Source of the DNA: Deltaproteobacteria bacterium
Lineage (GTDB): Bacteria > Desulfobacterota > GWC2-55-46 > UBA9637
Direction: 5' to 3'
DNA length: 49,164 nucleotides
Assembly (NCBI GenBank): GCA_016214995.1
Contig: JACRML010000016.1
Span: 1-49,164 of the forward strand
In this document: one piece after another, positions 1 to 49,164 of the stretch
How positions within the stretch are numbered: the stretch's first letter is position 1
How the letters are laid out: every line of letters begins with the position of its first letter
Position numbers and translations under genes: made by a program
Notes under the pieces: generated by a model
The model's input: only the letters and a program-made list of their open reading frames with translations
Told to the model about the DNA's origin: nothing
Database searches by the model: none

Positions 1-45
1 GCAGGGCTGTGCGTGCTTTGTAAATGACTATATACCTTACCGAGA

Positions 46-113
46 AGCTTCCTTCTTTTAATCAGGAAGCTACACTTGCCAGTTTCCCCGAAAATCAATG
101 TCTATTTTTGGGT
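46..113 (+). repeat. Partial copy of two-hairpin dispersed element (3' part)
   Basis: Two stem-loops are visible: AGCTTCCT (46-53) with AGGAAGCT (64-71), and CCCGAAAAT with ATTTTTGGG around the spacer CAATGTCT (87-113). The second hairpin and its lead-in CTTGCCAGTTT recur almost identically at about 28963-28998. This is therefore a copy, or the 3' end of one, of the same element. The rest of 1-265 holds no gene that I can support. Confidence 0.6.
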
Positions 114-265
114 TATGCCATCTGTAAAAAAATAGTAAAAAAGAACCTGAAAATTCTTAATGACTTTCTCACCTTGTTTTGATAATCTTTTTAAATACTA
201 CGGATGTGGGAATCAAGCGGCAGTAAAGGATTTTTCCACACCCCATCATTTTGGAGGATATCTCT

Positions 266-1336
266 GTGCAGGCAACAAAAACGCGCAATTGGAATGGAGT
301 AATCAGGGAGTTTCAGGAATTTTTGCCAAAGGTAAAAGATGACTCAGTAGTTACCTTGAGGGAAGGCAATACCCCTCTGATAGAGGTTTTGACTATGGGG
401 GAGTTGTTTGAAAGAGGTTTAAAGATATTCCTCAAATATGAGGGGCTGAACCCAACAGGCTCCTTTAAGGACAGGGGCATGACAATGGCGGTATCAAAGG
501 CAAAGGAAGAAGGCTCTCATGCCGTAATATGCGCCTCAACCGGAAATACTTCTGCCGCCGCCGCTGCGTATGCGGCAAGAGGAGGGTTAAGGGCATATGT
601 TCTGATACCAGAAGGAAAGATTGCGCTTGGCAAGTTGTCACAGGCAATGATGCATGGGGCAAAAGTTGTGCAGATACAAGGGAATTTTGACGAAGCCCTG
701 ATAATTGTGAAAGAGGTTTCCATGATGTATCCTGTAACATTGGTTAATTCAATAAATCCGTACAGGCTTGAAGGCCAGAAGACTGCGGCATTTGAGGTGT
801 GCAATCATCTGGGTTTTGCGCCCACATACCATTTTCTGCCTGTTGGGAATGCCGGCAATATAACCGCATACTGGAGAGGTTATAAGGAATTTAAGGAGCG
901 AGGGGTAACAGATAGTCTGCCAAAGATGATGGGATTTGAGGCAGAGGGCTCCGCTCCTATTGTAAGGGGTCATCCTATAAAAAATCCTGAGACAATAGCA
1001 TCTGCCATAAGAATCGGCAATCCTTCAAGCTGGGAAAATGCAGTAAAGGCAAAGGATGAATCGGGCGGGATAATAGACATGGTGTCTGATGATGAAATTA
1101 TTTATGCGTATAAGCTTCTTGCAAGGGAAGGGGTATTCTGTGAACCTGCGTCTGCCGCATCTCTGGCAGGTGTTATAAAGATGCACAAAAAAGGTATATT
1201 TAAAAACGGCGATACAATTGTCTGCACATTGACAGGGCATGGCCTGAAAGACCCTGATACAGCAATAAAGTCATCTGACAAGCCTATAACAGCGGAGCCT
1301 GAGCTGGGTAAGGTGGTTGAGTTGCTGGGGTTTTAG
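266..1336 (+). CDS. thrC: Threonine synthase
   Basis: PLP enzyme that converts O-phosphohomoserine to L-threonine in the cytoplasm. With the GTG start the protein has 356 residues, normal for the short bacterial/archaeal class. It opens with the typical [11 protein letters not shown] and REGNTPL motifs. [10 protein letters not shown] holds the Schiff-base lysine (about residue 68), and [17 protein letters not shown] forms the phosphate-binding region. The frame is open from a TTG at 251, but that TTG overlaps GGAGG (253-257). The GTG at 266 sits 8 nt after GGAGG and is the better start. No other threonine-pathway gene lies beside it. A hairpin follows the stop directly. Confidence 0.93.
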
Positions 1337-1341
1337 AGACC

Positions 1342-1374
1342 GTAAAATAGCGATTGAAGACCTTGCTATTTTAC
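1342..1374 (+). repeat. GTAAAATAGC hairpin (5' half of two-hairpin element)
   Basis: A perfect 10-bp inverted repeat, GTAAAATAGC (1342-1351) with GCTATTTTAC (1365-1374), lies just after the thrC stop. The same hairpin with nearly the same loop (GATTGAAGACC) recurs at 28816-28848 and inverted at 48168-48202. No T-tract follows, so a simple intrinsic terminator is unlikely, although the hairpin could stabilise the mRNA end. Confidence 0.7.
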
Positions 1375-1404
1375 AAACTGGCAAGTTGTATTGCGCCAAC
1401 AATT

Positions 1405-2289
1405 ATGTATAGAAACAATAAAAACAAAAAGTATATTCTCCTATTAAATCTTATTTTAGTTTTAACACCCCCCGCTATTTATTCTTACGGGAGTTATGAG
1501 GTTGCCGATATATTTCCATTCTTTAAGGATATACCCAGTCAAGGGGATATGGTTTTCATACCAGCTGGAGAATTTATTATGGGAAGCAGTGAAGAAGAGG
1601 TGGAAAAGGTGGCAAGGGAATTTGGTAAAAAAGGGGATTTTGTTGATTACGATTTTAGAAAAGAGACTCCGAAGAGAAAGGTTTATGTAAAGGCATTTTA
1701 TATTGATAGATATGAAGTTACCAATGCGCAATATAAAAGATTTATAGATGCTACAGGCCACAGACCTCCATATCACTGGGAAAACGGAACCTATCCGCAG
1801 GATAAAGGAAGCTATCCTGTTATCAATGTGAGCATGAATGATGCAAAGGCATATACATTCTGGGCAGGCAAGAGGCTTCCAACAGAAGAGGAATGGGAAA
1901 AGGCTTCCAGGGGCATGGACGGCAGGATATATCCGTGGGGCAATGAATTTAATCCGCATAATGTGAGAACCGCAGAGGCATTCCTGAATACCCGCCTCTG
2001 TTTGCGGGACCTTACACAATTTGCAGCGCCGGTTGATGAGTTTAAAAATGATAAGAGTCCATATGGTGTTTATGACACAGCAGGCAATGTGATGGAATGG
2101 ACAGACAGCTGGTATGAAAAGGGTGAGACAAAGGTCGTAAAGGGCGCTGCATGGGTGCATCTTGGACCGCGGGCAAGAAGCGCCGGCAAGGACGGGGCCA
2201 AACCTGATGAAATAAGCCATATTGTAGGATTCAGGTGTGCGATGGATGCAGTTGACGGCATAAAAACATCAAATTTAACAATAAGATAA
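1405..2289 (+). CDS. Secreted formylglycine-generating-enzyme/SUMF1-family protein
   Basis: The ATG at 1405 gives 294 residues beginning with a basic stretch and hydrophobic core (YILLLNLILVLTPPAIYS), read as a signal peptide. Upstream codons lie in the repeat hairpin, so an earlier start is rejected. The rest is a full FGE-sulfatase fold: FIPAGEFIMGS, FYIDRYEVTNAQY, PVINVSMNDAKAYTFWAGKRLPTEEEWEKA (seen in pieces), IYPWGNE, YDTAGNVMEWTDSWY and a terminal GFRCA. The copper-binding cysteine pair of true formylglycine-generating enzymes is not evident. It is more likely one of the many FGE-fold proteins of unknown periplasmic role. It ends 9 nt before apgM and is probably co-transcribed. Confidence 0.85.
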   Translation: MYRNNKNKKYILLLNLILVLTPPAIYSYGSYEVADIFPFFKDIPSQGDMVFIPAGEFIMGSSEEEVEKVAREFGKKGDFVDYDFRKETPKRKVYVKAFYIDRYEVTNAQYKRFIDATGHRPPYHWENGTYPQDKGSYPVINVSMNDAKAYTFWAGKRLPTEEEWEKASRGMDGRIYPWGNEFNPHNVRTAEAFLNTRLCLRDLTQFAAPVDEFKNDKSPYGVYDTAGNVMEWTDSWYEKGETKVVKGAAWVHLGPRARSAGKDGAKPDEISHIVGFRCAMDAVDGIKTSNLTIR

Positions 2290-2298
2290 CTAATTTAT

Positions 2299-3491
2299 AT
2301 GAAGTATATTATCTTAATAGGCGACGGGATGTCTGATGATCCCATTAAAGAGTTGGATAATAAAACACCACTCCAGGTTGCGAGGACGCCTAATATGGAT
2401 ATGCTTGCGCAGAAGGGCTCTATCGGTCTTGTGAAAAATGTGCCTGACGGCTATCCGCCCGGCAGCGATGTGGCCATTCTCAGTGTGTTGGGCTATGACC
2501 CTGCAAAATATTATACTGGCAGGTCTCCTCTGGAGGCTGCAAGTATTGGCGTTAAACTGGCACCCGATGACCTTGCGGTTCGGTGCAATTTGGTTGCCTT
2601 GAGCCAGAAGGACGGCAGGGTTTATATGGATGATTTCAGCGCAGACCATATAACTACTGATGAAGCAAAAGAGGTTATAAAGGATATTGATAAGGAGCTT
2701 GGCAAACAAGGGATAAGATTTTATCCCGGCGTCAGCTACAGACATTTGATGGTATGGAGCGGTGGGCCGGACAGTCTTGAAACAACGCCTCCTCACGACA
2801 TAACAGGCAAAGAGATAAAAGACTATCTGCCCAAGGGGAGCGGCTCGGACAAATTTATCCGGCTTATGAATGCCTCGCAGATGCTTCTCAAAGGGCATCC
2901 GGTAAATATCAAAAGACAAGAAAACGGGCATAAGCCTGCAAACTCCATCTGGCTCTGGGGACAGGGGAGGGCGCCCAAGCTGCCGACACTGAAGCAAAGA
3001 TTTGGCATTGAAGGTTCCATTATATCGGCAGTTGACCTGCTCAAAGGCCTTGGCATATATGCAGGGTTGAAGGTGGTGAATGTTCCAGGGGCAACAGGCT
3101 ATCTTGACACCAACTATCGTGGCAAGGCCGAATATGCGTTAAAGGAACTGGAGACGCGGGATTTTGTGTGCGTACATGTAGAGGCGCCTGATGAGGCAGG
3201 CCATACAGGGAATTTAAAAGATAAAATAAGAGCTATTGAGGAGTTTGACAAAGAAGTAGTTGGCAGAGTGGTGGATGGATTATCTCAATTCAAGAATTAT
3301 AGGATGCTTGTGCTTCCTGACCATCCTACGCCTATTGCCAAAAAGACCCACACCAGAGACCCTGTGCCGTTTGTGATGTATGATAAGGGCAAAGGGCAAA
3401 GGGCAGGGCATATAATGAGGTAGATGCAAAGGCAAGCGGCCTGTTTATAGAGCAAGGACACAAGCTTATAGAGATGCTTCTGAAGAAGTAA
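2299..3491 (+). CDS. apgM: Cofactor-independent phosphoglycerate mutase, archaeal type (frameshifted near C-terminus)
   Basis: Interconverts 3- and 2-phosphoglycerate in glycolysis/gluconeogenesis. It belongs to the alkaline-phosphatase superfamily: GDGMSD at the N-terminus binds metal, [16 protein letters not shown] is the expected serine region, and [14 protein letters not shown] and THTRDPVPF bind metal and substrate. The frame from 2299 stops at 3423 with an atypical tail ([11 protein letters not shown]). The expected family C-terminus, [20 protein letters not shown], continues in another frame to a TAA at 3489-3491. The shift lies in three AAGGGCA units at 3385-3405; one unit more or two fewer restores one frame. 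Whether the lesion is real or an assembly error cannot be told here. Confidence 0.85.
3385..3410 (+). repeat. 7-bp tandem repeat (AAGGGCA x3) at apgM frameshift
   Basis: Three perfect AAGGGCA units (3385-3391, 3392-3398, 3399-3405) are followed by a partial GGGCA. With a single unit the apgM frame would read [16 protein letters not shown] and run to 3491, which matches the family tail. Slippage of a 7-bp unit changes the frame because 7 is not a multiple of 3. Confidence 0.85.
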
Positions 3492-3516
3492 GGACATCCC
3501 TACGGTAGAATAGAGT

Positions 3517-3858
3517 ATGCCCACACAATCTTCTATCAATATAAAAAAATCCGACATAGAGATAGAATTCTATCGCAGTTCTGGTCCCGGCGGTCAGCAT
3601 AAGAACAAAACTGCGACTGCTGTGCGCATTAGGCATATCCCGACAGGGATTGTTGTGCAGGCTTCGGAAAGACGTTCCCAGCACATGAACAGGGAAGTTG
3701 CGATGGAGAGGCTTGAGAAAGCTATTTCAAGGTTGTATTTTAAACCTAAAAAGCGCATTCCTACAAAACTTTCTCGGTCTCAGAAGACGAGGCGGCTTGA
3801 AGATAAGAAAAAAATAGCAGGAAAGAAGGTATTGAGAAAAGTTAAAGAGGAGGATTGA
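3517..3858 (+). CDS. Peptide-chain-release-factor-like (GGQ) protein, ArfB/PrfH type
   Basis: 113 residues consisting of one class-I release factor catalytic domain. The GGQ loop is [18 protein letters not shown], followed by a conserved [17 protein letters not shown] stretch and a very basic tail ([16 protein letters not shown]). It lacks the codon-recognition domains of RF1/RF2, so it should hydrolyse peptidyl-tRNA on stalled ribosomes. The family is described as peptide chain release factor-like; ArfB (YaeJ) is the best-studied relative. It starts 25 nt after the repaired apgM stop and ends 1 nt before the next frame, so it is probably translated in the same operon. Confidence 0.85.
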
Positions 3859-3859
3859 A

Positions 3860-4477
3860 ATGAAAGTGTCAAAGTGCCGGAGTGTCGTAGTGTCAGAAGT
3901 CAATAAAAGGACTGAAACGGAGAAGGGGAGAAGCGGAGAAATTAGTTTTTCATTTTTATTACTGTTTACTGTTTCCTGCTTCCTGTTTGCTGTATCATTA
4001 ACCGCCTGTGGCAAGAAAGAGGAGCCTGTAAAAGAAGAAACTAAAATTTCAGTAGTTGAAAAAAAGGCCGAGGTAGCGCCGTCTGCCGAGACTATTTCTG
4101 CTGAGGCGTATAAAGGCGCACTTGTTGTCTCAGATGTGACTGGTGTTAATTAGCAGAAGGGTGTAATAAGTGCGACCGGCCGCGGCCTGCCGCCGAAACA
4201 CATTACAAATCCGGCTCAGGCAAAAATACTTGTCATGCGCGCAGCAATTGTAGAGGCCCAAAAAAGCCTCCTTGAAATAATACTAAAGATGAAAACACCG
4301 CCCGACAAAGGCATGAAGGAATACCTTGATGAAAAACACATAGAAATAAGCCGCATAGAGGGTTTTGTCAAAGGGGCAGTAGTGGTTAAAGAGGAATATA
4401 AGGATGACGGTAGTGCAGAGGCGACCCTTGAGGTCCAGCTTGTAGGGGCAGATGGGTTGGTTGCAGTGTTGAGATAG
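3860..4477 (+). pseudogene. LPP20-family lipoprotein interrupted by in-frame TAG
   Basis: Two open stretches in the same frame (3860-4153 and 4235-4477) join without a gap if the single TAG at 4151-4153 is read through. The joined product has about 205 residues: a lipoprotein signal with lipobox LTAC, a charged linker, then an LPP20-like domain (ISATGRGLPP, NPAQAKILVMRAAIVEAQKSL, a second half ending GADGLVAVLR). The first 30 or so residues derive from a low-complexity repeat (AGTGTCAAAGTG type) that also occurs near 36380, so the true start may be later. No tRNA that would decode TAG is seen, so a nonsense mutation or sequence error is likeliest. The domain call rests on motif resemblance. 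Confidence 0.65.
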
Positions 4478-4522
4478 GTGAGGAGTTTTTTTGAGTTTAG
4501 AATTTATGGATAGAGGTGCTAT

Positions 4523-4993
4523 ATGATGGCAATTATCAGATTCATCCACCTCCTTTCTCTGGTTGTCTGGCTTGGCGGCATGATATTTTTTTCCTTCATT
4601 GCTGCGCCGAGCATCTTTAAAATCTTGCCCAGAGAGGCCGCAGGAGATGTGGTAGGAGATATATTTCCTAAGTATTGGATAATAGGATATATTTGCAGTG
4701 TCACAGCCGTTGCAACCATAGCGATATTATCGTTTCAGGAAAAAGCTTATCCATGGGCAAGAATCGGGTTGTTAGCTTTGATGACCGTGCTTGTGTTTTA
4801 CTCAGGCAAGGTAATCGGCAAAAATGCCGTGGAGGTCAAGGCTCAGATTCGCATGACCGAAGACCAGACGCAAAAAGAGGCATTGAGGCTCAAATTTAAG
4901 GCCATTCACAGGAACTCAACCATACTCAATGCCCTTATTATGATACTGGGGCTGACGGTTGTATTTCTGACAGCATACTATTATAAAATTTAG
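4523..4993 (+). CDS. DUF4149/TMEM205-like integral membrane protein
   Basis: 156 residues with four predicted transmembrane helices, at about 5-28, 48-70, 78-98 and 135-153. The N-terminal motif is FIHLLSLVVWLGGMIFFSFI and the second helix follows PKYWIIGY. This pattern is typical of the DUF4149 family (TMEM205-like), a small membrane protein of unknown function. A charged loop (MTEDQTQKEALRLKFKAIHR) precedes the last helix. Start choice is between two adjacent ATG codons (4523, 4526). It ends 23 nt before the diguanylate cyclase gene. Confidence 0.75.
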   Translation: MMAIIRFIHLLSLVVWLGGMIFFSFIAAPSIFKILPREAAGDVVGDIFPKYWIIGYICSVTAVATIAILSFQEKAYPWARIGLLALMTVLVFYSGKVIGKNAVEVKAQIRMTEDQTQKEALRLKFKAIHRNSTILNALIMILGLTVVFLTAYYYKI

Positions 4994-5016
4994 CTCCTCG
5001 CACAGGAGGTTCTGCA

Positions 5017-6844
5017 ATGAAATTGAAATTAGGAATAGGCAAAAAACTTATCGGGGCCCACGGAATAGGGCTTGTCTTCTTTCTTTTCCTAGCAATTTTC
5101 AGCTATGTCAGTTTAAACTCCTATTCATCCATTCAGAAAAAGACTGACGAACTTGCCAATAAAACTGAGCTTATATCAGATTTGCAACTCCTTATAAGTA
5201 AAATCTTGATGCCTCCAAATGATTATCTTATAACAGGGGATAAAAACGAGAGAGAAGGATTTGCGGGTTTGGTTACACAGACGGCGTCTCTATTTGAGAA
5301 AATAAGGATTAGCAGAGATAAAACTAAAGAAGATATTGCAATTTTGGAGGATATTGAAAAAGGGTTTATAGAACTTCAGAAAAAGGCTATGGTTCTTCTA
5401 TCAACTGAAAACCCTGTTGGCAATAAAGAGGCGGCACGACTTATGGAGGAGATGGATGCCTTTGCAGATGACTTGATAGTTAAAGTTGAAAAACTGCGCA
5501 ACCTGATAAGAATAGAAACAGAAGGCCATAAGAAAAGTGTTTCTGAAATAAGCAAGCAGATGGTCTTAATCTTTCTCTCTTTAACCTTCATATCTCTGTC
5601 TGGAATGGTTGTAATTGCTTTAATCATTATGAAAGGTGTTATCAGGCCAATCGCGGAGCTTACAAATGGAGTAAAGGCCATAGGCAGTGGAAATCTTGAA
5701 CACAGGATAAAGATTGAGACCGGCGATGAAATTGAGGGATTGGGAAATGAGTTTAATAGCATGGCGCAATCTTTGAAAGAGAAAGTCGCCGAGGTAAAAG
5801 AGTATTCTGAAAAACTTGAAAGGACAAACCGTCAGCTTGACCAGAATATATTACAGCTTTATACGCTCTATAATATAAGTAAAACTATTTCTGCAACCTT
5901 CGAGATGGAAAAACTTCTAAACCAGGTTGTAGAAAGGGTAAGCGAGGCCATGAAGCTGCATAGAATCAATGTGATGCTTGTTAACGAGGATAGGACAGAG
6001 ATGTACATTGTTGCAGGTATGGGAATGCCTGAAAGGGCAATGGAGATAAGGTTTAATCTGGGGGGGGGGTATTTACGGCTGGACAGCTTTAACAGGGCAG
6101 GCAGCGGTTTTTAATGACCTCTCACAAAATCCGCGTTTTAAACCTACACATGGGCTTGATGATGATGTTAGCTCCTTAATTTCTGCGCCATTTAAAGGCA
6201 GGAATCAGGTGATAGGAATAATAAACGCCTACAGATTGGGAGGAGAGGTTTTTGATGAGGCATCATTTGAGCTTTTAACTGCTGCGACTGGTCAGATTGG
6301 ATTGGCATTAGAGAATGCAAGGCTATTTGAGGAGACAAAGACCCTTGCCATTACAGATGGTATGACAGTCCTTTACAATCATCGTTACTTTTTAGAATGT
6401 CTGAGTAGGGAATTTGAAAGGGCAAACCGATATAAAAGGCCCCTCTCTCTTATCATGATTGATGTAGATTTTTTTAAGAAATACAACGACACCCACGGCC
6501 ATCCGAAAGGTGATGACGTTCTGAGAGGAGTTGCAGGTATCCTGAAAAAATCGGTTAGAACTTCAGATATTGTTGCCAGATACGGTGGGGAAGAATTTGT
6601 TATTATCCTGCCTGAAACAACAGGAGAAGCGGCGTTTACGCTAGCGGAGAGATTAAGAAAAGAGGTAGAATCAACCGACTTTCCCGGCGGCGAAACTCAA
6701 CCTTTGGGTAGAATTACCATAAGCCTTGGAGTAGCTGCCTCTATGGAGGGTGTAACAAAATATCCCGATGACCTCGTAAAAAACGCTGATAATGCCTTGT
6801 ATCGCAGCAAGGAAGAAGGTAGAAACAGGGTCTTCGTTGTTTAA
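5017..6844 (+). CDS. Membrane HAMP-GAF-GGDEF diguanylate cyclase, frame broken at a G10 tract
   Basis: Would make cyclic di-GMP at the inner membrane. RBS AGGAGG precedes the ATG. The first frame (5017-6114) encodes TM1 (about 14-34), a periplasmic four-helix sensor, TM2 (about 180-205), HAMP (IRPIAELTNGVKAIGSGNLEHRI) and the first half of a GAF domain. It then runs into ten G (6060-6069) and stops. Removing one G continues the GAF domain (GIYGWTALTGQAAVF) into the frame ending at 6844, with a complete GGDEF domain: DVDFFKKYNDTHGH, active site GGEEF and an RxxD product-inhibition site (RTSD) five residues upstream. The intact protein would have about 608 residues. It may be a phase-variable gene or a homopolymer error. 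Confidence 0.85.
6060..6069 (+). repeat. Poly-G tract (G10) in diguanylate cyclase GAF domain
   Basis: Ten consecutive G lie at the exact point where the GAF domain changes frame. Nine G would give one uninterrupted HAMP-GAF-GGDEF protein. Long G tracts inside genes are classic slipped-strand switch sites and also common sequencing-error sites. Confidence 0.9.
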
Positions 6845-6851
6845 GATTTTT

Positions 6852-7895
6852 ATGCCTTTCTTAAATCCATCCGCCCCTTACACTATTTCCGTCGTAATTA
6901 TCTTTGCATATACACTGGACTTAATATCAGGCGATCCAAGATGGCTTCCGCATCCTGTGAGGTGGATTGGGAGGTATATAGTATTTCTGGAAAACATGAT
7001 AAGAAAGTTTGCCGGAAATCCTTTGGCTGAAAAGATTGGAGGGGTGTTTCTTTTTGTCATTGTTGTTGGAACGGTCTATAGTTTAGCTTGGCTTCTTTTG
7101 TTTCTAGCCACTCGCTACTCACCACTTGTCACTCTTATTTTAGCCGTCTTCATTGCCTATACCACCCTTTCCATAAAATCTCTGCATCAAGAGGCATACG
7201 GAGTTATATGGGAGATTGAAAAAATTTCTCCCCCACCCAACCCTCCCCCGCAAGGGGGGAGGGCAAGGGAGGGGGGGCATCTTGATGAGGCGAGAAATAG
7301 GCTAAAGAATATTGTTGGCCGTGATACGCAAAATCTATCAGAAGATGAAATCTATCGCGCTGTTGTTGAAACCGTTGCAGAAAATACATCTGACGGCATT
7401 ATTGCGCCTCTATTTTATCTTGCCATAGGCGGACCAGCGCTTGCTCTTGCATACAAGGCAGTCAATACGCTTGACTCAATGGTTGGCTATAAAAATGGAG
7501 CGTATAAAAACCTCGGATGGTTTTCTGCCAGAATGGATGACATTGCCAATTTTATCCCTGCCAGGATTACAGCTTTGTTTATGGCTATTGCTTCTTTTAT
7601 ACTGAGATTGAACTTGAGAAACTCTTTACGAATAGTTTGGAGAGATGCAAGGAATCACCCAAGCCCTAACGCAGGCTATCCAGAGGCAGCAGTGGCAGGT
7701 GCGTTGGGCATCCAATTAGGCGGCACAAATTATTATTTTGGAGCGCCGCATAACAGGCCTCTCATAGGCGATAAAAACAAGGAATTTACGATTGAATCGG
7801 CAAAAGATACGGTAAAGATTATGCGCCTTACGGCGTTTCTTGGTGTTGTTTTGTTTTCAGGTCTTTTGTTGATTGTTAGCTCGTATATTTGGTGA
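6852..7895 (+). CDS. cbiB: Adenosylcobinamide-phosphate synthase CbiB/CobD
   Basis: Membrane enzyme that attaches aminopropanol (or its phosphate) to adenosylcobyric acid in cobalamin synthesis. From the ATG at 6852 it has 347 residues. The frame is open further upstream, but that part overlaps the GGDEF gene. Diagnostic motifs are DLISGDPRWLPHPVRWIGR near the N-terminus, NIVGRDTQNLSEDEIYRAVVET (seen in pieces), ENTSDGIIAPLFYLAIGG and AYKAVNTLDSMVGYKN, with several membrane helices. Residues about 126-142 (SPPPNPPPQGGRAREGG) are not part of the family and are encoded by an inserted G/C-rich palindrome. The next cobalamin gene in the window is cobD at 25.8 kb. Confidence 0.92.
   Translation: MPFLNPSAPYTISVVIIFAYTLDLISGDPRWLPHPVRWIGRYIVFLENMIRKFAGNPLAEKIGGVFLFVIVVGTVYSLAWLLLFLATRYSPLVTLILAVFIAYTTLSIKSLHQEAYGVIWEIEKISPPPNPPPQGGRAREGGHLDEARNRLKNIVGRDTQNLSEDEIYRAVVETVAENTSDGIIAPLFYLAIGGPALALAYKAVNTLDSMVGYKNGAYKNLGWFSARMDDIANFIPARITALFMAIASFILRLNLRNSLRIVWRDARNHPSPNAGYPEAAVAGALGIQLGGTNYYFGAPHNRPLIGDKNKEFTIESAKDTVKIMRLTAFLGVVLFSGLLLIVSSYIW
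7228..7277 (+). repeat. In-frame palindromic repeat inside cbiB
   Basis: CCCTCCCCC (7241-7249) pairs with GGGGGGAGGG (7254-7263), with further C/G runs either side. The segment keeps the cbiB frame and adds a proline/glycine-rich patch between two conserved blocks. Similar CCCTCNCCC hairpins occur intergenically at 43824-44017. Confidence 0.7.
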
Positions 7896-7947
7896 TTGCC
7901 AAAATCAGTATACCTGTATATAATCTGTTCAATTTGCAGGAGGCTGA

Positions 7948-10095
7948 ATGCTGGACTCTTTTTTTAAGCCCAAATCCGTAGCAGTTATCGGCGCATCACG
8001 GGAAGAGGGAAAGACAGGCCACAGCATCCTTGCAAACCTTATCAATAATAAGCTTGTCCCTGCAGGCCCGCCCTCGAATGGTTCTATCGGGGGCAGTAAG
8101 CGGGGATTCCCCGGCCAGATATTCCCTGTAAATCCCAAAGCCTCTGAGCTTCTCGGACTCAAAACATTTCCATCTCTTGAAAAGATAGATGATACAATAG
8201 ACCTGGCGGTTATCGTAATCCCGCCAAAATTTATACCGCCGGCGCTTGATGATTGCGCCAAAAAAAATATAAAGGCTGCAATCATTATATCTGCCGGCTT
8301 CAAAGAAACAGGTGCTGAAGGTGCAAGACTTGAAAAAGAGGTTGCATTAAAGGCAAAAGAACTTGGCATAAGGCTCCTCGGTCCAAACTGCCTCGGACTT
8401 ATTGATACAAATTCAAATTTAAATGCCTCTTTTGCAAAAGGTATGCCTCCTCAGGGAAAGATTGCATTCTTCTCCCAATCAGGGGCATTATGTACTGCAA
8501 TCCTTGACTGGGCAATTGGTTCAAATGTCGGTTTCTCAAAATTCATAAGTCTTGGCAATAAGGCTGATTTGTCTGAAATTGATTTGCTTGAGTATCTGGC
8601 AAATGATGATGAGACTTCCGTTATACTTGGCTATCTCGAAGGCATTGAAAACGGAAGTATTTTTATGGGTGTTGCAAAAGAGGCTGTAAAGAAAAAGCCT
8701 GTTGTCCTTATCAAAGCCGGCGGCACAGGCGCAGGGGCGCGGGCAGCATCTTCTCACACAGGCACGCTTGCAGGCTCTGATAAGGCGTTTCACGCTGCAT
8801 TTCTTCAAACAGGTATTATACGGGCAATGTCCATAGAAGAGCTTTTTGACTATGCAATCCTTTTTGCTGAACAGCCTTTGCCGCGGGGCAGCAGGCTTGC
8901 AATAATAACGAACGCAGGCGGACCTGGGATTATTGCCGCAGATGCAGTAGAGAATACAAAAGGGATTGAGCTGGCGCAATTTTCAAGCGATACGCTTGAC
9001 AACTTAAGGCAAAAGCTCCCTCCCACAGCAGGCCTTTTCAATCCTGTTGACGTGATAGGCGATGCAAAATCCGACAGATACAAGGATGCGCTGGATATTG
9101 TATTGAAGGACAATAATGTTGACGCCGGGCTTGTCTTGCTTACACCGCAGGCAATGACAGATGTGGATATTATTGCACAGGTTGTAGCTCAAGCCTCAGA
9201 AAATTGTAACAAGACCATGGTAACATCATTTATGGGAGAGGTATCTGTAAGGGATGCAATACATCTTTTGCAGGAACATGGGATACCGAATTATCCTTAT
9301 CCTGAAAGGGCTGTCCGGTCTTTTGCAAGGATGGCGAGGTATGTGGAAACGCTGAATTTGCCTGACGATAAGCCGGTAGCATTTAATATTGATAAAGGGG
9401 GTGTGGCTTCTATCTTAAAGAAGATTATTGATGCTGGCAAGACAACACTTCTGGATGAGGCAAAGGCTATTATAGAGGCTTATGGTTTTAAGACGCCGCA
9501 GACTATTCTTGCTGAAACATCAGATGAAGCGGTAAAGGCAGCAGAAAAGCTGGGCTATCCAGTTGCTATGAAGATAGCATCACCTGATATTATACACAAG
9601 ACAGAGGTCAGCGGAGTAAACGTTGGCATTAAGGATAAAAAGGAGATAAAAAACGCATTCCTTGAAATGACATCCAAGGCAAAAAGACACATGCCAAATG
9701 CAATTATATTTGGAGTTCATATCCAGAAAATGGTAAAAGGCAAGGAGGTAATTCTGGGCGTGAGCCGCGACAGGAGCTTCGGCCCTCTCATAATGTTCGG
9801 GCTCGGCGGCATATATGTAGAGGTGATGAAGGATGTTGCCTTTCGGGTGGCGCCGCTTTTGCGTCGGGATGTTGAGTCCATGCTTGAAGAAGTCAAAGGC
9901 TTTCCAATACTAAAAGGGGTGCGGGGAGAGAAAAAATCTGATATAAATGCCTTGATAGACGCAATATTAAGGCTCTCTCAACTGGTTACGGATTTCCCGG
10001 AGATTATTGAAATGGATATAAATCCATTGATGGTTTTGCCAGAAGGAGAGGGGGTAGTTGCGGTGGATGTGAGGATGGGGGTAGGTTCACGCTAA
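7948..10095 (+). CDS. ADP-forming acetate/acyl-CoA ligase, fused alpha-beta
   Basis: Interconverts acyl-CoA + ADP + Pi with acid + CoA + ATP. The 715 residues comprise a CoA-binding Rossmann domain (VAVIGASREEGKTGHSIL), succinyl-CoA-ligase-like domains with the phosphohistidine loop ASSHTGTLAGSD (about residues 268-279), and a C-terminal ATP-grasp domain (AAEKLGYPVAMKIASPDIIHK; GVHIQKMVKGKEVILGV). RBS CAGGAGG precedes the ATG. Residues 36-52 (LVPAGPPSNGSIGGSKR) interrupt the usual NLI-GF-G-IYPVNPK block and come from an inserted repeat. The last three residues and stop (GSR, TAA) lie in the terminal inverted repeat of a downstream element. Related split subunits are at 11.4 and 25.1 kb. Confidence 0.92.
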   Translation: MLDSFFKPKSVAVIGASREEGKTGHSILANLINNKLVPAGPPSNGSIGGSKRGFPGQIFPVNPKASELLGLKTFPSLEKIDDTIDLAVIVIPPKFIPPALDDCAKKNIKAAIIISAGFKETGAEGARLEKEVALKAKELGIRLLGPNCLGLIDTNSNLNASFAKGMPPQGKIAFFSQSGALCTAILDWAIGSNVGFSKFISLGNKADLSEIDLLEYLANDDETSVILGYLEGIENGSIFMGVAKEAVKKKPVVLIKAGGTGAGARAASSHTGTLAGSDKAFHAAFLQTGIIRAMSIEELFDYAILFAEQPLPRGSRLAIITNAGGPGIIAADAVENTKGIELAQFSSDTLDNLRQKLPPTAGLFNPVDVIGDAKSDRYKDALDIVLKDNNVDAGLVLLTPQAMTDVDIIAQVVAQASENCNKTMVTSFMGEVSVRDAIHLLQEHGIPNYPYPERAVRSFARMARYVETLNLPDDKPVAFNIDKGGVASILKKIIDAGKTTLLDEAKAIIEAYGFKTPQTILAETSDEAVKAAEKLGYPVAMKIASPDIIHKTEVSGVNVGIKDKKEIKNAFLEMTSKAKRHMPNAIIFGVHIQKMVKGKEVILGVSRDRSFGPLIMFGLGGIYVEVMKDVAFRVAPLLRRDVESMLEEVKGFPILKGVRGEKKSDINALIDAILRLSQLVTDFPEIIEMDINPLMVLPEGEGVVAVDVRMGVGSR
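8053..8103 (+). repeat. In-frame 51-bp repeat insertion in ADP-forming ligase
   Basis: The 51-bp segment encodes 17 extra residues (LVPAGPPSNGSIGGSKR) absent from the family consensus, and the frame is preserved. It contains CCTGCAGGC and a CCCTCGA...TCGGGGG hairpin. Similar CCCCCGA/TCGGGG pieces occur at 27570-27665 before the NHL gene. Confidence 0.6.
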
Positions 10096-10206
10096 AAAAC
10101 GCTTGACCCATGACTCTGTCATGGGTTCCCCGTGGGTGTTTTTAAAAGCGCCGATAAATCGGCAGACTACAATCGTCTTGCATCTGGAGCATTTTTGAGC
10201 ATGAAC
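10085..10206 (+). mobile_element. MITE-like element with GTTCACGCT terminal inverted repeats, copy 1
   Basis: Left end GTTCACGCTAAAAAAC (10085-10100) and right end ATTTTTGAGCATGAAC (10191-10206) are 16-bp imperfect inverted repeats. The 122-bp element contains the hairpins CATGACTCTGTCATG and GCCGATAAATCGGC and encodes nothing. A longer copy lies inverted at 34217-34515. The left terminal repeat carries the TAA stop of the upstream ligase gene. Confidence 0.75.
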
Positions 10207-10229
10207 TTAAAACCTCTGATGTGGTGGAA

Positions 10230-10339
10230 ATAAAAGATATGGAGCATACGAATTTAGGTATGTGAGTATTTGGACAGACAGCTTTGACACAGTCAGATTC
10301 GCTTCGCTCACTGCATGATTTGGCCAAAGATTGTGTTTG
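10230..10339 (-). repeat. CAAACGCAA-type dispersed element, copy 3 (inverted)
   Basis: Read on the minus strand it begins CAAACACAATCTTTG (10339-10325) and contains GGCCAAAT and GTCCAAATACTCACATA. These match the elements at 26968-27141 and 36124-36340. The far terminal repeat is not clear. It ends directly before the RBS of the DRTGG-protein gene. Confidence 0.65.
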
Positions 10340-10357
10340 CAAACACAGGAGGCAAAT

Positions 10358-11401
10358 ATGATTCCCATATATATATGCTCAGCATCCGAACATTCCGGAA
10401 AAGGCATGGTTACAATCGGTTTAGGTTTAAAGATGCAGACACAGGGGCTTAAGGTCGGATACATCAAGCCCTTTGCAAAATCTATTGACACCTATACTCA
10501 ATCCATAAAAGAGGTTTTGGATTTAAAAGAATCTCTTGACGATATATGCCCTGTAATACTTACCCATGATTTGTTTGTGCAGGCAATGACAGGGGAAATA
10601 CAGACTGTCGATAAAAAAATATCTTCTGCATTTAAAAAGATTGCAAAAGGGAAAGATGTTGTTTTAATCGGCGGCGCTGGACATCTGACAGATGGCAGTA
10701 TGCTGGCTATATCAGGCAATAGACTTGCAAAGCTCTTTAAGGCAAAGGTGTTGCTTGTTGAAAGATATAAAGACAGCTCTACGATAGATTCCATTATTTT
10801 TGCAAAGGATTATTTCGGAAATAGCCTGAAAGGTGTTGTATTTAATTTTGTGACCCGTGAAGGCATTGATTATGTGAAGAATATTGCACCGTTTCTCAAA
10901 AGCAAGGGCATTGATGTCTTTGGCGTATTTCCTGAAGAGCCGCTTCTCAATTCCATATCGGTTGAGGAGGCAAAGGATGCGCTGAATGGCGATATAATCT
11001 GCGGTAAGGAAAAGACAGGCGGACTTATTGAACATCTGAGCATTGGCGCAATGGATGTTGACAGCGCTATGAGATATTTCAGAAAAACGCCGAACAAGGC
11101 CGTGATTACTGGAGCGCACAGGACAGATATACAGCTCGCTGCGCTTGAAACATCTACGAGATGTTTGATATTAACAGGAGGACAGATGCCGAATAATATT
11201 ATCATCGGAAAGGCAGAGATGGCAGGTGTTCCAATAATGATTGCAAGGGATGACACGTTAACAACTATTGAGAAGATAGAAAGGGCAATTGCAATGCTTC
11301 ATCTGAGCGGAAAGAATAAGATTGAAAAGGCTAGGGAGATGTTTGAGCAAAGGTTTGTGTATGAGCTGTTTATGAGGAAATTGACTAGAGATAAAATATG
11401 A
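10358..11401 (+). CDS. Phosphotransacetylase-like P-loop + DRTGG domain protein
   Basis: The ATG at 10358 is 8-9 nt after AGGAGG, giving 347 residues. The N-terminal half is an AAA_26/dethiobiotin-synthetase-like P-loop domain (IYICSASEHSGKGMVTIGLG, with GKG replacing GKT). The C-terminal half is a DRTGG domain (VITGAHRTDIQLAALE, CLILTGGQMPNN). This pair corresponds to the regulatory N-terminal part of long phosphotransacetylases, here without the catalytic Pta domain. It overlaps the next gene by 4 nt (ATGA), so it is translationally coupled to the ligase alpha subunit. A sensor or regulator of acetyl-CoA/acetate flux is a plausible but unproven role. Confidence 0.8.
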   Translation: MIPIYICSASEHSGKGMVTIGLGLKMQTQGLKVGYIKPFAKSIDTYTQSIKEVLDLKESLDDICPVILTHDLFVQAMTGEIQTVDKKISSAFKKIAKGKDVVLIGGAGHLTDGSMLAISGNRLAKLFKAKVLLVERYKDSSTIDSIIFAKDYFGNSLKGVVFNFVTREGIDYVKNIAPFLKSKGIDVFGVFPEEPLLNSISVEEAKDALNGDIICGKEKTGGLIEHLSIGAMDVDSAMRYFRKTPNKAVITGAHRTDIQLAALETSTRCLILTGGQMPNNIIIGKAEMAGVPIMIARDDTLTTIEKIERAIAMLHLSGKNKIEKAREMFEQRFVYELFMRKLTRDKI

Positions 11402-12765
11402 AAAACAATGACATATCTTTCTTCTTTAATCCAAAGTCAGTAGCTATTATTGGCGCTTCGCCTGTTGCAGGCAAGCTATCTCATGTGATTATGAACAGCC
11501 TTAAAGACATAGGCTATCCAGGCGCCATATATCCTGTAAATCCCAAATATAAATCCATTGACGCAGTGGAGTGCTATCACTCTGCAACAGATATAAAGGC
11601 TGATGTAGATGTGGCAATCCTCTGCATACCTGCAAACGGAGTCCTGAAAGCGATGGATGATGTTATCAAGAAAAAGGTTAAGGGTGCAATTATTGTAAGC
11701 GCAGGCTTTAAAGAGGCAGGGCATGAAGGGGTAGAGTTAGAGGAAAAACTTAAAAAGATTTCCAGAGAGGCTGGTATCAGGATTATGGGGCCGAACTGTT
11801 TGGGGATTTTTGACAATATCTCCAAGATTGATACATTCTTTATTTTAAGAGAAAGGGTAAGAAGACCGTCTCTTGGAGGATTGACGATTCTATCGCAAAG
11901 CGGCTCATTTGCCGGCACTATTATGGATGAGCTTTCAGCAGAGGGGCTCGGTGTTGCAAAGATTGTAAATTACGGCAACAGGGTAGATGTGGGAGAGTCG
12001 GATTGTCTGGAATATATCGCAGAGGATAAATCAACCAAAGTTGTCGGGCTTTATATGGAGTCAGTTGATGATGGAAAGAGATTTATAGAGGCTGCCAAGA
12101 GATGCACGCAGAAAAAGCCGGTATTTGCCATAAAGGTTGGCAGGCATGAGGCAGGCATGTCTGCTGCCAAATCGCATACAGGCGCAATTGCAGGCAGATA
12201 TGAGATTTACAGCGCAGCGTTTAAAAAGGCAGGGATAATAGAAGTAAAGGGATACAGCGAATTTCTTGATGCGTGCAAGGTTTTGAGCAAGCAATATCCT
12301 GCTGAAGGGAAGATGGTGTTGATTGTAACTGACGGCGGAGGTATGGGCGCAAGCGTTGCTGATGCATGCAGTGATTTTGGTCTTATCGTTGCGGAGCCAT
12401 CGCAGAAGATTAAGGAAATTCTTGCATCAAAATTGCCGCCATTCTGTGCTGTAGGGAATCCCATAGACCTTACCGGCAGTGTTACTGATGATGATTATGT
12501 GATGGCGCTTAGAGAGACAATGATTGAATATGATGCGGCTATAATTATGGTATTATGGGGGCCGCCAACTCTGACGGATAAACTTATAGGAATGCTGGCG
12601 GATGCTGCCGCAGAGTTGAAAAAACCTGTGATAATATGCAGCCCCGGTGGTGAATACAGCCACAAGAGAAACAAAATGTTTGAAGAGGCAGGGCTGCCTG
12701 TGTTTTCAAGCCCGGAAGAGGCGGCACGGGCAGCAGCAGTGTTGGCAAAAACAACTCATAGCTGA
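11398..12765 (+). CDS. ADP-forming acyl-CoA ligase alpha subunit (CoA-binding)
   Basis: 455 residues with the same order as the N-terminal two thirds of the fused ligase at 7948: NPKSVAIIGASPVAGKLSHVI (CoA-binding), GPNCLGIFDN, LSQSGSFAGTIMDEL and the phosphohistidine loop AAKSHTGAIAGRYEIY (about residue 260). There is no ATP-grasp domain, so it needs a beta subunit. The only candidate in the window is at 25124, 12 kb away beyond the accessory island. The start ATG overlaps the stop of the DRTGG gene. The TGA stop and last residues (THS) fall in the left terminal repeat of the element at 12756-12888. Confidence 0.88.
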   Translation: MKNNDISFFFNPKSVAIIGASPVAGKLSHVIMNSLKDIGYPGAIYPVNPKYKSIDAVECYHSATDIKADVDVAILCIPANGVLKAMDDVIKKKVKGAIIVSAGFKEAGHEGVELEEKLKKISREAGIRIMGPNCLGIFDNISKIDTFFILRERVRRPSLGGLTILSQSGSFAGTIMDELSAEGLGVAKIVNYGNRVDVGESDCLEYIAEDKSTKVVGLYMESVDDGKRFIEAAKRCTQKKPVFAIKVGRHEAGMSAAKSHTGAIAGRYEIYSAAFKKAGIIEVKGYSEFLDACKVLSKQYPAEGKMVLIVTDGGGMGASVADACSDFGLIVAEPSQKIKEILASKLPPFCAVGNPIDLTGSVTDDDYVMALRETMIEYDAAIIMVLWGPPTLTDKLIGMLADAAAELKKPVIICSPGGEYSHKRNKMFEEAGLPVFSSPEEAARAAAVLAKTTHS

Positions 12766-12888
12766 TAGCAACTATAGGCAGCGACATAAATTTGTAGTAT
12801 GCCGATTTATCGGCGATTTTAAAATACGCCCATAAATGGGCAAGCTACAGTTACTTATTTTTGTTGCCCACTATGCTATCAGCTATGA
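12756..12888 (+). mobile_element. MITE-like element with TCATAGCTGATAGC terminal inverted repeats
   Basis: Perfect 14-bp inverted termini: TCATAGCTGATAGC (12756-12769) and GCTATCAGCTATGA (12875-12888). The core (12793-12849) begins TGTAG and ends CTACA and contains the hairpins GCCGATTTATCGGC and GCCCATAAATGGGC. The same core lies inside the GTTCACGCT elements at 10.1 and 34.2 kb, so the families share a passenger. The left end supplies the TGA of the ligase alpha gene; the right end lies 18 nt before the acs start. Confidence 0.75.
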
Positions 12889-12906
12889 ACTAAAACGGAG
12901 GTTTTT

Positions 12907-14796
12907 ATGGCGCAGGAACATGTAGAAAGCATGCTGAAGGTTGAGGAGATTTTTGAGCCTTCAAAGGATGTGATTGAGAGGGCATGGGTAAAAGACTATG
13001 AAAAGGTCTACAAGCATGCAAAAGAAAATCCTGAAACATTCTGGGGAGAGATTGCAAAGGAGTTGGAATGGTTTGAGCCGTGGAAAAAGGTTTTGAAATG
13101 GGAGCATCCCTGGGCAAGTTGGTTTGTAGGCGCCAGATGCAACATTACATACAACTGCCTTGACAGGCATGTAAAATCATGGAGAAGAAACAAGGCGGCA
13201 GTTATCTGGGTCGGCGAAAACGGCGCAGAAAGGATTATCACCTATGACGAACTCTTGAGGAATGTAAACCGCTGCGCAAATATGCTCTTTGATATAGGCG
13301 TTAGAAAAGGCGACAGGGTTACAATCTATCTGCCGAGGATTCCTGAGCAGATTGTTGCAATGCTTGCGTGCGCGCGTCTTGGTGCGGTGCATAGTCTTGT
13401 GTATTCAGGCTTCAGCGCGGCTGCGCTTCAGAGCAGAATCCACGATGCAGAGGCAAAGGTTGTAATAACCGCCGACTGCGGCTATCAGAGGGCAAAGTGC
13501 ATACCTTTGAAGCATATTGTTGACGAGGCGGTGAAGTATTGCCCGAGTGTTGAAAAGGTCGTTGTTGTGAGAAGGCAGGAGCCTAAGATAAAACTTGAGC
13601 CAAAAGATATTGACTGGCATGAAGGAATGGCAAAGGCGTCTCAGAAATTTGAAGCTGTGGAGATGGATGCTGAAGACCCGTTGTTTACGCTTTACACTTC
13701 CGGCACAACAGGCAAACCCAAGGGTGTTATGCATGTGCACGGCGGCTACATGGTCGGCACATACATTACAACAAAATGGGTCTTTGATTTAAAGGATGAA
13801 GATATCATGTTCTGCACAGCAGACCCTGGCTGGGTGACAGGCCACAGCTATATTGTCTACGGCCCGCTTTTAAACGGCGCAACAATCCTCTTTGCAGAGG
13901 GCGCTCCTGATTATCCTGACCCGGGCAGGTGGTGGGGTCTTATAGAAAAATACGGCGTAAATATACTTTACACAACGCCCACAGCCATAAGGCTTCTTAT
14001 GAAATACGGCGATGACTGGCCTCAGAAATACGACCTCTCAAGCCTTAAAATCCTTGGCTCTGTAGGAGAGCCGATAAACCCCGAGGCATGGCTCTGGTAC
14101 AGAAAGGTTACCGGAAATAAACTTCCTATAATGGATACATGGTGGCAGACCGAGACAGGCATGATACTGGTAACACCCCTGCCGTGCATGAAGTTAAAGC
14201 CCGGTTCTGCTGCAAGGCCGTTTCCCGGCATTGAGCCTGCAATTGTTGATAGAGAGGGGAAACCTCTGCCTGCAAACGAAGGCGGATTTATGACAATAAA
14301 AAAACCCTGGCCTGCAATGATGAAAACAATTTATAAAGACCCGGAAAGATATAGCCAGTACTGGAAAACCATTGGTAATGTCTATCTTGCAGGCGATATG
14401 GCAAGGCAGGATAAGGATGGCTACTTCTTTTTTATGGGAAGGGCTGATGATGTTATAAAGGTATCCGGCTACAGACTTGGCACAGCAGAGATTGAAAGTG
14501 CCATTGTCTCACACTATGCAGTTGCAGAGTCTGCATGCATTGGCAAGCCAGATGCATTGAAGGGCGAAATCATAAAGGCATTTGTGATATTAAAGCAGGG
14601 ATATAAACCTTCTGATTTTCTCCTTGATGAAATCAAGAAGCAGGTGAGAAAAGAACTCGGCCCGATTGCAATACCCTCAGAGGTTGAATTTACCGAATGG
14701 CTTCCCAAGACAAGGAGCGGAAAGATAATGCGAAGGGTATTGAAGGCAAAGGAACTCGGGGTGGAGCCGGGGGATGTGTCAACATTGGAGGAGTAA
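12907..14796 (+). CDS. acs: Acetyl-CoA synthetase, AMP-forming
   Basis: Activates acetate with ATP and CoA through acetyl-AMP. The 629 residues start after the strong RBS ACGGAGG. The ACS N-terminal domain (LEWFEPWKKVLKWEHPWASW) is followed by the ANL-family motifs YTSGTTGKPKGVMH (263-276) and DTWWQTETG (the tryptophan fits a small acyl pocket). The C-terminal lid is TRSGKIMRRVLK, with the catalytic, acetylation-prone lysine at about 606. The usual Acs tail DPS is absent. It lies directly after the ligase alpha gene and ends the acetate block. A hairpin lies between it and the convergent toxin gene. Confidence 0.95.
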   Translation: MAQEHVESMLKVEEIFEPSKDVIERAWVKDYEKVYKHAKENPETFWGEIAKELEWFEPWKKVLKWEHPWASWFVGARCNITYNCLDRHVKSWRRNKAAVIWVGENGAERIITYDELLRNVNRCANMLFDIGVRKGDRVTIYLPRIPEQIVAMLACARLGAVHSLVYSGFSAAALQSRIHDAEAKVVITADCGYQRAKCIPLKHIVDEAVKYCPSVEKVVVVRRQEPKIKLEPKDIDWHEGMAKASQKFEAVEMDAEDPLFTLYTSGTTGKPKGVMHVHGGYMVGTYITTKWVFDLKDEDIMFCTADPGWVTGHSYIVYGPLLNGATILFAEGAPDYPDPGRWWGLIEKYGVNILYTTPTAIRLLMKYGDDWPQKYDLSSLKILGSVGEPINPEAWLWYRKVTGNKLPIMDTWWQTETGMILVTPLPCMKLKPGSAARPFPGIEPAIVDREGKPLPANEGGFMTIKKPWPAMMKTIYKDPERYSQYWKTIGNVYLAGDMARQDKDGYFFFMGRADDVIKVSGYRLGTAEIESAIVSHYAVAESACIGKPDALKGEIIKAFVILKQGYKPSDFLLDEIKKQVRKELGPIAIPSEVEFTEWLPKTRSGKIMRRVLKAKELGVEPGDVSTLEE

Positions 14797-14858
14797 TGAG
14801 TAAGTTGCAAGTTACAAGTTGCAGGCTACAAACCTGAATCAGCAGAGAAGTTAATAAC

Positions 14859-14875
14859 CCCGCCCAGATGGCGGG
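14859..14875. terminator. Possible bidirectional terminator between convergent genes
   Basis: CCCGCC (14859-14864) pairs with GGCGGG (14870-14875) around a 5-nt loop, between acs and the convergent DUF5615 gene. The minus-strand side is followed by a T-rich stretch (TTATTAACTTCT); the plus side has no T-tract. Confidence 0.35.
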
Positions 14876-14884
14876 CTGTGGCAG

Positions 14885-15220
14885 TTAAATATACCATAGA
14901 TTATTCTTTATGTTTTCTACGGTGTGTAATTCAAAAAGCCGTGCAATCCTACTGGCTAATCCGTATATGTTTCTGCGGCCTGCAATTATGATGCCGTAGT
15001 GTTCTTTGTTCTCTTTAAGGAGATTCTTGTATAACTCTTCAAAATGAATTCGGTTATGTGTTAAAAATACACATCGGAGTTTGGTGGCATGTTCTAATTG
15101 CTCTTGGTCGCTTCTTCCGAGCATCCCTTCATCAAGGGTTGTAAAGACAGTAAGACCTTTAGCATTGAGCAGAGGTTTTATCAATACATCAACATCTTCA
15201 TCAGTATAGAGGGAAATCAT
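14885..15220 (-). CDS. DUF5615 PIN-like toxin
   Basis: 111 residues with the DUF5615 layout: N-terminal YTDEDVDVLIKPLLNAKG (acidic residues of a PIN-like site), GRSDQEQLEHATKLRCVFLTHN in the middle (the usual motif has TxD/TxN at the strand end), then GIIIAGR. Such proteins pair with DUF433 antitoxins and are thought to be RNases of the VapC/Mut7-C type. Here the partner overlaps upstream by 4 nt (ATGA), so the two are co-translated. The activity is inferred from the family. Confidence 0.75.
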   Translation of the reverse strand: MISLYTDEDVDVLIKPLLNAKGLTVFTTLDEGMLGRSDQEQLEHATKLRCVFLTHNRIHFEELYKNLLKENKEHYGIIIAGRRNIYGLASRIARLFELHTVENIKNNLWYI

Positions 15221-15492
15221 CTTACGGAGGGGTGGATAAGGTTTTCAGGGATTTTATTTTTCTCTATGTAATCATCAATCTCTCTTTGATGGTCGCTGTA
15301 GTAACTCAATGCATCAAAGACCTGTGCAAGGGTAAGGTGAGGAAGATGAATAACAATCTCCTCAGGGGAAAGTCCCAATCGCCAGTTCTCCACAATTGCC
15401 CGGACTGGTGTCCTTGTTCCTTTGATGATAGGTTCACCGCCTAAAATGGCAGGGTTGCTGTGGATGTAGCAATGTTTGATAATAGTTTTCAT
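15217..15492 (-). CDS. DUF433 antitoxin
   Basis: The 91 residues from the ATG at 15492 hold the DUF433 signature: HCYIHSNPAILGGEPIIKGTRTPVRAIVE, then LGLSPEEIVIHLPHLTLAQVFDALSYY. DUF433 proteins are DNA-binding antitoxin-like partners of DUF5615. A TTG at 15528 extends the frame, but that TTG is itself the start of a TTGACA -35 box, so the ATG is chosen. The ATG sits only about 8 nt from the -10 box, implying a leaderless or near-leaderless mRNA. Confidence 0.78.
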   Translation of the reverse strand: MKTIIKHCYIHSNPAILGGEPIIKGTRTPVRAIVENWRLGLSPEEIVIHLPHLTLAQVFDALSYYSDHQREIDDYIEKNKIPENLIHPSVR

Positions 15493-15499
15493 AGGTGTT

Positions 15500-15528
15500 A
15501 TCTTATCCAAAACATTTTGGGTTGTCAA
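15500..15528 (-). promoter_or_regulatory. Sigma-70-type promoter for DUF433/DUF5615 pair
   Basis: On the minus strand TTGACA (15528-15523) is followed by a 17-nt spacer and TAAGAT (15505-15500). Transcription would begin around 15493, right at the ATG. Confidence 0.55.
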
Positions 15529-15568
15529 ATTTAAAGATTTTCGGACAATGTGAATTCAGGGTGGTCTT

Positions 15569-15694
15569 ATGAGAAAATACATTTTCGTAATCCTTATTTC
15601 TGTGCTTTTGTCTTATCCTTTGCAGGGCTTTGCAGAAGTTAAAGAGATTATCTCTGAAGGCACATACAATATGGGCGAGACACCGATGGAATAA
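15569..15694 (+). pseudogene. Truncated secreted protein, FlgT/LPP20-type N-terminal fragment
   Basis: 41 codons that start with a clear signal peptide (MRKYIFVILISVLLSYPLQGFA) and continue EVKEIISEGTYNMGETPME before TAA. The mature segment resembles the start of secreted proteins with an ISEGTYNMGDGETP motif, in which DG and everything after are lost here. It is taken as the remnant of a longer gene. The family assignment is from memory of the motif and is not firm. Confidence 0.45.
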
Positions 15695-15805
15695 AGGGTT
15701 GCGTTCCCTTTATTTGTTTATTTGTCCTTTATTTTTCTTTATTTTTTTAAGGAGAATATGGGAAGTGCCCCAATCACTCCTTTAGAGAGAGCGAGGAGGA
15801 AAAGT

Positions 15806-16651
15806 ATGAACAAAGTAGCTTGCAAGAAAACAATAATTTATATTAGCTTTGCATTCTTATTAATATCCTGCCAGCGAGGTTATGAAACTATAACTGTTTT
15901 TATCCCTGACAAAGGTAAATCCTATATTGAAATTCAAATAGAACAAAAGAAAGACAAGATAATAGAATTAGTTAAAAAACAGGACAAAGAATTAAAGGAA
16001 TTGGTCAAACGATTAGAACAGGAGAGAAAAGCGGAAAAAAGTCGATGGGACAGCGAACAATTCATGGATAGAATGCGGAGGAGAGAATACGGAAAATCCT
16101 TTTCTGATGAAGTATCTGAGTTAACTTTTGAAATAGAACAATCTGCCAGAAAGATAGAGATAATGAAAGAGTGGGGAAGAGAACAGACCAAGGAATTAGT
16201 TAAGATCATGCCAGCATCATTAGAGCAATTATCAGAATGGGAGCAATGGTTAGAAAAAGAATTCAAAGATGTGCCAAAATATAAAATGAATAAAGAAGAA
16301 TCTAAAATACTTATTAATTTTATGGGAGATAAGGCGCCAGAAATAGTAAGCATACATATTACAGTCGCACAAGCAATCGCTAATTCTCTTAATTTTTTAA
16401 ATATAAACGAGATAACTAAAGAAGGATGGGAGATTAAAGCAACAAGAAGGGCGTGGGGAGATATTTGGCTGGATGAGAAACCAGAGGATTTTGAATGGGG
16501 AACAGAATATACCCTCCAGAGACCATTGAGGTTTAAAGAAATTAAAGAATTTTGGGGCAAAATAAAGGGAATATTGACTAACAAACCTCAAAATATAAAT
16601 GACGTGATTAAGCCACAAGATAAAAGAAGGGGATTAAGGTATGCATCATAA
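15806..16651 (+). CDS. Unknown coiled-coil lipoprotein
   Basis: 281 residues from the ATG at 15806, which follows the RBS GAGGAGG. The frame opens earlier (15722, 15758) but those codons precede the signal peptide. The signal peptide IIYISFAFLLISC ends in a lipobox cysteine, predicting a lipid-anchored envelope protein. Residues about 40-170 are rich in K/E/R and have the heptad look of a long coiled coil (KKDKIIELVKKQDKELKELV). The C-terminal part is a globular alpha/beta segment with several tryptophans. I recognise no family. It sits alone between toxin-antitoxin genes and is A-rich compared with the core genes, which suggests accessory DNA. Confidence 0.7.
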   Translation: MNKVACKKTIIYISFAFLLISCQRGYETITVFIPDKGKSYIEIQIEQKKDKIIELVKKQDKELKELVKRLEQERKAEKSRWDSEQFMDRMRRREYGKSFSDEVSELTFEIEQSARKIEIMKEWGREQTKELVKIMPASLEQLSEWEQWLEKEFKDVPKYKMNKEESKILINFMGDKAPEIVSIHITVAQAIANSLNFLNINEITKEGWEIKATRRAWGDIWLDEKPEDFEWGTEYTLQRPLRFKEIKEFWGKIKGILTNKPQNINDVIKPQDKRRGLRYAS

Positions 16652-16762
16652 TTTTCATAGACCAAGTGGGGCAGTATAAATATTGGATATCCCTATGAGC
16701 CCAACAACAGCTTCAACTCAACCATTTAACTCTGCTGAGCGTTTGGATTGCAAAACTTGTCC

Positions 16763-17413
16763 ATGAACAAGATAAGAGTTTATATCGACACCAATGTATT
16801 TAAATTCTCTGCAACAAAGTTATTGAGACTCAGGCCGCGAAAGCAGTTGCTGAATTGGGGTGGTAGAACCCATGAGGCCACTGTTCATGATTTTATATAC
16901 ACCAATCCAAATGAAAAAATAGAGAATCTTCACTTAAAAGCAGAGGCTGACTTATTACCAATACTTGCGGAATTAGGCAAAAAGGGTGATTTGAAGTTTA
17001 TCATAAATATAGAGACTATGTTCGAAAGTTGGGGTATCCCCAACATGGATAGCAAGACTGGAAAATTTTATAATGCCCCATATGAAATTGTTGATGCCCC
17101 TACAAAATACAGACGGATGCTTTTGGGGTTTGGTATGGATCCCATAGGAAACCAATTTAATTTTCTTGCAAGTATTAAGGATAAAAGGTTCTTGGAATTG
17201 CAAAAAATGACAGGCGCTTATCAGGGCAAAGCAAAAATTAATCGTAACCAGTTGTTGGATGCCTTCCATCTTTGGTGCGCAGAGTATAATAGATGCGAAT
17301 ATTTTCTGACGCTTGATTTCAAATTGATCAAAATGCTAAAGAACAATGGGAAAATTAGCGTAAAACCTGTAAAACCATCAGAATTGTTACAGGAAATTGA
17401 TGTAAAGGCTTAA
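16763..17413 (+). CDS. PIN-domain-like protein
   Basis: From the ATG at 16763 it has 216 residues. The N-terminal strand RVYIDTNVF carries the first PIN aspartate. The C-terminal segment LLDAFHLWCAEYNRCEYFLTLDFKLIKML matches the last PIN acidic residues (DAxHL and a TxD strand). The middle, with GRTHEATVHDF and an IPN/PYE region, is longer than in VapC toxins (about 130 residues). It is probably a PIN-fold nuclease; no antitoxin gene is adjacent. An in-frame TTG at 16748 is an alternative start. Confidence 0.6.
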   Translation: MNKIRVYIDTNVFKFSATKLLRLRPRKQLLNWGGRTHEATVHDFIYTNPNEKIENLHLKAEADLLPILAELGKKGDLKFIINIETMFESWGIPNMDSKTGKFYNAPYEIVDAPTKYRRMLLGFGMDPIGNQFNFLASIKDKRFLELQKMTGAYQGKAKINRNQLLDAFHLWCAEYNRCEYFLTLDFKLIKMLKNNGKISVKPVKPSELLQEIDVKA

Positions 17414-17575
17414 CAATGCTTATGCACGTTGTAGAAGAGATTTTATAGAAATTCGGTATAAGTTGGGTTAGCTGAGCAAGAAATGTGGGATGCCCCCCAA
17501 ACCCGCAAGTAAATATGGGAAGCGTTCCCAGAGTCATAGACCGCGTAATTAAAATCTACTGCACGGAGGTACGTT

Positions 17576-17650
17576 ATGGCAATAAGAAATGATTGCGAAT
17601 ATTATGAGCGTGTTGAGTATAAAAGAAATCCTATCAGGCAAATAAAATAA
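17576..17650 (+). CDS. 24-codon ORF cut off by transposase element
   Basis: MAIRNDCEYYERVEYKRNPIRQIK follows a strong RBS (GGAGG, 17565-17569). Its stop lies 2 nt before the left inverted repeat of the transposase element. It is likely the start of a gene disrupted by that insertion, or a real micro-protein; no family is recognised. Confidence 0.35.
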   Translation: MAIRNDCEYYERVEYKRNPIRQIK

Positions 17651-17652
17651 TG

Positions 17653-18600
17653 GGGTCAGGTCTACTTTCTTGACATCACAGACGGATTGCGCTATATATT
17701 TTCCATGTCCCGCCCATTACGCATAGAATATCCCGGCGCAGTTTACCACATCACCTCGCGCGGCAATGAAAAGAAAGCTATATTCAAGGACGATTCAGAT
17801 AGGGAGAAATTCCTCAAAATCCTTGCTCAAGTCAATAAACGCTACAACTGGCTCTGCCATGCCTACTGCCTCATGGACAACCATTATCACATTCTCGTAG
17901 AAACCCCGGACGGCAACCTCTCCATAGGCATGAGGCATCTAAACGGCGTCTATACCCAGATATTCAACAGGCAACACAAGAGAACCGGCCACCTGTTTCA
18001 GGGAAGGTTCAAAGCCATCCTTATCCAGAAAGACAGCCACCTCCTTGAAGTTTGCAGATATGTCGTCCTAAACCCTGTCCGGGCAAGGATAGTAGAACAG
18101 CCAGGAGACTGGAAATGGAGCAGCTATCCGGCCACATCAGGAAGAGAAAACCCCCATCCTTGTCTTACCCGGGATTGGATACTCGGTCAATTCAGCAGAA
18201 CAAGAGGGAAGGCAGAGAAAGGATACCGGCAATTTGTGAATTTGGGGACTCAGAAAGAAACAATCTGGACAGAAGTGAAGGGTCAGGCTATACTTGGACA
18301 AGACGAATTTGTGAATGGACTCGTAGAGGACTCGTAGAGCATATCAGAAAGCGCAAAGACATACCCGACATTCCGAAAAGCCAGCGGTATGTGAACCGCC
18401 CATCGCTTGAAAAGATTTTCTACAATGAAATTTTGCAGGATAAGGTTAAGAGAGACAAGAAGATAGCCGAGGCTGTTGAAGAATATGGATACAGGCAGCG
18501 CGAGGTTGCTGATTATCTGGGCATGTATTTTACTTCGGTGAGCAGGATTATGAAGCGGGAATCTCAAATGTCTCAAATGGCAAGAAAGTAGACCTGACCC
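17653..18600 (+). mobile_element. REP-associated tyrosine transposase unit with 20-bp inverted repeats
   Basis: GGGTCAGGTCTACTTTCTTG (17653-17672) and CAAGAAAGTAGACCTGACCC (18581-18600) are perfect inverted repeats that flank one IS200-like transposase gene. The last codons and TAG of the transposase lie inside the right repeat. Other fragments of the same repeat were not seen elsewhere in the window. Confidence 0.8.
17705..18591 (+). pseudogene. rayT: REP-associated tyrosine transposase (Y1/IS200-like), frameshifted
   Basis: Single-strand HUH transposase of the RAYT group. The N-terminus SRPLRIEYPGAVYHITSRGN, the HUH motif DNHYHILVET and a catalytic-tyrosine region CRYVVLNPVRARIV are intact. 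The C-terminal helical DNA-binding part (EEYGYRQREVADYLGMYFTSVSRIMKR) is in another frame. The break is an exact 11-bp tandem duplication, GGACTCGTAGA at 18317-18327 and 18328-18338. Removing one copy gives FVNGLVEHIRKRKD and an uninterrupted 291-residue protein. As it stands translation stops at 18337, so this copy is probably inactive. Confidence 0.88.
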
Positions 18601-18647
18601 TATATCTTCTATATCTTCCGAACAGGATAAGCAAGTGGTTAAATGAT

Positions 18648-18676
18648 TTGATAAAAAAGGTAACTTCATCTAAAAT
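18648..18676 (+). promoter_or_regulatory. Sigma-70-type promoter for tumAE
   Basis: TTGATA (18648-18653), a 17-nt spacer and TAAAAT (18671-18676) are each one mismatch from consensus. They are followed by the RBS GGGAGGG and the ATG at 18709. The promoter lies between the transposase right repeat and the toxin-antitoxin pair. Confidence 0.6.
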
Positions 18677-18708
18677 ATAGAAAAATACGAAAAAGGGAGG
18701 GTATTGCT

Positions 18709-19005
18709 ATGACAATATTACAGGTAAAATCAGATACAGATAACAATGCTATGGATATTATCAAAACTGCAATTCAGGCTGAATTAAAGCGGCTTGAAAT
18801 AGGGCTTGAAAAGACGGAAAGGCAGATTGCAATGTTTGAGAAAGAATATAAAATCTCATCAGAGACATTTCTAAAAAAGTTCACCTCTGAGAATATGAAA
18901 GGCGGCGACCCTGAATATATTTCCTGGGCAGGGGAGTTGAAAATAAGAGAAAAAATACTCACGGACATAAACAGACTGAAGGAAATTCAGTATGTTGCTA
19001 ACTGA
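18709..19005 (+). CDS. TumA-type antitoxin candidate
   Basis: 98 residues after the strong RBS GGGAGGG. They are mostly helical and charged, with a coiled-coil look (ELKRLEIGLEKTERQIAMFEKEYKISSETFLKKF), ending in a helix (KIREKILTDINRLKEIQ). It overlaps the following TumE-like frame by 14 nt, the usual layout of tumA-tumE modules. The assignment rests mainly on this context and general resemblance. Confidence 0.6.
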   Translation: MTILQVKSDTDNNAMDIIKTAIQAELKRLEIGLEKTERQIAMFEKEYKISSETFLKKFTSENMKGGDPEYISWAGELKIREKILTDINRLKEIQYVAN

Positions 19006-19371
19006 ATACCTTTCTGGGCTGGCAAATGTTATTGATGAATATTCAAGAACAGGTCTCATCATTGATTCTGAATTAAGCGCCGATTATAGAACGGAAAAAA
19101 TAGGCATTGTAAAAGGCTCTGTTACTTTTGCAGATAACTCTATACTTGTGTTTACTGAATATCTTGACCTTAAGTATAAAATTGAAAAACTTAATTACTC
19201 CTTTCATTATCAAAAACAAGATGGCTCGCTCATATTCCGTTATGATAATGCCAGACATAAGCCGCCGAGTGACGCCCTGGACACAAACACCTGCCTGGTG
19301 GAAAAGTATTTGCCACAGAGCCTCCCTCATTAAAAGGCATTTTTACTGAAATTATGGATTCGCTATTGTGA
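18992..19371 (+). pseudogene. TumE-family (DUF6516) toxin, frameshifted at C-terminus
   Basis: The frame from 18992 has the DUF6516 pattern: an N-terminal helix, a hydrophobic DNSILVFTEYLDLKYKIEKLNYSFHYQ core and RYDNARH. It then drifts into a foreign tail ending at 19333. The family C-terminus, HKHLPGGKVFATEPPSLKGIFTEIMD, is present in another frame to the TGA at 19369-19371. One extra C in GACGCCCTGG (about 19271-19280) would give DAPGHKHLPGG in one frame. It is therefore a toxin gene with a single-base loss, or a sequence error. Confidence 0.7.
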
Positions 19372-19387
19372 GCGTCTGAGTCTTTCC

Positions 19388-19440
19388 ATGTCAGTTAATG
19401 GAAGAGAAGATTGCAATTGTGGAGGGAAAGGGGTATGTTG
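19388..19440 (+). repeat. Leader-like direct repeat, copy 1
   Basis: The stretch GTCAGTTAATGGAAGAGAAG followed by ATTGCAATTGTGGAGGGAAA recurs at 20415-20462 (diverged) and 25064-25118 (nearly identical). Copies 2 and 3 are followed by the start of a ligase-beta-like gene. This copy is not. Confidence 0.65.
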
Positions 19441-19503
19441 GGAGTAAGAGGCATTTATGATGGGTATAATCGAGAAAATAAGAAGCAAAGTTTGTTTAAA
19501 TTT

Positions 19504-19512
19504 TGTTATACT
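19504..19512 (+). promoter_or_regulatory. Extended -10 promoter for second DUF433/DUF5615 pair
   Basis: TGTTATACT matches TGnTATAAT with one mismatch. The RBS GGAGG begins 12-13 nt downstream and the ATG is at 19538. No good -35 box is present at the right spacing. Confidence 0.4.
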
Positions 19513-19537
19513 ATGGTAAAAAGGAGGAAACCAGTAT

Positions 19538-19768
19538 ATGAGCAGGAGTATTGAAGGAATAGTATCTAATCCGAAAATATGCAGTGGCAAACCGTGTGTT
19601 AGGGGAACACGAATCCCTGTACATATTATACTTGATCTTCTTGCCGCCGGAGAGAGTTTTGAAGGGATTAGAAAGGCATATCCAAATATTACTGATGAAG
19701 ACATCAGGGCATGCCTGCTCTACGCCTCTATTCTTGCCGATGAGGAAGCAGGGGTTACAGCAGCGTGA
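19538..19768 (+). CDS. DUF433 antitoxin
   Basis: 76 residues after AAGGAGGAAA. The DUF433 core is IVSNPKICSGKPCVRGTRIPVHIILDLLAAG, followed by GIRKAYPNITDEDIRACLLYA. It is the antitoxin partner of the following DUF5615 gene, which it overlaps by 4 nt (GTGA). It is shorter than the copy at 15.2 kb and clearly diverged from it, so the two pairs are separate acquisitions rather than a recent duplication. Confidence 0.85.
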   Translation: MSRSIEGIVSNPKICSGKPCVRGTRIPVHIILDLLAAGESFEGIRKAYPNITDEDIRACLLYASILADEEAGVTAA

Positions 19769-20127
19769 AGATTTTTGCCAATGAAAATCTTTTTGAACCT
19801 ATTATTGATTATTTAAGGTCTCGCGGGAATGATGTGCTGAGCATCAGGAATATCGGCCTTTCCGGTATTTCTGATGATGAGGTGTATGAGAAGGCATGCA
19901 AGGAAAGCTTGGTTATTATTACCATGGATAAAGACTTCACAAGAATATTCAGATTTCCGCCGGAAAGATGTGGAGGTATTGTTGTCGCTAAGATATATAG
20001 AAGAACTGTTGATGAGACATTCGCCATATTCAGAAAACATTTCCAGTCCATCAATGAGGAAGACATTAAAGGAAATCTTGTTATTATTACCCCGGAAGGT
20101 GTGCGAATAAGAAGGTCAACAAGATGA
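19765..20127 (+). CDS. DUF5615 PIN-like toxin
   Basis: 120 residues with a GTG start in GTGA overlap with the DUF433 gene. The N-terminus MKIFANENLFEPIIDYLRSRG carries an N/E in the first acidic position. GISDDEVYEKACKESLVIITMDKDF follows with the family aspartates, then GGIVVAKIYR. It is a typical DUF5615 predicted RNase toxin, complete by length. The stop overlaps the RelB-like start by ATGA, so three or four TA genes form one transcription unit. Confidence 0.85.
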   Translation: MKIFANENLFEPIIDYLRSRGNDVLSIRNIGLSGISDDEVYEKACKESLVIITMDKDFTRIFRFPPERCGGIVVAKIYRRTVDETFAIFRKHFQSINEEDIKGNLVIITPEGVRIRRSTR

Positions 20128-20276
20128 CTGTGATGCTTAATATGAAAGAATTAGCAAGAGTTCAGGAAATGTTGGAAGACCTTGCAGATTTGAAGGTTAT
20201 TGAAGAAAGGTTGTGCGAAAAGGAAGAAAGTTACGAGGCTTACAGCCGTAAGAGAAAATCTTCCATCCATGTATAA
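20124..20276 (+). CDS. RelB/Phd-like antitoxin (small)
   Basis: 50 residues: TVMLNMKELARVQEMLEDLADLKVIEERLCEKEESYEAYSRKRK (read in pieces). It is wholly helical and charged, matching the C-terminal toxin-wrapping half of RelB/Phd-like antitoxins but lacking a clear DNA-binding half. It starts in ATGA overlap with the DUF5615 stop and overlaps the decayed RelE start by 8 nt. Confidence 0.5.
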   Translation: MTVMLNMKELARVQEMLEDLADLKVIEERLCEKEESYEAYSRKRKSSIHV

Positions 20277-20459
20277 TATCGTCATCAAAAACTCTGCAAA
20301 GAAAGAACTCGACTCTATTCCGCCGACCAATTCCTCAAAATACCTGCCGCCATTCTTGCATTAAAGACAAATCTGCATCCGTACCCTCAGTCAAATAGAA
20401 TAAGTATTATGCAAAATTTAACGGAAGAGAATATTGCAATTGTAGATAGGAAAGGGTAA
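20269..20459 (+). pseudogene. RelE-like toxin remnant
   Basis: MYNIVIKNSAKKELDSIPPT is a classic RelE opening. The frame is then lost near 20325. The next block (QFLKIPAAILALKTNLHPYPQ) continues the RelE helix in another frame and runs into the leader-like repeat, with a stop at 20457-20459. The catalytic C-terminal strands are missing, so the toxin is dead while its antitoxin frame is still open. Confidence 0.6.
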
Positions 20460-20524
20460 AGTTTCACTGTATGCCAAAACAAGAGGCCAAAAAAATCATC
20501 AACATAAATCTCCCCATTTTTTAG
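20415..20524 (+). pseudogene. Leader-like repeat copy 2 plus 5' fragment of a ligase-beta-like gene
   Basis: The repeat (GGAAGAGAATATTGCAATTG) is followed by an ATG at 20471 that reads MPKQEAKKIININLPIF before TAG. At 25124 the intact beta-subunit gene, preceded by repeat copy 3, starts MTQQESKKLITYA. The order and spacing match, so this is a diverged, truncated start of a second beta gene or the left border of the pump insertion. Confidence 0.55.
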
Positions 20525-20562
20525 TGATTATAAAAAAGTCGTTTGCTGATGAAAGGAACATT

Positions 20563-21705
20563 ATGGATATTAATTCCACTGTATTGAAAGATAAACTCTT
20601 CAGGCGCATATGGGGCATGCTGCCCGCGCTATTCCTTGTGCTGATAATTATAGTTATCGTTGTAATGTTTTCGCGTATCAAAGGCGAAAGCGAACGTATC
20701 AAGGCAGAGAAGCTCGCTGCTTTTAATAAAGAACGGCCCCCTGTAAACGTAGTTGTTCTGGATATTATTCCAATGCCAATACGTGACCGGCTGAATCTCC
20801 CGTCGCAGGTTGAGCCGTGGGTTGAGTTAAAAATTCTTGCTGAAGTGTCCGGAAAGGTGATCAGTGTTTCAGCGGCTGAAGGTTCTTATGTTCGGAAAGG
20901 CGACATAATTGCCCTTCTTGATTCACAGGATTATGAGAATGAACTTGCCTCTATTCGTTCTCAGTATGAACTTGCCCAGAAAAACCTGAGCCGGTCAAAT
21001 GATCTTTTTAAAGAAGAACTAATTGCGAAGGCAATACTTGATAAAGAGCAATCCACAGTTGATGCCCTTTCTGCATCAATGAAGAACGTTGAACTCAGGC
21101 TCCAGAGATGCACAATCAAGGCGCCGATTTCAGGAATAATAAATCGCCTTGACGCAAAAGAAGGGCTTAACCTGAATGTTCAAGATTCCATAGCTGTAAT
21201 AATTGATATCAGCAGGGTTAAGGTAAACGTAGGAATCCCTGAGTCTGACGTAGATGAAATAAGAAAACTTCAACGGTTTGATGTGACTATAGATGCCCTT
21301 GGCAGCAAGACTGTAAAGGGGCGGAAAATTTTCCTTTCAAAAAACCCTGAATCGTTTGCGCATCTATATAAGCTTGAAATTGAGGTGCAGAACCCGGATG
21401 GCGCAATACTGCCCGGCATGTTCGGAAGGGTTAGCATAGTAAAAAAAGAGGTAAAGGACAGCGTCTCTGTGCCTCTCTATTCAGTCATATCCCGCGGTAA
21501 TGAACAGTTTGTATTTGTGGAAAAGGACGGCAAGGCGCACGTAAGGATGGTTGAGACAGGTATCCTCGAGGGCTGGAGGATACAGATTTCCAGAGGTCTT
21601 AAAAGAGGAGACCGCGTAGTAGTCGTAGGTCACCGCAGCCTTGATGAAGGGCAGAAAATAAATGTGGTCCGCAACATATCAGACCCGGAGGACCTTTTTA
21701 AGTGA
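20563..21705 (+). CDS. RND efflux periplasmic adaptor (membrane fusion protein)
   Basis: 380 residues from the ATG at 20563. A GTG at 20524 extends the frame but lies on the stop of the beta fragment. One N-terminal TM (LPALFLVLIIIVIVVMF) is followed by an HlyD/AcrA-type barrel-sandwich: ILAEVSGKVISVSAAEGSYVRKGD (lipoyl half 1), a helical hairpin of about 60 residues, and CTIKAPISGIINRLDAKEG (half 2). A beta-barrel and membrane-proximal domain follow (VPLYSVISRGNEQFVFV). It would link the RND pump to an outer-membrane channel. It overlaps the pump gene by 4 nt (GTGA). No TolC-type gene is in the window. Confidence 0.92.
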   Translation: MDINSTVLKDKLFRRIWGMLPALFLVLIIIVIVVMFSRIKGESERIKAEKLAAFNKERPPVNVVVLDIIPMPIRDRLNLPSQVEPWVELKILAEVSGKVISVSAAEGSYVRKGDIIALLDSQDYENELASIRSQYELAQKNLSRSNDLFKEELIAKAILDKEQSTVDALSASMKNVELRLQRCTIKAPISGIINRLDAKEGLNLNVQDSIAVIIDISRVKVNVGIPESDVDEIRKLQRFDVTIDALGSKTVKGRKIFLSKNPESFAHLYKLEIEVQNPDGAILPGMFGRVSIVKKEVKDSVSVPLYSVISRGNEQFVFVEKDGKAHVRMVETGILEGWRIQISRGLKRGDRVVVVGHRSLDEGQKINVVRNISDPEDLFK

Positions 21706-24700
21706 TACTCTCGGACACCGCAGTGCGTCAGAGAATAAGTGTAATGGTTCTGGCGGTTATCATACTCGTCTTTGGCGTATATTGCTATAAAGTCCTGCCT
21801 CGTGAGAGCGAACCGGATATCACCATTCCGTTTGTATTTATCTCAACAGACTACAAAGGCGTCTCACCATCTGATATAGAGACTTCCATTACAATACCTA
21901 TTGAGAAGAAGCTCAAGGGCCTTGAGGGCGTAAAAAAGGTTCACTCCATAAGCTCTGAGGGACAATCCTCTATAAGCATAGAGTTTATAACCGGCACGGA
22001 TATAGACAAGGCTATAGAGAAGGTCAGGAACAAGGTAGACGAGGCAAAGAATGATCTGCCTTCTGACATGGAGGATGACCCCTCGGTCTTTGAGGTGAAT
22101 TTTTCAGAGATGCCGATTGTAATATTTTCACTTAGCGGCGTTTGCGGAAACCCCTGCCTTAAGAAGATAGCTGACGAGATAGAAGACGAGATTGAGGCTA
22201 TTCCGGGCGTGCTTGACGCAGAAATATCAGGCGCACTTGAGCGTGAAATCCGCATTGAGATTAATCCTGAGAAACTCGCCTATTATAATATTCCTATTAC
22301 TGCTTTCCAACGTGTAGTCTCCGGCGAGAACCAGAACATATCCGGCGGCGCCATCAGACTTGGCGATGGACGTTTCCAACTCAGGGTGCCGGGGGAATTC
22401 AGAATGCCTGAGGAGATATACGGGCTTATTGTCGGCGCTCACGATGGCCAGCCGGTTTATCTGAAAGACCTGGCGCGTGTGAAGGATGGGTTTAAGGATG
22501 AAACCAGCCGCTCGCGTCTGAACGGGCGTGAATCTGTAAACATAGCTGTAAAAAAGCGGGCAGGTGAAAACATAATTGAGATAACGGACAAGATTGACGA
22601 GATACTTGCGCGCCTCAGTCCAGGCTGGCCAAAGGGCACTAATATCATCAAGGTCATGGACAAGTCCGAGGATATACGCACCATGGTTGCTGACCTTGAA
22701 AATAATATCTACTCCGGTTTGGCGCTGGTAGTCCTCGTGCTTCTTTTTGCAATGGGTATCAGAAACGCAATACTTGTAGCCCTTGCAATACCTTTTTCAA
22801 TGCTCTTATCTTATATTGTTTTGTATTTGATGGGAATTACGCTGAATATGGTGGTGCTCTTCAGTCTGGTACTTGCGCTGGGGATGCTCGTGGACAATGC
22901 CATTGTCATCGTTGAAAATATTTACCGTTACATGCAGCAGGGAGTTTCACGAAGCCAAGCTGCAATGCGCGCTGCATCAGAGGTTGCATGGCCTGTGATA
23001 GGTTCTACACTAACTACACTTGCCGCATTTTTTCCGATGATATTCTGGCCGGGGATAATGGGGGAATTCATGAAATACCTCCCGATTACCCTGATAATAA
23101 CTCTTACGGCAAGCCTGTTTGTTGCATTGGTCATAAATCCCGCGCTTGCCTCTTTCTTCATGAAGACGAAAAACAGCTCAGGCAAAAGCCTTAGTTCAGA
23201 AGAGGCATTTGCAGCAGGAGAAAAGCCGATCGAGATAAAGGGCGTTGTGCTTATCCTCTATGCCGGATTACTAAAAACCGCTCTAAGGCATCGTCTAACA
23301 GTAACACTCTCCACCTTTCTGCTCATGATAGTCCTTTTTCAGGGATGGCTCCTTGTTGTGGGGCTTGAAAGGCCGGTCGAATTTTTCCCGCACATTGACC
23401 CTAAATCCATGTACGTGAATATAGATGTGCCTGAGGGAACTAACATTGATTACAATGACCGCATACTGAAGCAGATTGAAATGCATATTAATGGCGCTGT
23501 CACTAACACCGGAGGCGCCTTTGATGATAGGTACAAAGAATCTTATTCCCTTAAACATCATAAAAAAGAAGACAATGATGAATACATAAACTCCAGCGAT
23601 CTTGAAAACATAGAATATATTTACGCGCGGTCAATGGCATTCCCCACTGCGGGTTCGGCCTTTGAGCCGATGGCTGCAAATCATGTAGGCATACAATTTA
23701 TCGACATGAAAGACCGCCGTATCCCTTCATCGGATACCCTCAATAAGATCCGTGAACGTATAAAGGACGTCCCCGGCGGCAAGGTTACTATAGCCGAGGC
23801 TGAACAAGGCCCGCCAACAGGCGCTCCGATAAATATTGAGATATCCGGCGTTGACTTCAGGGTGCTTGGCCGTCTGGCAAAGGAGATACGCAAGATCATC
23901 GAACAAATACCTTACGTTGAAGATATCAGGGACGATTATGTGGAAGGCACGCCTTCAGTCAGGGTATCTGTAGACAGGCAGAAGGCAGCGCTTTTCGGGT
24001 TAACGACTGACTCCATAGGTTTTGCCCTCAAGACCGGTTACAACGGCCTTAACATTTCAACATATCATGAAGGTGATGAGGACTTTGATATCACTGTTCA
24101 ACTCTCGGACCCGGACCGCAGGGTAATAGATATACTTCGCGAGCTTATGCTGCCGACTCCGGCAGGTAAACTTGTCCCGCTTACAACTGTGGCGAAGATA
24201 GATTATTCAGGGAGCCTTGGCAATGTCATAAGGATAAATCACTCTCGCGTGGTTACGGTCAAGGCTAATGTTGATGAAACAAAGATACCTGGCGCTGTGG
24301 CGCGTCTCCAATCGGAGGAATTGCTGAAGAAATTCCCGATTCCCGCAGGGTACAGGATCAAATTTACCGGTGAGTTTGAGTTTCAGAAAGAGTCTGAGGA
24401 GTTTCTGTCTAAAACGTTTATTATCGCACTTTTCCTTATATTCCTTATTCTTGTTGCCATGTTTAATTCCGTTTCCCAGCCCTTTATCATTATGACCTCG
24501 GTAATACTTTCATTGGGCGGAGTGTTCCTCGGTCTAATGACCATAAGTTCTCCATTTGGTATCATCATGACCGGAGTCGGGGTTATATCACTTGCCGGAG
24601 TCGTGGTTAACAATGCCATCATACTTGTTGACTACACAAACAAACTTCGCGGGAGGGGGATGAACATCCATGATGCAATTGTTGCAGGCGGCGCTACCCG

Positions 24701-25016
24701 GCTGAGGCCCGTGCTCCTTACCGCAATAACGACCATACTCGGCCTTATTCCCATGGTAACAGGCGTGTCGTACGATTTTCAGAATTGGGAAATTTCATGG
24801 GTGAGCGAATCTACACAGTGGTGGCGCACTATGGCAGTAGTCGTGATATACGGACTCATGCTCGCAACATTCCTTACCCTTGTTGTCGTACCGACTCTCT
24901 ACTCGCTTTTTGACTCATTCCAAAACAGGATGGGTTCGTATGTTGAAAGTATAAGAAGATTTTACTGGAAGCCTTATGAATGGCTGACAGGCAGGGCAGG
25001 GAATAATTCCAAATAG
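21702..25016 (+). CDS. RND efflux pump, inner-membrane transporter (AcrB/HAE family)
   Basis: 1104 residues, slightly longer than AcrB. The twelve-TM RND layout is visible: TM1 near 10-28, a large periplasmic loop, TM2-6 at about 330-480, TM7 near 545, a second loop, and TM8-12 at about 905-1075. TM4 reads LALGMLVDNAIVIVENIYRYM with a single proton-relay aspartate, where many pumps have two. The second repeat has GVVVNNAIILVDYTNKLRGRG and RLRPVLLTAITTILGLIP. It works with the adaptor upstream in proton-driven export; the substrate cannot be told. The GTG start is coupled to the adaptor stop. Confidence 0.93.
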   Translation: MILSDTAVRQRISVMVLAVIILVFGVYCYKVLPRESEPDITIPFVFISTDYKGVSPSDIETSITIPIEKKLKGLEGVKKVHSISSEGQSSISIEFITGTDIDKAIEKVRNKVDEAKNDLPSDMEDDPSVFEVNFSEMPIVIFSLSGVCGNPCLKKIADEIEDEIEAIPGVLDAEISGALEREIRIEINPEKLAYYNIPITAFQRVVSGENQNISGGAIRLGDGRFQLRVPGEFRMPEEIYGLIVGAHDGQPVYLKDLARVKDGFKDETSRSRLNGRESVNIAVKKRAGENIIEITDKIDEILARLSPGWPKGTNIIKVMDKSEDIRTMVADLENNIYSGLALVVLVLLFAMGIRNAILVALAIPFSMLLSYIVLYLMGITLNMVVLFSLVLALGMLVDNAIVIVENIYRYMQQGVSRSQAAMRAASEVAWPVIGSTLTTLAAFFPMIFWPGIMGEFMKYLPITLIITLTASLFVALVINPALASFFMKTKNSSGKSLSSEEAFAAGEKPIEIKGVVLILYAGLLKTALRHRLTVTLSTFLLMIVLFQGWLLVVGLERPVEFFPHIDPKSMYVNIDVPEGTNIDYNDRILKQIEMHINGAVTNTGGAFDDRYKESYSLKHHKKEDNDEYINSSDLENIEYIYARSMAFPTAGSAFEPMAANHVGIQFIDMKDRRIPSSDTLNKIRERIKDVPGGKVTIAEAEQGPPTGAPINIEISGVDFRVLGRLAKEIRKIIEQIPYVEDIRDDYVEGTPSVRVSVDRQKAALFGLTTDSIGFALKTGYNGLNISTYHEGDEDFDITVQLSDPDRRVIDILRELMLPTPAGKLVPLTTVAKIDYSGSLGNVIRINHSRVVTVKANVDETKIPGAVARLQSEELLKKFPIPAGYRIKFTGEFEFQKESEEFLSKTFIIALFLIFLILVAMFNSVSQPFIIMTSVILSLGGVFLGLMTISSPFGIIMTGVGVISLAGVVVNNAIILVDYTNKLRGRGMNIHDAIVAGGATRLRPVLLTAITTILGLIPMVTGVSYDFQNWEISWVSESTQWWRTMAVVVIYGLMLATFLTLVVVPTLYSLFDSFQNRMGSYVESIRRFYWKPYEWLTGRAGNNSK

Positions 25017-25063
25017 CAATCAAGATGACACTATTATTATGAGGCTGCTGTTCCTGAGTATTT

Positions 25064-25118
25064 CCGTGTCGGTTAATGGAAGAGAAGATTGCAATTGTGG
25101 ATGGGAAAAGGTAAAGTT
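25064..25118 (+). repeat. Leader-like direct repeat, copy 3
   Basis: GTCGGTTAATGGAAGAGAAG and the following GATTGCAATTGTGGATGGGA match the copies at 19388 and 20415. It lies immediately before the ligase beta start and may carry its translation signals, since GGTAAAGTTTGATC leads into the ATG. Confidence 0.65.
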
Positions 25119-25123
25119 TGATC

Positions 25124-25846
25124 ATGACCCAACAAGAGTCCAAAAAGCTTATAACCTATGCCATTCAATCAGGCAGGACATCGCTCCTGGAGCCTGAGGC
25201 AAAGGCGCTTTTATCTACATTTGACATACCTGTACCCAAAAATGTTTTCGTAAGGAGTGTAGAGGATGGTGTAGATGCCGCAAACAATATGGGATACCCT
25301 GTTGTTCTCAAGGTTGTGTCAAGCGATATTCTGCACAAGACGGAGGCGGGAGGTGTAAAGACAGGGCTTAAGAATGAGCAGGAGATTGCAGATTCATTCA
25401 ATGAAATGATATTTGACATATCAGACCGCCATGTGACAGCGAAGATTGAAGGTTTTTTGATAGAGAGGATGGTAGATAAGGGTATCGAGGTCATTATTGG
25501 CGGCATAAGAGATGCGCAATTTGGTCCTGCGGTAATGTTTGGTGTTGGTGGTGTAGCAGTGGAACTCTTAAAAGATGTCTCTTTCAGGCTCGCCCCTGTC
25601 ACAAAAGAGGAGTGTCTTGAAATGATAAAAGAAATAAAGGCGTATCCTTTGCTTTCAGGATACAGGGGAAGTGAACCATGTGATATTGACACGATTGCAG
25701 ATGTCATTATAAAGGTCGGCAATATCATGAATGAGATGAATGAAATAACCGAGATGGAAATAAACCCCCTTATTGTGTATCCTGAGGGTGTTATGGCAGT
25801 AGATGCGAGGGTAGTGTTATGGAGCAAGCCAACCGTGTTGGCGTAG
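25124..25846 (+). CDS. ADP-forming acyl-CoA ligase beta subunit (ATP-grasp)
   Basis: 240 residues from the ATG at 25124, comprising a single ATP-grasp domain: LLEPEAKALLSTFDIPVPK, NMGYPVVLKVVSSDILHKTEAGGVK, LIERMVDKGIEVIIGGIRDAQFGP, VMFGVGGVAVELLKDVSFRLAP, and the metal-binding end EITEMEINPLIVYPEGVMAVDAR. It matches the C-terminal third of the fused ligase at 7948 and would complete the alpha subunit at 11398. The wide separation of alpha and beta by the island is unusual. The 3' end overlaps the cobD frame by 28 nt if that gene starts at 25819. Confidence 0.9.
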   Translation: MTQQESKKLITYAIQSGRTSLLEPEAKALLSTFDIPVPKNVFVRSVEDGVDAANNMGYPVVLKVVSSDILHKTEAGGVKTGLKNEQEIADSFNEMIFDISDRHVTAKIEGFLIERMVDKGIEVIIGGIRDAQFGPAVMFGVGGVAVELLKDVSFRLAPVTKEECLEMIKEIKAYPLLSGYRGSEPCDIDTIADVIIKVGNIMNEMNEITEMEINPLIVYPEGVMAVDARVVLWSKPTVLA

Positions 25847-26958
25847 AAACGGCGACATGGTCGCCTTGGTCCAAAAATATGAATAAAACCCACGGCGGAA
25901 ATATCTGGAAGATTGCGAAAGAGAGCGGCCTCAAGCCCGAGAATATTCTTGATTTCAGCGCCAGCATAAATCCACTCGGCCTTTCACAAAAGGCAGAGAT
26001 GGCAATTAAAGATGTCATCTCACTTTTAGGGCATTACCCTGAGCCAGGCGCTGAGGCAATGAGGGCAGAGCTTGCCTCTTATCATAACCTGCCTGAAGAG
26101 AATATCCTTGCGGGAAACGGGTCTACGGAATTTATATACTTGCTTCCTCAGATATTCAGACCAAAAAAGACAGTCGTAGTTGAACCCAGCTTCAGTGAAT
26201 ACAGAAATTCATTGGAATCTTTTAGCTGCGGGATAACAAGTTTTAACACAAAAGAAGATGAAGGCTTTGTTCCTGATATGACAAGCTTGTATTCAATAAT
26301 TGAGAATGGTTATGATTTGGTTTATCTGTGCAACCCTGCTAATCCCAGCGGTGTTTTATTATCAAGAAAAGATGTTTTAGATGTGGCAGGCAAGTGCCTT
26401 AAGTTTGGGACAATTCTGGTTGTTGATGAGGCGTTTGTTGATTTTGTAGAAGAGGAATCGGTCAAGAGGGATGCTATAATCATGGATAATCTGATTGTCA
26501 TCCGTTCCATGACAAAGTTTTTTTCAATGGCAGGTTTAAGGCTTGGCTATATTATTGCAAATCAAAGACTCATTAAAAGATTTGAGGCAGTCAAGCCGCC
26601 GTGGTCGGCCAACACTTTGGCTATTCTGGCAGGGATAGAGAGTCTGAAAGATGTAAAATATATTAAAATGACAAGAGAGTGGTTGCAGCACGAGATGCCC
26701 CTGTTTATAAAAGGATTTAATAACATATCTTTTCTAAAAGTTTATCCAAGCAGAATAAATTACATACTGGTTAAAATACTTCTGCATGGTATAACAGCGA
26801 AATATATGCAGGAAGAGTTGTTGAAGAGTGGTATCTTTATTCGTGACTGCAGTTCATTTGCAGGACTTGACAGCAGTTTCTTCAGGGTGGCGGTAAGAAA
26901 AAGGGAGGAGAATAAAGTTTTGCTGGACGCTGTAACGAGTATGCTGGCAAATCTATAA
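25819..26958 (+). CDS. cobD: L-threonine-O-3-phosphate decarboxylase / HisC-like aminotransferase
   Basis: PLP enzyme of the fold-type I aminotransferase group. The opening THGGNIWKIAKESGLKPENILDFSASINPLG is the CobD hallmark. YLCNPANPSG binds PLP, VVDEAFVDF follows, and RSMTKFFSMAGLRLGY holds the PLP lysine. It would make aminopropanol phosphate for the cobalamin nucleotide loop, the step before CbiB (6852). Start 25819 (379 aa) has GAGGG upstream but overlaps the beta subunit. ATG 25879 (359 aa) fits the family length better. A histidinol-phosphate aminotransferase role is less likely given the HGGN motif. Confidence 0.85.
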   Translation: MEQANRVGVETATWSPWSKNMNKTHGGNIWKIAKESGLKPENILDFSASINPLGLSQKAEMAIKDVISLLGHYPEPGAEAMRAELASYHNLPEENILAGNGSTEFIYLLPQIFRPKKTVVVEPSFSEYRNSLESFSCGITSFNTKEDEGFVPDMTSLYSIIENGYDLVYLCNPANPSGVLLSRKDVLDVAGKCLKFGTILVVDEAFVDFVEEESVKRDAIIMDNLIVIRSMTKFFSMAGLRLGYIIANQRLIKRFEAVKPPWSANTLAILAGIESLKDVKYIKMTREWLQHEMPLFIKGFNNISFLKVYPSRINYILVKILLHGITAKYMQEELLKSGIFIRDCSSFAGLDSSFFRVAVRKREENKVLLDAVTSMLANL

Positions 26959-26967
26959 TCATAAACC

Positions 26968-27141
26968 CAAACGCAATCTTTGGCCAAATACTGTGTCAGG
27001 GTCACCCATTGCAGAGCAATGGGTCGGGCTGTCCAAATACTCACATATCTAACTACATATGCTCCGTCTTGTCCAGCCAGTCTTTCCTTGTCCCCTGATA
27101 GAAACTTTCAGGGGCAGGCTCTGGTTCAAATCTTGCGTTTG
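26968..27141 (+). repeat. CAAACGCAA-type dispersed element, copy 1
   Basis: The terminal inverted repeats CAAACGCAATCTTTG (26968-26982) and CAAATCTTGCGTTTG (27127-27141) enclose GCTGTCCAAATACTCACATA, ATATGCTCCGTCTTGTCC and CCCCTGATAGAAACTTTCAG, then GGGG. The same order recurs at 36124-36340, and in inverted form at 10230-10339. It is non-coding. The whole gap 26959-27305 holds only this element and a leader ending in AGGAGG before the next gene. Confidence 0.75.
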
Positions 27142-27305
27142 CACCCGAAAAAGAAAAACCAAATGCATTTTTCGGGTAAAATATTTAGGAGGCACCTTTG
27201 TGACTGCCTGTGTGTGACACATAACCAGGGTCTCATGCGGGAGTGGACAAACCTCTTCCATGCATTTTGCATATTTGTATTTTCTTTTACAGGAGGTATA
27301 AAAAA

Positions 27306-27536
27306 ATGAGAGAAAGAGACAGAGATATCCGTAGAAGGCGGCACAGAAGAGAAAAGGCAAAAAAGGCGAAGATCAGGGCATTGATAGCTCAGTCAAAATC
27401 GGGCCAGAAAAAGAAGCCCGCAGAGGCCGTGCAGGAAGTAAAAGAGGAGAAAAAGGTTATTCATAGGAAACCGGCAGTAAAAATTGTGAAGCCTGCAAAA
27501 GAGGCGTCAGGGGTTGGAAAAAAGGGTGAATCATAG
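27306..27536 (+). CDS. Small very basic protein (DUF6800-like)
   Basis: 76 residues from the ATG at 27306, 6 nt after the RBS AGGAGG. The N-terminal half is almost all R/K/E (RERDRDIRRRRHRREKAKKAK) and resembles DUF6800. The C-terminal half is lysine- and valine-rich and looks disordered (PAEAVQEVKEEKKVIHRKP). It may bind nucleic acid. It is followed directly by the NHL gene with no gap. Confidence 0.6.
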   Translation: MRERDRDIRRRRHRREKAKKAKIRALIAQSKSGQKKKPAEAVQEVKEEKKVIHRKPAVKIVKPAKEASGVGKKGES

Positions 27537-28766
27537 GTGAATAGAGTAGAAAGTCAAAAGTCAGAAGCCTGCCCCCGAATGCATCCCCGATGGAACCCTT
27601 CGGGGACAGGTCTATCGGGGATCAGAGGCCTGCCCCTGCAGGCTTTAAGCAGGGGTCAGAAGTCAGAAAAAAACTGCTTTTACCAATATCTTGCGGTGAG
27701 TCTTCTGATTTCTGCCCTTTTTGCTGCAATCAGCGGCGCTGCTCCCTTTGGACACGGCAATGGCATAGGTTCATATATTGTTGCTACTATTGCAGGCAGC
27801 GGTATACAGGGTAATATTGACGGTTCAAGGGAAAAGGCGCAATTCAACTGGCCGACAGGCATAGCTGTTGATGATAAGGGTTACATCTATGTTGCGGATT
27901 TTTTGAATAACCTTGTAAGGAAAATTAATAATAACGGAGAGGTTATCACCTTTATAGGAAGCGGCCATGCGGCCTTTGCTGACGGTAATGGCAGAGATGC
28001 CCATCTGAAAGGGCCTGATAATATAGCTGTAGATAAAGATGGCAATATCTATGTCGCAGATGCCGATAACTTTAGAATACGAAAGGTTACGCCTGATGGG
28101 ATAATAACAACAATAGCAGGAAGCGGCATCAGAGGCTATAAAGATGGTGAAGGGAAAATCGCCATGTTTGCATATCCAACAGGTGTTGATGTAGATAAAG
28201 ATGGCAATGTATATGTTGCAGACAGGGGAAGTCATACCATAAGAAAGATAGAAAGGGATAAAAATGTTGTTACTATAGCAGGCAATGGCTATCCTGCGTA
28301 TGCGGATGGAAACGGAGTAAAAACTCATTTTCGTGAACCCATATCTCTTACCGTTGACCATGACGGCAATATCTATGTAGCAGATTCCGGCAACAATGCC
28401 ATCAGGAAGATAACCCCTGATGGCATTGTGTCAACCCTTGCAGGTGGCAAGCCGGGTTATAAAGACGGTAAAGGAAGAGATGCAAAGTTTCTCTGGCCGA
28501 CCGGAGTTGCCATAGACGGCCTTGGAAATATCTATGTGTGCGATTCTCAAAATAACAAAATCCGCAGGGTAACACCTGAAGGTGTTGTAAGTACAGTTGC
28601 TGGAGTGAGCGTCCCTGGTTTTGCTGATGGCGCAGGATATAATGCACAGTTCCGTTTCCCTACAGGTATAGGAATGGACAAGGCCGGAAATATATATGTT
28701 GCCGATTCAGGCAACAATAGGATTAGAAAAATAAGCCAAGGCGGGATATTACAGGCTAAAAGATAG
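27537..28766 (+). CDS. Secreted NHL-repeat beta-propeller protein
   Basis: Up to 409 residues. A signal-like segment (YLAVSLLISALFAAISGAAP, about 51-70) is followed by roughly six NHL repeats of about 55 residues, each like FxxPTGIAVDxxGNIYVADxxNNxIRKIxPDGxVxTIAG. They should form one six-bladed propeller exposed outside the cytoplasm. The first 45 residues are encoded by G/C-rich palindromic repeat DNA (CCCCCGA/TCGGGG, CCCCTGCAGG), so the GTG start at 27537 is doubtful. A GTG at 27696 lies inside the hydrophobic segment and is less likely. Ligand and role are unknown. Confidence 0.8.
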   Translation: MNRVESQKSEACPRMHPRWNPSGTGLSGIRGLPLQALSRGQKSEKNCFYQYLAVSLLISALFAAISGAAPFGHGNGIGSYIVATIAGSGIQGNIDGSREKAQFNWPTGIAVDDKGYIYVADFLNNLVRKINNNGEVITFIGSGHAAFADGNGRDAHLKGPDNIAVDKDGNIYVADADNFRIRKVTPDGIITTIAGSGIRGYKDGEGKIAMFAYPTGVDVDKDGNVYVADRGSHTIRKIERDKNVVTIAGNGYPAYADGNGVKTHFREPISLTVDHDGNIYVADSGNNAIRKITPDGIVSTLAGGKPGYKDGKGRDAKFLWPTGVAIDGLGNIYVCDSQNNKIRRVTPEGVVSTVAGVSVPGFADGAGYNAQFRFPTGIGMDKAGNIYVADSGNNRIRKISQGGILQAKR

Positions 28767-28815
28767 GTTTGGCTGTCTTGACTCTTAATCCTTCAAGCTG
28801 CAACCTCCTCTGACC

Positions 28816-28998
28816 GTAAAATGGCGATTGAAGACCCCGCTATTTTACAAACCGGCGATTTGGCTGCCATACTTAGTTATCGGCGCATTTTTTCTCCTCA
28901 TCGTATTGATGAACATACGGCTCGTCGCAAAAATGGCCTCTGCCTCGTCTGGCAGCCAACTTGCCAGTTTACCCAAAAATCAATGTCTATTTTTGGGT
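28816..28998 (+). repeat. Two-hairpin dispersed element, full-length copy
   Basis: The 5' hairpin is GTAAAATGGC (28816-28825) with GCTATTTTAC (28839-28848). The 3' hairpin is ACCCAAAAAT (28971-28980) with ATTTTTGGGT (28989-28998), a perfect 10-bp stem. Between them lies CGATTTGGCTGCCATACTT, also found inverted near 48110-48130. Copies or parts are at 46-113, 1342-1374 and 48079-48202. The open frame at 28828-29094 is generated by this repeat and is not a gene. Confidence 0.75.
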
Positions 28999-29031
28999 CT
29001 GATTAAATCCTTGACAAACCTCTTTACACTC

Positions 29032-29059
29032 TTGACAATCTATAGTTTTAGGTTAGACT
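29032..29059 (+). promoter_or_regulatory. Candidate sigma-70 promoter upstream of flavoprotein gene
   Basis: TTGACA (29032-29037), a 16-nt spacer and TAGACT (29054-29059). A second TTGACA lies at 29011-29016. It follows the dispersed element and precedes a long leader of about 150 nt to the TTG start. Confidence 0.45.
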
Positions 29060-29122
29060 TTACAGAAACTAATGGTTATGTACAAAGGAGATGATACGAA
29101 AGATTACACCGATTATAAAGGC

Positions 29123-29170
29123 GGATTACACAGATTAAGGCAAAATAGCAGTTTTTAATCTGTGTAATCC
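29123..29170 (+). repeat. Long perfect hairpin in 5' leader of flavoprotein gene
   Basis: GGATTACACAGATTAA (29123-29138) and TTAATCTGTGTAATCC (29155-29170) are perfect 16-bp inverted repeats around a 16-nt loop, 43 nt before the start codon. ATTACACAGATT units recur beside it (29181-29192 inverted) and at 30970-31050. Confidence 0.75.
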
Positions 29171-29213
29171 TATTTCAAAATCTGTGTAATCAGTTCTTTC
29201 ATAGGAGATACTA

Positions 29214-30884
29214 TTGGTCATTCATGATGTAGTTGTAATTGGCGCCGGATTGGCAGGTATGAGGGCAGCTATTGAGGCTGCACGAAACGGTGTGAACGTG
29301 GCTGTTGTATCTAAAGTTCATCCTATAAGGAGCCATTCCGTTTCTGCCCAGGGAGGGATAAATGCGGCCATTGCCATGAACGATTCATGGAATGCTCATG
29401 CATTTGACACGGTAAAGGGGAGTGATTATCTTGGGGACCAGGATGCGATAGAGATACTGTGCAAAGAGGCGCCTGAGGATATCTTTGAGCTTGACAACAT
29501 GGGCTGCCTTTTCAGCAGAGATGATAAAGGAAGCATTGCCCAGAGGCCGTTTGGCGGCGCAGGTTTTCCCAGAACATGTTATGCCGCAGACAGGACAGGC
29601 CATGCTATTCTTAATACCTTGTATGAACAGCTACTCAGGCACGGTGTGCCTGTTTATGAAGAGTGGTTTGTCGTTTCACTGGCAGTTGAAAATGGCATAT
29701 GCCGCGGTTTGATTGCCATTGATATACATACAGGAAAACTTCATAGGTTGCATGTCAAGGCCATAATCCTTGCAACAGGCGGTTATGGAAGGGTATATCA
29801 AAATTCTACCAATGCCCTTATAAATACAGGGGACGGCATGGGACTTGCGCTGAACAGCGGCGCAGAGCTGATGGATATGGAATTTGTCCAGTTTCATCCC
29901 ACAACCCTGAAATCTACCGGCATATTGATTAGTGAAGGGGCAAGGGGCGAAGGCGGCTATCTTCTCAATTCAAAGGGTGAGCGATTTATGAAAAGATATG
30001 CTCCCAACGCTCTGGAACTAGCCAGCCGTGATGTTGTATCAAGGGCGGAACAGCAAGAGATTGAGGATGGCAGAGGAGTTGACGGCTGTGTGCTTCTTGA
30101 CTTGAGACACCTCGGTGAGGCGCTGATAAATGAAAGGCTTCCCCAGATACGTCAGTTGGCAATAGATTTTGAAGGCATAGACCCTTTAAAAGAGCTTGTG
30201 CCCATAAAACCGGGCGCCCACTATTCAATGGGAGGCATTAAGACAGATGTATGGGGAGCCACTAACATAAAAGGCATTTATGCTGCCGGTGAATGCGCCT
30301 GCGTGAGCGTTCACGGCGCCAACAGGTTAGGAGGGAATTCTTTATTGGATGCTGTTGTTTTTGGCAGAAGGGCTGGATATGCAGCATCTCATTATGCGAA
30401 AGAGGCTGCGCTGGAAGATTTTCCAGAGGCTGTGCTTAAGGATGCAGCAAGAGACATTTCAATCATAATGAACAGGACAAGCGGCGAACGGGTAGCAGGT
30501 TTAAGAAACGAGCTTGCTTCAGCCATGACCGTGTATGTGGGTGTTTTCAGGGACAAAGACAGGATGGATAAGGCATTAACTAAAATAAGGGAATTAAGGG
30601 AGTTATATAAGAATATCAATCTGGAGGATAAAGGAGAGATCTTTAATACCGAGCTTATATCAGTTTTTGAATTGGGCCATTTGCTCACTATAGCAGAGTG
30701 CATAGTGATTGCTGCTATAAACCGGAATGAAAGCAGAGGCGCCCATTATCGCCTTGATTTTCCAACGAGGGATGATAAAAACTGGCTGAAGCACGTACTA
30801 TTGTTTAAAGACGGCGGTGGTATTAAGTTTGGCTATAAGGATGTTGCTGTAACCAGGTACAAACCCATGGAAAGAAAATATTAA
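29214..30884 (+). CDS. Succinate dehydrogenase/fumarate reductase-type flavoprotein subunit
   Basis: 556 residues. The TTG start is supported by AGGAG 7 nt upstream and by the FAD-binding Rossmann motif starting at once ([18 protein letters not shown]). The family motifs are complete: [13 protein letters not shown] with the histidine (41) that binds FAD covalently in SdhA/Frd[10 protein letters not shown] (225-232), [10 protein letters not shown] (241-250), HYSMGGI (336-342) and [22 protein letters not shown] near 368-389. The C-terminal helical domain is present. No iron-sulfur (SdhB) or membrane-anchor gene is adjacent. It could be an orphan SdhA whose partners are elsewhere, or a soluble fumarate reductase or aspartate-oxidase-like enzyme. 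Confidence 0.85.
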
Positions 30885-30935
30885 TTAAATTTAATGAAAA
30901 ACTATTTGACTACTTTTTAGCATCCATATTATATT

Positions 30936-31080
30936 AACAGGCTGTTGAAAAAGACACCAACAGCCTTGATTACACAGATTAGGAAAAACGATTACACAGA
31001 TATTTCAATGGGTTTTAATCTGTGAAATCTAATCTTTTATCTGTGCAATCAGAGTTTGTTGAGTTTTTCAACAAACTGTT
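30936..31080 (+). repeat. Inverted-repeat element upstream of rpoD
   Basis: The termini AACAGGCTGTTGAAAAA (30936-30952) and TTTTTCAACAAACTGTT (31064-31080) are inverted with 2 mismatches. Inside are several ATTACACAGAT units in both orientations. The right side forms a perfect 10-bp hairpin AGTTTGTTGA/TCAACAAACT (31054-31078) about 25 nt before the rpoD RBS. It could end the upstream transcript or sit in the rpoD leader. Confidence 0.65.
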
Positions 31081-31116
31081 AAATATTTAAATTACAACTT
31101 GTAAGAGGAGTTGAAA

Positions 31117-32622
31117 ATGGCCAGAACAGCGACGGCAAATAACAGCGCCGAGCTTCAAAAACTTATTGAAGTAGGCAAGGACAAAGGATTTTTGACTTAT
31201 GAGGAGATTAATGATGCGCTGCCGCATGAAGGATTTTCTGTTGATGATATGGACAGCCTGCTTGAAACGCTTGGAGAAATGGGCATAGAAGTGGTGGATA
31301 GCGCTGAAAAGGCAGTAGCTGCTGAAGAAGTGGTAGAAGAAAAGGTTATGGCAGTTGAAGGCATAGAAGACCCAGTAAGGATTTACATGAAAGAGATGGG
31401 TGCTGTCTCTCTCTTGAATAGAGAAGATGAGGTCGTTCTGGCCAAGGAGATTGAGGATGGAAGAAATGAACTTAAAAGACTTACACTCAGCAGTCAGTTT
31501 GCATCCAGAGAGGTGCTTCGGATAGCTGAAAGGATAAAGGAAGACAAGGCGTCCGTCAGGGAGCTTATGGAGGAAATTGATGAAACAACCCAGCAGCAAT
31601 ATGATGAAGAGCATAAAGAAGAGATTCTGATTGAGATAGATAAACTTAAGAGGAGAAAAAAGGAAGGTGCATATAAATTATTGAAGGAGTTGAGCCTTAA
31701 TCCGGCTGTAATAAACAGGATTGCCCAACGTATAATCAATCTTGAGAGATTTATAGAAAGGGAAGAGAAAAAGAGAGGTGCTAAAAAGACAGAGAGGGCA
31801 AAAAAGCGCACACGATGGATAATGCGAAAGACCGAAATGAACAGGGAAATACTGAGGCAATTGGCCAAGGAAATCAAAACGCATGATGTTGTTGTCAGAA
31901 GGGCGAAAAAAAGACTGGTAGAAGCTAATTTAAGGCTTGTGGTGAGTATTGCAAAGAGATATATGAATCTGGGCTTAAAATTTTCTGACCTTGTTCAGGA
32001 AGGCAATATCGGGCTTATGAAGGCAGTAGACAAGTTTGACTATAAGAAGGGCTACAAGTTTTCAACTTATGCAACATGGTGGATTCGTCAGGCAATAACA
32101 AGGGCGATCGCCGACCACGGCAGAACAATCCGCATACCAGTTCATATGATAGAGACCATAAACAGACTGCTGCAGACATCCCGCCAGCTTCTTAAAGAAC
32201 TTGGAAGAGAGCCTACCCCGGATGAGATAGCGGACAGGATGGATATCCATGTATCAAAGGTAAGACGCATCCTCCGTCTTATGAAACAAACGCTTTCTCT
32301 GGAAACCCCAATCGGAGACGATGAGGAAAGTTCATTGGGTGATTTTATTGAAGATGAAAAATCACCTTCTCCTTCAGAGGCTGCTATAGAAAGGGATCTT
32401 TCAGACCAAACCCAGAGAGTGCTTGCAACCTTAACGCCGCGCGAGGAAAAGGTTTTAAGAATGAGATTTGGTGTGGGAGAAAAACAGGATTATACCCTGG
32501 AAGAGGTTGGAAAGGTTTTGGGTGTCACGAGAGAAAGGGTTCGTCAGATAGAGGCCAAGGCCATAAGGAGACTGAGACATCCTACAAGAGTTAAGTTGTT
32601 AAAGGGGTTTAGTGAGGAATAG
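31117..32622 (+). CDS. rpoD: RNA polymerase primary sigma factor (sigma-70)
   Basis: 501 residues from the ATG at 31117, after AGAGGAG. Region 1.1 is present ([24 protein letters not shown]), then region 1.2 ([22 protein letters not shown]), a shortened non-conserved linker, region 2 ([68 protein letters not shown]), region 3 and region 4 ([45 protein letters not shown]). This is the full set for a primary sigma, shorter than the E. coli protein because the linker is small. No dnaG is adjacent, unlike the common rpsU-dnaG-rpoD operon. Confidence 0.96.
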
Positions 32623-32638
32623 GTCTTATAGCGCGCAA

Positions 32639-32956
32639 ATGAGAAGTAAAAAATCAGAAATTGGAAACATAAAAATTAAAACCTTAGCTTTTTATTTCTA
32701 TACCTGTTTTATACTTATTATAGGAACTGCAATCTGCCGTGCCGAGGGAAAATATACAGATGGCCCGCATTACTTCAGGGATATCAGAAACAGTGAGCCA
32801 CCGTATGAACCTATTGAAGTAATAAACTATGAGGAGGCCAATAATCTCTATACATACTACGAAGCATATTTTGATGGCGAAGGACGGATAATCTCCCTGA
32901 AGAAATATGAGAAGGGAATATTAAAGAAGGTGTTAATTGCATCTGATAAGAAATGA
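32639..32956 (+). CDS. Small secreted protein of unknown function
   Basis: The ATG at 32639 gives 105 residues; the frame is also open from 32612, inside the rpoD end. A basic start followed by LAFYFYTCFILIIGTAICRA forms a signal peptide. The mature part (DGPHYFRDIRNSEPPYEPIEVINYEEA, then YYEAYFDGEGRIISLKKYEKGILKK) has the feel of a repeat-type antiparallel sheet with tyrosines. No RBS is clear. I do not recognise the family; a DUF6156-like protein is possible. Confidence 0.55.
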   Translation: MRSKKSEIGNIKIKTLAFYFYTCFILIIGTAICRAEGKYTDGPHYFRDIRNSEPPYEPIEVINYEEANNLYTYYEAYFDGEGRIISLKKYEKGILKKVLIASDKK

Positions 32957-32973
32957 ATCCTGTGTAGCCTTTT

Positions 32974-33315
32974 TTAACATGATAAATACCTGAACACTTT
33001 ATCTTCCACTTCTTTAAATGAACAGCCGGTTATTTTAACCTGCTTTATCCTTGATTTTTTGCCCGATGCAATCTCTAGCTGGCTTTTTCTTATCTCTAAA
33101 ATATCGGCAAGAAATTCTATACATGCTGAATTTGCAGCGCCTTCCACCGGAGGCGATGTGAGTCTTATTTTCAATGCAGTTCCATCGTGGATGCCTGTAA
33201 TCTCATTTTTTGATGCACGGGGCTGGATGTAGAGCCGTAAGAGAATTCCTTTTTTATCATGTGTTAGGAAGGAGAGACTATTTCTTGATAAATTTGAGTT
33301 TGTCGTCCTGCTCAT
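32974..33315 (-). CDS. DUF167/YggU-family protein
   Basis: From the ATG at 33315 it has 113 residues. The family core LRLYIQPRASKNEITGIHDGTALKIRLTSPPVEGAANSACIEFLADIL and the basic IASGKKSRIKQVKI segment are complete. Function is unknown; the gene commonly sits near yggT and proC, as here. It overlaps the end of divIVA by 38 nt. Its position at the end of the block is conserved in many bacteria. Confidence 0.82.
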   Translation of the reverse strand: MSRTTNSNLSRNSLSFLTHDKKGILLRLYIQPRASKNEITGIHDGTALKIRLTSPPVEGAANSACIEFLADILEIRKSQLEIASGKKSRIKQVKITGCSFKEVEDKVFRYLSC

Positions 33316-33775
33316 CTTCTTTTGTTGCCCCTTGCCCTTCCATAAATAGAAGATTGGTATGATATTCAAGAATTGCCTTTATAGATGTTTGCATCTCCAA
33401 CCGCTGCTTTTTTAACTGGTATAACTCTTCCTGCACTTTTATAACTCTTTCATGTGCCTTTTTTATAAGTTCGTCTGCCTGAATCCTTGCCTCCGAGACG
33501 ATAAGCTCTGCTTCTTTTCTGGCATTGTTTTTTAAATCTTCCACCATCTTTTGTGCTGTTGTGATTGTTTCCCTAAGTGTCTTCTCCCTTTCCTCATGTT
33601 CTGCTAGCTTAGCGGTCATATCTTTAAGCTTTCCATCAAGGTTATTAACATATTTTGCAGCCTCTTCAATTGCTTCGGCAATTACCTCCGTGAAGGCCTT
33701 AACCTCCTGCGGGTCATATCCTCTGAATGCCTTTCTAAATTTATGCTCTTTAACCTCTATTGGTGTAATCTTCAT
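33278..33775 (-). CDS. divIVA: DivIVA-domain protein
   Basis: 165 residues. The N-terminal DivIVA membrane-curvature motif is KITPIEVKEHKFRKAFRGYDPQEVKAF. A long coiled coil (about 45-140) follows, and the tail is charged. In Gram-positives DivIVA marks poles and septa. In other phyla the protein lies in the yggS-proC-yggT-divIVA-DUF167 block, which is what is seen here, and its role is less clear. The RBS AAGGGG is adjacent to the ATG. Confidence 0.85.
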   Translation of the reverse strand: MKITPIEVKEHKFRKAFRGYDPQEVKAFTEVIAEAIEEAAKYVNNLDGKLKDMTAKLAEHEEREKTLRETITTAQKMVEDLKNNARKEAELIVSEARIQADELIKKAHERVIKVQEELYQLKKQRLEMQTSIKAILEYHTNLLFMEGQGATKEDEQDDKLKFIKK

Positions 33776-33854
33776 CCCCTTAAACCTCCTTTTTTAATCC
33801 GAACTATGAGTGAACATGCAAGCTCCATTAGCAGATCAATAGGTCGAATGGAGT

Positions 33855-34166
33855 TCATAATCCGTCTCCCATCCTTAATCGTATTGCCAGTTCGTTTAAA
33901 GTTTTTACCAAAAATACCTGCAAAAACAGTATGACAAGCAAAACAATAATTGGTGAGAGGTCTATGCCGCCCATAAACGGCAGCCTTCTTCTTATTGGAT
34001 ATAGTACAGGTTCTGTGGCCTGATATAAGAATCTCACAATCGGGCTATACGGGTCAGGGTTTACCCATGAGATGAGCGCCCTTATGATGATTATCCACAT
34101 ATAGATAGTTAAGAGATAAGAAAAAATAGTGGCTAAAGCTTCTATGAGATTTGCAAATACAAACAA
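33855..34166 (-). CDS. yggT: YggT-family membrane protein
   Basis: 103 residues from the TTG at 34166, which follows GGAGG by 5 nt; the earlier TTG at 34178 overlaps that GGAGG. There are two hydrophobic segments (ATIFSYLLTIYMWIIIIRALISW; PIIVLLVILFLQVFLV) around the conserved WVNPDPYSPIVRFLYQATEPVLYPIRR loop. YggT (CcmB/Ycf19-like) proteins are linked to membrane organisation and osmotic tolerance. The MITE-like element starts about 50 nt upstream. Confidence 0.85.
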   Translation of the reverse strand: MFVFANLIEALATIFSYLLTIYMWIIIIRALISWVNPDPYSPIVRFLYQATEPVLYPIRRRLPFMGGIDLSPIIVLLVILFLQVFLVKTLNELAIRLRMGDGL

Positions 34167-34216
34167 CTTTACCTCCAAAATATGTTTAGTTTATACTAAA
34201 ATATGTTTTCATATAA

Positions 34217-34515
34217 GTTCACGCTCAAAAATTGTCTAGATGCCAGGCGCTGTAGTCTGCCGATTTATCGGCGCTTTTAAAACGCCCACGGGGCACCCAA
34301 CCAAAGGTTGGGTCGGGCAAACTACAGTTATGTGAGCAGTGCAGCGGTTGTGAGCCCCGATGTAATATCGGGGCGAAGCAAACCATCGAAGCCACTGCAC
34401 AGATAACATTAGTTTTAATCTTGAATGAGATTCCTCGCTTCGCTCGGAACAGGCTCAGGCAACACAGCGGGGCATCCATGACAGAGTCATGGGTCAGGTA
34501 TTTTTCAGCGTGAAC
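34217..34515 (-). mobile_element. MITE-like element with GTTCACGCT terminal inverted repeats, copy 2 (long)
   Basis: Ends GTTCACGCTCAAAAAT (34217-34232) and ATTTTTCAGCGTGAAC (34500-34515) are inverted repeats with one mismatch. At 299 bp it holds the same TGTAG...CTACA core with GCCGATTTATCGGC (34251-34326). Extra hairpins (CCCCGATGTAATATCGGGG; an AGTGCAG/CTGCACT pair) are absent from copy 1. The stop codon and last residues (GSR) of proC lie in the proC-side end. It has no open frame of its own that is credible. Confidence 0.78.
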
Positions 34516-35326
34516 CAGATAATTCCTTTGACCTCTTTGTCGCAGCTTCAACTGCCTTTATTATCGTTGCTCTGATACTTCCCTGTTCCAGCTTTTCAAT
34601 GCCTGCAATGGTTGTGCCGCCTGGCGATGTTACCATGTCCTTTAATTCACCAAAGTGCTTTCCGCTTTCCATTGCCAACTTTGCAGCTCCGAGAACAGTC
34701 TGTATTGCAAGCAGATTTGCGATCTTTCTTGAAAGACCGACACTAATCCCTGCATCCGACAGCGCCTCAAGGATTAAGAAAACATATGCAGGTCCGCTTC
34801 CGCTTAATCCTGTCACAGCATCCATAAGTTCTTCGTTCTCAATGAGCACAACTTTGCCCACTGCTTCAAATATCGCCACTGCAATATCTCTGTCTTCTTT
34901 TGAAACACCCTCTCCAGGGCAAATGCCTATTGCCCCTTCAAGAACAAGCGCAGGTGTATTTGGCATAACCCTGATAAGAGGCACAGCATGAGGAAGGTTC
35001 CCAAGTATAAAGTCCATAGTTATACCCGCAGCTATGGATATTAATAGCTTACCCTTGTTCAAATCAGAGCCTATTTCCTCAAGCGCAGCCTTTATATCAT
35101 TCGGCTTTACAGCGAGTATAATTATATCAGCCCCTTTTGCCACCTCAAAATTTTTGGTAAATACCTTTGCCTCATAATGCTCAGCAATGTATGCAAGCCT
35201 TTCCTTGACCTTGTCAGCAACGAGGATTTGAGCAGGAGTTATCTTCTTCGAGCCTATAAGCCCCTTTATAAGCGCCTCACCCATATTCCCTGCGCCGATA
35301 AAGCCGATGGTTTTTTTTGTAAGCAT
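34505..35326 (-). CDS. proC: Pyrroline-5-carboxylate reductase
   Basis: Final step of proline synthesis, NAD(P)H-dependent. From the ATG at 35326 (after GGAAGAGAG) it has 273 residues. Motifs are the N-terminal Rossmann GFIGAGNMGEALIKGL, AVKPNDI, VPLIRVMPNTPALV, and the signature GLSGSGPAYVFLILEALSDAGISVGL with SPGGTTIAGI near the end. The natural protein would end about KRSKEL. Here SGSR and the TGA come from the terminal repeat of the MITE-like element. An in-frame ATG at 35344 is a less likely start. Confidence 0.94.
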   Translation of the reverse strand: MLTKKTIGFIGAGNMGEALIKGLIGSKKITPAQILVADKVKERLAYIAEHYEAKVFTKNFEVAKGADIIILAVKPNDIKAALEEIGSDLNKGKLLISIAAGITMDFILGNLPHAVPLIRVMPNTPALVLEGAIGICPGEGVSKEDRDIAVAIFEAVGKVVLIENEELMDAVTGLSGSGPAYVFLILEALSDAGISVGLSRKIANLLAIQTVLGAAKLAMESGKHFGELKDMVTSPGGTTIAGIEKLEQGSIRATIIKAVEAATKRSKELSGSR

Positions 35327-35345
35327 AAATATACTCTCTTCCATT

Positions 35346-35410
35346 AGCTGTAAACCGTGAACAGCTAACTGTGAGTAGTAAGGAATAAACAGTTAACAGT
35401 TTACAGTTAA
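35346..35410. repeat. TTAACTGTAAACTG-type palindromic repeat between proC and yggS
   Basis: AGCTGTAAACCGTGAACAGC and AACAGTTTACAGTTAACG face each other as degenerate inverted copies of an AACTGTAAACTGTTAAC motif. The yggS stop codon TAA (35409-35407 on the minus strand) lies in the first unit. Confidence 0.55.
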
Positions 35411-36108
35411 CGACTTTCCTTTGGCCTCTCCCCAAATATAGCTGTTCCCACCCTTATTGTTGTTGCACCTTCTTCTATGGCAATCTCAAAATCATGCGAC
35501 ATGCCCATGGAAAGCTCTTTCATAATAACGTTAGGAAGATTTTCACGCCGTATCTTTTCTGCCAGCCTTCTTAGTTCGGTAAAATATGGCCGCGACATTT
35601 CAGGATGTTCAAAATATGGCGGGATGGTCATAAGCCCTTTTAGCGAAAGATTTTCGAGTTTAGCAATCTCACGAGATAGACCCAATGCTTCACTTTCAGT
35701 AACACCGCCTTTTGTTTTTTCTTTTGCCAGATTTACCTGAATCAGGACATCTAACTTTTTCTCTGCCCTTTTATTTAACTCCTTTGCCAGACCGATAGAA
35801 TCAACGGTCTCTACCATGTCAAAGAGTTTAACAGCATCCTTTGCCTTATTTTTTTGCAGATGGCCTATAAAATGCCATCTGACATCCTTTCCTCCCCGTA
35901 TATTCTCAATCTTTTTCTTTGCCTCCTGAACATAGTTTTCTCCCATAGCCTTAACCCCTGCCTTTACAGCCTCTTGTATCCTCTTTAGGTCAACTGTTTT
36001 TATAGCCGCTACAAGGGTTATCTCTCTGGGTTCCCTGCCAACATGTCTGGCAGCCTTTTCTATCCTTTCCCTTACTATTGCTATATTTTTAGGAATAAGT
36101 GACGGCAT
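35407..36108 (-). CDS. yggS: YggS/PLPBP-family pyridoxal-phosphate homeostasis protein
   Basis: 233 residues with a single alanine-racemase-like TIM barrel. The PLP lysine is in ITLVAAIKTVDLKRI (K37). Later motifs are GENYVQEAKKKIE, WHFIGHLQKNK, ETVDSIGLAKELNKRA, LIQVNLAKEKTKGGV, GLMTIPPYF and LSMGMSHDFEIAIEEGATTIRVGTAIFG. YggS buffers free PLP and influences amino-acid pools; it does not catalyse a known reaction. It is the first gene of the proC-yggT-divIVA-DUF167 block. The tail KESR plus stop abuts a repeat. Confidence 0.93.
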   Translation of the reverse strand: MPSLIPKNIAIVRERIEKAARHVGREPREITLVAAIKTVDLKRIQEAVKAGVKAMGENYVQEAKKKIENIRGGKDVRWHFIGHLQKNKAKDAVKLFDMVETVDSIGLAKELNKRAEKKLDVLIQVNLAKEKTKGGVTESEALGLSREIAKLENLSLKGLMTIPPYFEHPEMSRPYFTELRRLAEKIRRENLPNVIMKELSMGMSHDFEIAIEEGATTIRVGTAIFGERPKESR

Positions 36109-36123
36109 TTATCCACCCCTTAT

Positions 36124-36340
36124 CAAACGCAATCCCCTGATAAAAACCTTCAGGGGCAGGCTCTGGCCAAATACTGTGTTAAAGTTGGCTGTCCAAATAC
36201 TCACATACGTAGAAGAGTATGCTCCGTTTTGTCCACCCATCTTTTCCTTATCCCCTGATAGAAACCTTCAGGGGCATGCTTTGGTTCGATGGACTCCGAA
36301 GAGTCATACGGACTCCTTCGGATCTCAAATCTTGCGTTTG
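36124..36340 (+). repeat. CAAACGCAA-type dispersed element, copy 2
   Basis: CAAACGCAA (36124-36132) and CAAATCTTGCGTTTG (36326-36340) bound a 217-bp element with two CCCCTGATAGAAACCTTCAG-like hairpins, GTCCAAATACTCACATA and TATGCTCCG. It matches 26968-27141 in the same order, with an added ACTCCGAAGAGTC/GGACTCCTTCGG hairpin. The gap 36109-36452 contains only this element and the next hairpin. Confidence 0.75.
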
Positions 36341-36366
36341 CCCAAGGAAATCAAAAACAAGTATTA

Positions 36367-36454
36367 GAGAGTCAGAGTGGCATGGAGTCAAAGTGTTAAA
36401 GAAGATTTTATCTCCGACACTTTGATACTTTGACACTTTTATACTCTGACTCTC
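36367..36454. repeat. GAGAGTCAGAGT inverted-repeat element at maf 3' end
   Basis: GAGAGTCAGAGT (36367-36378) and ACTCTGACTCTC (36443-36454) are perfect inverted repeats with further AGTCAAAGTGT/GACACTTTGA pairing inside. The maf stop TGA overlaps the right terminus. A related AGTGTCAAAGTG string starts the lipoprotein frame at 3860. Confidence 0.7.
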
Positions 36455-37034
36455 AGTTTATAATTCCAATTTCTTCCAACACTTGTTTTAATTCCTCCAT
36501 CGGCAGACCAACCACATTGGTATATGAACCCTCTATTTTTTCAATCATAAAATTACCAATACCCTGCGCAGCATATGCCCCTGCCTTGTCAAGCGGTTCG
36601 CCGGTACTGAGATAATCCTCAATTTCTTTATCTGAGAGGTTTTTTATCTTTACCATGCTTTCTACAACACGTTTTATATTTTTGCCTGTAGAGGCATTTA
36701 AAAGACAAAAGGCTGTTACAACCTTATGATGCCTGCCTCTCAGGAGATTAAGCATATCCCGTGCCTCTTTTATGCCAGACGGCTTACCCAAAATACGGTT
36801 ATCAATTAATACTATTGTATCTGCCCCAAGTATCCAGCCGCTTTTTACATTTTTTGCAGCCTCTTTTGCCTTTTCCTCCGCAAGTCTTAAACAATGTTTT
36901 TCCGGGACTTCTCCATTTTTAATATTCTCATCTATATTGCTGTGGCATATATCAAATGACAGGCCAATTTCTTCAAGGAGCGCCTTTCTCCTGGGAGAGG
37001 ATGAGGCAAGAGTAATTCTCTTTTCATTCCACAC
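36453..37034 (-). CDS. maf: Maf-family nucleoside triphosphate pyrophosphatase
   Basis: 193 residues with a GTG start. The family motifs are ITLASSSPRRKALLEEIG (phosphate-binding), GADTIVLIDNRILGKP, EARDMLNLLRGRHHKVVTA, and AGAYAAQGIGNFMIEKIEGSYTNVVGLPM. The last block matches the dTTP/UTP pyrophosphatase (YhdE) subgroup. It removes non-canonical or excess nucleotides and is linked to division control. It lies upstream of yggS in the same direction, separated by two repeat elements. Confidence 0.93.
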   Translation of the reverse strand: MWNEKRITLASSSPRRKALLEEIGLSFDICHSNIDENIKNGEVPEKHCLRLAEEKAKEAAKNVKSGWILGADTIVLIDNRILGKPSGIKEARDMLNLLRGRHHKVVTAFCLLNASTGKNIKRVVESMVKIKNLSDKEIEDYLSTGEPLDKAGAYAAQGIGNFMIEKIEGSYTNVVGLPMEELKQVLEEIGIIN

Positions 37035-37159
37035 GGTTAGCTCGCTTAATGCAGCTAGTTATAGCACATTTTGGAATGGCTATCCAAGAGAAATCTTTGG
37101 CATCAGAAGTTCTGTTAGAAAGTCTTCGATAATGAGATTATAGAGTAATCTAAGGCTCA

Positions 37160-37828
37160 TCAGCTGCCCGAACTTTCTAATGGGATAAACTTTTCAACAT
37201 GCAGTCCAAAAAAATGCAGCCAACTCATCTCCCATACTGCACCAAGAAAGAGGAGGGTTGCCATAATGACAAATAACAGGCTAGCATCTTTTACAGCGGC
37301 CTTAAATGCCTCAAGCCTTGTTTCTTTGCCCTTCCATGTTGGATTTAGTAGTGAAAGGCCTATATTTATGCCGGCGGCCGATGAGAAGACATAGCCACCA
37401 AATTCCAGAATGAATGTGCCGTAGAAAATGGCATAGTGTATGGGTGTAGACGTTGTTCCATAAAAGATTACGCCTATAACCCATGCCCTGAAAACCGTAA
37501 TGATATAGGGTAGGAAAAAGATAATGCCAGGGGCTGTAGTTGATAACAGGGCGCCAAATATAAGATTAAATAAAAAGGTATACGCTATCTTTAATGACAG
37601 ATATGGCGCAAGCGGGCCTGAAAGAGGCTTAAGATAGCCCATTTCAGGCAGCTGCTTTAAAAATTCTTTCTTGAACTCAACAGCGCCGGAAACACCAGTA
37701 GCTATCATCCATTGACCGAAAAAAAGGAAGACTATATTTGTAATGATAAGAAAGGTGATTAGTGTTTTGAGTTCTTTTGTTTTTTGCCATGCTTTAGCAT
37801 ACACATCTTTTATCTTTGCCATGTTCAT
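37160..37828 (-). CDS. SpoIIM-family (stage II sporulation protein M-like) membrane protein
   Basis: 222 residues after the RBS GGAGGAG. Five to six hydrophobic segments: ITFLIITNIVFLFFGQWMI, TFLFNLIFGALLSTTAPGIIFFLP, YIITVFRAWVIGVIFYG, YGTFILEFGGYVFSSAAGINIG and DASLLFVIMATLLFLGAVW. The HYAIFYGTFILEFGGY region is the SpoIIM/DUF95 hallmark. No sporulation genes are present; such proteins are widespread in non-sporulating bacteria with unknown function. It sits 15 nt downstream of the DUF4325 gene on the same strand. Confidence 0.78.
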   Translation of the reverse strand: MNMAKIKDVYAKAWQKTKELKTLITFLIITNIVFLFFGQWMIATGVSGAVEFKKEFLKQLPEMGYLKPLSGPLAPYLSLKIAYTFLFNLIFGALLSTTAPGIIFFLPYIITVFRAWVIGVIFYGTTSTPIHYAIFYGTFILEFGGYVFSSAAGINIGLSLLNPTWKGKETRLEAFKAAVKDASLLFVIMATLLFLGAVWEMSWLHFFGLHVEKFIPLESSGS

Positions 37829-37843
37829 TTCTTCTTTCTCCTC

Positions 37844-38437
37844 CTAAATCCTTTCATATGACCACACCTTTCCGCCGTCTGCTGTTTTCTCAACCCGTTT
37901 CACCAGCCTCTTTTTATGCAGGTTCAAAAGCCGCATCCCGCTTGCATTCGGTTCAAGGCTCATTTTATCAGAAAGTTCTTTTGCGGTGATTTTCCCTTTT
38001 TTCAGTATGAGTTCCAAAGTATCCGAGAGATATTTGTTCAGGCTGCCTATGACAACCCCCTTAGTCCCCCTTAACAAAGGGGGATTTAAAGGGGGTTGTC
38101 TCCTCATCCGGCCCATAACAGCAAGCTCTTTCCTCTCCAAAGCCACTTCAATATTTTCCTTTTGGTTCTCATTGAGGCCGCTCAGAACAATATATCTATC
38201 CCCGTATTCGCCGCTTAAAAGCCGTGATATGACCTTTGCCACAATCTCATCCGCGCAGGAGAAGTCAACGATCCCTACCTGTGAAAAGTCCAGGGCAATC
38301 ACGGATCCTTCATCTTCTTTTCCAATGTCCCGCTCAATCCGTTCTCTGAGAACCTGTCCTGTGGGCCTTGTAACAAGGTCGTTAGAGCCGTTCTTGAGCT
38401 CTTCTTTAAGGAGTTTGTAAAGGTCGTAGGTGGTCAT
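37844..38437 (-). CDS. STAS-like DUF4325 + winged-helix protein
   Basis: 197 residues. The first half holds the DUF4325 STAS-like core (VIALDFSQVGIVDFSCADEIVAKVISRLL; DRYIVLSGLNENQKENIEVALERK). The second half is a winged helix (ILKKGKITAKELSDKMSLEPNASGMRLLNLHKKRLVKRVE). Between them PPLNPPLLRGTKGVV is encoded by an inserted palindrome. DUF4325 proteins often sit beside HATPase-domain proteins in accessory loci; here such an ATPase is at 44049, on the far side of the restriction-modification cluster. The start overlaps the upstream small gene by 4 nt (ATGA). Confidence 0.72.
   Translation of the reverse strand: MTTYDLYKLLKEELKNGSNDLVTRPTGQVLRERIERDIGKEDEGSVIALDFSQVGIVDFSCADEIVAKVISRLLSGEYGDRYIVLSGLNENQKENIEVALERKELAVMGRMRRQPPLNPPLLRGTKGVVIGSLNKYLSDTLELILKKGKITAKELSDKMSLEPNASGMRLLNLHKKRLVKRVEKTADGGKVWSYERI
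38052..38099. repeat. 48-bp in-frame palindrome inside DUF4325 gene
   Basis: The segment starts ACAACCCCCTTAGTCCCCC and ends with its near-perfect reverse complement. It is 48 bp long, exactly 16 codons, and adds a PPLNPPLLRGTKG-type peptide between the two domains without breaking the frame. Confidence 0.85.
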
Positions 38438-38703
38438 GATTTACAAACCTTTTCGTACCTATCCTCTGTCCATTTCCAAATTGAAACATTGCAAGTAGCC
38501 AAATCATTCATATTTTCAGGTTCATAGCCGTAATCATGGGCTATTTCGCCGAAGGCTTGTTTGGCTTCTTTCAACGAGTTGAAGTAGTTGACCTCAATAG
38601 TTACACCTCTTTCTACAACTACGACAAGATATTTGGCTATGCACAGTTGAGATAATTGGTAAGCTGTGGTTTCAATATTTTTATCAGCACACTTCTTGTT
38701 CAT
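38434..38703 (-). CDS. Small hypothetical protein
   Basis: 89 residues from the ATG at 38703 (upstream AGGGGA). The earlier TTG at 38754 has no RBS. The sequence shows an alpha/beta mix: LSQLCIAKYLVVVVERGVTIEVNYFNSLKEAKQAFGEIAHDYGY, then a W-rich end (VSIWKWTEDRYEKVCKS). I recognise no family. It is coupled to the DUF4325 gene by a 4-nt overlap and lies 54 nt after the NPPY methyltransferase, so it links the restriction-modification cluster with the STAS-like gene. Confidence 0.55.
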   Translation of the reverse strand: MNKKCADKNIETTAYQLSQLCIAKYLVVVVERGVTIEVNYFNSLKEAKQAFGEIAHDYGYEPENMNDLATCNVSIWKWTEDRYEKVCKS

Positions 38704-38757
38704 CCATTCCCCTTTTTTCTCTTTCAGAAGCTTATTTGTAGAAAAATTAATCAAGCG

Positions 38758-40368
38758 CTATCTGCCATTTCTGTTTAATCTTCTTTTCGAAAGTTTCTTC
38801 CAAACACTATCGGCAAGTTTTATTTCGCTTGAGCTCAGTCCATAACCCTGTTTAAGTATGCGCTCATTAGTTATTTTCAATATTTCCTCAATGCTTCTAT
38901 TGTCACGCATCATTTGGTCAATCTCTTGCAATAAGCTTGAATTTTCTTTTTTGTAAGGAAGCAGTATTTTTTCTACTTCACTGGGCATTAGTTCTAAAAC
39001 TCCGCCACCGTAAGAACGTCCTGAAATCTCAGAGAAAGCCAATGACAATGAATTATAAAAACTTGCTACAAAGGCATTAATATTTACCCCGCTATTCATA
39101 AAAACCCTGTGCATTGTGTCAGTTGTATATGCCTGGGCTTCATTCAGTATTAGCTTTGGGAACAGGTTGTTTCTCCTTATGAATAAAGCTTCTGATAATT
39201 TAATGGAAGGCACGACAAACCAATCATTTCGTATTCCACATTTATAGCCCTTGTTTATTCCCATTGTTTCACCAAGTGAAATATAGGACAAAGCTCCTTT
39301 ATGGTTCTTTAGCTCGCTCTTTTGTGGGAAAATTAGCAAATGGGCTTTCGCTTTTGTTCTTCTGTTCCTTACCCAATCTTTTTCTGTAAAGATAATGCTG
39401 TTCACCTGAACACTGCGACCAACCATTGGCTTCGCAAATAGTTCAAGGTTATATCCCTCAACTACAGAACGGGGAACAGTAAAGTAGTCATTTGCACCTG
39501 TGGTTATTCCCACTTCCACATTGGCAAAATCACCAATTGCAGGGATATTCTTGAATTTTGCAATTGCTTCAAGGAAGTCAATCTCTTTTTGTTCAAGAAA
39601 ATAGAAAGTCCACTTGTTTGACTTAAAGTCAATTTGCTTTGCAGGGCTTTTGAGCCAGTTAACGTCCAATGTTTCAAGCTCTGATGCGTCAAGAAGTTCA
39701 AGATGCTCGATTAAGTGCGTATTGTTTCCGTTTCTTTCACAAAGCAGTAATATAATTTCTTGTTGAATATCTGGAAATACCAGCTTCTCAAAGGAAATGA
39801 TATTTATTTTGTTGTAGAAATGAGCCAAAAACTCTCTAAGTTGTTGTGCATAGGATACCTGTAGTACTTCAGCTGGCAATACAAAACCAATTTTGCCTTT
39901 CTCTTTCAGTAAAAGACTAGAACCTACAACAAAAGAAACCCAGGCATTAGTGAGTTTTGAATATTTGAGACCTGCTCGTTTGAATATTTTGTCGGCTTCT
40001 TTTTGCTGACCTTCATCAAAGTATTGGTATCTGATATATGGCGGATTACCAACTGCCAGATCAAAACGTTCTGTGGTTTCATTGCAATAAACATGAAAGT
40101 CGGTATTTATGACAAATTTATTATTCAGTCTTATTCTATCCGCTTTTTCGGCTTCTACTTCATCAAGTTCAATAGCGGTTATTGAATTGGACTTATACTT
40201 TTGCTCTTTTAATTGTTCAAGGAATACTCCATTCCCGCAACTCGGTTCAAGGATGTCAAATGAAGAAATCCCATTTATTCCCCATTTAAAAATGAATGCA
40301 GCAATGGGGTCGGGTGTATAAAACCCTCCTCTAAGCTTTTCTGCTGATGCGTGTTCAATTAGTTTCAT
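38758..40368 (-). CDS. Adenine-specific DNA methyltransferase, NPPY type (type II, BsuBI/Eco57I-like)
   Basis: 536 residues. The start KLIEHASAEKLRGGFYTPDPIAAFI and motif I ILEPSCGNGVFLEQL bind S-adenosylmethionine. Motif IV is AVGNPPYIRYQYF (about 106-118), which marks N6-adenine methylation. The C-terminal 250 residues (TTGANDYFTVPRSVVEGYNLELFAKPMVGRS onwards) resemble the TaqI/BsuBI target-recognition region. It probably protects host DNA in the cluster's restriction system. It overlaps the coiled-coil gene upstream by 14 nt. Confidence 0.88.
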   Translation of the reverse strand: MKLIEHASAEKLRGGFYTPDPIAAFIFKWGINGISSFDILEPSCGNGVFLEQLKEQKYKSNSITAIELDEVEAEKADRIRLNNKFVINTDFHVYCNETTERFDLAVGNPPYIRYQYFDEGQQKEADKIFKRAGLKYSKLTNAWVSFVVGSSLLLKEKGKIGFVLPAEVLQVSYAQQLREFLAHFYNKINIISFEKLVFPDIQQEIILLLCERNGNNTHLIEHLELLDASELETLDVNWLKSPAKQIDFKSNKWTFYFLEQKEIDFLEAIAKFKNIPAIGDFANVEVGITTGANDYFTVPRSVVEGYNLELFAKPMVGRSVQVNSIIFTEKDWVRNRRTKAKAHLLIFPQKSELKNHKGALSYISLGETMGINKGYKCGIRNDWFVVPSIKLSEALFIRRNNLFPKLILNEAQAYTTDTMHRVFMNSGVNINAFVASFYNSLSLAFSEISGRSYGGGVLELMPSEVEKILLPYKKENSSLLQEIDQMMRDNRSIEEILKITNERILKQGYGLSSSEIKLADSVWKKLSKRRLNRNGR

Positions 40369-40639
40369 ACATCTCTTTGATTAGAGGAATTAAACTATCA
40401 TTATTGCCCAGATAAAACAGTGTCTTTAGTAAGTCATCAAGTTCATGTTTCAGGATGTCAAACTCCCGGTTGAGCTTTGTCAGACTTCGTTTGTCATTAG
40501 CATGTTGGTCTATTTCACCTTGCTTTTTGATAAGCTCTTTTTGAACCCTAACTATTTCGTCATGCAGCAGTTTGTCTTTTTTGTCTTTGAAGTCAAGAGT
40601 CTGTAGAGGTTGTAGTTGGGCATGGTGCTTATTTCGCAA
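40355..40639 (-). CDS. Coiled-coil protein of restriction-modification cluster
   Basis: 94 residues with a TTG start overlapping the preceding stop by 11 nt. The middle is a heptad-rich coiled coil (LLHDEIVRVQKELIKKQGEIDQHANDKRSLTKLNREFDILKHELDDLL in pieces). It ends in a hydrophobic FYLGNNDSLIPLIKEMY helix. No family is recognised. The tight overlaps on both sides suggest it is an accessory or dimerisation subunit of the methyltransferase or nuclease. Confidence 0.6.
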   Translation of the reverse strand: MRNKHHAQLQPLQTLDFKDKKDKLLHDEIVRVQKELIKKQGEIDQHANDKRSLTKLNREFDILKHELDDLLKTLFYLGNNDSLIPLIKEMYETN

Positions 40640-41255
40640 GTCTAAATTGCGTTACATCTATTGTACTTGTTGAATAGGTCAGTTCTATGCTTTCCTCTTT
40701 GAAGTCAATATAGATGTCTATGGTGTTTTGCTTATATTTGGAATCGTCTGTAATTACTTTTTGGATTTCACGGAAGGGTATGAATAATATTCCATCTCTG
40801 GGCACAAGGAGAATTCCTTCGCCTTTTTGTAAGGTATCTTTAAATTTATCTCTAAATGTTATTTGCCAGCCTTTCTGTTTTTTACTTCCCCGCCTTATAT
40901 AAACCTTTTTACCGTTTATTACTGCTTCGTAGGCGCTCCATTCTTCTATTTTCCAGCCTTTTTTCTCCAATATTTTCTTCAAGTCATCTCTAATAATTTC
41001 TTCTTGGCCAGGTTTTTCAATAAGTTTAGTAATAAGATTTTTCTTCATCAGGAAAAAGTCAAATTCCTCTCTAAAAGCCTGAACCGTCGATTTTTGCTGA
41101 GGGTTATGTTTTTGTGGTTCTCCCTGTGCAACTACAGTATATCGGTTGGCCTTGAACAGATTTATTAGATGAAGTTCTATAGACCTTCTTATGACAGAGT
41201 CGTTAAAATCCGATTGTGTTGCCGTTCTTCCATCATTAATAATAACAGCTCTCAA
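40629..41255 (-). CDS. Unknown protein of restriction-modification cluster (possible restriction subunit)
   Basis: 208 residues with a TTG start in TTGA overlap with the GIY-YIG gene. The N-terminal helical part has SDFNDSVIRRSIELHLINLF. The middle is basic (EKKGWKIEEWSAYEAVINGKKVYIRRGSKKQKGWQITFRDKF), which looks like a DNA-facing beta domain. A compact domain follows (GILLVPRDGILFIPFREIQKVI). I see no PD-(D/E)XK, HNH or PLD motif with confidence. Its place between a nuclease domain and methyltransferases makes it a candidate specificity or cleavage subunit. Confidence 0.6.
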   Translation of the reverse strand: MRAVIINDGRTATQSDFNDSVIRRSIELHLINLFKANRYTVVAQGEPQKHNPQQKSTVQAFREEFDFFLMKKNLITKLIEKPGQEEIIRDDLKKILEKKGWKIEEWSAYEAVINGKKVYIRRGSKKQKGWQITFRDKFKDTLQKGEGILLVPRDGILFIPFREIQKVITDDSKYKQNTIDIYIDFKEESIELTYSTSTIDVTQFRLAK

Positions 41256-41524
41256 TCCTTGATTTTATCTTCGGGTGTAGCCATATGAGTTTTAAGCCTG
41301 TTGCAAATATCTTTTGCTTCGCCGATATATACTTTTTTACCACCCGCATCAAATAGGATATATACTCCGGGATATTCAAGATTTCCCCATTCTTTTTTAA
41401 CTACTTCCAATGCCTTTAATGTTCTTGGTATATCCCATGAACGTAAATGCCCGCCTGTGGTTCTGGCCCTAATTATCCCATCGCCATTCTTTATATCCTG
41501 CTGATACCCAAATTTATCTTCCAT
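41252..41524 (-). CDS. GIY-YIG nuclease-domain protein
   Basis: 90 residues. The GIY-YIG motif pair appears as GVYILFD and KVYIGEAKDICNRLKTH, with the catalytic tyrosines and a downstream arginine in place. The N-terminal 50 residues (QQDIKNGDGIIRARTTGGHLRSWDIPRTL) are not part of the core domain. The length leaves little after the second motif, so the usual C-terminal glutamate of GIY-YIG enzymes may be E86 or come from the coupled 208-residue partner. GIY-YIG enzymes include restriction nucleases such as Eco29kI and Hpy188I. The RBS AGGAGGGG lies inside the methyltransferase end. Confidence 0.75.
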   Translation of the reverse strand: MEDKFGYQQDIKNGDGIIRARTTGGHLRSWDIPRTLKALEVVKKEWGNLEYPGVYILFDAGGKKVYIGEAKDICNRLKTHMATPEDKIKD

Positions 41525-42908
41525 TGCCCCTCCTTTTTCTTGATGCCTTTTTAAGAGTAATTATGGTCTCTCGCAGCTTATAGTTTCTTACTTGGCCGGA
41601 ATATCTGTTTCTCGCTTTCTCTATCCTCTCAATATTAAGACCAAGCTCTGACCCTATTCTGGTAAGAAGTAAATCAGTAGGGATATAAACATCCGCAATA
41701 AGACTATCTCCCACAACCAATATAAACCGACCATTGGGACTAAGGGATTTGCTCACCTTATCCATTACCTTATACATATCATCAAAATACTTATGAACAA
41801 TATCCGGCATATCATTTCGTCTATAATTCCCTCTCCTATCTATATTTGTCCGGATATTAGATTTGATTTCTTCCAACCAGTCATTTGTATATTTGGAATC
41901 TGTTTGTGCAAATTTACGAATTAACCCCTTTGACACATTATCGCAAACAACAAGGTTATCTTTAACCTTCTTGGCATCCCTTGCTTCTTTAGTAAAACCA
42001 AGCCAAGCCATTTCAATCTTATAGTTCATTACATAATCAAGACCGTTCATATATGGCGGTGATGTAATTATCAGATCAAAACCGTCTTTATGCTGATACT
42101 CCATTGCATTGGCAAGATAAATTTTACTTGTCGTTTTAAAATTCTTTTTACAACTGCTTTGGAGAATCTTTAAATCGTTGTAAATCTCTTTAATCTTGCT
42201 TTCCATCAGCATCCATGGAGCGTTATCAGAGACTTTTTTATTTTTCCAATACCCAAGACATGGTGTTCTTTTAAGATTACTGCAATCAATCAATATGGAT
42301 GAGAAGGCAAGTAAAATAAGGTTTCGCGCCTGCTTTTGTTCTTTTGTCTTTGCCGATATATTATCAATGCCGCCTTTAAGCAATTCTAAATTTCTTAACA
42401 CCCCAGTATTGAATTGGTTTTCAGATTTAAGAAAGTCGGGAGCGGGAGTTTTTAGTTTTTTTGGAATTGAGGTGTAAAGATTGGAAACCAATTCGGGATT
42501 AACATCCCATGAGTTGACTTTGGCATCCGCAATGAATTGAAGCAAGGGATTTAATTCCGTGCCTACGGAGTTATAGCCATTTAACTTAGATTGAACAAGG
42601 ACAGTTCCGCAACCGGCAAAGGGATCAAGAACCACCGGAGATTCATAATCCTTCTTGTATTGATCAAAAACCGATTGAACAAACGATGATGAAAACCCTT
42701 GAATATACGGAGCCCAACGGTGGACATGCTCTCCGAAGTTTGGCGTAAATTGTATGGGTTGCCGGCTCTCAATAATTTCAATGCCCAATTCGTTCAGATA
42801 GGGTATTGAATCAATATCGCATGAGCCGCCAAGCTTAGGAGAAGTAAGGATATTCTTGCGCCGAATGTCTGTTGTCTTATTATCAAGAACTGATAGATTT
42901 AGTTGCAT
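41514..42908 (-). CDS. DNA methyltransferase, SPPY type (amino-methyltransferase)
   Basis: 464 residues from the ATG at 42908, whose AAGG lies over the preceding stop. The motif order is VVLDPFAGCGTVLVQSKLNGYNSVGTELNPL (motif I, about 93-123) before LIITSPPYMNGLDYVMNYKIEMAWLG (motif IV, about 280-305). The SPPY sequence is typical of N4-cytosine and some N6-adenine enzymes. The C-terminal NGRFILVVGDS and a basic tail (KKASRKRRGNGR) complete it. Together with the NPPY enzyme it would give two modifications, as in systems with asymmetric sites. Confidence 0.85.
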   Translation of the reverse strand: MQLNLSVLDNKTTDIRRKNILTSPKLGGSCDIDSIPYLNELGIEIIESRQPIQFTPNFGEHVHRWAPYIQGFSSSFVQSVFDQYKKDYESPVVLDPFAGCGTVLVQSKLNGYNSVGTELNPLLQFIADAKVNSWDVNPELVSNLYTSIPKKLKTPAPDFLKSENQFNTGVLRNLELLKGGIDNISAKTKEQKQARNLILLAFSSILIDCSNLKRTPCLGYWKNKKVSDNAPWMLMESKIKEIYNDLKILQSSCKKNFKTTSKIYLANAMEYQHKDGFDLIITSPPYMNGLDYVMNYKIEMAWLGFTKEARDAKKVKDNLVVCDNVSKGLIRKFAQTDSKYTNDWLEEIKSNIRTNIDRRGNYRRNDMPDIVHKYFDDMYKVMDKVSKSLSPNGRFILVVGDSLIADVYIPTDLLLTRIGSELGLNIERIEKARNRYSGQVRNYKLRETIITLKKASRKRRGNGR

Positions 42909-42915
42909 AACAACC

Positions 42916-43044
42916 TTATTTATCTTCAGCAAATGGTTCCGGTAATGTCTCTATTGAATTCACATCTCGTACTGGGTATGGGTTTGGTTTATCTTTAACT
43001 GGTTCCTTCTCTAAAGGTGGCTTGTTTTTCTTTTCGTCGCTCAT
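42916..43044 (-). CDS. 42-residue disordered peptide
   Basis: MSDEKKNKPPLEKEPVKDKP and the rest (NPYPVRDVNSIETLPEPFAEDK) lack hydrophobic segments and are rich in K, E, P and D. A good RBS (GAAGGAAA) precedes the ATG, and it ends 7 nt before the methyltransferase start. The position suggests a real gene of the cluster, perhaps an anti-restriction control or leader peptide. No homolog is recognised. Confidence 0.5.
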   Translation of the reverse strand: MSDEKKNKPPLEKEPVKDKPNPYPVRDVNSIETLPEPFAEDK

Positions 43045-43068
43045 ATGATTTCCTTCAAATTTAAAATC

Positions 43069-43203
43069 TTACTTATCGTTTGACTGACTTATACCCCGTT
43101 GTGAAGTCACAGTTCCATAACTCTGAGGCTTTTCCTGAGAATCATGGCTGACACTTCCAGAATTTTGTTGAGTGTTAGTTTGCTGGCTTTGTTCTTCGCT
43201 CAT
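43069..43203 (-). CDS. 44-residue Q/S-rich disordered peptide
   Basis: It begins MSEEQSQQTNTQQNSGSVSH and ends QRGISQSNDK; it is polar, uncharged on balance, and predicted disordered. The start codon overlaps the stop of the membrane protein by 4 nt (ATGA), so it is translationally coupled. The MS-(E/D)-E start and DK end are shared with the following 42-residue peptide, but the rest differs. Confidence 0.5.
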   Translation of the reverse strand: MSEEQSQQTNTQQNSGSVSHDSQEKPQSYGTVTSQRGISQSNDK

Positions 43204-43730
43204 AGACTGCCTCCCATAAAAAGTTTATGTATTTGCACTTTATAAAAAATAGTCAGTAGCACAATATAAATCAGTCCAATGGAAATCATGATAGAAAGCG
43301 TCCCTCTTTTAACGCCCTCTGCCATTTCGTCAGTTATTGGGATATTTTTCTTTAAAGCTTCTTCATACGTAGCTATCAATCTGCTTTCAACCTCCACTGT
43401 GCTTTTTGTTAATTCGGTATTAAAAACAAGTGCTTCATATTGTATCCGCTTAAATGCCTTTATTCGAACAACATCTAATAAAAGGATTATAGCTATTATT
43501 AGTAGAAACAGCGATACTAACAATAAGATTACATTTGCATACCATCTTTGCTCAATTACTATTTTGAGCAAAAAAATTATGGCTGTTAATAAAATACCTG
43601 CTACAGTAAGCATCATTTGAACTTTAGATAATATGTGTCTATTCCTGCCTTCTTCAGATTCAAATTCCTTTTGAAGGACGCTAAAAACTGTTTTTACAGT
43701 TTCAGGATTGTATTTTATTTCTTCTGCCAT
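43200..43730 (-). CDS. Three-TM membrane protein (SLATT/effector-like)
   Basis: 176 residues after the RBS AGGTGG. Segments: a cytoplasmic N-terminus with a helical stretch (VKTVFSVLQKEFESEEGRNRHILSK), TM1 (MLTVAGILLTAIIFLLKIVI), TM2 (ILLLVSLFLLIIAIILLLDVV), a 60-residue charged helical loop and TM3 (LSIMISIGLIYIVLLTIFY). Two-TM plus coiled-coil layouts of this size are common in SLATT-type membrane effectors of defence systems. I have no motif proof. It is the first gene of the run of overlapping genes that leads into the methyltransferases. Confidence 0.6.
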   Translation of the reverse strand: MAEEIKYNPETVKTVFSVLQKEFESEEGRNRHILSKVQMMLTVAGILLTAIIFLLKIVIEQRWYANVILLLVSLFLLIIAIILLLDVVRIKAFKRIQYEALVFNTELTKSTVEVESRLIATYEEALKKNIPITDEMAEGVKRGTLSIMISIGLIYIVLLTIFYKVQIHKLFMGGSL

Positions 43731-43760
43731 TATTCCACCTTAAAGTAGGTGTCGTGAAAG

Positions 43761-43823
43761 TTACTTCTCTTTCCTCACACCCTTGAACGGCTCCTTATCC
43801 ACCTTCTGGTCTATAAACCACAG
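43761..43823 (-). pseudogene. C-terminal gene remnant
   Basis: On the minus strand 20 codons read LWFIDQKVDKEPFKGVRKEK before TAA (43763-43761). The upstream part is cut by a palindromic repeat. It looks like the tail of a lost gene upstream of the membrane-protein gene; no family can be assigned. Confidence 0.35.
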
Positions 43824-44017
43824 CCCCTCACCCTGACCCTCTCCCCAACGGGGCGGGGAGAATGAAGAATTCAACTGAATCAATTGAACCAGCATTTTGA
43901 ATGGTTGTCAAGCAAAAAAAAGCAAACAAATCTACCCCACCCTCACCCAGCCCTCTCCCTGATGGAGAGAGGGTAAATAGAATGCCCTCCCTTTCAAGGG
44001 GAGGGTTAGGGTGGGGA
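43824..44017. repeat. CCCTCACCC/GGGTGAGGG-type palindromic repeats
   Basis: Three G/C-rich hairpins: one around CCCTCTCCCCAACGGGGCGG (43836-43856), one around CCCTCTCCCTGATGGAGAGA (43951-43972, closing with GGG) and one around CCCTCCCTTTCAAGGGGAGG (43985-44004). They fill the gap 43731-44048 apart from the gene remnant. The same type of sequence is found in frame in cbiB. Confidence 0.7.
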
Positions 44018-44048
44018 TTGGGTAATCATATACGCTGCTACATGTAGA

Positions 44049-44880
44049 TCAAGTTTCCGGCAGCATGATACTTATCTGGGAGCCTGGGAAATGGGTGAGG
44101 TTAATTTCTTTTTCTTTTCCCCATGACCAATCGGGGATTATGGAGAGTTTTGCGGTTCCTGAGCGGATAGAGAGTTTGCCGTTCCACTCCTTGGCAAAAC
44201 GCCTTACTGCTGCAAGTCCGTGTCCTCTGCCTTCATCAGTATGCCTTGATATACCGTAAAGCAGCGCTTTTTCAATGGCATCAAAATCACCCTTCAACTG
44301 AAACCGCCCTGACAAAGATTTTCTAAAACCTATGCCAATATCCATGACAGCAATCTTTACCACATTTTTGTTAAGACTCTGAAAATGGTATTTTTGTATC
44401 CCCACAAACCCTTTATTTTCGCTGTGCTCAACAATATTCTGGCAGACCTCTGAAAGGGCAACAATAAAGCCGTTTATGGCCTTATCGTCATAATGGAGGT
44501 GTTTTGCAAGGATTGAATGGCTGCGCTCCTTGACCTTGCCTACAATAAAATGGATGTCATCCGATTTTTCAATGGGAGTGATTTCAAGGAGAACATCCGA
44601 GTGGGGGCTTCTAAAATATTTTTCAGAAGGGTTCGGTCTGGCAGGATCAAGCTCGAAATATTTCCCTGCGAATCTGAAAAAATACATGCGCTCAAGATAT
44701 TTCAGCACATCTTCCGACTGAGGGAGATGAAGGATTTTCCTGATTCCATTTGACTTGAAAAACTCTCCCATTTCAAGGAGACCCACCATGCCGTAGGGAT
44801 CTATGAATGTGGCACTGGTAAGGTCAACCGGCGACGAGTTGTCTTTCACATAATGGCCGAATATCTGCTCATAGTTGTCT

Positions 44881-44897
<17 letters not shown>
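44049..44897 (-). CDS. STAS-like + HATPase_c (histidine-kinase-type ATPase) protein
   Basis: 282 residues. Residues about 20-70 have a STAS-like pattern (VDLTSATFIDPYGMVGLLEMGEFF). Residues about 140-270 are a GHKL ATPase of the anti-sigma-factor/serine kinase type: N-box ALSEVCQNIVEHSEN, G1 MDIGIGF and G2 GRGHGLAAVRRF. There is no phospho-acceptor histidine domain. Such proteins are often encoded beside DUF4325 STAS-like proteins; the DUF4325 here is 6 kb downstream across the restriction-modification cluster. The gene overlaps the recQ end by 17 nt, so the two are coupled. Confidence 0.78.
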
Positions 44898-47094
<2,197 letters not shown>

Positions 47095-47167
47095 GAAAAT
47101 CCATATCCTGATTCCGTAGGAGGGCTTCTCCTCTCCCGTTTCTTGCTCTTTGTCGTTATCGTTTATA

Positions 47168-48025
47168 TCAAAATACCGTTATTGAAACAATGCCTGCTAT
47201 CATCAGGATACTTCCTAATAGTCTCTCTGTTACATTTATCTCCTTGAACACAACCCATCCGTAAAACACACTGAAGATGAGACTTGTTCTTTTAATAGAT
47301 ATAACATATGCAACATCAGCCATGCTTATGGCCAGAAAGTGGGATAAAATCATTATGGCTGTGAATATGCCTATAGTCAAAAAGGTTACCGGCCTTGACA
47401 CCACCCTATGCAAAGTTCCCTTAACACCCACAACCATTGATAATGCGATAGTCAGCAGTAATGGATAAAAAAAGCCGAAGAATATCGGGCTTGAGTGCTG
47501 GACAGCTATCTTACCGATTGTTGATGTGATGCTGTATATAACTGCAACAATAACCATAAGTAAAGAACCCTTTTCCCGTGCAATTGCTTTTATGGGGCCT
47601 AAAAATCCTTGGCTACCGGCCTTTGCGTTTAACAGATATGCACCAAGGGTAATAAAGAATATACCGACAAACCCTGATTTATCAGGCCATTCACCAAGCA
47701 GAAAAAAAGCTATGACAATTATAAATACAGGGCTCAATGCCATAAATGGTATGGTAAGCGACAGCGGAGACAGCTTTATTGCCTTTACATAAAGGATGAG
47801 CGCAGTAATCTCCAGCGGCAAAAGGACGATAACAGAGAGCCAGAATGTCTTATCCAGATGCGGAATAGGGATGAAAAAGAATGACAGCGCTATAAAAGGA
47901 AGCGCATAGCCTTCCCTTACCCATGCAATGACATATTCATCGCTTTTTGCCATAGCCCTTTTACTTAAGGCATCGGCAGTTGACAGGGAAAAGGCTGTGA
48001 TAAGAGCGAATAACATCCATAGCAT
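47168..48025 (-). CDS. EamA/DMT-family transporter
   Basis: 285 residues with ten predicted TM helices arranged as two five-helix EamA repeats; the family glutamate-containing helix end (AFFLLGEWPDKSG) and the second copy (YGWVVFKEINVTERLLGSILMIAGIV) are both visible. It is an inner-membrane exporter of metabolites or a nucleotide-sugar/amino-acid permease; the substrate cannot be predicted. It lies 73 nt upstream of recQ on the same strand. Confidence 0.87.
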   Translation of the reverse strand: MLWMLFALITAFSLSTADALSKRAMAKSDEYVIAWVREGYALPFIALSFFFIPIPHLDKTFWLSVIVLLPLEITALILYVKAIKLSPLSLTIPFMALSPVFIIVIAFFLLGEWPDKSGFVGIFFITLGAYLLNAKAGSQGFLGPIKAIAREKGSLLMVIVAVIYSITSTIGKIAVQHSSPIFFGFFYPLLLTIALSMVVGVKGTLHRVVSRPVTFLTIGIFTAIMILSHFLAISMADVAYVISIKRTSLIFSVFYGWVVFKEINVTERLLGSILMIAGIVSITVF

Positions 48026-48078
48026 AAAATCATTCTATTTGTTTTTTGCTGTTCTCTCAAGAAGATTATTTTAGGATA

Positions 48079-48202
48079 ATCCCCAAAAATAGGCACCCCA
48101 GTTCAATAAGGAAGTATGGCAGCAAATCGGCTGGCTCCACTTGCTGCGAAGCGATTGCAAGTGGAAGATGTAAAATGGTGAGGTTTTGAATCGCTATTTT
48201 AC
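48079..48202 (-). repeat. Two-hairpin dispersed element, inverted copy
   Basis: On the minus strand it begins TGTAAAATAGCGATTCAAAA (48202 downward), closing with CCATTTTACA at 48177-48168. It continues through CGATTTGCTGCCATACTT and ends CCTATTTTTGGGG near 48079. This matches the full copy at 28816-28998. An additional CCACTTGCAATCGC/GCGAAGCAAGTGG-type hairpin is inserted. The gap 48026-48244 holds nothing else. Confidence 0.7.
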
Positions 48203-48244
48203 AGTAATTCAATGAGTTTGACACTATGAAGGTATTGTCATAAA

Positions 48245-49003
48245 ATGGCTATTATGGCTGGCATTGGACAGATTATAACAGAGAATGCCTGTCTTGAAGG
48301 TTCATTTTTGTTGACCAAAAGAAACTTTCAAAACCTTATTTTATGGAAGCCGAGGCTTGGTGAAGCTGTTACCATTTGCAATGCGGATAATAAATTTTTT
48401 AGGGCACGGATTGCAAAACTTGAATCTGATGCGGCAGAAGTGAAGGTTTTTGAAGAGCTTAACCAATCGGTTGAATCCAATTTGAACATAACACTTGTTC
48501 AAGCCATTCCTGAAAAAGAGAGAATGGAGCTTATAATTCAAAAGGCAACAGAACTCGGAGCTTCATCAATTGTGCCGTTTAAATCAGAAAGGTCTATAAG
48601 TCTTGAAGAAAGGGATGCTATACAGAAAAAGTCTCATAAATGGGGCGAGATTGCCTTAAAGGCTGCAAAACAATCAAGACGTGCTACCATTCCACAGATT
48701 CAACCGTATTGCAATTTTGCCGATGCAATTAAAGCGACTTCGAGCCACGAATTTAAGCTGCTCTTATGGGAAAACGAGAAGGCAAATCTTCTCAAGGAAA
48801 AGATTCGGGCTGTTAAAGGGCTTGGAGTTAAGAATGTTTCAGTGATGATTGGGCCAGAGGGTGGTTTTGCACTGACAGAAATAGAAGAGGCAAAAGAGGC
48901 TGGTTTTATATCTGTAGGTTTAGGGGCAAGAGTTTTAAGGACTGAGACTGCAGCAATAACCATGATTGGGCTGATTCAGTATGAACTGGGGAATCTTGGA
49001 TAG
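48245..49003 (+). CDS. rsmE: 16S rRNA (uracil-1498-N3)-methyltransferase
   Basis: 252 residues. The N-terminal PUA-like domain (RNFQNLILWKPRLGEAVTICN) is followed by the SPOUT methyltransferase domain. Hallmarks are LVQAIPEKERMELIIQKATELGASSIVPF, KWGEIALKAAKQSRRATIPQI, VMIGPEGGFALTEIEEAKEAGF and the knot LGARVLRTETAAITMIGLIQYELG. RsmE methylates U1498 in the 30S decoding region. The extreme N-terminus (MAIMAGIGQIITENACLEGS) is atypical and no RBS is clear, so the start is uncertain. It is followed after 5 nt by the phosphoesterase gene. Confidence 0.92.
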   Translation: MAIMAGIGQIITENACLEGSFLLTKRNFQNLILWKPRLGEAVTICNADNKFFRARIAKLESDAAEVKVFEELNQSVESNLNITLVQAIPEKERMELIIQKATELGASSIVPFKSERSISLEERDAIQKKSHKWGEIALKAAKQSRRATIPQIQPYCNFADAIKATSSHEFKLLLWENEKANLLKEKIRAVKGLGVKNVSVMIGPEGGFALTEIEEAKEAGFISVGLGARVLRTETAAITMIGLIQYELGNLG

Positions 49004-49008
49004 ACATT

Positions 49009-49164
49009 ATGAAAATAGCAGTAATGTCAGATACACACGGGAATGTTGATTTGGCCGTAAATGCCATAAGGCAGCTAGGAAGGATTGATAAGCTCATTCA
49101 CTTGGGAGACCATTATAAAGATGCTATGGAAATAGGGAAGAAGACCAAAATTCCTGTTGACGCC
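49009..49164 (+). CDS. YfcE/MJ0936-type metallophosphoesterase, partial
   Basis: 52 codons to the window edge. MKIAVMSDTHGN holds the D-x-H metal motif and KLIHLGDHYKDAMEI the GD metal motif of calcineurin-like phosphoesterases. The spacing fits the YfcE family of small phosphodiesterases. The rest of the gene lies beyond the window. It is probably co-transcribed with rsmE. Confidence 0.85.
   Translation, partial: MKIAVMSDTHGNVDLAVNAIRQLGRIDKLIHLGDHYKDAMEIGKKTKIPVDA

Follow-up and report, generated by a model that had tools for sequence, protein, structure and literature searches.

The window, by which is meant the whole stretch of DNA analysed, comprises 49,164 nucleotides of contig JACRML010000016.1 from a Deltaproteobacteria bacterium. 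It belongs to a draft genome (G000) of 1.98 Mb, assembled in 99 contigs and 82.5% complete. Between a DUF4149 gene and a CobD/CbiB gene, the window carries a predicted diguanylate cyclase gene, the reading frame of which is lost at a run of ten G. The features of this region are the following:

4523..4993, + strand: DUF4149 gene, bordering the apparent insertion on the left
5017..6114, + strand: upstream cyclase piece, with the N-terminal sensor region, HAMP and the putative beginning of GAF, followed by 14 codons out of frame and a stop
6060..6069, + strand: G10 run, at the GAF glycine motif, the point of frame loss
6062..6844, + strand: downstream cyclase piece in another frame, with the remaining GAF and a complete GGDEF domain (GGEEF, RxxD)
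6209..6844, + strand: open reading frame of 211 aa from a GTG, the first common start codon of the downstream frame
6852..7895, + strand: CobD/CbiB gene, bordering the apparent insertion on the right; it directly follows the DUF4149 gene in G005, a genome of the same family

The upstream open reading frame (5017-6114, 365 aa) reads CTG GGG GGG GGG across the run, which is the sole G/C run longer than 7 within the window, and reaches its stop 14 codons later. The downstream frame begins with IYGWTALTGQ and continues through the end of GAF and the entire GGDEF domain to a stop of its own. Pfam profiles recognize HAMP on the upstream piece (5.6e-13), and GAF_2 (5.7e-12, profile positions 55-136 of 136) and GGDEF (2.6e-48, positions 1-161 of 161, i.e. 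complete) on the downstream one. The first half of GAF has no Pfam match on the upstream piece, and its presence there is suggested by the alignment to homologs, in which the two pieces are neighbouring parts of a single protein. In translation, the GGDEF domain reads RYGGEEF, with RxxD five residues ahead of GGEEF; we take GGEEF to be the active-site motif and RxxD to be the I-site. The domain is thus complete with both motifs, while the single continuous frame from the start codon to GGDEF is lost at 6060-6069. With one G fewer the frame would be continuous, as can be read directly from the sequence. The structural part of the original prediction therefore holds: an ORF that breaks at ten G in the GAF domain and resumes in another frame, a HAMP-GAF-GGDEF layout, a complete enzyme with nine G, and an intact GGEEF site and I-site. 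The split gene is best described as a predicted HAMP-GAF-GGDEF diguanylate cyclase, to which the synthesis of c-di-GMP can be ascribed by prediction.

The site of the run can be compared in eight homologs (L050, L051 and L021-L026); a ninth, L052, lacks the site. A run of more than five G is found in none of the eight, the longest being G5 in L025, and the tract is thus not one that has been kept among homologs. L050 and L051 have the codons GGA-GAG-GGT at this position. The middle residue is Glu in L050, L051, L024 and L025, Asp in L021, Ala in L022 and Gln in L023 and L026. Without the extra G, the window gene would have Gly here, as against Glu in four of the eight homologs and Gly in none. 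Relative to L051, two A-to-G changes beside the CTG codon would yield G9, and one more slip would make it G10. The closest intact homolog found is L050, from a MAG labelled Schekmanbacteria GWA2_38_11, which is 68-69% identical over both pieces, is unbroken and has no long G run. In L051 the GGDEF similarity fades near the end of its contig, whereas L052 shifts frame twice and is missing much of GAF; neither defect is at a G/C run. A second homolog in the genome of L051, with 56% identity, occupies an open frame of 610.

Both pieces of the window gene appear to be under purifying selection. Aligned separately, they give dN/dS values of 0.10 (with L050) and 0.16 (with L051) upstream and of 0.14 and 0.16 downstream, beside 0.19 upstream and 0.17 downstream for the reference pair L050-L051, with dS of 1.0-2.0, near saturation, and with L051 covering only 154 downstream codons. 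When L021 is used as the outgroup, lineage-only changes in 345 upstream columns number 10 in the window, 13 in L050 and 20 in L051, and in 153 downstream columns 4, 11 and 6, respectively. The downstream piece therefore seems undecayed, although so coarse a test could not place a recent break in time. Decay beyond the shift, which had been named as an observation that would speak against a switch, was looked for in these numbers, and none was seen; the further decay past the break that is typical of an ordinary pseudogene is likewise absent, and the split cyclase could be a pseudogene only if a very recent one. The constraint on both pieces, together with the lack of a downstream excess of window-only changes, implies that the break is recent, reversible or an error of the consensus.

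The run itself is not an unusual object in this genome. Overlapping G8 matches number 3 in the window against a mean of 1.18 (sd 1.27) in dinucleotide shuffles, and 15 of 100 shuffles have at least 3. Genome-wide, there are two G/C runs of at least 10 where about 2.5 are expected, and four of at least 9 where about 9.8 are expected, according to a first-order Markov estimate derived from the window and applied to 1.98 Mb. The four runs are those on contigs C34 (9), C82 (9) and C90 (15) and in the window (10). Only the C15 run on C90 exceeds chance, with 0.003 expected. G9 is present at least once in 39 of the 41 genomes searched (the window genome and 40 relatives), and a pattern scan of viral contigs for the tract found none. 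The genome has no special repertoire of long G/C tracts, and the excess expected of contingency loci is not seen. G10 is thus unsurprising on the scale of the genome; its interest lies in its position within a gene, where a change of length by one base restores or breaks the frame. By its length and base it is likely to be a slippage hotspot.

The distribution of the gene suggests that it was added to this locus. In G005 the DUF4149 gene runs straight into cbiB, and a search of the equivalent stretches in G005, G001 and G003 finds no cyclase. By the single gene tested, threonine synthase (99% identical), G003 is the nearest genome. It matches window positions 113-4995, up to the end of the DUF4149 gene, in three pieces of 83-98% DNA identity; past 4995, nothing in the 19.5 kb stretch of G003 that was compared aligns except short, repeat-like segments of 57-68 bases. 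The homologs that come closest, among those found, belong to MAGs labelled Schekmanbacteria (68%), Nitrospinota (66%) and Nitrospinae (53% in the best segment). Among the 40 relatives the best match is in G021, of the same class (49%), and within the genus it is in G004 (37% over residues 3-337), besides short matches to the HAMP region of up to 43%. A sample of 395 genomes of the phylum, searched at the DNA level, gave matches in 86, all of them partial outside the window genome, the best being 68% over 500 bases in G021. The cyclase gene looks like a single-gene insertion and thus like an accessory gene. Acquisition, rather than repeated loss, would be the simplest reading, and the transfer may have come from afar.

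Two other features of the window may be recorded here. An FGE-sulfatase (SUMF1-like) gene at 1354-2289, between the genes for threonine synthase and a phosphoglycerate-mutase-like protein, is unmatched in the equivalent regions of G003, G005 and G001 and is another apparent single-gene insertion. The segments 7230-7277 and 28813-28997 are short repeats with copies on many contigs of G003, G004, G005 and others.

The cyclase gene is not the only broken gene of this genome. The adjoining lipoprotein-like gene (window 3860-4477) has TAG at 4151-4153, where G003, G005 and G001 have TGG. An IS200-like transposase (Y1_Tnp; ORF 17687-18337, gene 17687-18591) is disrupted at 18317-18338 by a tandem duplication of 11 bp, past which, by our reading, its frame would continue. 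GGDEF is matched ten times in the genome, and one of these matches, on C20, covers only part of the profile (73-161). It belongs to a second GAF-GGDEF gene (G000:C20:28517-28822), which is broken by a frame change at a point without a homopolymer and which, compared with other GGDEF domains, also has an apparent internal deletion. Gene loss, including the loss of a cyclase, is ongoing in this genome, and this weakens both the idea of a switch and that of a pure artefact.

Long G/C runs were also surveyed in the family, where 14 distinct runs of at least 10 occur in seven of eight genomes. A crude test for a split gene, which asks for at least 50 open codons on each side of the run in different frames and is often satisfied by chance, flagged seven of the 14, including those on G004:C78, G003:C19 and G005:C103. 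The translations around the runs on G007:C32, G003:C22 and G004:C162, two of which had been flagged, and the ORFs around that on G000:C90 were given a closer look. Among the inspected runs, the window G10 and the run on G007:C32 are real splits. The run on G004:C162 looks rather like the junction of two genes, which we take to be TraB- and TraV-like, and that on G003:C22 like a start region. In G004, of the same genus, a C24 run (G004:C78:28181-28204) lies ahead of, or at the beginning of, a 494-codon open frame that reaches the edge of the stretch.

The C15 run of the window genome (G000:C90:22183-22197) is flanked by a rubrerythrin-like piece, whose match falls below the Pfam cut-off (E 0.00099), and by a response-regulator piece (PF00072, 1e-14). 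In G007, which belongs to another genus of the same family, a C10 run is found at the homologous site (G007:C32:13724-13733), and the gene is split there. Of 63 genomes of the class, 40 have a match to the rubrerythrin-response-regulator gene. Thirty loci were fetched for comparison, weaker matches being left out, and 30 alignments from 29 of them span the site, that of G007 not being among them. The poly-C run is absent from the 29 alignments (28 loci) other than G000's own. Between G000 and G007 the two pieces have dN/dS of 0.13 and 0.18, and both are constrained. In the G000 copy, a stop immediately precedes C15 and about 45 residues are missing after the run; with these lesions it is probably not switchable. 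The poly-C site shared by two genera is a lead on tract switching.

The synteny, the homologs and the breaks in other genes of the genome favour a recent accident or an error of the consensus. The explanation we prefer, to which we give about an even chance, is that a slip-prone G run arose by chance and is seen here in a state one base off frame, which would inactivate an accessory cyclase. The process may be described as follows. A lone gene for a membrane HAMP-GAF-GGDEF cyclase was probably acquired and came to lie between the DUF4149 gene and cbiB. The codons of its GAF glycine motif, seen as GGA-GAG-GGT in L050 and L051, would then have become all G, creating a slip-prone run by chance. 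A slip that added one G would have shifted the frame, the order of these mutations being a reconstruction. The product would be a truncated sensor half and an out-of-frame GGDEF half, so that the cyclase is off or, at most, a detached GGDEF domain is made. Reversion by the same slip would be possible, and nothing shows that it has been selected as a switch. On this reading, the extra G would be present in the cell and not in the assembly alone, the cyclase activity would be lost, and there would be no selection for switching. A tract likely to slip, in an otherwise pristine gene, would also be expected of a reversible switch and counts against an accident.

The strongest competitor, which we regard as unlikely but by no means negligible, is an error of the consensus or the assembly, such that the true frame is open, with nine G or an interrupted run like those of the homologs, and the gene is intact. 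Long G runs are a classic spot for miscounting, and the break coincides with one in a draft assembly; the undecayed remainder of the gene is what an intact gene would show. Against this, the nonsense codon nearby and the 11-bp duplication are breaks of a non-homopolymer type in the same genome.

The regulatory part of the original prediction, namely that slipped-strand mispairing in the run toggles the frame so that cells differ in c-di-GMP synthesis, is not supported, and a phase-variable cyclase must be considered improbable. The position of G10 within the gene, a single base off an open frame, with an intact catalytic site and a constrained downstream frame, is what such a switch would require, and poly-C occurs at one site in two genera in another signalling gene of the family. 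However, the long run is missing from all eight homologs, tracts are not enriched genome-wide, G005, G001 and G003 have no cyclase at the locus, and other genes, the second GAF-GGDEF gene among them, have ordinary breaks away from any homopolymer. A broader possibility, that slippage in poly-G/C switches signalling genes throughout the family, with the cyclase (G10) and the rubrerythrin-response-regulator gene (C15, and C10 in the other genus) as instances, is very improbable; if true, it would mean that c-di-GMP synthesis is itself switched directly by replication slippage. Least probable of all is leaky expression, in which slippage of RNA polymerase or the ribosome on the long G run gives some full-length enzyme, or a GGDEF piece is made from GTG 6209, a start that is preceded, by eye, by AGG a few bases upstream and from which the 211-aa frame could be translated on its own; both pieces are constrained, but the run is not conserved among homologs.

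The locus is thus a cautionary case, in which a long G run with clean frames on either side mimics a switch. Compared with L050, it has the same HAMP-GAF-GGDEF layout and GGDEF motifs; unlike L050, it is broken and has a long G run. Related cases in open-licence papers are phase-variable genes with G/C tracts in Campylobacter (PMC8355987) and with simple repeats in Neisseria meningitidis (PMC5084427), a poly(A) tract in Listeria inlA with homopolymer frameshifting as a general mechanism (PMC2831843), and indels in homopolymeric tracts of P. aeruginosa (PMC8115180); among the titles and abstract beginnings of open-licence papers that were screened, no slippage-switched cyclase was recognised. 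The window gene resembles the loci of Campylobacter, N. meningitidis and Listeria in having an intragenic homopolymer one base off frame, a G/C run of slip-prone length. It differs from them in that its tract is not conserved, is not accompanied by a genome-wide enrichment and is known from a single consensus.

In the open-licence literature covered, switching of c-di-GMP signalling itself is represented by pdcB and pdcC of Clostridioides difficile, c-di-GMP phosphodiesterases that are phase-variable by invertible DNA (PMC9286219), and by the inversion and epigenetic examples of switched c-di-GMP phosphodiesterases in a review (PMC11868660). Like pdcB and pdcC, a switched cyclase would make the turnover of c-di-GMP stochastic; unlike them, it would combine a synthesizing enzyme with a homopolymer, where they combine degrading enzymes with invertible DNA. 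If the tract were to vary in length, the window gene would be a cyclase controlled by slippage, as against the inversion and epigenetics that act on degrading enzymes in the c-di-GMP cases so described.
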